Made by a program: the position numbers and the translations under genes. Of a stretch of 34,931 bases of DNA, positions 1-34,931 are shown piece after piece; positions within the stretch are counted from its first letter, which is position 1; each line of letters opens with the position of its first letter. The notes beneath the pieces were generated by a model. The model saw nothing but the letters and a program-made list of their open reading frames with translations. It made no database searches and was not told the DNA's origin. Origin of the DNA: Nitrospira sp. (GTDB lineage Bacteria > Nitrospirota > Nitrospiria > Nitrospirales > Nitrospiraceae); assembly GCA_015903995.1 (NCBI GenBank), contig JABMDK010000002.1, positions 238,189 to 273,119 on the forward strand. Reading direction: 5' to 3'.

Positions 1-1
1 G

Positions 2-235
2 ATTCAGGCCAAGGGTGAGGGCGATTCGTTGAAGATTCGCGCGGAGGGCGAAGCCGACAGCATGAGGATCCGCGCCGTGGGGCAGTCGCAGGCGCAGGAC
101 ATCATCACCAAAACACTGACGCCAAACTACTTACTGTTCAAGCTCTATGAAAGCCCGAATGCCAAGACGATCATCGTGCCGGAAAAGCTGAATGTTCCGC
201 TGATTCTGAGCCCTGGGGCGGATCAATCGCGATAG
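2..235 (+). CDS. C-terminal part of SPFH/band-7 (prohibitin-like) domain protein, truncated by window start
   Basis: Frame open from base 2: IQAKGEGDSLKIRAEGEADSMRIRAVGQSQAQDIITKTLTPNYLLFKLYESPNAKTIIVPEKLNVPLIL; A/G/E-rich helical repeat followed by the tail typical of prohibitin-like proteins. Confidence 0.75.
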   Translation: MQAKGEGDSLKIRAEGEADSMRIRAVGQSQAQDIITKTLTPNYLLFKLYESPNAKTIIVPEKLNVPLILSPGADQSR

Positions 236-635
236 GAGTCATCATGAGATGGGCGCAGTATTCCGAGTATGCCCATGATCCAAAGACTCTCACGGTGCGA
301 CAAATCAATGGAGGGATCGGTCTTTACGGTGAGCCCTGAAACCAGCGGGATCATGATTGCGGAGATCATGACCCAGCGGAATTTCGAGGCCGTGCTCATC
401 TACTAATTCTCCTTGTCCCCTCAATCCGACGCAAGAGGCACTTGCAGGGCCATACGATACGGGGACCTTGCCATTTTCGATCACGACATTGTGCTCTTTG
501 ACTCAATGGACACGATGCCGTGGCTTTTCTTTTCCTTCCTGGTTTGAGCCGCCCGTTGTGTACGTACAAATAACTGTGTGCCGAATTTAGCCTTGCGGGG
601 TCTCTCTAAGAGGACTAGAATCAACTTCTCTCGCC

Positions 636-2642
636 ATGACACCCAAAGCCGCCAAAAGAGAGCGCTGGGTAAGGGCACGATCGCTTTCCCAGGCACCCCA
701 GGCCGATGATTGGCAAGGGAAGGCGGTCGAATCGGCAAAAGATAATTTCTTCGCCGAAGCCTTCCGCCTAAGTCCTCACCCGATCGGCATCACGGAACTT
801 GAGACCGGGGTCTGTCTAGAAATCAATGACGCCTGCCTTGCCATATTCGGTTTGTGCCGGGACGAGGTTATCGGAAAGACGACGTTGATGTTGGGTATCT
901 GGCCTGATCCTCATGATCGGGCCAGGCTCATCGATCGATTGAAATCCGAAGGGTCGGTCCGAAATCTTGACGTGTCGATGCGGATGAAGAACGGTGAATT
1001 GCGACAATTCCTCATCTCGACGGACTTGATCACGCTCAGAGGGAAGCCCTGCCTCCTGACGATCGGCAATGACATTACCGAGCGCAAGAGGGTTGAGGAG
1101 GCGTTGCATCGGACTCATGAAGAGTTGGAACAACGCGTCCGGGAAAGAACGGTCGATCTCGAACGAACCAATGCGGCGATGCGAGATAGTGAGGAGCGCT
1201 TCCGTTTATTTATCGAGCATGTGCCGGCTGCGACTGCGATGTTTGACCGTAACATGCGGTATTTGGCGGCCAGTCGCCGTTGGATGGAAGACTATCGCCT
1301 CTCGGGGGCTATCCTTGGCCGATCACACTATGACGTGCTTCCCGCGATCTCATCACGATGGAAGGAGATCCATCGTCGCGGGTTGGCCGGAGAAACTCTG
1401 CGTGCAGATGAAGACCGGTTCGTTCGAGACGATGGTTCCACACAGTGGATCACCTGGGATGTCCGCCCCTGGTATAGCGGCGATGAAGTCGGCGGCATCG
1501 TGATTGCCACGGAAGATGTGACGGCCCGTGTGGAGGCTCAGAACGCCTTGCATGAACGGAAGGAACGGTCCGATCAGGTCATTCAGTTGGCCAACTTCGG
1601 CATTTTCGATCACGATCACCGTACCGGGAAAGTGTATTGGTCTCCCGCGATGAGGGAAATCTACGGAGTGGGACCTAATGATCCAATTTCTTTCGAAGGG
1701 TATATCCAGTTACTCCATCCGGAAGACCGCGAAACAGTCGTTCGGGCGATCAAGCAGGCCCAAGACTCTGCCGGTGACGATCTTTTTTCGGTAGAACACC
1801 GTGTGTTGCACCGCGACGGGAGTGTCCGGTGGGTGAGTTTTCGGTCATGGACGTTATTCGACAATGAATGGCCGGAGCGTCGCCCTACGCGCACCTTGGG
1901 GGCGATGATCGACATTACGAAACGCAAACAGGCGGAGGAGGCGCTCCATCGCAACCAGCTGGAGTTGCATCTGCAGCAAGTGCAACTGGAAGAATTGACG
2001 TCGAAGCTGCTGGCGGCGCAGGAGCATGAGCGGAAGCGAATCGCCCGCGATCTGCACGACGATGTGAGCCAGCGATTGGCTGCCTTAGTCTTGGAAGTCG
2101 CATCCTTGGAACACCGCCCGTCTCCTGTACCCGGTGAACTTGCTCGATCGTTGGCGCCACTTCGTGAACAGTTGGAGCAGCTTTCGGACGATGTACATAC
2201 GCTCGCATACCGGCTTCATCCTTCGTTGCTGGAGCATGCTGGATTGCGCCCGGCGGTCGAAGACCATGTCCATCAGGTTTCTCGGCGCACGGGCTTGCCC
2301 ATTCATCTGAAGATTCTTGATGTTCCGAATGCGGTACCGCTTGATCAGGCGACTTGTCTCTTTCGCGTCATGCAGGAAAGCGTCCAAAATGTGGTGAAAC
2401 ATGCGCAGGCCAAGACCGTGACGGTCCAGCTCCGCGGGTCGTCAAAGGGGGTCGGTCTGTCCGTCATTGATAATGGGAAGGGATTTGACCCACAGGATCT
2501 GCGGGCCCATCAACAAGGGCTGGGATTGAGCAGTATGGAAGAACGGCTGCGACAACTGCACGGGTTCTTTCGAATCCAATCTCGCCCATCCCTCGGCACA
2601 AAGGTCTGTGCGTGGGTGCCTTGCGAGGTGGAGGTCGCATGA
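636..2642 (+). CDS. PAS-domain sensor histidine kinase (HisKA_3/NarX-type, apparently soluble, multiple PAS/PAC)
   Basis: PAS/PAC repeats (e.g. DITERKRVEEAL, DITKRKQAEEAL), phospho-acceptor region RKRIARDLHDDVSQRLAALVLE, HATPase G-boxes (VIDNGKGFDP, GLGLSSMEERL). Confidence 0.93.
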   Translation: MTPKAAKRERWVRARSLSQAPQADDWQGKAVESAKDNFFAEAFRLSPHPIGITELETGVCLEINDACLAIFGLCRDEVIGKTTLMLGIWPDPHDRARLIDRLKSEGSVRNLDVSMRMKNGELRQFLISTDLITLRGKPCLLTIGNDITERKRVEEALHRTHEELEQRVRERTVDLERTNAAMRDSEERFRLFIEHVPAATAMFDRNMRYLAASRRWMEDYRLSGAILGRSHYDVLPAISSRWKEIHRRGLAGETLRADEDRFVRDDGSTQWITWDVRPWYSGDEVGGIVIATEDVTARVEAQNALHERKERSDQVIQLANFGIFDHDHRTGKVYWSPAMREIYGVGPNDPISFEGYIQLLHPEDRETVVRAIKQAQDSAGDDLFSVEHRVLHRDGSVRWVSFRSWTLFDNEWPERRPTRTLGAMIDITKRKQAEEALHRNQLELHLQQVQLEELTSKLLAAQEHERKRIARDLHDDVSQRLAALVLEVASLEHRPSPVPGELARSLAPLREQLEQLSDDVHTLAYRLHPSLLEHAGLRPAVEDHVHQVSRRTGLPIHLKILDVPNAVPLDQATCLFRVMQESVQNVVKHAQAKTVTVQLRGSSKGVGLSVIDNGKGFDPQDLRAHQQGLGLSSMEERLRQLHGFFRIQSRPSLGTKVCAWVPCEVEVA

Positions 2643-3292
2643 GTCGCCCCCGGATCTTGATGGCCGATGATCACGCCATCGTCCTGGCCGGACTTCGGAA
2701 GCTCGTGGAAGCCGAGGGCGAAGTGGTCGGGATGGTGGAGGACGGGCGAGCGTTAGTGGAAGCGGCGCAGCAGCTTCGTCCCGACATCGTGTTATTGGAT
2801 ATCTCGATGCCCTTGCTCAACGGACTCGATGCCGCGCGCCAGATCAGCAAGCTGGTACCGGAGAGCAAGTTGATCTTCCTGACCATGCATGCCACCCCCA
2901 CCTATGCGACCGAAGCTTTTAAGGCCGGGGCCTCTGGCTATCTGATAAAGCGGTCCGCCGCCGTGGAACTGAAGCAAGCCATACAGGCGGTGATGCAGGG
3001 GCAACACTACATGACTCCGCTTATCACGAAAGATGTCTTGGCAGCGACGCTCCAATCCACGGATGGCCAGTCCAATAAGCCGTTAGTGACCTCGCTCACG
3101 CAGCGGCAACGGGAGGTGTTACAGCTCGTTGCCGAAGGAAAAGGTACCAAGGCCATTGCTTCGATCCTGAACATTTCCGTCAAAACCGTCGAGTTTCACA
3201 AGTTTCGCATTATGGGTGAACTCGATCTGCACTCGACTGCCGAGCTAGTCAAATACGCGATCGCCGAAGGCCTTGTAAGCGTGTCGTCGTAA
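2639..3292 (+). CDS. NarL/FixJ-family response regulator with LuxR-type HTH
   Basis: Start ATG overlaps kinase stop (ATGA at 2639); MSRPRILMADDHAIVLAGLRKL receiver; C-terminal TQRQREVLQLVAEGKGTKAIASILNISVKTVEFHKFRIMGEL. Confidence 0.93.
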   Translation: MSRPRILMADDHAIVLAGLRKLVEAEGEVVGMVEDGRALVEAAQQLRPDIVLLDISMPLLNGLDAARQISKLVPESKLIFLTMHATPTYATEAFKAGASGYLIKRSAAVELKQAIQAVMQGQHYMTPLITKDVLAATLQSTDGQSNKPLVTSLTQRQREVLQLVAEGKGTKAIASILNISVKTVEFHKFRIMGELDLHSTAELVKYAIAEGLVSVSS

Positions 3293-3582
3293 TCACGTCC
3301 ACTAGTCCCATCTACTACCCAATGTAGGATCTGATGTTGCTTACTACACCATAATGAATTCGTGTGTCAGTGTTACTATTCAGTACTAGTAATCTCCCCT
3401 CATCTTTCTAGTGGCCTTCCTAGTTCACAAGGTCAGTCATATATCCTTACTATTAGTTAACGAAACAAGCTGTTCGTTTTTATCAGTTGGCGTATGCGGT
3501 ACCTATTCATTTGGGTCTGTAAAAGTCTTCAGTGACAGTTAAAAAGTCGTTGTAATTTTTGATCTTTGTGCGGGAAGGGTGG

Positions 3583-3837
3583 ATGCAAGTTTCAGTAATC
3601 ATAGATCGGGTCTATGGTGCCTTAGAGCAGTTTGGTACGACTTGCTCCATGGAGGACGTGGTTGGGCTTTGTCCAGACCTGACGTGGAACCAGGTGTATC
3701 TCGCAGTTGATTATTTGAGCAAGACCGGCAAGGTTTCTGTCACTCTGGACCCGGACAGGACGTACACCGTCCGGGTCTATCCCGCCGCCGACTCATCTCA
3801 ATTCTCATCCAGACAAGATCACGTCAGTATTGCCTAG
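3583..3837 (+). CDS. Small winged-helix-like conserved hypothetical protein
   Basis: MQVSVIIDRVYGALEQFGTTCSMEDVVGLCPDLTWNQVYLAVDYLSKTGKVSVTLDPDRTYTVRV; helix-turn-helix plus beta-wing-like pattern; start chosen at internal ATG. Confidence 0.6.
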   Translation: MQVSVIIDRVYGALEQFGTTCSMEDVVGLCPDLTWNQVYLAVDYLSKTGKVSVTLDPDRTYTVRVYPAADSSQFSSRQDHVSIA

Positions 3838-4049
3838 CACTTTGAGTTGGCATGCCTGCCTCTCTGAGCCGTAGGCGTATGGTCGCCCGTAGCTTACCGG
3901 TGGTGATCTCCCATGAGGTATTGGTTCCTGATGAGATCGGTCTACATACTGGTGGCGTAGACAGCAGTCTAGGCTTTCTGAGGGCTCCCTGCGTCATTAA
4001 CCGGTTCCCGCGAAATCGTGATGTGATCCCATCTGCACCCGTCTCTCTC

Positions 4050-4237
4050 GCAGGATGCGGAAAAAGACCGCCAGCGGCGTTCTCGCCTCGCTCAGAGGCT
4101 CAACGTACGGCCCAGAGTATGATTCGCCTCTTCGCTCGCTGGCCTTTTTGCGCATCCTGCGTGGCTGTTCAGCGTTCTCCTAAACCTCGATTTCTATGAC
4201 GGCTATAGAGGTCACAATGAGTTTTTCCGCAGCCTGC
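4050..4237. repeat. Dispersed intergenic repeat, copy 1 (inverted-repeat element)
   Basis: GCAGGATGCGGAAAAA (4050-4065) ... TTTTTGCGCATCCTGC (4145-4160) ... TTTTTCCGCAGCCTGC (4222-4237); strong identity to 5481-5683. Confidence 0.85.
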
Positions 4238-4315
4238 TAAAGAGGTGAAGGCCGGCATGTGCGACTAACGCGGTTCATAATCTGGCATAGGAGGTTATGG
4301 TACAGTGGCAATCTC

Positions 4316-5467
4316 ATGAGGGTCTTTGTTCTCGGAATCGGGGCGACCGGCTCACTACTGGTCAAGTTACTCATTCGCCAGGGTCATCACGTGTCGTGCG
4401 GCGATCGTGATCCGATCCGTGCGCACGACTTTCTCGGAGAGAGTTCCGGGGTTGAGATCCAACGGGTCAATGCCAGAAGTCTGCAGAGCGTCGTAAAGGC
4501 AGCGAAAGGCTGTCAGCTCCTCATTAATGCCTGTCCGACAGTTTTTAACAACATCCTGATGCGCGCAGCTCTTGGATTGGGTGCCCACTACCTCGATACC
4601 GCCTCCCATTTGAGAGCCAGCCCGTTTCGGCCGGAACAGTTCAGTTTCGATCGACAATTTCGGGAGAAAAGACGATGGGCGCTTATTCATGCCGGCGTCG
4701 CACCGGGGCTCACGAATCTCTTCGCAGCAGAGGCGGCGGCAGAACTCGATGAATTGGATAAAGCCGAGATCAGAATTTTCGAGGACACGGTGTCTGAGGA
4801 TCCTGTTTCACAGTGGTCGGCAGAGTCTTCATTTGACGAGGCGGTCTCGCGTCCTCGTGTCTATCGTGATGGCTGTTTCTGTTTTGGTGCCCGATTTGGC
4901 GAGCGTGAACGGTTTAGGTTTCCCCCGCCAATTGGGCTAGTCGGCGTCGTACTTGCAGCCCAGGATGAAGTCACGACCCTGCCACGCGTTCTCTCCTTCA
5001 AGAGTGTGGATGCCAAAATCGGTGGGACCGACATGGAACGCCTTCGACGGTGGTATCGGCAAGGGAAGCTCACGCGGTCGCGGGGTTTCAGTTCGGTTCG
5101 ATTCCCGGCGACGGCAACTCCTCGTATGATGAGCACGCTGGTTCGGCGAGGGATCCTACACAATGCTCGTTTTGCCGTAGCAGTGTTGGTGTATGGGCGC
5201 AAGGGGGGAGGCCGGTGTCTCGTCCGCTGGGATGCGCGTTTCCCCACCCTCTATGAGTTACGCAGGCAAAAATCGACTTACGCTCCGATTGCCTGGAGCA
5301 CCGCACATCTGACGGCACTGTTTGTGAAGGCGATGCCGCGGGGGTCCATTGGAGTCTATGTTCCCGAGGCCTTGCCGGCTACGACACGCAAGAATATTCT
5401 GCAGGCGGCGCAATCAAGCGGTATTCGGATTAGTCGAAGGGTCGTTCGCCTCAAGCCATTGAGATGA
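4316..5467 (+). CDS. Saccharopine dehydrogenase-like NAD(P)-binding oxidoreductase
   Basis: MRVFVLGIGATGSLLVKLLIRQGHHVSCGDRDP Rossmann glycine motif; overall pattern of saccharopine dehydrogenase-like proteins (INACPTVFNNILMRAALGLGAHYLDTA; HAGVAPGLTNLFA). Confidence 0.8.
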   Translation: MRVFVLGIGATGSLLVKLLIRQGHHVSCGDRDPIRAHDFLGESSGVEIQRVNARSLQSVVKAAKGCQLLINACPTVFNNILMRAALGLGAHYLDTASHLRASPFRPEQFSFDRQFREKRRWALIHAGVAPGLTNLFAAEAAAELDELDKAEIRIFEDTVSEDPVSQWSAESSFDEAVSRPRVYRDGCFCFGARFGERERFRFPPPIGLVGVVLAAQDEVTTLPRVLSFKSVDAKIGGTDMERLRRWYRQGKLTRSRGFSSVRFPATATPRMMSTLVRRGILHNARFAVAVLVYGRKGGGRCLVRWDARFPTLYELRRQKSTYAPIAWSTAHLTALFVKAMPRGSIGVYVPEALPATTRKNILQAAQSSGIRISRRVVRLKPLR

Positions 5468-5480
5468 AGTGAGCCTTCTC

Positions 5481-5683
5481 GCAGGATGCGGAAAAAGTCC
5501 GCCAGCGGCGGACTCGCCTCGCTCAGAGGCTCAACGTACGGCCCAGAGTACGATTCGCCTCTTCGCTCGCTGCGGCCTTGCTGGACGACATTTTTGCGCA
5601 TCCTGCTGGTCTATTCAGCATCGTCCTCAACGTCGATGTCTATGACGGCTACAGGAGTCACAAGGAGTTTTTCCGAAGCCTGC
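5481..5683. repeat. Dispersed intergenic repeat, copy 2 (direct orientation relative to copy 1)
   Basis: GCAGGATGCGGAAAAA (5481-5496) ... TTTTTGCGCATCCTGC (5591-5606) ... TTTTTCCGAAGCCTGC (5668-5683); interior CTCGCCTCGCTCAGAGGCTCAACGTACGGCCCAGAGTA(C/T)GATTCGCCTCTTCGCTCGCT shared with copy 1. Confidence 0.85.
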
Positions 5684-6006
5684 TAGAAAATGACAGCAAA
5701 ATATACTACTTCCGTATCCGCGCTTGCCACACTGGATCAGTTCACCAGACAGGCTCAAACGGATCCAGACCCTATGTGCTGATCAACCTACTTGACAGCC
5801 GATTTTGTCAGGAATAAATTTGTGCCCCATAAAAATCCCAAAGGGCCATGGGGCCAAGTTGTTGGCTGATATCGCACCTCGTGTCGAGGTCATCGCTTAT
5901 CGGCTGTGTCTGGGGAGAAAGGATATCAGTCGGCCTCAATTCCTTGTGAGGTGTGCCTGTGGGATACCACTTCGTAGCGTGACGGGTCCGGACGAAAGGA
6001 GTAACC

Positions 6007-6090
6007 ATGGATAGTAGCCTCTTAATGTTTGTGATTGTGATGCTCGTGATTTTCATCGGCGGCATCATCGTGTACAAAAAGAGCGCCTAG
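6007..6090 (+). CDS. 27-aa single-transmembrane micropeptide
   Basis: AAAGGAGTAACC-ATG RBS/start; MDSSLLMFVIVMLVIFIGGIIVYKKSA*; paralogous to minus-strand 8256-8336; too short for the ORF track. Confidence 0.65.
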   Translation: MDSSLLMFVIVMLVIFIGGIIVYKKSA

Positions 6091-6264
6091 CTCTTTCCTG
6101 AACTCATTATTATCTCGTGGTAGGGTATCGGCATCTTGCTATGTCAGGGGTGGGGTGTGCGAGGTGAAGGCAGAGCTCCAAGGTGGTGGCTTGCTTCTAG
6201 ATTTTCAGCTTCGGCTGAGTCCTCTTACATTTCACCCACCTACGCATGGAGGAATGCGCAGTGG

Positions 6265-6318
6265 GTGTCCTCCGAAGCCTTGGCGAAGGAGGACACGCTT
6301 CGGCGGGTTCCGCCGAAG
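6265..6318. terminator. Two tandem hairpins downstream of mlaA (possible terminator/REP-like)
   Basis: GTGTCCTCC(6265-6273)/GGAGGACAC(6288-6296) and CTTCGGCGG(6298-6306)/CCGCCGAAG(6310-6318), both perfect. Confidence 0.5.
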
Positions 6319-6469
6319 ACACAAAAGGGACCACGGCAAGCCGTGAGGCTCCACTGTTGATAGGTACCTCTGACAAGAAGTTTACCTGTGCCTGCCGAGC
6401 GAATACGAGATCGGTTGGAGGAAAGGGCTGTAGAAAAAGCGGGTTGCAGACGATGACTGGTCGCCGGGG

Positions 6470-7396
6470 CTATTCTCGAATGGCTTTGGTTCGTTTTTGC
6501 AGATAGGCATTACGGACTGCGGCATAGAGATCCAATGTAGATTCTTCAACACCCTGAAACTTTTCCAAATTCAGGGAGCGTTCGTTTACGACCTCGGTCG
6601 CACGCGCGCCAAGCGATATGCCATAGGTGAGCGCCCGCTCATCGATATCGACCACTGTCGGAATCGAATCGATGTTATGCATAGTCGGCAGGATAAGCCA
6701 GTAAATCGGATTGAGGGCGATGTCTCCGGCGTAGCCGGCAAGGTCCCGAACTGTGTAGGGTCCTAAAATCGGCACCATGATATAAGGACCTGGTGGAACA
6801 CCATAAAATCCAAGCGTTTGTCCTGTATCCTCTTCCGGTGTCGTGAGATTGAACCGCTGAGCCACATCGAAAAATCCGCCGATCCCGACCGTCGTATTAA
6901 TGAGAAATCGTCCAACTTCGATCCCGGCTCCTTTGAATTTTCCCTGAAACACATTGTTTATGAATCGTGGGGTCGCACGACTATTGTAGAAGATGTTGCT
7001 GACGCCGACCTGGACGATATTGGGAACGACGTAGTTGTATCCTTTGGCGATTGGTTTCAGCACCCACCGATCGAGCTGCCGGTTGAATTCAAAGAACTTG
7101 GTATTGAGCGGTTCCCAAGGGTCATATTCATCGACCCCTTCTTCGCCTGGTTTGGAAAACGGATCGAGTGGTTCTTCAGAAGATGCGTCGTTGGCTGGTG
7201 CCGCTGACGGAGTCAGCTTGGGGTCGGCATCAGCGACAAGAACCGGCTGAGCGTTCTGTCCCATGTGCGGTGTGAGAGAGTTTGCCGAGCCCTTTTGAGT
7301 AACGCAACCTGAGAGCACGATCAATAAGACGGCAAGAATGAGTCCATATTCACTCTGTCTGAAGCGGGCCGGCCTACACACAGCTATTGTCTTCAT
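6470..7396 (-). CDS. mlaA: MlaA/VacJ-family outer-membrane lipoprotein
   Basis: Lipobox-like LIVLSGC; DPWEPLNTKFFEFNRQLDRWVLKPIAKGYNYVVP, FINNVFQGKFKGAGIEVGRFLINTTVGIGGFFDVA, GPYIMVPILGPYTVRDLAG. Confidence 0.93.
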   Translation of the reverse strand: MKTIAVCRPARFRQSEYGLILAVLLIVLSGCVTQKGSANSLTPHMGQNAQPVLVADADPKLTPSAAPANDASSEEPLDPFSKPGEEGVDEYDPWEPLNTKFFEFNRQLDRWVLKPIAKGYNYVVPNIVQVGVSNIFYNSRATPRFINNVFQGKFKGAGIEVGRFLINTTVGIGGFFDVAQRFNLTTPEEDTGQTLGFYGVPPGPYIMVPILGPYTVRDLAGYAGDIALNPIYWLILPTMHNIDSIPTVVDIDERALTYGISLGARATEVVNERSLNLEKFQGVEESTLDLYAAVRNAYLQKRTKAIRE

Positions 7397-7788
7397 CCTT
7401 CGGATAATCCTCTAGTAGAGTAACAAAATGAGTACGGAATGTGCGGTGCCGCACTCTACCAAAAAAGTTGAGTCACCCGCCAATCAAATATTTCTGAATT
7501 GTTCTTGTGGAAGGAGGCCGTAGTCTCCGAGCCCAGTCATCTCTTGGAGTCTTGAGGTAAGCAGGTAACAGCGGAGATGAGCGGTGTTTAGCGAAGCGTG
7601 GGTTCAGGGGATCGGTGCAGGTCGTGCGGGGAGCGTCTCGACCACGGTCACGCTCCAGACGCTTATCCGGTTTTAGTACGTGAAGAAGCCACCACGAACC
7701 ATTCGGCGGATGGGACTCACGACGGACGGCTCTTTCTCCTCGACGAAAGCGCTCCAGTTCATGACCAAACAGTTCGCGGCCAAGCCTG

Positions 7789-8070
7789 ATGCAAGCCGCT
7801 CGCGATTCTGCTGGCCCCTATTACACCGTTTCCGTGCTGCACAATGATGAAGGGGGCGGGAGAGTAATTGCTTGCGCAGGACGCGTCAAGACAGAAAAAG
7901 TTGGGTATTGCGTCGGGCAGTTTCCCTGTGTGGGACCAACCGCTGCGGAGATCATGAATGTGGTCGCTCAAGGACAGCCGGGTGCCTCGAGGAAACTTGC
8001 CCAACAGGGTGCCTGTTCCATTCTCGGATTGAGTCGCGAGCCCATCAATCGGCAATGCACACAGACATAA
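7789..8070 (+). CDS. Hypothetical protein
   Basis: 93-codon ORF ending 1 nt before a strong hairpin (8072-8106); no recognised family. Confidence 0.35.
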   Translation: MQAARDSAGPYYTVSVLHNDEGGGRVIACAGRVKTEKVGYCVGQFPCVGPTAAEIMNVVAQGQPGASRKLAQQGACSILGLSREPINRQCTQT

Positions 8071-8071
8071 G

Positions 8072-8106
8072 ACCATCGTGCGTCTCCGAGAGACACACAC
8101 GATGGT
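8072..8106. terminator. Hairpin between convergent ORFs (possible bidirectional terminator)
   Basis: ACCATCGTG (8072-8080)/CACGATGGT (8098-8106) with inner GTCTC/GAGAC stem; no clear T-tract. Confidence 0.45.
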
Positions 8107-8255
8107 ATTCATCAGAGGAGGGTTCAACAAAACGAAAGATTCTCTACCTTGAAAAACATCTCTACCAGCCGGACGGCGCTACACTACCGCACAAAAGTAC
8201 CTCTCAGAAAGATGAGGCCTCTCTGCAGGAGGATGCCCAATGCTGGGCCGGCGAA

Positions 8256-8336
8256 CTACGCACTCTTTTTGTACGCAATCAACCCAGCGATGAGGAGTGC
8301 GCCCATCACACCCGTGAACAGCCACAACATATCCAT
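8256..8336 (-). CDS. 26-aa single-transmembrane micropeptide (paralogue of 6007-6090)
   Basis: Reverse complement: AAAGGAGCCGTT-ATG RBS/start; MDMLWLFTGVMGALLIAGLIAYKKSA*; shared MD start, single hydrophobic segment and YKKSA end. Confidence 0.65.
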   Translation of the reverse strand: MDMLWLFTGVMGALLIAGLIAYKKSA

Positions 8337-8571
8337 AACGGCTCCTTTCAGTTGGAAAAACGACAAACCATTACATCCGTAGCGGAGCAACTCTTGTGCT
8401 TGCCTTGACAGAAGACGATGGTCCCTAACCTCCTAAAAAAATGTGGTCGTAACACCCTATATGCCAAACGTATTCAATGAACTGGGGAGAATGTCGTCAA
8501 GGCTGTCTAGTCATCTGGACAGACAGAAGGGATAGAATAATGGAGTGCCGGGAATGTCTTGACGGAAGCAG

Positions 8572-9522
8572 CTAAAACGAGATCAGACGGTCACGTCCAT
8601 GGGGCGTCGATAAGTCTTGCTCGGGGCCGATCGGGACGATGCGGGTCGGGTTGATGTCATCGTGCGTGACGTAGTAGTGGCGTTTGATGTGGTCGATATT
8701 CACGGTCTCGGCAATGCCGTCGGTTTGGTAGAGATCTTTCAGATACCCGAACAGATTTGGGTAGTCGACGATTCGTCGGAGATTGCATTTGAAATGGCCA
8801 TGGTACACGGCGTCGAACCGAACCAACGTGACAAAAAGCCGCCAGTCGGTTTCCACAAACTCCGGGCCGAACAGATACCGACGCGTTGCCAGGCGAGCAT
8901 CGAGTTGATCCAGTGCGGTAAATAATCGACGGGCCGCTCGTTCATAGGCCTGTTGAGAGGTGGCGAACCCTGCGCGATAGACTCCATCGTTCACATTCTC
9001 GTAGATGAACGTGTTGAGCTCGTCGATCTCTTGCCGCAGTCCATCCGGGTACAAATCGATCGGGCTTTCGGTGAATCGATTGAACTCACCATTGAAGATT
9101 CTCATCAAATCGTCATCGGAGTTGGTGACGATGCGTTTGGTGAGGGAGTCCCACAGTACGGGGACAGTTATGCGTCCGATATAGTTCGAATCCGTCGCTT
9201 TATAGGCTTCTCGAAGAAATTGGAAGCCATTGATGGGGTCTGGGGAATGGCCTGCTCCTTCGCGAAACGCCCATCCTCGCTCGTCACGAATGGGATCCAC
9301 GGCGGTCATACCGATCACAGCCTCAAGTTTCTTGAGTTTACGCACAATGATTGTGCGGTGAGCCCAGGGGCAGGCCCATGACACGTAGAGATGGTAGCGG
9401 CCGGCTGCGGCGGGATAGCCTGAACTGCCGTCCGCTGTCACCCACCTTCGGAATACATCCGGCTGACGCATAAACTCACCGGCTGACGATTGTTCGCCTG
9501 GAAACTGGGCTTGAACTTCCAT
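8572..9522 (-). CDS. yqjG: Glutathionyl-hydroquinone reductase (GST superfamily, YqjG/ECM4-like)
   Basis: GRYHLYVSWACPWAHRTIIVRKLKKLE, IGRITVPVLWDSLTKRIVTNSDDDLMRIFN, LFGPEFVETDWRLFVTLVRFDAVYHGHFKCN. Confidence 0.92.
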   Translation of the reverse strand: MEVQAQFPGEQSSAGEFMRQPDVFRRWVTADGSSGYPAAAGRYHLYVSWACPWAHRTIIVRKLKKLEAVIGMTAVDPIRDERGWAFREGAGHSPDPINGFQFLREAYKATDSNYIGRITVPVLWDSLTKRIVTNSDDDLMRIFNGEFNRFTESPIDLYPDGLRQEIDELNTFIYENVNDGVYRAGFATSQQAYERAARRLFTALDQLDARLATRRYLFGPEFVETDWRLFVTLVRFDAVYHGHFKCNLRRIVDYPNLFGYLKDLYQTDGIAETVNIDHIKRHYYVTHDDINPTRIVPIGPEQDLSTPHGRDRLISF

Positions 9523-9595
9523 ACAGCGGCACTCCCTCCTTAAATCAGTATCTCATATCCGCAACCAGTGGTGCAGGGACGTCTCTCTCACGGCT

Positions 9596-9642
9596 GTCGC
9601 CTTTTGCTACAGTCTCAAGCTGTCGCAGTAGCAAAAGGCGAC
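9596..9642. promoter_or_regulatory. Perfect 15-bp inverted repeat in divergent intergenic region
   Basis: GTCGCCTTTTGCTAC (9596-9610) / GTAGCAAAAGGCGAC (9628-9642), 17-nt spacer, between yqjG-like (-) and RND operon (+). Confidence 0.55.
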
Positions 9643-9733
9643 GAATAGGAGGCCTTGCATGAGGAAAACAGCCTATTCTGGGGGCATGTCCCGTGCGAGA
9701 GAGTCACTGAGGGGAAGAGTGATTCCCTGATTC

Positions 9734-10945
9734 ATGGGAGAGAGTGGATTGAAACAAAACACGACCGGAGTTTTCGCGCGGGTTATACAGGGGCTGGCAG
9801 TTTGCGTGATCATATCGGCGAACATCGCCTGCGAAAACAAACCGATAGACCCCTCCACGGTCAAGCCCGATTCGACTTCCGCACGAACAGGGTTGTTGCG
9901 CCTGACGCCGGAAGAGTTATCTCGAATGCAGCTGGAACTGGTACCGGTCGCGCAGGGGCAGCTTCTTTCGCATCGCGAGTTTCCCGCGACGGTCCAGGCC
10001 AACCAAAACGAATTAGCCGAGGTCACTTCTCTGATCCGTGGCCGGGTTGTGAACGTCCATGTCGATGTCGGGCAGGACGTGAAAAAGGGTACTCGTTTGG
10101 CGATGCTCCATAGCGTGGACCTTGGCATCGCGGAAGGAGACTATCTGAAGGCCGGGGCAAGGCTGCATGAAGCGGAGCTGGCGTATCTTCGCGCCAAGGA
10201 TCTGTACGAAAACAAGGCCGTCAGCCTCGCTGAACTGCAGAGACGCGAGGCCGCCATGAAGACGGCACGAGCCGAACTGCGGGAGGCAAACAACCGGCTC
10301 CAGTTGCTTGGTGTGCCTCCTGAGGAGATCGACAGGCTTGATCGAGAATTAACGATCAAGGCTGACATGCTCCTACGCGCGCCTTTCGATGGGCGGGTCA
10401 TCACACGCAACATTACGCGGGGAGAAGTGGTCGAGACGGAACAAAAGCTGTTCACCGTGGCCAATCTTACGGATGTATGGGTGATCGGTAACGTGCCGGA
10501 GAAGGATGTGCGCTTTATCCGTAAGGACCAGAAGGTGAATGTGATCGTGGCGGCCTATCCCCATGCCATCTTCAGCGGGACCATTACCTATGTCGGAGAT
10601 GTGCTTGATCCGGCTACTCGCACCATGAGCCTGCGGGTCACCGTGCCGAACCCCGAGCGACTGCTGAAGCCGGAAATGTTCGCCATCGTCAGCGTGTTTG
10701 CCGCATCAAGTCCGGACGTTTTGAGCGTACCGCTTGCGGCTGTTCAAGACGGTGCTGGCGGCAAGATCGTGTTTGTTCAACGGGAGACCGGTACCTTCGA
10801 GGCGCGGACGGTCAAGCTGGGGAATGAAGAGGGAGATGTGGTCAGGGTGTTGGAGGGAGTGAAGGCCAGCGAGCAGATTGTGACGAAGGGCTCCTTTGCC
10901 CTCAAGTCTGAAATGGAACGGCACAAGATCGAGCCTTCGCTATGA
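9734..10945 (+). CDS. RND efflux periplasmic adaptor (CzcB/CusB-like membrane fusion protein)
   Basis: Lipoprotein-like N-terminus (VIISANIACENK), lipoyl-like VTSLIRGRVVNVHVDVGQDVKKGTRLAMLHS, FDGRVITRNITRGEVVETEQKLFTVANLTDVWVIGNVPEKDV. Confidence 0.92.
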   Translation: MGESGLKQNTTGVFARVIQGLAVCVIISANIACENKPIDPSTVKPDSTSARTGLLRLTPEELSRMQLELVPVAQGQLLSHREFPATVQANQNELAEVTSLIRGRVVNVHVDVGQDVKKGTRLAMLHSVDLGIAEGDYLKAGARLHEAELAYLRAKDLYENKAVSLAELQRREAAMKTARAELREANNRLQLLGVPPEEIDRLDRELTIKADMLLRAPFDGRVITRNITRGEVVETEQKLFTVANLTDVWVIGNVPEKDVRFIRKDQKVNVIVAAYPHAIFSGTITYVGDVLDPATRTMSLRVTVPNPERLLKPEMFAIVSVFAASSPDVLSVPLAAVQDGAGGKIVFVQRETGTFEARTVKLGNEEGDVVRVLEGVKASEQIVTKGSFALKSEMERHKIEPSL

Positions 10946-13900
10946 TCATCTCGCTCCTGGAATTCTCACTACGGCAGCGGATATTGGTCATCGGTCTGGC
11001 TTGTCTGCTGTCCGTCGTCGGTGTGATTGCCTTTGAGTCCATCCCGATCGATGCCTACCCCGATGTGACGAACATCCAGGTACAGGTACTGACCGAAGCG
11101 GCGGGTCTCTCGCCGGTTGAAGTTGAACGGTTCATTACCTATCCGCTCGAACTGCAGATGACAGGGTTACCTGGCTTAGCGGAGATCCGGTCTCTTTCAA
11201 AATTTGCTCTCTCCCAAATCACCGTCGTGTTCAACGACGACATGGATATGTACTTCGCCCGCCAGTTGGTCCTCGAGCGGATCATGGCGGCGAAGGATCG
11301 GTTACCGGAGGGGCTCGACCCAGTGATGGCCCCTGTCACAACGGGGTTGGGCGAAGTCTTTCACTATTATTTCGAAGGGCCCGATGCGACGGCGAGCGAT
11401 CCACAGGTCGTCGAAAGGGAGTTGACGGATCAGCGCACCATGCAGGAGTGGGTCCTGCGTCCCCTGCTCAAGAGCGTGCCGGGAGTGATCGATGTGAACG
11501 GCATGGGTGGGTTCGTCAAACAATATCAGGTCCTCGTTGATCCGGCCAGGCTGCGCAAGTTCGACTTGACGCTGCACCAAATCTACGAGGCGGTGGTGAA
11601 AAACAACGCCAATGTCGGCGGCAACGTCCTGGAGCGGCATGCCGAACGTTCGATCGTTCGAGGGCTTGGACTGATCAAGACTGTGGGTGATATCGAATCC
11701 ATCATCGTGAAAGAGGTCGGTGGCACGCCCGTGTTCGTCCGGGATGTCGCTGAAGTCCGCATCGGCCACGCCGTTCGCCATGGTGCGGTGGTCCTCAATG
11801 GGGAGCGGGAAGTCGTGATCGGAACAGTGCTCATGCTTCGCGGGGGCAACGCCCGTCAGGTGGTTGAAGCGGTCAAGACGAAGGTAGAGGATTTGCAGCA
11901 GAGTCATATTCTCCCGGTAGGCACAAGACTGATCCCTTTTTACGATCGCATCGAACTCGTCACTGCGGCCATTCATACGGTGCGGGATGCGTTGATCGAA
12001 GGGATTGTGCTGGTGGTCTTCGTCTTCTTTGTATTCTTGGGCCATGTCCGCAGCGCCATCATTGTCACAGTGACGTTGATCGTCACCCCGCTCGTGACCT
12101 TTATTGTGATGGAGCGATTCGGCCTCTCGGCTAATTTGATGACGCTTGGTGGGTTGGCGATTGCCATCGGTGAGATCGCCGATGGGTCCCTGGTTGTGGT
12201 GGAAAACGCCTATCGGCACCTCGCTCAACACAGCGGCGCGTCGCAGGAAAGCAGGCGCAGCATCATTCTCCATGCCACGAAGGAGGTCGGTCGACCGATC
12301 CTGTTCGGTATTCTGATCATCAGCGTCGTCTTCTTGCCGCTCATGACGCTGCAAGGAATGGAAGGCAAGATGTTCGCGCCGCTGGCCTACACGCTGGTGA
12401 TTGCACTCTTGGCCTCGGTCGTGGTGACGCTGACTCTGTCACCAGTACTCGTGTCTCTCCTCCTGCGCGGAGGCCATCTTGAAGAGACGCGCGTGACGAT
12501 CTGGATGAAACAAGGTTATCTGCCGGTATTGCAATGGACGCTCCGGCACCGCGGTGTCATCCTGACGAGTGCAACGGGGATCGTGTTGTGCAGTCTTGCC
12601 CTCGTTCCCTTCGTGGGGCGGGAATTCATTCCACTCCTTGAGGAAGGGGCCCTGACCCCCCAAGTTGTGAAGCTGCCGAGTGTGTCGCTCCCTGAGTCCA
12701 TCGAGTTGGAGAAGCAGACCCAAAGAGCCATGTTGGAGTTTCCTGAAGTGAAGATGGCGGTGAGCAGGATCGGCCGAGCGGAAATTCCCTACCATCCGGA
12801 AGATCTCTACGAGAGCGATCCGATTGTCTCACTCCACGACCGAAGTACCTGGACGACGGCGAAAACTCAATCGGGATTGACCGACGTCATTCGGAAAAAA
12901 CTGGCGGAGATTCCAGGCATCTCCGTCCTCATGAGCCAGCCGATCCAGGAACGGGTGGACGAGTTGATCTCCGGCATCAGGACCGAATGCGCCATCAAGC
13001 TGTTCGGAGACGATCTCGATGTGCTCCGCGACAAGGCGCAGGAGATTGCGGCCCTGGTACAACACATCAACGGCGTCAAAGATATCAAGGTCGAACAGGT
13101 CGCTGGGCAACCGTACCTCATCATCGACATCGATCGGCAAAAGATCGCCCGTTTCGGCATCAACGTGGCCGACGTGCAGGAGATCATCACGACCGCGATC
13201 GGTGGGAAGGCGGCGACGCAGGTCTATGAAGGTGAGCGTCGGTTTCAGCTCACCGTGAGATTTCCTGAACCGTACCGGAACAGTGTTGCCGCCATAGGGG
13301 AAATCCGCGTGAAGTCTTCTTCCGGAGCGCTCATTCCCATGAGTGACCTGGCCAGGATCGACATGCGTGAAGGCCCGGCTCGTATCAGTCGAGAGCATGT
13401 GAAGCGCCGCATCTACATCGGCTTCAATGTCGTGGGCCGGGACATCGGCGGTGTCGTGGATGAAGGGCGCGCGAAGCTCGCGGCGCACCTCCACTTACCG
13501 GAAGGCTATACCATCGTGTGGGGCGGGGCGTTCGAAAATATGGAACGGGCCAACGCGCGGTTGATGATCGTGGTTCCGATCACACTGGGCCTCGTGTTCT
13601 TCCTCCTCTTCTGGGCCTTCCATTCTCTGCGATACGCGGCCATGATCATTATCAACCTGCCGTTCGCGTTGATCGGCGGCGTTGTGTCGCTATGGCTGAG
13701 CGGACAGTATCTGAGTGTGCCAGCTTCCATCGGCTTCATCGAACTGTTCGGACTGGCCGTGGGGAACGGGATCGTGCTGGTTTCCTATATCAACCAGCTG
13801 CGCAACGAGGGACAGCAGATCGATGATGCAATTCTGGCCGGCTGCAGTCTCCGTCTCCGCCCTGTCGTGATGACCATGATGACCACATTGCTTGGACTTC

Positions 13901-14073
13901 TGCCGTTGGCGCTGGCGCAAGGAATCGGGGCGGAGGTCCAGCGGCCGCTCGCCAGTGTCGTGATCGGCGGACTCTTCACATCCACGGCCCTGACGCTGGT
14001 TGTTCTGCCCGCGCTGTATAGCCTGTTTGCGGGACGTGAGATGAGGAAAGAGGAGGCGCCGGAATGGGTATGA
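10942..14073 (+). CDS. HME-type RND heavy-metal efflux transporter (CzcA/CusA family)
   Basis: ATGA overlap with adaptor; MIISLLEFSLRQRILVIGLACLLSVVGVIAFESIPIDAYPDVTNIQVQVLTEAAGLSPVEVERFITYPLE, TM4 IGEIADGSLVVVENAYR, 1043 aa. Confidence 0.95.
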   Translation: MIISLLEFSLRQRILVIGLACLLSVVGVIAFESIPIDAYPDVTNIQVQVLTEAAGLSPVEVERFITYPLELQMTGLPGLAEIRSLSKFALSQITVVFNDDMDMYFARQLVLERIMAAKDRLPEGLDPVMAPVTTGLGEVFHYYFEGPDATASDPQVVERELTDQRTMQEWVLRPLLKSVPGVIDVNGMGGFVKQYQVLVDPARLRKFDLTLHQIYEAVVKNNANVGGNVLERHAERSIVRGLGLIKTVGDIESIIVKEVGGTPVFVRDVAEVRIGHAVRHGAVVLNGEREVVIGTVLMLRGGNARQVVEAVKTKVEDLQQSHILPVGTRLIPFYDRIELVTAAIHTVRDALIEGIVLVVFVFFVFLGHVRSAIIVTVTLIVTPLVTFIVMERFGLSANLMTLGGLAIAIGEIADGSLVVVENAYRHLAQHSGASQESRRSIILHATKEVGRPILFGILIISVVFLPLMTLQGMEGKMFAPLAYTLVIALLASVVVTLTLSPVLVSLLLRGGHLEETRVTIWMKQGYLPVLQWTLRHRGVILTSATGIVLCSLALVPFVGREFIPLLEEGALTPQVVKLPSVSLPESIELEKQTQRAMLEFPEVKMAVSRIGRAEIPYHPEDLYESDPIVSLHDRSTWTTAKTQSGLTDVIRKKLAEIPGISVLMSQPIQERVDELISGIRTECAIKLFGDDLDVLRDKAQEIAALVQHINGVKDIKVEQVAGQPYLIIDIDRQKIARFGINVADVQEIITTAIGGKAATQVYEGERRFQLTVRFPEPYRNSVAAIGEIRVKSSSGALIPMSDLARIDMREGPARISREHVKRRIYIGFNVVGRDIGGVVDEGRAKLAAHLHLPEGYTIVWGGAFENMERANARLMIVVPITLGLVFFLLFWAFHSLRYAAMIIINLPFALIGGVVSLWLSGQYLSVPASIGFIELFGLAVGNGIVLVSYINQLRNEGQQIDDAILAGCSLRLRPVVMTMMTTLLGLLPLALAQGIGAEVQRPLASVVIGGLFTSTALTLVVLPALYSLFAGREMRKEEAPEWV

Positions 14074-14231
14074 AGAGAGACGGGTGGGAGGGGATTCCCC
14101 TCATCGCTGAAGCCAATAGTAGTCAGGCACTAAACTTGTAAGTGCTTCTCGGTAAGGTTGCCAGGTTTGTGACCTTTGTGGGCAGGCGAGGCTGAATCCA
14201 CAGAGCGATCAGTCAGAACGGGGGGTTCTAT

Positions 14232-15470
14232 ATGAGACATGTGTTGCTGAGGATGACGTTGTTGTGCCTCGTCATTGTTTCCGGGGCTGTTGTGCATGCA
14301 GCCAGCGGGGAGCAGGAATTTTCAAAAGGGGAGAACCTGTTGAAGAACAAACAGTATGGGGAGGCGCGGGCAGCGCTGGAGGCTGGTATCCTAAAAGATC
14401 CGTCCAATATCCAGGCCCATTTCAATCTGGCCGAGGCTTGCCGAGGCCTGGAATCCTGGGCCTGTGCGGAGCAACATTACGAGAGCGCATTGGAGCTGGA
14501 TGCCAAATCCGGGACGAAATCCTATTTACCCAAGACTAAAGCGAAGGTGTGGCGGTTACGGGAGGAAATGACAGTCTGGCGGCTCCTCAACGAGGCAAAG
14601 GGCATGCTAGCCAGTGGGAAAATGAAGCAGGCGGAGGAAACCCTGGATAACGCTAATGAGTTGGGCCTCAATAGCGAACAACAGCCTCTGTATCAACAGC
14701 TGCAGGCGAAACTGCCACGATCTCCCTCGGCATCGAAAAGGCTGACCCCTGCCGGATCGGGAGGAGGTGCGGGGGGCACCGAGACGCTCGACCTGCAGGT
14801 GGTATTGGTGCCGGGGGGAAAGTTCACACGAGGAAGCACGCTCGGAGATGATGAAAAGCCGGTACGGCAGATCTTTCTCAATGCTTTCTACATGGATAAA
14901 TATGAAGTGACGGTTGGGCAGTATGCCAGGTACTTGGAGGCAACCGATATGGAGGAGCCTCCCGACTGGAGCGTCATGAATCAACCGCAACATCAGCGAC
15001 GCCCGGTCGTCAATGTGAGTTGGGAGGATGCGGTGAATTACTGCAAATGGGCAGGGAAGCGTCTGCCGACGGAGGCGGAGTGGGAAAAGGCCGCGCGGGG
15101 GACGGATGGGCGGATCTATCCCTGGGGCAATGAGGCTCCCAGTCGACTCCATGCCAATTACGGGAGAAAGGAATGGGACGACCATCTGGCCTTAGCCCCG
15201 GTTGGATCGTATGAAGCGGGGAAGAGTCCCTATGGGATCTATGACATGGCTGGGAATGCCTGGGAATGGGTGTTTGATTGGTACGAACTCGATTATTATA
15301 ACAAAGGTCCGGAAAAGAACCCCATCGGGCCTGCAAAGGGCGAGGAGAAAGTCGTGCGTGGAGGGTCCTGGTTGTATGTGTCTGATTTTTTGCGGTCTGC
15401 GCATCGGTTCAATGCGCAACCGATGAACCGGCATTTCGGCTATGGATTCCGTTGCGCAAAGACGCCGTAA
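14232..15470 (+). CDS. Secreted TPR + formylglycine-generating-enzyme (SUMF1/FGE-sulfatase) domain protein
   Basis: Signal peptide; TPR-like N-terminus; VPGGKFTRGSTLGDDEKPVRQIFLNAFYMDKYEVTVGQYARYL, VVNVSWEDAVNYCKWAGKRLPTEAEWEKAARG, YDMAGNAWEWVFDWY, VVRGGSW, GYGFRCAK. Confidence 0.92.
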   Translation: MRHVLLRMTLLCLVIVSGAVVHAASGEQEFSKGENLLKNKQYGEARAALEAGILKDPSNIQAHFNLAEACRGLESWACAEQHYESALELDAKSGTKSYLPKTKAKVWRLREEMTVWRLLNEAKGMLASGKMKQAEETLDNANELGLNSEQQPLYQQLQAKLPRSPSASKRLTPAGSGGGAGGTETLDLQVVLVPGGKFTRGSTLGDDEKPVRQIFLNAFYMDKYEVTVGQYARYLEATDMEEPPDWSVMNQPQHQRRPVVNVSWEDAVNYCKWAGKRLPTEAEWEKAARGTDGRIYPWGNEAPSRLHANYGRKEWDDHLALAPVGSYEAGKSPYGIYDMAGNAWEWVFDWYELDYYNKGPEKNPIGPAKGEEKVVRGGSWLYVSDFLRSAHRFNAQPMNRHFGYGFRCAKTP

Positions 15471-15635
15471 CCTTTCGAGTGCAGGAGTGGAGGGGCGTGG
15501 TGTCTTGATGCTGCGGGGTTGGGTGCCGTGGATCGAACGATGCGGTCAGCGACGGGTGACGACGCTCAGGAGAGAGAGATGGTAGGAAGTCGTTAGGTAG
15601 TAGGGTTTTTTGACTCTAAAACACGAGGAGATTCA

Positions 15636-16121
15636 ATGCTGAAAGAAGTCACAGGAGATATTTTACGGACAAAGGCAGAAATGGTGGCGCATGGTGTGGC
15701 CCCGAATGATAGCTATGCGAACGGCTTAGCCCTGAGTCTTCGGGAGCAATGGCCCGCCATGTACAAAGATTTCAGACATTATTGCCAAACGTTTACGCCG
15801 AAGACCGGCGAACTGTGGGCCTGGGCCGGTGCGGGAGGAGTTCGAATCGTCAGTTTGTTCACCCAGGAGCCGGCTCCAGGCCATGGCGCCAAACCCGGCC
15901 GAGCGACGATCGAGAACGTCAATCACTGCCTGAAAGCTCTCGCGAAGCTGGTGGAAAGCGAGAAGGTCAAGAGTCTTGCGCTTCCTCGTCTCGCCACAGG
16001 CGTCGGCGGACTCGAATGGAAGGAGGTCAAACCTCTGGTAGAAAAACATCTTGGACATCTGTCGATACCGGTCTATGTGTACGCGACGTATCAACCGGGT
16101 GCCCAGGCGAACGAGGGATAG
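15636..16121 (+). CDS. Macro-domain protein (ADP-ribose binding/hydrolase-like; TARG1/ALC1-like flavour)
   Basis: EVTGDILRTKAEMVAHGVAPNDSYANGLALSLREQWPAMYKDFRHYCQ ... VKSLALPRLATGVGGLEWKEVKPLVEKHL; ACGAGGAG RBS upstream. Confidence 0.82.
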   Translation: MLKEVTGDILRTKAEMVAHGVAPNDSYANGLALSLREQWPAMYKDFRHYCQTFTPKTGELWAWAGAGGVRIVSLFTQEPAPGHGAKPGRATIENVNHCLKALAKLVESEKVKSLALPRLATGVGGLEWKEVKPLVEKHLGHLSIPVYVYATYQPGAQANEG

Positions 16122-16175
16122 CGTGACGTCGGCCAGTTGGAGCGACTTGGCCGTGTGAATCGTCGTGCAGAGAGC

Positions 16176-17363
16176 ATGAACATGCCTGTGGTTCCGCAAG
16201 AGTTGTATGACCGGCTGGTTGCGCTGCGAAGAGAGCTGCATCGGTATCCGGAGCTCAGCTGGCAAGAAACCCGGACGGCCGGTGTCATCGGAAGATTTCT
16301 TCACAGCCTTGGCATTCAACACCGCCTCAATGTGGCTGGCACCGGCGTCGTCGCGGATATCACCGGAAAGACCGGAGTGCCCTGCGTGGTGTTGCGGGCT
16401 GATACGGATGCACTCCCTATCCAAGAAGAAACCGGGCTCGAGTTCGCATCGGTGCACAATGGCGTCATGCACGCCTGTGGTCACGATGGGCATACGACGA
16501 TGTTGCTCGGCGCCGCAGCGCTGCTTTCCCAAGAGCAGAGCTTGCCGGCGCCGGTGCGGCTGATTTTTCAGCCTGCGGAAGAAAAAGGGACCGGTGCCAT
16601 CGCCATGATCAAGGAAGGGGTGCTTGAGGGAGCCGGCCTGATCTTCGGCGGGCACCTGGATCGGCATTACCACCCCGGCACCATTGTGGTGAGCGAGGGA
16701 CCGGTCAATGCGTCGTCGGATAACTTTTCGATTGAGATCATCGGGCAAGGCGCACATGGGGCAAGGCCACACGAAAGCATCGATGCGGTAGTGGTGGGGA
16801 GCCTCATGATCATGGCCTTGCAGACGATCGTCTCACGAGAAGTCGATCCGGCCCGCCCCTCGGTTGTATCCGTCGGCCAATTTCATGCGGGGACTGCACC
16901 GAACGTGATTGCGGGGCAGGCCAAGCTGGAAGGGACCGTGCGTGCCCAAGATCCGACGGTCCGCCGACAACTGCTCAATTCCGTCCGCCGCATTGCCGAA
17001 TCCATCGCACAGTTGCACGGTGCGAAGATTCACATTACGGTCACCGAAGGCACCCCGCCACTCATCAATGATTCGGAGATGGCGGGCCTCGCACGGCGCG
17101 CCGCCATCGAAGCGGTCGGGGAGGCCAATGTGTTGCCGCTGAAGACGGCCAATATGGGGGCGGAAGACTTCAGTTACTATCTTGAGCAAATCCCGGGCGC
17201 CTATGTCCGATTCGGGAGCCAAGTTCCTGGCCGGGAAGGCTATCCGGCACATTCGAGCAAATTCGACTTCGATGAAGAAGCGCTGGCTGTAGGAGCCGCG
17301 TATTATCACGCCATCGCCAAGATCGCCGGTCAGCAACTTGAGAAAAAAGCAGCATCCGTCTGA
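16176..17363 (+). CDS. M20-family amidohydrolase (hippurate/IAA-amino-acid hydrolase-like); start approximate
   Basis: LVALRRELHRYPELSWQETRTAGVI, VVLRADTDALPIQEETGLEFAS, HACGHDGHTTMLLGAAALL, IFQPAEEKGTGA, GAEDFSYYLEQIPGAYVRFG. Confidence 0.93.
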   Translation: MNMPVVPQELYDRLVALRRELHRYPELSWQETRTAGVIGRFLHSLGIQHRLNVAGTGVVADITGKTGVPCVVLRADTDALPIQEETGLEFASVHNGVMHACGHDGHTTMLLGAAALLSQEQSLPAPVRLIFQPAEEKGTGAIAMIKEGVLEGAGLIFGGHLDRHYHPGTIVVSEGPVNASSDNFSIEIIGQGAHGARPHESIDAVVVGSLMIMALQTIVSREVDPARPSVVSVGQFHAGTAPNVIAGQAKLEGTVRAQDPTVRRQLLNSVRRIAESIAQLHGAKIHITVTEGTPPLINDSEMAGLARRAAIEAVGEANVLPLKTANMGAEDFSYYLEQIPGAYVRFGSQVPGREGYPAHSSKFDFDEEALAVGAAYYHAIAKIAGQQLEKKAASV

Positions 17364-17383
17364 TCCGCAGCAACGGGACGATC

Positions 17384-19036
17384 ATGATCAGAATCCGAGA
17401 AGCCCGCGAAGAGGATGTGGGCCAGATTCGTGAGATCTTTCTCGCGGTCTACGGGACGGACTATCCGCACCGCGAACTCTACGATGAACTCTGGTTGAAG
17501 CGCTCCGTGTTCACGGATGACGCACTGATTCTTGTGGCTGAGGACACGGACGCCGGACGTGTGGTCGGCACGGCGTCCGTGCTGTTCGACTTCGGAGCCC
17601 ATTCCGACTTGGTCGGAGAGTTTGGCCGCCTCGCCGTGCATCCCGAGTATCGCCGGATGCAGGTCGGGAAGTTGCTCATGGACAAGCGGCTTGAGGCCAT
17701 CAAGAACCGCTTGCATGTGGGACTGGTTGTCGCGCGCACCGTGCATCCCTATGCGCAGCGCATCAGCCTGGCTCAGGGTTTCATTGCCACAGGCTTTCTC
17801 CCGCTCAAGCACTTCTTTCGCCACCGAGAGAGTTTTGCGCTGCTGGCTCGGTATTTCGGGGACGCCCTGGCGTTGCGCCGTAACAATCCGCGCATCATTC
17901 CCGAGGCCTATGCTTTGGCCAATCTGGTGATGAGCCAGCCGCCGCTCACGCCGGATTTCATCGTCGACGAAGACTCCGCATCGTATCCGAGCGGAGGCGA
18001 CTATCGCCTTGAACAGTTGCAAGCCGAGGGCTATCCCGCTTTGCTGCGCATCGAGCGAGGTCGAGTGAGGAATCGAGAGATCTTCGGACCTATGCGGTTG
18101 GACTATGGCTTCTTCAAGCTCCAGGCTCGCCAGACTCGTTACTTTCTCGCCCGTTCCGGTGACCATATCGTGGGAGCCGTCGGCTACACGATGGACCCTG
18201 TCGAGCACATCGTGCGGGTGTTCGAGCTCATCGCGCTGGCCGATGATGTGGTGCGATTTCTATTGGTCGAACTTGAGCGAAAGTGCCGGGAGGAGATGGG
18301 CATCGAGTACATCGAGATCGATGTCAGCGCGTACGCGCCTCGTATGCAGCGGACATTACTGGAGCTGAATTTTCTGCCAGTCGCCTATGTGCCAGCCATG
18401 GTGTTCTATCACGTGGAACGGCTCGACATCGTGAAAATGGTGCGCTTGAATAAGTTGCAAGAGTTGGGGCCGCTCGGGTTGACCGAGCCGGTTCAAGCCG
18501 TGGCCGATGTCGTCATGCGCGGGTTTTCCACATGTGTTATCGCGCCTCGGATGGCCCAGGCGATCAAAGAGGTGCCGTTGTTTCGTGGGATGAACACGGA
18601 ACAGGCGACGAGGTTAGCGGGAGTCTGCACCGTGAGGAGTATTGGAGCAGGTGATCGGCTCTTTTCCGGGCACGATCCGGGAGACCGGCTCTATCTTATG
18701 CTTCAAGGGCAGGTCACGATCAGCAGCGGCGCTTCTTCTCGCGTGATCGGGACCGTGCATACCGGCGAAACCTGTGGAGAAGTCTCGCTCCTTTCGGCCA
18801 GGCAACACTCTGCCACTGCGACGGCTGTGAACGACATCGAGGTGGCGGAGCTACTCCGGCATGACCTGGAGGATCTCATTCGGCGTCGCCCGGATATCGG
18901 AGTGATCATCTACCGCAACTTGGCCGTTGGACTGGGAGAGAAGCTCCTGCGTTCCGGCGTATGGAGCCAGGATCCGGAGCGAAGCGAAGCGGACAGCCTG
19001 ACTCTTACGTCGGAGAGTGCGTTGCATAGGACTTAA
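17384..19036 (+). CDS. GNAT acetyltransferase-like protein fused to a C-terminal cyclic-nucleotide-binding (CNB/Crp-type) domain
   Basis: GNAT core GRVVGTASVLFDF...GEFGRLAVHPEYRRMQVGKLLMDKRLE; C-terminus PLFRGMNTEQATRLAGVCTVRSIGAGDRLFSGHDPGDRLYLMLQGQVTIS...GTVHTGETCGEVSLLSARQHSATATAVNDIEVAEL. Confidence 0.88.
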   Translation: MIRIREAREEDVGQIREIFLAVYGTDYPHRELYDELWLKRSVFTDDALILVAEDTDAGRVVGTASVLFDFGAHSDLVGEFGRLAVHPEYRRMQVGKLLMDKRLEAIKNRLHVGLVVARTVHPYAQRISLAQGFIATGFLPLKHFFRHRESFALLARYFGDALALRRNNPRIIPEAYALANLVMSQPPLTPDFIVDEDSASYPSGGDYRLEQLQAEGYPALLRIERGRVRNREIFGPMRLDYGFFKLQARQTRYFLARSGDHIVGAVGYTMDPVEHIVRVFELIALADDVVRFLLVELERKCREEMGIEYIEIDVSAYAPRMQRTLLELNFLPVAYVPAMVFYHVERLDIVKMVRLNKLQELGPLGLTEPVQAVADVVMRGFSTCVIAPRMAQAIKEVPLFRGMNTEQATRLAGVCTVRSIGAGDRLFSGHDPGDRLYLMLQGQVTISSGASSRVIGTVHTGETCGEVSLLSARQHSATATAVNDIEVAELLRHDLEDLIRRRPDIGVIIYRNLAVGLGEKLLRSGVWSQDPERSEADSLTLTSESALHRT

Positions 19037-19116
19037 TGGCCACACCCGGCACCTTTCGTTCTCTCTTGGCCTCGATGGGCGAGCGGTTTCAGAATCGGTT
19101 GGTGGCGTGATGCCCG

Positions 19117-19323
19117 TCACGCAGCTTGGCCACCGTACCGGCGGTGTTCGGGATGTGTGGCTCTCCTTGTTTGTGACGAGACGCGCCGATTGTCACGGAT
19201 CACATCGTCGACGATCATTCCACAATTGACACAGCGCCAACCATGAAAATCCGATGATGAACCAGTCTGCACCGCGAAGCTGTCGTCATTGACGACGAGG
19301 CCGTTGCATCGTAGGCAATTCAT
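19117..19323 (-). CDS. Small zinc-ribbon protein
   Basis: MNCLRCNGLVVNDDSFAVQTGSSSDFHGWRCVNCGMIVDDVI: two CxxC knuckles; ATGA overlap with upstream ORF. Confidence 0.65.
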   Translation of the reverse strand: MNCLRCNGLVVNDDSFAVQTGSSSDFHGWRCVNCGMIVDDVIRDNRRVSSQTRRATHPEHRRYGGQAA

Positions 19324-19637
19324 CGATCATCTCCCGGTCGAACGTTCGTTCCTATCCAAACAGTCGGTTGCGGAGTTCCGGTGGTGGCAGCATGCACGCG
19401 CCGCATTCGTGCGGCTTCCAGCAAGGCAGTCCCATCTCGGAGGCCCAGCTGGTAACGCCTGAGGACCTCGGGAGGGCATAGGCGATAGGTGTCGGTATGG
19501 TCACTATTCAGCAGGGCATCTTGCAGCCCATCTGCTTCCGCACTCCATCCACCAACCTCCGGTTCTGTGCGAGCCTGCGTAGATTGCCTGCGGCACCACT
19601 CGATACGAACAGCGATGGGGTTGGTTGCGTGTTTCAT
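19320..19637 (-). CDS. Hypothetical protein, co-transcribed with zinc-ribbon protein
   Basis: 105 codons; stop overlaps the start of the zinc-ribbon ORF by 4 nt. Confidence 0.55.
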   Translation of the reverse strand: MKHATNPIAVRIEWCRRQSTQARTEPEVGGWSAEADGLQDALLNSDHTDTYRLCPPEVLRRYQLGLRDGTALLEAARMRRVHAATTGTPQPTVWIGTNVRPGDDR

Positions 19638-20106
19638 GATTCACTCATTAGGTATCCGATCACGTCCTATGTTTCGTGACAGCAAGTTGAATGCCACGGC
19701 GGAGCGCGGCCAAGAACCCTGTCGTGATGATTCTCATCACTCAGCAGTTTCATACGTAATTGTAATGAGTTACACGATGGGGTAAGGTCAGTGATGATCG
19801 GGCCTACGGATACCAGTGCAGTCGAGGTAAGTGGAGAAGGTGAAGGATAGAGACCTCACTGCTTCATAATCAGACTAGGTAAAACCCTGGCTGTGAAAGC
19901 TGGGAACACGGGAAGCAAGACCTAGTATCGAGGCCTGTAAGGAAAAAGCGGATCATCTACTTTGATGTCTCAGTGATGTCTTCTTCTTTAATCTGACTCG
20001 CCAGCACGGTCTCACCGGTATTTGATCACCCACGTCGCCTACGCCTTCATTGACATCATGCAGCCCGTGAACTAGCCTCTCGCGATCACAGCGCGAAGGG
20101 TGTGGT

Positions 20107-21258
20107 ATGGGAGTTCGTCGGGCGATGTTCTATGGGATCATCATTCTTTCCCTGCTGATGATCTCGATCTGGTGGGTCTTCAGTGCCGGGCCGACAACAG
20201 TCTCACGCATACTCCGTTACAACTTTTCAGACATTGACGATGCTCGCATTTTTCCGAGGCGGAGCCTCTCACCCGCACCGCGACCCTTCCGATTCCGTGA
20301 ACAGATGAAGCCGGAAATTGCCGCGATCCCTGTCCAAGCTGGTCGCCACACGGATGTCCCGCTTTCCTCCGTACTCCGGAACAGTGAGACGACGGCCTTT
20401 CTCGTGATTAAGGATGACATCGTGCGCTTCGACCAATACGATCATGGCTACGATCGCGCCACTCCATCGCTGTCCTTTTCGATGGCGAAATCAGTGCTCT
20501 CTCTGCTGGTCGGATGCGCATTTGATGATAGGTTGCTGCGATCAATCGATCAGCCGGTCACGGAACTTGTGCCGGAGTTGAACACGAAAGGATTCTCGTC
20601 AGTGACGCTGCGACATTTGCTGCAGATGACCTCCGGGATCGACTATGCCGAGAATGACAATCCCTTTGGGCTCCACGTGCGTTTCTACTATACCGATCAT
20701 CTGGAAACGGAGATTCTCAAGTGTGAACTAGCTGAGCCTCCGGGGCGGTGGTTTCAGTACAAATCAGCTGATGCCTTCCTCTTAACGCTGGCGCTGCATC
20801 GGGCGCTTGGAGGGAGATCAATCACTGAGTACATGCAGGATAGAGTGTGGACTCCGATGGGGATGGAGCATGCGGGTGTCTGGAGCCTCGACCACGAACC
20901 GGGGGGATTGGAAAAGACCGGCTGTTGCCTGACGGCTACGGCACGAGATTTTGCCAAGTTTGGCCGGCTCTATCTGCAGAAGGGTCAGTGGGATGGACAA
21001 CAGATTGTGTCTGCTGATTGGGTTTCAGTATCCACGAAGCCTGATGCAAGCAGCGGGAGTGCCTGGGACTATCAGCGAATGTGGTGGCTGGTGGTCAAGG
21101 ATCGTACCGACTTTTTGGCCGGTGGGCATTTGGGACAATTTCTCTATATCAATCCATCCGCCAACGTCGTGATTGTCCGGCTCGGCAAGAGCCGGGAAGG
21201 ACTAAGCCGAGCAGACTGGGCACAGCTGTTTGTGTCGCTGTCGGAACAGCTTCGCTGA
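20107..21258 (+). CDS. Serine hydrolase, class C beta-lactamase-like
   Basis: N-terminal TM/signal anchor; SxxK motif in PSLSFSMAKSVLSLLVG; TLRHLLQMTSGIDYAEND; GRWFQYKSADAFLLTLALHRALGG. Confidence 0.88.
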   Translation: MGVRRAMFYGIIILSLLMISIWWVFSAGPTTVSRILRYNFSDIDDARIFPRRSLSPAPRPFRFREQMKPEIAAIPVQAGRHTDVPLSSVLRNSETTAFLVIKDDIVRFDQYDHGYDRATPSLSFSMAKSVLSLLVGCAFDDRLLRSIDQPVTELVPELNTKGFSSVTLRHLLQMTSGIDYAENDNPFGLHVRFYYTDHLETEILKCELAEPPGRWFQYKSADAFLLTLALHRALGGRSITEYMQDRVWTPMGMEHAGVWSLDHEPGGLEKTGCCLTATARDFAKFGRLYLQKGQWDGQQIVSADWVSVSTKPDASSGSAWDYQRMWWLVVKDRTDFLAGGHLGQFLYINPSANVVIVRLGKSREGLSRADWAQLFVSLSEQLR

Positions 21259-21387
21259 AAACTTCTCAGACATGCTCCCAGCGCGAGGAGAGCCTGTCTT
21301 TACATCACTATGGCTCAGTCAGGCCCCAGCTACCAAGGTTGACAGAATCGAGCCGTGAACGTAGGCTGTGTTTGCATTGGAGATTCC

Positions 21388-21708
21388 ATGCAGAAGGTGT
21401 CCCGCCTAACCGCACAACGAAGACTTCGCCGATACACAGATGCCTTGCAGCAGCAATTGCCCATGCTCCGAAGGCGTTTCCACGTCCAGTACCTCGGCCT
21501 GTTCGGTTCGTATGTTCAGGGCACTCCCCGGAAAAACAGTGATCTCGACATCCTTGTGGAATTTTCAGAAACACCAAGTCTGTTCGAGTTCATCGAACTG
21601 GAAGGCTATTTATCCAATCTCTTAGGCGTCAAAGTCGATCTCGTTATGAAGGGGACGCTCAAGCCCCTGATCGGTCGCCGCATTCTCAGCGAGGTCGTAG
21701 GTTTGTGA
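21388..21708 (+). CDS. mntA: MntA-type minimal nucleotidyltransferase (antitoxin)
   Basis: [20 protein letters not shown] fits GSx10DxD; followed with 4-nt overlap by HEPN ORF. Confidence 0.88.
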
Positions 21709-22085
21709 CGCACAAACGCGAGTTTCTCGATTACCTCACCGACATCCGGGACGCCTCACAACATATCTCAGAGTTCATCACGGACATGACTTGGGCGGAG
21801 TTCGCGCAGGACCAGAAGACGCTTTATGCCGTGGTCAGAGCGTTCGAGATCATCGGTGAAGCGGCGAAAAAGATCCCGTCGGCTGTGCGCAAGCGGCATG
21901 CGAACGTTCCGTGGAAACAGATGGCCGGGATGCGGGATAAGCTGATTCATGAGTACTTTGGAGTGAATTATCAGGTGCTGTGGAAAACGGCCAAGGAGGA
22001 CATCCCTCCCGTGCATGCGCTTATCAAGAAGGTCCTAAAGGAAGAATCCACCAAAGCCCGTCGCCTTATGCCGCCAAAAGACTGA
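21705..22085 (+). CDS. hepT: HepT-type HEPN/DUF86 ribonuclease toxin
   Basis: GTG start overlaps mntA stop; [10 protein letters not shown] fits RX4HXY. Confidence 0.88.
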
Positions 22086-22102
22086 CAACCAGATAGAGTG
22101 AC

Positions 22103-22142
22103 CTCAAGTCGTGTAAATGACGCTGTTTACAGTCACCTTGAG
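22103..22142. repeat. Nested inverted repeat downstream of hepT
   Basis: CTCAAG (22103-22108)/CTTGAG (22137-22142) around GTAAA (22113-22117)/TTTAC (22126-22130). Confidence 0.35.
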
Positions 22143-23123
22143 TTGACACCCACCGGCAGTGAGACGTAGCCTGTCACCGATTTCCATTTGAAATACGCTA
22201 AGAAGCAAAGCTGCTTTGCCTTACTGAAGGAGGACAGTTCGCTATTATGAAGTGGGAGTGGATCAGTAGCTACACTGGCAGCAACAATTGTATTCACTGC
22301 GCACGCGCTTTTGGGTATTTCAAACAGCCTGTGGATTGATTGAATAGGGGCTTATGCAGCAGATAAGTCTAATACACATAATTTACCTTGATGTGCCAAA
22401 GTTGGTCTCGTTTGCCGCCGCTATTATAGATGGGATGGCTATGATGCAACCCGAACAACTACGACAACTACTTGCCCAGCTCTCCTCGAACGGGCACTTG
22501 AGAATTGAATTCAGCGATGTGGTAGTTCAAGGTCCTGCCATTCAGGTTCTACCGTTGATGGTTTTTGTGTGAAGCGTATCAACGAAAGCATGTGGTGTTT
22601 TAACTCCATCCACCCCACTCGCCACTGCCCCACCATTCATCGCCGGGAAACGATCCACGGCATGGCGGCGAAGAGTATGGGGCTCACATAGTGGGCCGTA
22701 CCGGAAACGAGGTCCCTATTCAGAATGACCATTGCGGGTGTTATTCCGCGAAGTCCCATTCCGATGGCCATCTCTCCCAGCAGCACCAAGGTCAAGCTTT
22801 CCTCTGTAAATGACGGTTCGCCCTGCCCGCCGTATCCAACCCAATATTTTCCGTCATATCCACCGGCAGACCCGAGACGAGTACTCAAGGAACTTCCGTC
22901 CGAAGAGGGCCGTCAGCGCCTGTTCCTCCGGTGAAGTGGGTCGATGGGCAGGAGCCTACGCTTTTGGCACTCGATTGGCTACTTTCGCTTGTATCGGCGA
23001 GATCGTGACTGTTCGTGCCCCCTCGGAATCGGGTATAGTGGGCACCACGGATTCCATGGTGAAGGTGGTCCCGGGCTATTTGTTGAACGAGCGCACAACC
23101 TGTTCAGTGAACAAGGAGTTGAG

Positions 23124-23750
23124 ATGAGTGAGTTTAGGGGCGGAACCGTTAAAGATTTTATGCATCGCTACCTTGAGGTGGTGCCACAAGCCTCGACGGT
23201 TGCGGTTGCAGCTGAGCGGATGGGGGGCAAGCGGATCGGCTGTTTGTTGGTGGAATCGGATGATCCCAAGCGAGGTCCCTTGGGGATTCTGACGGAGATG
23301 GATCTTGTACGGAAAGTACTCGCGATGGGATTAGACCCCACGGTGACGATGGTGGATCGTGTGATGGCGAGCCCGATTTTGACGATTCCAGGGGACCGCT
23401 CCATGTTGGATGCCAGCCATGTGATGGAGACCAACCATGTGCGTCACCTCTGTGTGGTAGAGGCCGGTGAGATCGTCGGGATCATGTCGGTGCGGGACCT
23501 GGTGCGATCGTTTGTGGATGCGGAGAGCGGTCCCATCTGTGACCTTGAAAAGGTGTACCGCCCGCTGAGCATTCTGATGGCGACCGCACTCGCGACGATC
23601 CCGAGTGACGCGTCTCTTCTTGCGGCCGCCCAGCTGATGCGCGAGAAGCGGATCGGTTCATTGCTGACGACCGAAGCGGGCGAGACCGTCGGCATCGTGA
23701 CCGAGCGAGATCTGGTCTGGAGAGCGCTCGCATCCAACCTGGATGCATGA
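23124..23750 (+). CDS. CBS-domain protein (three recognisable CBS motifs)
   Basis: AAGGAG RBS before ATG 23124; repeats GILTEMDLVRKVL, GIMSVRDLVRSF, GIVTERDLVWRAL. Confidence 0.85.
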   Translation: MSEFRGGTVKDFMHRYLEVVPQASTVAVAAERMGGKRIGCLLVESDDPKRGPLGILTEMDLVRKVLAMGLDPTVTMVDRVMASPILTIPGDRSMLDASHVMETNHVRHLCVVEAGEIVGIMSVRDLVRSFVDAESGPICDLEKVYRPLSILMATALATIPSDASLLAAAQLMREKRIGSLLTTEAGETVGIVTERDLVWRALASNLDA

Positions 23751-23935
23751 GCTCTCCTCTTCTGAGCATCGATGTCAATCGCACGATACGCGACGCCAGC
23801 AAGGTGATGGCCGAACAGGGGGTGCGTCATCTGACCGTGACGGAGAACGGGAAGATCGTTGGGGTACTCTCTGTACGTGACTTAGTGAAAATGGTCTCCG
23901 TTCGGGATCGGCCCAGGTTTCTCGGTCAGACCTAG
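23747..23935 (+). CDS. Single CBS motif ORF, probable displaced fourth CBS of the preceding protein
   Basis: MSSPLLSIDVNRTIRDASKVMAEQGVRHLTVTENGKIVGVLSVRDLVKMV; ATGA overlap with upstream ORF, different frame. Confidence 0.7.
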   Translation: MSSPLLSIDVNRTIRDASKVMAEQGVRHLTVTENGKIVGVLSVRDLVKMVSVRDRPRFLGQT

Positions 23936-23949
23936 CAGGAGGCTGGCGC

Positions 23950-24132
23950 TCACCCCAGCAGCATGGCGGCTAGTGCGGGCAGCCAGGGAAGCAACAGTAC
24001 CCCCAAACAAATCGAGAGAGTCACGATCGACGCGACCAGCTCCTCATCGAGACCTGTTTCTGCTGAGAAGATGACGGAGCTGACCGCCGATGGCATCGCC
24101 GCAACGAGAATGACGACCGCTCGTTCCGGCAC
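23950..24132 (-). pseudogene. C-terminal remnant of an AEC-family (auxin efflux carrier-like) permease
   Basis: PERAVVILVAAMPSAVSSVIFSAETGLDEELVASIVTLSICLGVLLLPWLPALAAMLLG matches the AEC C-terminal pattern; no 5' part present. Confidence 0.6.
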
Positions 24133-24452
24133 GGACCGTGGCCTTTACTGTGATGGTCGCCGCGCAGCTGGTGCATGTCTTCAATTGCCGGAGCGATCGC
24201 TGGTCGCTGTTCCAGATGGGCGTGACGACCAACCATGCCCTCATCTGGGCTGTGGTGTTATCTGTTGCCTTACAAGTCGGTATTCTGACGATTCCGTTCA
24301 TGGAGCCTATCTTCAAGGTCGCGCCGATCCCGATTGAAGATTGGGAACTGATGGTGGCTATGGCGCTTCTGCCGTTGGCTGTCGTAGAAGCGATCAAGTG
24401 GTATCAGCAACGAACCAGCTTCGACCTGCAGAAGACACGAGGTGATCGATGA
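24126..24452 (+). pseudogene. C-terminal remnant of a P-type cation-transporting ATPase
   Basis: ARTVAFTVMVAAQLVHVFNCRSDRWSLFQMGVTTNHALIWAVVLSVALQVGILTIPFMEPIFKVAPIPIEDWELMVAMALLPLAVVEAIKWYQ = Cation_ATPase_C; no catalytic DKTGT portion upstream. Confidence 0.75.
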
Positions 24453-24558
24453 ATCCTTCGACTAGGGTATGCCAGGCAAGATGCAACCCCTCTTTCGTGG
24501 GTGATCCGCTCGACCGAAGTCAGCCGGCGGGCACTAGTAATTACTCACCCCGTTCTGG

Positions 24559-24831
24559 TTAATTAGATATGGAATTTGAGGTGGCTAGATCTTCGACGGT
24601 CGAGTCCTGTCCGGTCTGATCCCAGAGATTATCGGTATGCGGAAACAGGTACTGCAAAGGTTCTCTGGTGTTCCTGCAGCACACTCCCTTGTAAATGTAG
24701 ACGAAGAAAGTGTCATGACAGCTGAGCCTGAATGGTGTGGCCTCAGAGCTTTGGTTTCCATGACATTCATTGAGGTAGCACCCGTGATGGCCAGTTTCTT
24801 TCGGCGATGATGAATCGGACGAAGGGGGCAA
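24559..24831 (-). CDS. Hypothetical Cys/His-containing small protein
   Basis: ORF only: GHHGCYLNECHGNQSSEATPFRLSCHDTFFVYIYKGVCCRNTREPLQYLFPHTDNLWD; no family recognised. Confidence 0.3.
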   Translation of the reverse strand: MPPSSDSSSPKETGHHGCYLNECHGNQSSEATPFRLSCHDTFFVYIYKGVCCRNTREPLQYLFPHTDNLWDQTGQDSTVEDLATSNSISN

Positions 24832-25053
24832 GGGGCACGGCCAATCTGTCAGGGTAAGAAGGGGCTCTTCGCGAGCAGCAAGAGGATTGAAGAACTGTGA
24901 ATGAGGCGGATTACGGTTGTCTAGTGATGGTTCCGTCCTGACAGCCGATAAACGAAATTTTCATACCAGGAGTGAGACGATCGGAGCAATGGACAAAACG
25001 AGGGAATGAGGGAGGGTATTTGTCCAATGCTCCCCGGTGTCGATGGAGGCACA

Positions 25054-25935
25054 ATGGCCGTGACGAGAGTGCACAATACGCTCAGTAAGAGCCACGTGAT
25101 GGCTGATCGTATGGCAACGGTGAGCCGCCTGGAAGAGGTGGTTTCGACATCGGATGAGTTCGATCAAGTCGTCTCGCAAGCCTTACCGATTCTGTTGGAT
25201 CGAGCGACGGGGTATACGAAACGGTTTTTACGGGAGACCGGCCAATGGAACGACGACATCGAACATGAAAAATTCGCGTTGCGCTGGGGTTCTGAATATC
25301 TTGAACGGTTTCTGGTCTGTGGACGTAGCGAAGTTCCCTGCCGGCCGTTGTTTCTGTTCGACTCCTTGGTGGCCAAACAGCACAGTAAACCGGAGCCGTT
25401 TTGTTATCACCCGGAGTTGCTGAGGCCGCTCGGTCGATTTCTCGATGGGCTCGTGGCGCGGGCGGTCGTCAGTCGCGACGCGCTGATCGCGCTCTATCAT
25501 CATTCCTATGGATGGGGTGCGGGGGATGTGATTGCGGTGACAGGACTCAATGGGTTGGAAAGCCAGCGTATCTATAAGAATTTTCGACGGTGGCGTGAGA
25601 GCGGCTGGCAGCGCACGATGGATGAGGTGGGCCTCACGAAGGCCGAGCTGACCGAGCTTGGGAATCAGCAGCAGCGGCATCGACAACGATTCAACAGCGA
25701 GGCCGAGCGACTCATGCGAGTCGCCCAAGCGCATTACCGAAAAAGTGAGCCGGATCATTATCCCTGTCTCTCGCGGTCTCAGTGGGGAGACATGTTCGCT
25801 CAAGGGTATGGCTGCGATTATCGAATTTGGCACCTGGCGCTCTGCCTCGATTGTATGCAAACGGCCTGGGGGCTGGGATCCAATGGGTCGTTGACCGGCG
25901 AAAAGCCTCGCCTGGAATTGCAGGTGCGACCATAG
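25054..25935 (+). CDS. Hypothetical cytoplasmic protein with HTH-like segment
   Basis: GGAGG RBS before ATG 25054; DALIALYHHSYGWGAGDVIAVTGLNGLESQRIYKNFRRWRESGW resembles a region-4-like/HTH arrangement. Confidence 0.65.
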   Translation: MAVTRVHNTLSKSHVMADRMATVSRLEEVVSTSDEFDQVVSQALPILLDRATGYTKRFLRETGQWNDDIEHEKFALRWGSEYLERFLVCGRSEVPCRPLFLFDSLVAKQHSKPEPFCYHPELLRPLGRFLDGLVARAVVSRDALIALYHHSYGWGAGDVIAVTGLNGLESQRIYKNFRRWRESGWQRTMDEVGLTKAELTELGNQQQRHRQRFNSEAERLMRVAQAHYRKSEPDHYPCLSRSQWGDMFAQGYGCDYRIWHLALCLDCMQTAWGLGSNGSLTGEKPRLELQVRP

Positions 25936-25991
25936 CGAGGGATGCCTGGTGGGCGCACAGATTCAGAAGTGAAGTAAGGTAAGGAGGTTCT

Positions 25992-27224
25992 ATGGGTCAC
26001 GAAGAGGAATTGGAAACGTATCGATCCCAACTCCTTGAATCATTGAGCAGCCGGCCCACGATTTGTGGCGTGTCGGATCCTATACAGGTCTATGTCAATG
26101 AGCGGCGTGTTGGGGAGCTTGAAGGCGCAGGGATCGGCGCAGCACTGCGCGTTCAGTGCGTCGATCATATCGAGACGGTACAGCTTCGCGCTGAGGACGG
26201 AACTCTCTTGGGGGGGCTCACTGCCCCCGAGTGTGGATTCAGAACAGACCGTGTCCGGCTTTCCGCTGATACGGTCGAGCTCTCTGTTTACAACATGGCA
26301 CAAGGGGGAACACTCGGTGCACTGCTCATTCCTGCGCCGAGTTTCTGGAGTCGCGCCTGGAAGAGCATTGCAGATGCTGCCGACAGATTAGTCGCCCGCC
26401 GTGCGGAACCGGCAATCGCTTATGGAATGAGAGGGGTCGCCTTCACGCAAGCGTTGTTAGCGATTGCTGTCGTCGGATTGGTCGCTGACCGTATGACGAC
26501 CTGGGGGACCTCGGAGCGCCCGCTGTCTTCGGTCGTCCAAACAGCGACGCTCTCTGCCGCTCCGGCCGCTGACATGGCAAAACTCGAACAGCAGTTACAT
26601 GAGTTGGCACGGATGCAAGCGAAGGTTGATGACGCGCTCGGGTCACAGCAGAAAGGCATGGTGCAGCTGCAACAGGCCATGGTCAAGCTGTCCTCTACGC
26701 AGGAGTCCTTCGAGTCCAATGTGCTGACAGTCAGGGAGGAGATGGAAAAGCGGCTCGAAGCGGTTGGTCACGAGACAGATCGCCAGACACGTCAGATGGC
26801 GAGCCGAGGACGCGTCGAGCAGGAGCAATTGGAAGCCGCGATCCAGAGTCTTACAGCAGACAATGCTCGGCTCTCCAGAGAAGTCGTCAGCTTGGAAGAA
26901 CATAACCAGGCGCTGAAGACTAAGTTGCAGACGGCAGTCGTGAGTGCATCGAAAGCTGTCGATCCGAGCCCTGAGCGGCTCTTGAAAATGGCCGATAGCC
27001 TCCATGCGACTCAGCAGACACCGTTCCTCTTCTGGGTGACCTTCAGTGATGGAACAAGCCAGGAAAGCATCGATAAATGGGTTCATGAAATGAAGGGTCA
27101 CAAGGGAGCAGTCAACGAAGGCTGGCAAGAAGTCCGGATTCTTCCCCCGGCAATCCCACCCGATCGATTTTTGGAGCAGATCAGAGGAGAGAAAATCGTC
27201 AAGGCTGCGCGGATCAATCAGTAG
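25992..27224 (+). CDS. Hypothetical single-TM protein with long coiled coil
   Basis: AAGGAGGTTCT-ATG; N-terminal soluble domain, TM GVAFTQALLAIAVVGLVAD, then Q/E/L heptad-rich region ~MAKLEQQLHELARMQAK...NARLSREVVSLEEHNQALKTKLQ. Confidence 0.75.
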   Translation: MGHEEELETYRSQLLESLSSRPTICGVSDPIQVYVNERRVGELEGAGIGAALRVQCVDHIETVQLRAEDGTLLGGLTAPECGFRTDRVRLSADTVELSVYNMAQGGTLGALLIPAPSFWSRAWKSIADAADRLVARRAEPAIAYGMRGVAFTQALLAIAVVGLVADRMTTWGTSERPLSSVVQTATLSAAPAADMAKLEQQLHELARMQAKVDDALGSQQKGMVQLQQAMVKLSSTQESFESNVLTVREEMEKRLEAVGHETDRQTRQMASRGRVEQEQLEAAIQSLTADNARLSREVVSLEEHNQALKTKLQTAVVSASKAVDPSPERLLKMADSLHATQQTPFLFWVTFSDGTSQESIDKWVHEMKGHKGAVNEGWQEVRILPPAIPPDRFLEQIRGEKIVKAARINQ

Positions 27225-27609
27225 CAATAATGATGCTCCACGAGAGGGGATGTCGATGTTCGTTGTCGGTAAAACGTTCGGATCACATCGAGTCAGCAGT
27301 GGGGCTCTTTATTTCCCGGTGGGTGCTAATCATGAGGTTCACTATTCAGTCAAGCGCTCCAGACTGGACATATTTCGGCTCGCTCATCGAAGTTTTGTCC
27401 GTTGAGTGATGGGAGATGCGATGAGTAGGATAACGCTTGTGAGAAGCGAGAAAACAAGCAACACCAACGGCTCATGCATTCAAGCAGCACATCGACGTTC
27501 GACTTCCAGTCGATTGTGTGGACGACCACGATCAACCAACCCGCATAACACATACGCAAACTGACAACCGAACGATGCAGTCTCTTACCGGAGGAAGAAA
27601 GGAAGGCTC

Positions 27610-28695
27610 ATGAGAATCGCACAAGTGGCTCCATTGTGGGAAAGCGTCCCGCCCAAGCTGTATGGGGGTACGGAACGAATTGTGTCGTACATTACGGAAG
27701 AGCTGGTTGCCCTGGGGCACGACGTCACGCTGTTTGCCAGCGGCGACTCAGAAACAACCGCGCGGCTTGAAGCCATCTGCCCACAGGCCCTCCGGTTGAA
27801 TACCGGTATCTTCAACAGAGACGCTCCGATGATGATGCTTCAGGAACGGGGCCTTGGAGCGGCGAGGGGCTTCGACATTATTCATTCACACCTGGATTTC
27901 ATCGGATTTCCGCTGGCACGGAGGAATACCATTCCGGTTGTGACGACTTTGCACGGTCGTCAGGATCTTCCCGAATTGGAACCGGTCTTCCGTGAGTTTT
28001 CAGAAATGCCCTTGGTGTCCATTTCAGACGCCCAGCGCAAACCGTTGCCTTGGGCCAACTGGGCGGCGACGATCCACCATGGTCTCCCTCGCAACCTCTA
28101 TACGTTTCATCCTCAAGCTCAAGGGTATCTGGCATTTTTGGGGCGGATCTCCCCTGAAAAGCGTCCGGACCACGCAATTGAAATCGCCAAACGGGCCGGT
28201 CTTCCCTTACGAATCGCGGCCAAAGTCGATCCCGCCGACCAGAACTATTTCGAAGCGGAGATCGAACCATTGCTCAACCATCCACTGATTGAGTTCATCG
28301 GAGAGATCTCCGATGCCGAGAAAGACGACTTTATCGGTAATGCGATAGCCTTGGTGTGTCCTTATGATTGGCCGGAGCCCTTCGGATTGGTGTTGATCGA
28401 GGCCCTGGCCTGCGGAACGCCGGTGTTAGCGTACCGACGCGGATCGATTCCTGAAATCATCAATCACGGCGTCACCGGCTTCATTTGCGAGACGGTATCC
28501 GAGATGGTGGACGCTGTCGGACAGGTTTCTCTCATCGATCGACGGCATTGTCGGGCGGCCTTTGATGAGCGGTTTACGGCGGAGCGGATGGCACGCGACT
28601 ATGTGGCGCTCTATGAACGTCTTCTTGAAGACGGAGCCGCGCAAGCCGCACACGCCTTCGCTTCCGAACCGCATAAGAACTTTGGACGAGGCTGA
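27610..28695 (+). CDS. Glycosyltransferase family 4
   Basis: MRIAQVAPLWESVPPKLYGGTERIVSYITEELVALGHDVTLFASGDS; YLAFLGRISPEKRPDHAIEIAKRAG; PEPFGLVLIEALACGTPVLAYRRGSIPEII. Confidence 0.93.
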   Translation: MRIAQVAPLWESVPPKLYGGTERIVSYITEELVALGHDVTLFASGDSETTARLEAICPQALRLNTGIFNRDAPMMMLQERGLGAARGFDIIHSHLDFIGFPLARRNTIPVVTTLHGRQDLPELEPVFREFSEMPLVSISDAQRKPLPWANWAATIHHGLPRNLYTFHPQAQGYLAFLGRISPEKRPDHAIEIAKRAGLPLRIAAKVDPADQNYFEAEIEPLLNHPLIEFIGEISDAEKDDFIGNAIALVCPYDWPEPFGLVLIEALACGTPVLAYRRGSIPEIINHGVTGFICETVSEMVDAVGQVSLIDRRHCRAAFDERFTAERMARDYVALYERLLEDGAAQAAHAFASEPHKNFGRG

Positions 28696-28696
28696 C

Positions 28697-30037
28697 ATGT
28701 CTGACGTACGTACTCATTCACAAGGGGCAGGTTCCACTGCAAGCCGTGCTCGAGGCTGGGAGTTAGTCAAGACGAGAGACTTCGGATTTTTGTTCGCCGG
28801 TCAGACGATTTCTCAGATCGGTGACAGTCTTAATAAGGTCGCGTTACTCTGGTTTGTGTACGACTTAACCGGTTCGGCGCTCAAGATGGCGGTGGTTGGA
28901 CTGCTCCAAACACTCCCCCCGCTGCTGTTTGGGCCGCTCATTGGTGTCTATCTGGATCGCGTTCGAAAGAAGCCGGTCATGATCGGGGTCGATCTTCTCC
29001 GAACCCTGATGGTGCTCTTGATCCCGGTGCTCTTTGCCATGGGGGTCTTGACGCTTGATCGGCTCTACATCCTTGTGTTTGCCACTGCAATCTTTTCTAC
29101 GGTCTTCGGGCCGGCGTTGACTTCTGCTGTTCCTCTGATTGTGCCGAAGGAGCGGCTTATCGCGGCGAATGCGTTATTGCAAACGACGACCAACGTAGGG
29201 CTTCTTGTGGGGCCTGCCGTCAGCGGCCTCGGGATCGCGCTCATCGGAGCGCAAAACGTGCTGTATGTCGATGCGGCCACGTTTTTTATCTCTGCGCTGT
29301 GCCTGTTCCCCATTCGGGTGCATGAAACGATCGACCGTTTCCGTGTTGTAAATAAAGGGTTGACGGAAGGCATCGCCAGCGATTTGCTGGCGGGTTTTCG
29401 CTTCGTGTTCGTCGAGCAGAAGACCGTCACGCTTCTCATGTTGACGGCTACCCTCTATAGCGTCGGCATCAGTGCGTTCGTCTTTCTGCTGCCGGTCTTT
29501 GCGAAAGAGGTGTTGGGTGTGGGGCCCATCCAGCTTGGATGGCTGTGGTCGGCGCTGGGCGTGGGGATGTTGCTGGCCTCTCTCGGCCTGACCTCCATCG
29601 CACAGGGAGATGTGCCCTGGCGTCTGCGATTCATGTCCGGTGCCTTGGCGGTCGGCGGCATTGCCGTTGCGGCACTTGGTTTCTTCGATGCTCCCGTCGT
29701 CGCCGGAGTCTTGATTGCGGTGATCGGAGGGAGCACCGCCATGTTTACACCGTTGGTGTGGACGATGCTTCAAGAGTTGACGCCGTCCCATCTTCTCGGC
29801 CGAGTCTTTACCAGTTTTGCCACGGGAGGAATGGCCTCTTCCATGGCTGGAATGGCCGGTTTTGGGTGGGCGGCCGATCACATCGGTCCTGCCGCCAGTT
29901 TAGGAGGAATCAGTCTCATTCTTCTTTTGACGGCTGCGACCGCGTGGCTCTTCAGCTTCTATAAGGCACACCCCCGAGGATTGGCCGTTTCTCCATCCGG
30001 TTCCTTTACCCCGCAACCAAGTACTGCCCAATCATAG
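28697..30037 (+). CDS. MFS transporter (MFS_3/enterobactin-exporter-like), copy A
   Basis: TRDFGFLFAGQTISQIGDSLNKVALLWFVYDLTGSALKMAVVGLLQTLPPLLFGPLIGVYLDRVRKKPVM; ~12 hydrophobic segments. Confidence 0.9.
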   Translation: MSDVRTHSQGAGSTASRARGWELVKTRDFGFLFAGQTISQIGDSLNKVALLWFVYDLTGSALKMAVVGLLQTLPPLLFGPLIGVYLDRVRKKPVMIGVDLLRTLMVLLIPVLFAMGVLTLDRLYILVFATAIFSTVFGPALTSAVPLIVPKERLIAANALLQTTTNVGLLVGPAVSGLGIALIGAQNVLYVDAATFFISALCLFPIRVHETIDRFRVVNKGLTEGIASDLLAGFRFVFVEQKTVTLLMLTATLYSVGISAFVFLLPVFAKEVLGVGPIQLGWLWSALGVGMLLASLGLTSIAQGDVPWRLRFMSGALAVGGIAVAALGFFDAPVVAGVLIAVIGGSTAMFTPLVWTMLQELTPSHLLGRVFTSFATGGMASSMAGMAGFGWAADHIGPAASLGGISLILLLTAATAWLFSFYKAHPRGLAVSPSGSFTPQPSTAQS

Positions 30038-30075
30038 AAACCGGGTCTCAGGGTCTGGTTGAACGACAAGACAGA

Positions 30076-30098
30076 CGCCTCCGGCTCAACCGGAGGCG
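30076..30098. terminator. GC-rich hairpin downstream of MFS copy A
   Basis: CGCCTCCGG (30076-30084) ctcaa CCGGAGGCG (30090-30098), perfect 9-bp stem. Confidence 0.55.
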
Positions 30099-30221
30099 CG
30101 TCGATCCGATCAACCCACGGCGATGGGGGCTCTCGTCTGCGTGCAGATGACAGAGCATCATGAGCGAGTTACAATGCCTGAGGAAATCTCAGGAGTGATA
30201 TTCACGAGGAGGACTCGCGCG

Positions 30222-31259
30222 ATGATCACATCGTCGAGAGCGCTGATCGTTCTGGGTATAAATTTGTTGGTGCTGGTGCCGATAGGTGCGGGTTCAGCGT
30301 TCTCTGAGACATATGAAAAAGAAGGTGGGACGGAAGCGAAGCCACAGTCTGCTCCTTCGACGAAGGGGGACACGTCCATCGATCACAAAGAAGTCGTGCC
30401 GGAGAAGCATACACCACGTCCGCAACACCACCCACCCGATTCCGATAGCCAGCCAGCGCCGCACAAGCCATCGTCTGAGCCGAAAACGCCGTCGCAGTCC
30501 GGTCCTCCCGCCAAGGCTGATGTGCCGTCCGATTCGGAGATCAAAGAGAAGGAATCAATCAAGGAATCAATCAAGGAGAAAGAACAGGTCCAGGAGAAGG
30601 AGTCAGTCAAAGAGAAGGATTCAGCACACGAGAAGGAGCCGGTCAAGGAGAAGCCACCGGTCAGGGAAAAGCATCCGGCCAAAGAAAAACAGCCGGTCAA
30701 AGAGAAAGAGTCAGCCAAAGAGAAAGAGCCTGTGAAAGAAAAGGAGCCCGCCAAAGAGAAGGAATCGGTCAAGGAGAAAGAGCCGGCGAAAGAGACGCCT
30801 AAGAAAGCACTTGGCTCGCTGATCCTGTCCGTCAAGCTTGCATTAATGGGAGATGCACGGCTCTTCCGCTACGAGATTGAGGTAGAGGACAACCAACAAA
30901 CTCTTATCCTGACCGGGCGCGTCTCGACCGAAGACGACAAGACGGCTGCGACAGAAGTCGCACAGGCTGTCCAAGGCGTCAAAGCGGTCGTGAACAAGCT
31001 CACCGTGGAGAAAGACCTAGCCAAAGCGTTGTTGAAGAAGCAGGACGAAATCCTGACCGCCATAATCAAGGAACGCTTCGCCAAGAGCGCCACCTTGAAA
31101 GCGGCGAACTTCGAGGTGAAGACAGAGGACGGTGTCGTCTTGCTCAACGGCACGGTCCGGTTTCAGGTGATCGCCCTTGAAGCTGCCGAGACGGCTCGTC
31201 AAGTGCCGGGTGTCCGAGCCGTGAACACTGAGAAAATACGGCTGGAAGGTGAGAGCTGA
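30222..31259 (+). CDS. Exported BON-domain protein with K/E-rich (KEKE) low-complexity linker
   Basis: GAGGAGG before ATG 30222; signal peptide MITSSRALIVLGINLLVLVPIGAGSAFS; KEKExx repeats; BON-like FRYEIEVEDNQQTLILTGRVSTEDDKTAATEVAQAVQGVKAVVNKLTV and second BON-like ANFEVKTEDGVVLLNGTVRFQVIALEAAETARQVPGVRAVN. Confidence 0.85.
   Translation: MITSSRALIVLGINLLVLVPIGAGSAFSETYEKEGGTEAKPQSAPSTKGDTSIDHKEVVPEKHTPRPQHHPPDSDSQPAPHKPSSEPKTPSQSGPPAKADVPSDSEIKEKESIKESIKEKEQVQEKESVKEKDSAHEKEPVKEKPPVREKHPAKEKQPVKEKESAKEKEPVKEKEPAKEKESVKEKEPAKETPKKALGSLILSVKLALMGDARLFRYEIEVEDNQQTLILTGRVSTEDDKTAATEVAQAVQGVKAVVNKLTVEKDLAKALLKKQDEILTAIIKERFAKSATLKAANFEVKTEDGVVLLNGTVRFQVIALEAAETARQVPGVRAVNTEKIRLEGES
30538..30795. 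repeat. Degenerate 18-nt (6-aa) coding tandem repeat, (V/A)KEKEx
   Basis: IKEKESIKESIKEKEQVQEKESVKEKDSAHEKEPVKEKPPVREKHPAKEKQPVKEKESAKEKEPVKEKEPAKEKESVKEKEPAKE. Confidence 0.85.
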
Positions 31260-32545
31260 TGCAGGGACGCCCCGGCTCCTTGGCTGGCGCTCCCACCACA
31301 GCGGAGCACATAAGCACCGGCTCGGTCGAGAATCGTCCGCTTCTCCTGACCCGTGATTTCGGACTTGTCTGGTCGGGCCAACTTATTTCACAAATAGGCG
31401 ACGGCGTCTCCAAGTTGGCGCTGCTATGGTTCGTCTATGCGGTGACAGGGTCACCCCTCAAAACCTCTGTGATCGGACTGCTGCAGACGATCCCTCCGAT
31501 CGTTCTCGGGCCTCTTATCGGCGTGTATGTCGATCGTCTCCCGAAAAAGATGCTGCTGATCACCAGCGATGTATTGCGCGCGTTGTTGATCGGGTTGATT
31601 CCTTGTCTCATCCCCGTGGAATCCTTTACGGTGTCGGTGTTGTATGTGCTGGTGTTTCTCCATGCCATTGCCACGGCGGTGTTTGGCCCGGCGCTTACGG
31701 CCGCGATACCGGCATTCGTACCGAAAACGCAGTTTACTGCTGCGAATGCTCTTCTCCAAGGGACCACCAGTCTCGGTATTATCTTCGGTCCGGCACTCAG
31801 CGGGCTCGGCATTGCCGCGTATGGATCACAAGAGGTCCTGTGTCTCAACGCCGCGACCTATATGATTTCAGCGGCGTTTCTTTTGCTGGTCCGGTTTCAC
31901 GCCCCTGTTGTAACAGTTCCGTCGCCGGCTGCCAGATCGACCATGCTGCAAGAGCTGGTCGAAGGATTTCGTTACGGCATTGTGACGCAACCGAGATTGT
32001 TGCTCTTGACGAGCATCGCAGCGCTCTATACGTTCGGGACCAGCGCACTGACTGCGCTGTTTCCGGTATTCGCTCGGAAGATGCTTGGGCTGGGCCCCGT
32101 CGAGGTCGGCTATCTCTGGTCGGCACTCGGCATTGGATTATTGGTCACGTCGATCGGTCTCCTATGGGTGACGGATTGGCTCGTCAAGGATCGCATGCGT
32201 CTGATCATGGCCACCAGTGTGTTGAGCGGTGCCGCGCTGTGTGCGTTGACGGTGACACCTGATCCGTACGTAGCCGGACTCCTCATGGGAGTGATCGGCT
32301 GTGGGATGGGTGCGTTTACCCCGATTGCGTGGGGCATCATTCAAGAGCTCGCGCCAAGCCAGATGATCGGCCGAGTGTTAGGCCTGTATGGAACCGGAGC
32401 CATGACTGCCGCCATCGGAGGAATCTCCGCATTCGGGTGGATTACGGAACAACAGGGCCCTGAAACCGGCCTGCTGGGGATTGCGCTGATTTTCTTGCTG
32501 ACGGCCCTAGGAGCTACCCGACTGAGTCGAGCAAGCACAGGGTAG
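31259..32545 (+). CDS. MFS transporter, copy B (paralogue of 28697-30037)
   Basis: TRDFGLVWSGQLISQIGDGVSKLALLWFVYAVTGSPLKTSVIGLLQTIPPIVLGPLIGVYVDRLPKKM; start overlaps stop of BON gene. Confidence 0.9.
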   Translation: MQGRPGSLAGAPTTAEHISTGSVENRPLLLTRDFGLVWSGQLISQIGDGVSKLALLWFVYAVTGSPLKTSVIGLLQTIPPIVLGPLIGVYVDRLPKKMLLITSDVLRALLIGLIPCLIPVESFTVSVLYVLVFLHAIATAVFGPALTAAIPAFVPKTQFTAANALLQGTTSLGIIFGPALSGLGIAAYGSQEVLCLNAATYMISAAFLLLVRFHAPVVTVPSPAARSTMLQELVEGFRYGIVTQPRLLLLTSIAALYTFGTSALTALFPVFARKMLGLGPVEVGYLWSALGIGLLVTSIGLLWVTDWLVKDRMRLIMATSVLSGAALCALTVTPDPYVAGLLMGVIGCGMGAFTPIAWGIIQELAPSQMIGRVLGLYGTGAMTAAIGGISAFGWITEQQGPETGLLGIALIFLLTALGATRLSRASTG

Positions 32546-32560
32546 AAAAGGGAACTCTTC

Positions 32561-34729
32561 ATGAACGATGTCATTAGATTGAAGGATCAATATTACATCC
32601 GCGCCTCGTCCTCATTGGCGGACGGCCGCACGGAAGTGTTGAAGCAGGGGGAGACCTTCGCGGTCTTTGATCGGTACGGTGACATTCACCAAGTCCTCCC
32701 GGGACCGCAGGGGCTCTATCATGAAGGAACACGGTTCCTGTCCCGATTCGAGCTTTCGCTCGGGGAGCAGCGCCCGATGTTGCTCAGCGCCATGGTGAAA
32801 GAGGACAACGCGCTCGTGCGGATCGACCTGACCAATCCTGACCTGATGCTGGACGAGCAACGGCCTGTGCCACGCGGTACCCTCCATCTGTGCCGTACCC
32901 GGTTTCTCTGGCAAGGGACTTGTCACGAGCGCATCCAGGTGCATAACTACGGGGTCCGGGCCTTCCCCCTTGTGCTGACGATCGCCATAGATGCGGATTT
33001 CGCCGATCTCTTCGAAGCGAGAGGCCGACAGCGGCTTCGTCGCGGGTCGAGGCTCAACACTGTTCGATCGAAGGCAGGACTGGTATTGGGGTACAAAGGA
33101 CTTGATGAGACCATCCGTCGAACCCATATCCGCTGCTCTCCAACGCCGAAGCGGGTGACGTCCGATGGATTGCGGATCGAGGCGCGTGTCCTTCCACATG
33201 CGGATATGACGTGGGAAATCGCGATGTCGTGTGAAATCAAGCCACGGCGGAGTCGGGTCTTTCTCTCGTATGATCGAGCCCAGAGTGAGGCTCACCACAC
33301 GTTACAGAAAGCCAAAGCTGCCGATGCCCACGTCTACACATCGAACGAGCAATTCAATCACTGGTTGAACCGGTCGATTGCTGATCTGCACATGTTGATT
33401 TCGGAGACTCCGCAGGGATTCTATCCCTACGCCGGAGTGCCCTGGTTCAGCGTGCCGTTCGGCCGAGATGGCATCATCACCGCGCTGCAGATGCTCTGGG
33501 TGAATCCGGCCGTCGCGCGGGGCGTCCTGGGGTTTTTGGCGGCGACACAAGCTACGGAAGTTCGACCAGAGCAGGATGCAGAGCCTGGGAAAATTTTGCA
33601 TGAGACCCGCCAGGGCGAGATGGCGGCGCTCGGTGAAATCCCTTTCGGCAAGTACTACGGGAGTGTCGATGCCACACCACTGTTTATTGTCCTGGCCGGT
33701 GCATACTACGAACGGAGCGGCGATCGCCGGTTTCTTGCAACACTCTGGCCGCATATCCGGCTCGCTCTCCAGTGGATCGATCAGTACGGCGATCCAACTG
33801 GTATGGGGTTCACGACCTATGCCAGGCAGACCGCCAAGGGACTGGTACACCAAGGGTGGAAAGATTCCCACGATGCCGTCTTTCATGCCAATGGGACAGC
33901 CGCAGACGGACCGATTGCGCTGTGCGAGGTGCAGGCCTACGTGTATCGAGCCAAACGAACGGCAGCAGATCTGGCTCGCCTGCTGGGGGATTTCGATCAC
34001 GCCGATCGTTTACTGAAAGAAGCGGACTCACTGAGAGAGCGATTTGAGCGAGCCTTCTGGTGCGAGGAGCTCAACGCCTATGCCTTGGCTCTGGACGGGC
34101 GGAGACGGCCTTGCCGTGTACGCTCCTCCAATGCGGGCCATTGCCTCTTTGGAGGCATTGCCGAACAGGGGCATGGAATGCGGACAGCACAAACATTGCT
34201 GACCGAGGACTTTTTCAGTGGATGGGGCATCCGAACGCTCGCCACATCGGAGGCACGCTACAATCCCATGTCCTATCATAACGGGTCGGTGTGGCCTCAC
34301 GACAACGCTATGATTGCCGCCGGTATGGCGGCGTACGGCGACAAGCAAGGTGCCATGAAGGTCTTGACCGGCATCTTCGATGCCAGCTTGTTCATCGAGC
34401 TCCATCGGTTGCCGGAGCTATTTTGCGGATTTGCTCGACGGCCAGGTGAAGGCCCCACGCTCTATCCGACTGCCTGCTCGCCGCAAGCCTGGGCGGCTGG
34501 TGCCGGGTTCCTGCTGCTCCAAGCTTGTCTGGGCTTACAGATCGATGGCACTCGTCGTCTGGTGAGCTTCATCCGTCCCGTGCTTCCGCCGTTCCTCGAG
34601 CGAGTCGAGATTAGGAACCTCTCGGTCGGAAGTGCGCGTCTCGACTTGGTGCTCGATCGTCATGAGAACGAAGTGGCGGTACGGGTAGCCCGTCGAACCG
34701 GCGAGGTGGAGGTCGTGCTCACCATATAG
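32561..34729 (+). CDS. Glycogen-debranching-enzyme-family protein (amylo-alpha-1,6-glucosidase-like, GDE_N_bis + six-hairpin)
   Basis: ETFAVFDRYGDIHQVLPGPQGLYHEGTRFLSRFELSLG; YPYAGVPWFSVPFGRDGIITALQMLWVNP; YNPMSYHNGSVWPHDNAMIAAGMAAYG; LPELFCGFARRPGEGPTLYPTACSPQAWAAGA. Confidence 0.92.
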   Translation: MNDVIRLKDQYYIRASSSLADGRTEVLKQGETFAVFDRYGDIHQVLPGPQGLYHEGTRFLSRFELSLGEQRPMLLSAMVKEDNALVRIDLTNPDLMLDEQRPVPRGTLHLCRTRFLWQGTCHERIQVHNYGVRAFPLVLTIAIDADFADLFEARGRQRLRRGSRLNTVRSKAGLVLGYKGLDETIRRTHIRCSPTPKRVTSDGLRIEARVLPHADMTWEIAMSCEIKPRRSRVFLSYDRAQSEAHHTLQKAKAADAHVYTSNEQFNHWLNRSIADLHMLISETPQGFYPYAGVPWFSVPFGRDGIITALQMLWVNPAVARGVLGFLAATQATEVRPEQDAEPGKILHETRQGEMAALGEIPFGKYYGSVDATPLFIVLAGAYYERSGDRRFLATLWPHIRLALQWIDQYGDPTGMGFTTYARQTAKGLVHQGWKDSHDAVFHANGTAADGPIALCEVQAYVYRAKRTAADLARLLGDFDHADRLLKEADSLRERFERAFWCEELNAYALALDGRRRPCRVRSSNAGHCLFGGIAEQGHGMRTAQTLLTEDFFSGWGIRTLATSEARYNPMSYHNGSVWPHDNAMIAAGMAAYGDKQGAMKVLTGIFDASLFIELHRLPELFCGFARRPGEGPTLYPTACSPQAWAAGAGFLLLQACLGLQIDGTRRLVSFIRPVLPPFLERVEIRNLSVGSARLDLVLDRHENEVAVRVARRTGEVEVVLTI

Positions 34730-34760
34730 CCGAATACTCACCGGTAGGTTTGGAGCCTTC

Positions 34761-34931
34761 TCACTCGTATCTCAATGCTTCGATCGGATTCAGCTTCGAG
34801 GCTTTATTCGCCGGATAGAGGCCGAAGAACAGTCCGACGACGAGCGAGAAGAGAAACGCAGCGAGCACCGCTTGGGTGTTAATGATGGTCGGCCATCCGA
34901 TCATGGTGGTGAGCAGCCGGGCGATGCCGAT
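34761..34931 (-). CDS. C-terminal part of FtsX/MacB-like ABC transporter permease, truncated by window end
   Basis: Reverse strand: [56 protein letters not shown]. Confidence 0.88.

Follow-up and report, generated by a model that had tools for sequence, protein, structure and literature searches.

Introduction

Several described membrane proteins resemble the peptides reported here, and the nearest functional parallel found is YohP of E. coli. YohP is 27 amino acids long, lies mainly in an N-out/C-in orientation, dimerises via a glycine in its helix, is tied to starvation and stress, and lowers membrane potential and metabolism (PMC12719787, PMC7549839). The Nitrospira peptides share its length, its one helix and the helix glycine, together with a cytoplasmic C-terminus, which is predicted here, and a possible role in stress. 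Lysines stand on both sides of the YohP helix, whereas in the Nitrospira family the N-terminus is acidic and the tail is Y-K-K, and the family occurs as several syntenic paralogues per genome. The comparison is one of features; no sequence homology is claimed.

KdpF is similar in size to the family peptides and also has a single helix, but the family genes stand alone, and no kdp genes were identified beside the copies. AcrZ, the single-helix partner of an RND pump, is longer than the family peptides, and although an RND system lies near one class of family genes (class A), no pump is adjacent to the other classes. CydX, a subunit of cytochrome bd oxidase, is another single-helix small membrane protein and is encoded in cydAB operons (PMC4325964), but no cyd genes were identified near the family copies.

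Results

Two small ORFs flank mlaA

The window (the whole 35-kb stretch of Nitrospira DNA that was analysed) contains two tiny ORFs that the initial annotation had reported with AAAGGAG sites and mlaA between them, and the translations and coordinates were exactly as it described (Table 1). The genes, designated class A and class B, lie convergently on opposite strands, ~2.2 kb apart, with mlaA inside the interval. In both, five bases separate AAAGGAG from the ATG, and both genes are below the size that ordinary gene finders detect. When the 35-kb window was scanned for ORFs of 18-60 codons that carry a Shine-Dalgarno-like site and encode a strongly hydrophobic segment, the class A and class B genes were returned, along with in-frame longer and shorter forms of the class A ORF and only two others, near 60 codons each and dissimilar to the family peptides. 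Because such ORFs were rare in the scan, and because many relatives keep the same arrangement and purifying selection acts on it, the pair in the window exceeds chance expectation.

Table 1. Features of the peptide loci and their neighbourhood, numbered from the first base of the window.
Feature	Position	Strand	Remarks
PAS histidine kinase	636..2642	+	conserved neighbourhood
LuxR-type response regulator	2612..3292	+	conserved neighbourhood
~91-aa conserved protein without family	3559..3837	+	precedes class B in many relatives
Conserved class B leader	5969..6002	+	possible pairing of ACUUC with GGAGU, covering the Shine-Dalgarno site; candidate hairpin
Shine-Dalgarno AAAGGAG, class B gene	5995..6001	+	identical in all 20 aligned class B leaders
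Class B peptide gene, MDSSLLMFVIVMLVIFIGGIIVYKKSA	6007..6090	+	translation agrees letter for letter
mlaA, outer-membrane lipid-asymmetry lipoprotein	6470..7396	-	Pfam PF04333, E 1.8e-68
Two-domain universal stress protein gene, decayed remnant	7629..8025	+	fragments in different frames; intact there in many relatives
Class A peptide gene, MDMLWLFTGVMGALLIAGLIAYKKSA	8256..8336	-	translation agrees letter for letter
Shine-Dalgarno AAAGGAG, class A gene	8342..8348	-	five bases before the ATG
Glutathione-S-transferase-like gene	8572..9522	-	upstream of and co-directional with class A; conserved neighbour

The peptides form a family in Nitrospira

When 60 related genomes were searched with a single sequence, 27 gave matches, every one of them in the same genus. 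With a family profile built from 19 peptides, strong relatives were found in 63 of 80 genus genomes (those whose best E fell below 1e-6); 71 of the 80 matched at E up to 1, those beyond the 63 being weak. The profile also bore out the true paralogy proposed for the two peptides, with up to six copies per genome and six credible copies in the genome of the window itself. Nearly all named loci carrying relatives bore the label Nitrospira or Nitrospirae. When 396 genomes from the whole phylum were searched, matches were confined to the genus, save one marginal match (E 0.0096) within a 405-residue frame that is most likely due to chance.

Viral contigs searched with the family profile, and plasmids searched with a class B query, yielded no relative. 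Pfam, NCBIfam, PHROGs, PADLOC, PDB sequences and Rfam gave no credible match, matches in the homology libraries being low and inconsistent, as expected of a generic helix plus lysines. Searches of the literature on Nitrospira small membrane proteins, and for the peptide letters, found nothing relevant. Judged from these sequence comparisons, the family is specific to Nitrospira, kept as a protein in most of the genus and found nowhere else among the genomes searched. As far as the libraries searched show, it is undescribed; its broad kind, small single-helix membrane proteins, is already known. By hydropathy, the peptides (26-27 residues, one predicted transmembrane helix) fall within the general class of bacterial small membrane proteins, which have fewer than 50 residues and a single predicted helix, and they share with that class conservation as coding sequence.

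Selection acts on the coding sequence

The omega values obtained were 0.139 for class A peptides of 26 amino acids (35 distinct sequences), 0.084 for class A peptides of 27 amino acids and 0.208 for class B peptides of 27 amino acids. Codon position 3 diverged more than positions 1 and 2 in each class A and class B group, an excess reached by 0 of 10000 column permutations. Classes A and B are under purifying selection on their amino acids. The 26-aa class C group gave an omega of 0.405, a value to be read with caution because the group contains one C-terminally truncated, out-of-register sequence.

Conservation might instead be driven by a regulatory RNA or leader, the ORF being incidental, and the class B leader is indeed about as conserved as its ORF. 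That explanation is scarcely credible given that several classes show third-position bias and a low omega, that start, stop and length are conserved, and that the peptide is retained where leaders differ between classes. Profile matches in 63 of 80 genomes, omega of 0.08-0.21 and 0 of 10000 permutations thus uphold the earlier proposal of a small-membrane-protein family under selection rather than a product of chance. That proposal had been made to depend on related genomes, in which the orthologues keep the start codon, ribosome-binding site and tail and show synonymous-site bias. On these comparisons, both ORFs are almost certainly genuine members of a real protein family of small membrane peptides.

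Helix and tail

The peptides share a plan of an acidic N-terminus (MD or ME), a predicted transmembrane helix and a Y-K-K tail, the figures given here resting on 81 distinct peptides (about 27 effective). The tail residues hardly vary (weighted frequencies: Y 96%, K 90%, K 96%), and the two residues that follow are variable (SA, SV, SQ, GA, GQ). The conserved, positively charged tail noted in the initial annotation therefore stands as Y-K-K, but YKKSA does not stand as a strict ending; its identity in the two window peptides is partly coincidence, since orthologues of both genes often end otherwise. Within the helix, the F is invariant and the second G reaches 94%.

The conservation moment along the helix peaked at 100 degrees, with 81 of 10000 permutations reaching the observed value, and the conserved F, V/M, L, G-G and V cluster on a single helix face. 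This one-sided conservation, as expected of a helix that makes contact through a single face, points to a putative helix-helix contact, the test being one that does not tell self-association from partner binding. By the positive-inside rule, the acidic start and the two lysines after the helix predict an N-out/C-in orientation.

Gene neighbourhoods

Class A genes lie about 240 bp downstream of the glutathione-S-transferase (GST)-like gene on the same strand and converge on the two-domain universal stress protein gene where that is present (Usp, E 5.3e-44). In the window the latter is a decayed remnant, but the two peptide genes are intact, so the peptides are independent of the universal stress protein. 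An HlyD-family/RND pair is divergent from the GST-like gene beside class A. Class B genes converge on mlaA, roughly 150 to 380 bp apart, in 42 hits with mlaA as the downstream neighbour, a count that includes some overlapping fetches of one locus. At some loci mlaA occurs without a class B gene (e.g. L062, L073, L118).

The class B and mlaA unit was repeated in the genome of the window, just before the window (L102 8530-9827) and on a small contig (L104 488-1639). A histidine kinase and regulator pair lies between the first of these and the window's own unit. Tandem class A peptides were seen at L110 (8397-8474 and 8928-9005, about 530 bp apart).

Class C is sited elsewhere, following a row of proteins most of which are exported, and a cytochrome c is close by. 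The row itself is conserved (L089 2324-5374 and relatives), and the representatives scanned carried no family name except for one weak amine-oxidase-like match. Class D, of the MDVNTLTFAFVIVALGIGGVIVYLKGR type, is found at further sites (e.g. L122 9310-9393); its loci are unlinked, and a few kb from some of them lies a LuxR-type regulator, a UbiA gene or a conserved protein of 98 aa. A divergent type with a longer tail (YKKGQQ) was observed at L129 9169-9258 and L125 9356-9451, the L125 copy being near a phage-type integrase.

No cyd or kdpABC genes were identified among the neighbour clusters scanned for any copy, and the copies adjoin unrelated genes, so that the CydX/KdpF-like subunit first suggested for the peptides is unsupported. 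Identity with CydX was rejected on genomic context, and identity with KdpF on genomic context and on the lack of a Pfam or NCBIfam match.

Leaders and RNA

The class B leader was strongly conserved to about 45 bases before the start. Its candidate hairpin encloses a second short helix, and the pairing bases are nearly invariant; no covariation was found in the aligned leaders, and because the paired bases hardly vary, covariation neither supports nor refutes the hairpin. Leader RNAs folded no better than shuffled sequence, and similarity of leaders over several classes, sought as a common motif, was barely above shuffled. The sigma-70 promoter scan gave no more matches than chance, and Rfam gave no match for the peptide loci.

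These results bear on whether the peptides could be type I toxins such as TisB, that is, membrane-damaging peptides whose mRNA is silenced by antisense RNA. The small size, the hydrophobic helix with its basic, lysine-bearing end, the multiple copies with one tandem pair, and a leader hairpin that may cover the class B Shine-Dalgarno site would all suit a toxin. Position, however, is conserved genus-wide under strong selection, unlike that of mobile addiction modules; the viral contigs and plasmids searched hold no relative, the leaders fold as shuffles do, and the hairpin lacks covariation. Since synteny is genus-wide and no antisense RNA was identified (Rfam), we consider a type I toxin unlikely.

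Genomes without the peptides

Ten of the genus genomes without strong matches were examined; the GST-like gene was present in 10 of 10 and mlaA was found in all but one. The two genes were several hundred kb apart in the single-contig genomes G061 and G023, and on separate contigs in drafts. In these ten genomes and five sister-genus genomes, small hydrophobic ORFs with a Shine-Dalgarno site were sought up to about 1.5 kb from the GST-like gene and from mlaA, the window serving as positive control, and no peptide was found. In a tree of the GST-like protein, five of the peptide-lacking genus genomes were nested, in two groups, among peptide-bearing ones, several of the relevant forks having modest or weak support. 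This nesting suggests that the absences reflect loss rather than late gain.

Discussion

By analogy with YohP, the mechanism that fits best, though we would put it at somewhat less than an even chance, is a stress-linked inner-membrane helix, N-out/C-in, which dimerises or binds a partner. The Y-K-K tail would lie in the cytoplasm and the acidic end would face the periplasm, while the conserved F, V/M, L, G-G, V face would pack the helix on itself, on a paralogue or on a membrane partner. The peptide would be made during envelope or oxidative stress and would tune the inner membrane or a protein within it, after the fashion of YohP in E. coli. This mechanism is favoured by the stress and envelope neighbours of classes A and B, namely the GST-like protein, the universal stress protein, mlaA, and the histidine kinase with its regulator. 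Guilt by association of this sort is weak, because the neighbours vary from class to class. The envelope-stress peptide suggested in the initial annotation is compatible with the same surroundings (mlaA, universal stress protein, GST-like protein and two-component system).

The main rival, possible but doubtful, is that each peptide serves one particular membrane protein as its accessory subunit or regulator, as AcrZ and MgrB do; this might be the RND pump beside class A or a sensor kinase beside class B. A protein partner would be in keeping with the conserved helix face, and candidates are at hand in the HlyD-family/RND pair near class A and the histidine kinase near class B. Paralogues with one common motif nevertheless adjoin different genes, classes C and D were not seen beside the pump, and a simple hydropathy scan of the window kinase showed no transmembrane segment. 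The genes directly adjoining encode soluble or outer-membrane proteins, and each peptide gene is solitary rather than within an operon.

An extension of the stress-linked helix, which we think quite improbable, is that the paralogue classes are homo- and heterodimerising inner-membrane helices, each triggered by a different local stress, which would lower membrane energisation or adjust the envelope under stress in a graded, genus-specific way.

Nitrospira are major nitrite oxidisers, some of them complete ammonia oxidisers, and are slow-growing and hard to manipulate. The family, which most species of the genus carry in several copies, lends itself to proteomics and to heterologous experiments on the function of 26-residue membrane helices.
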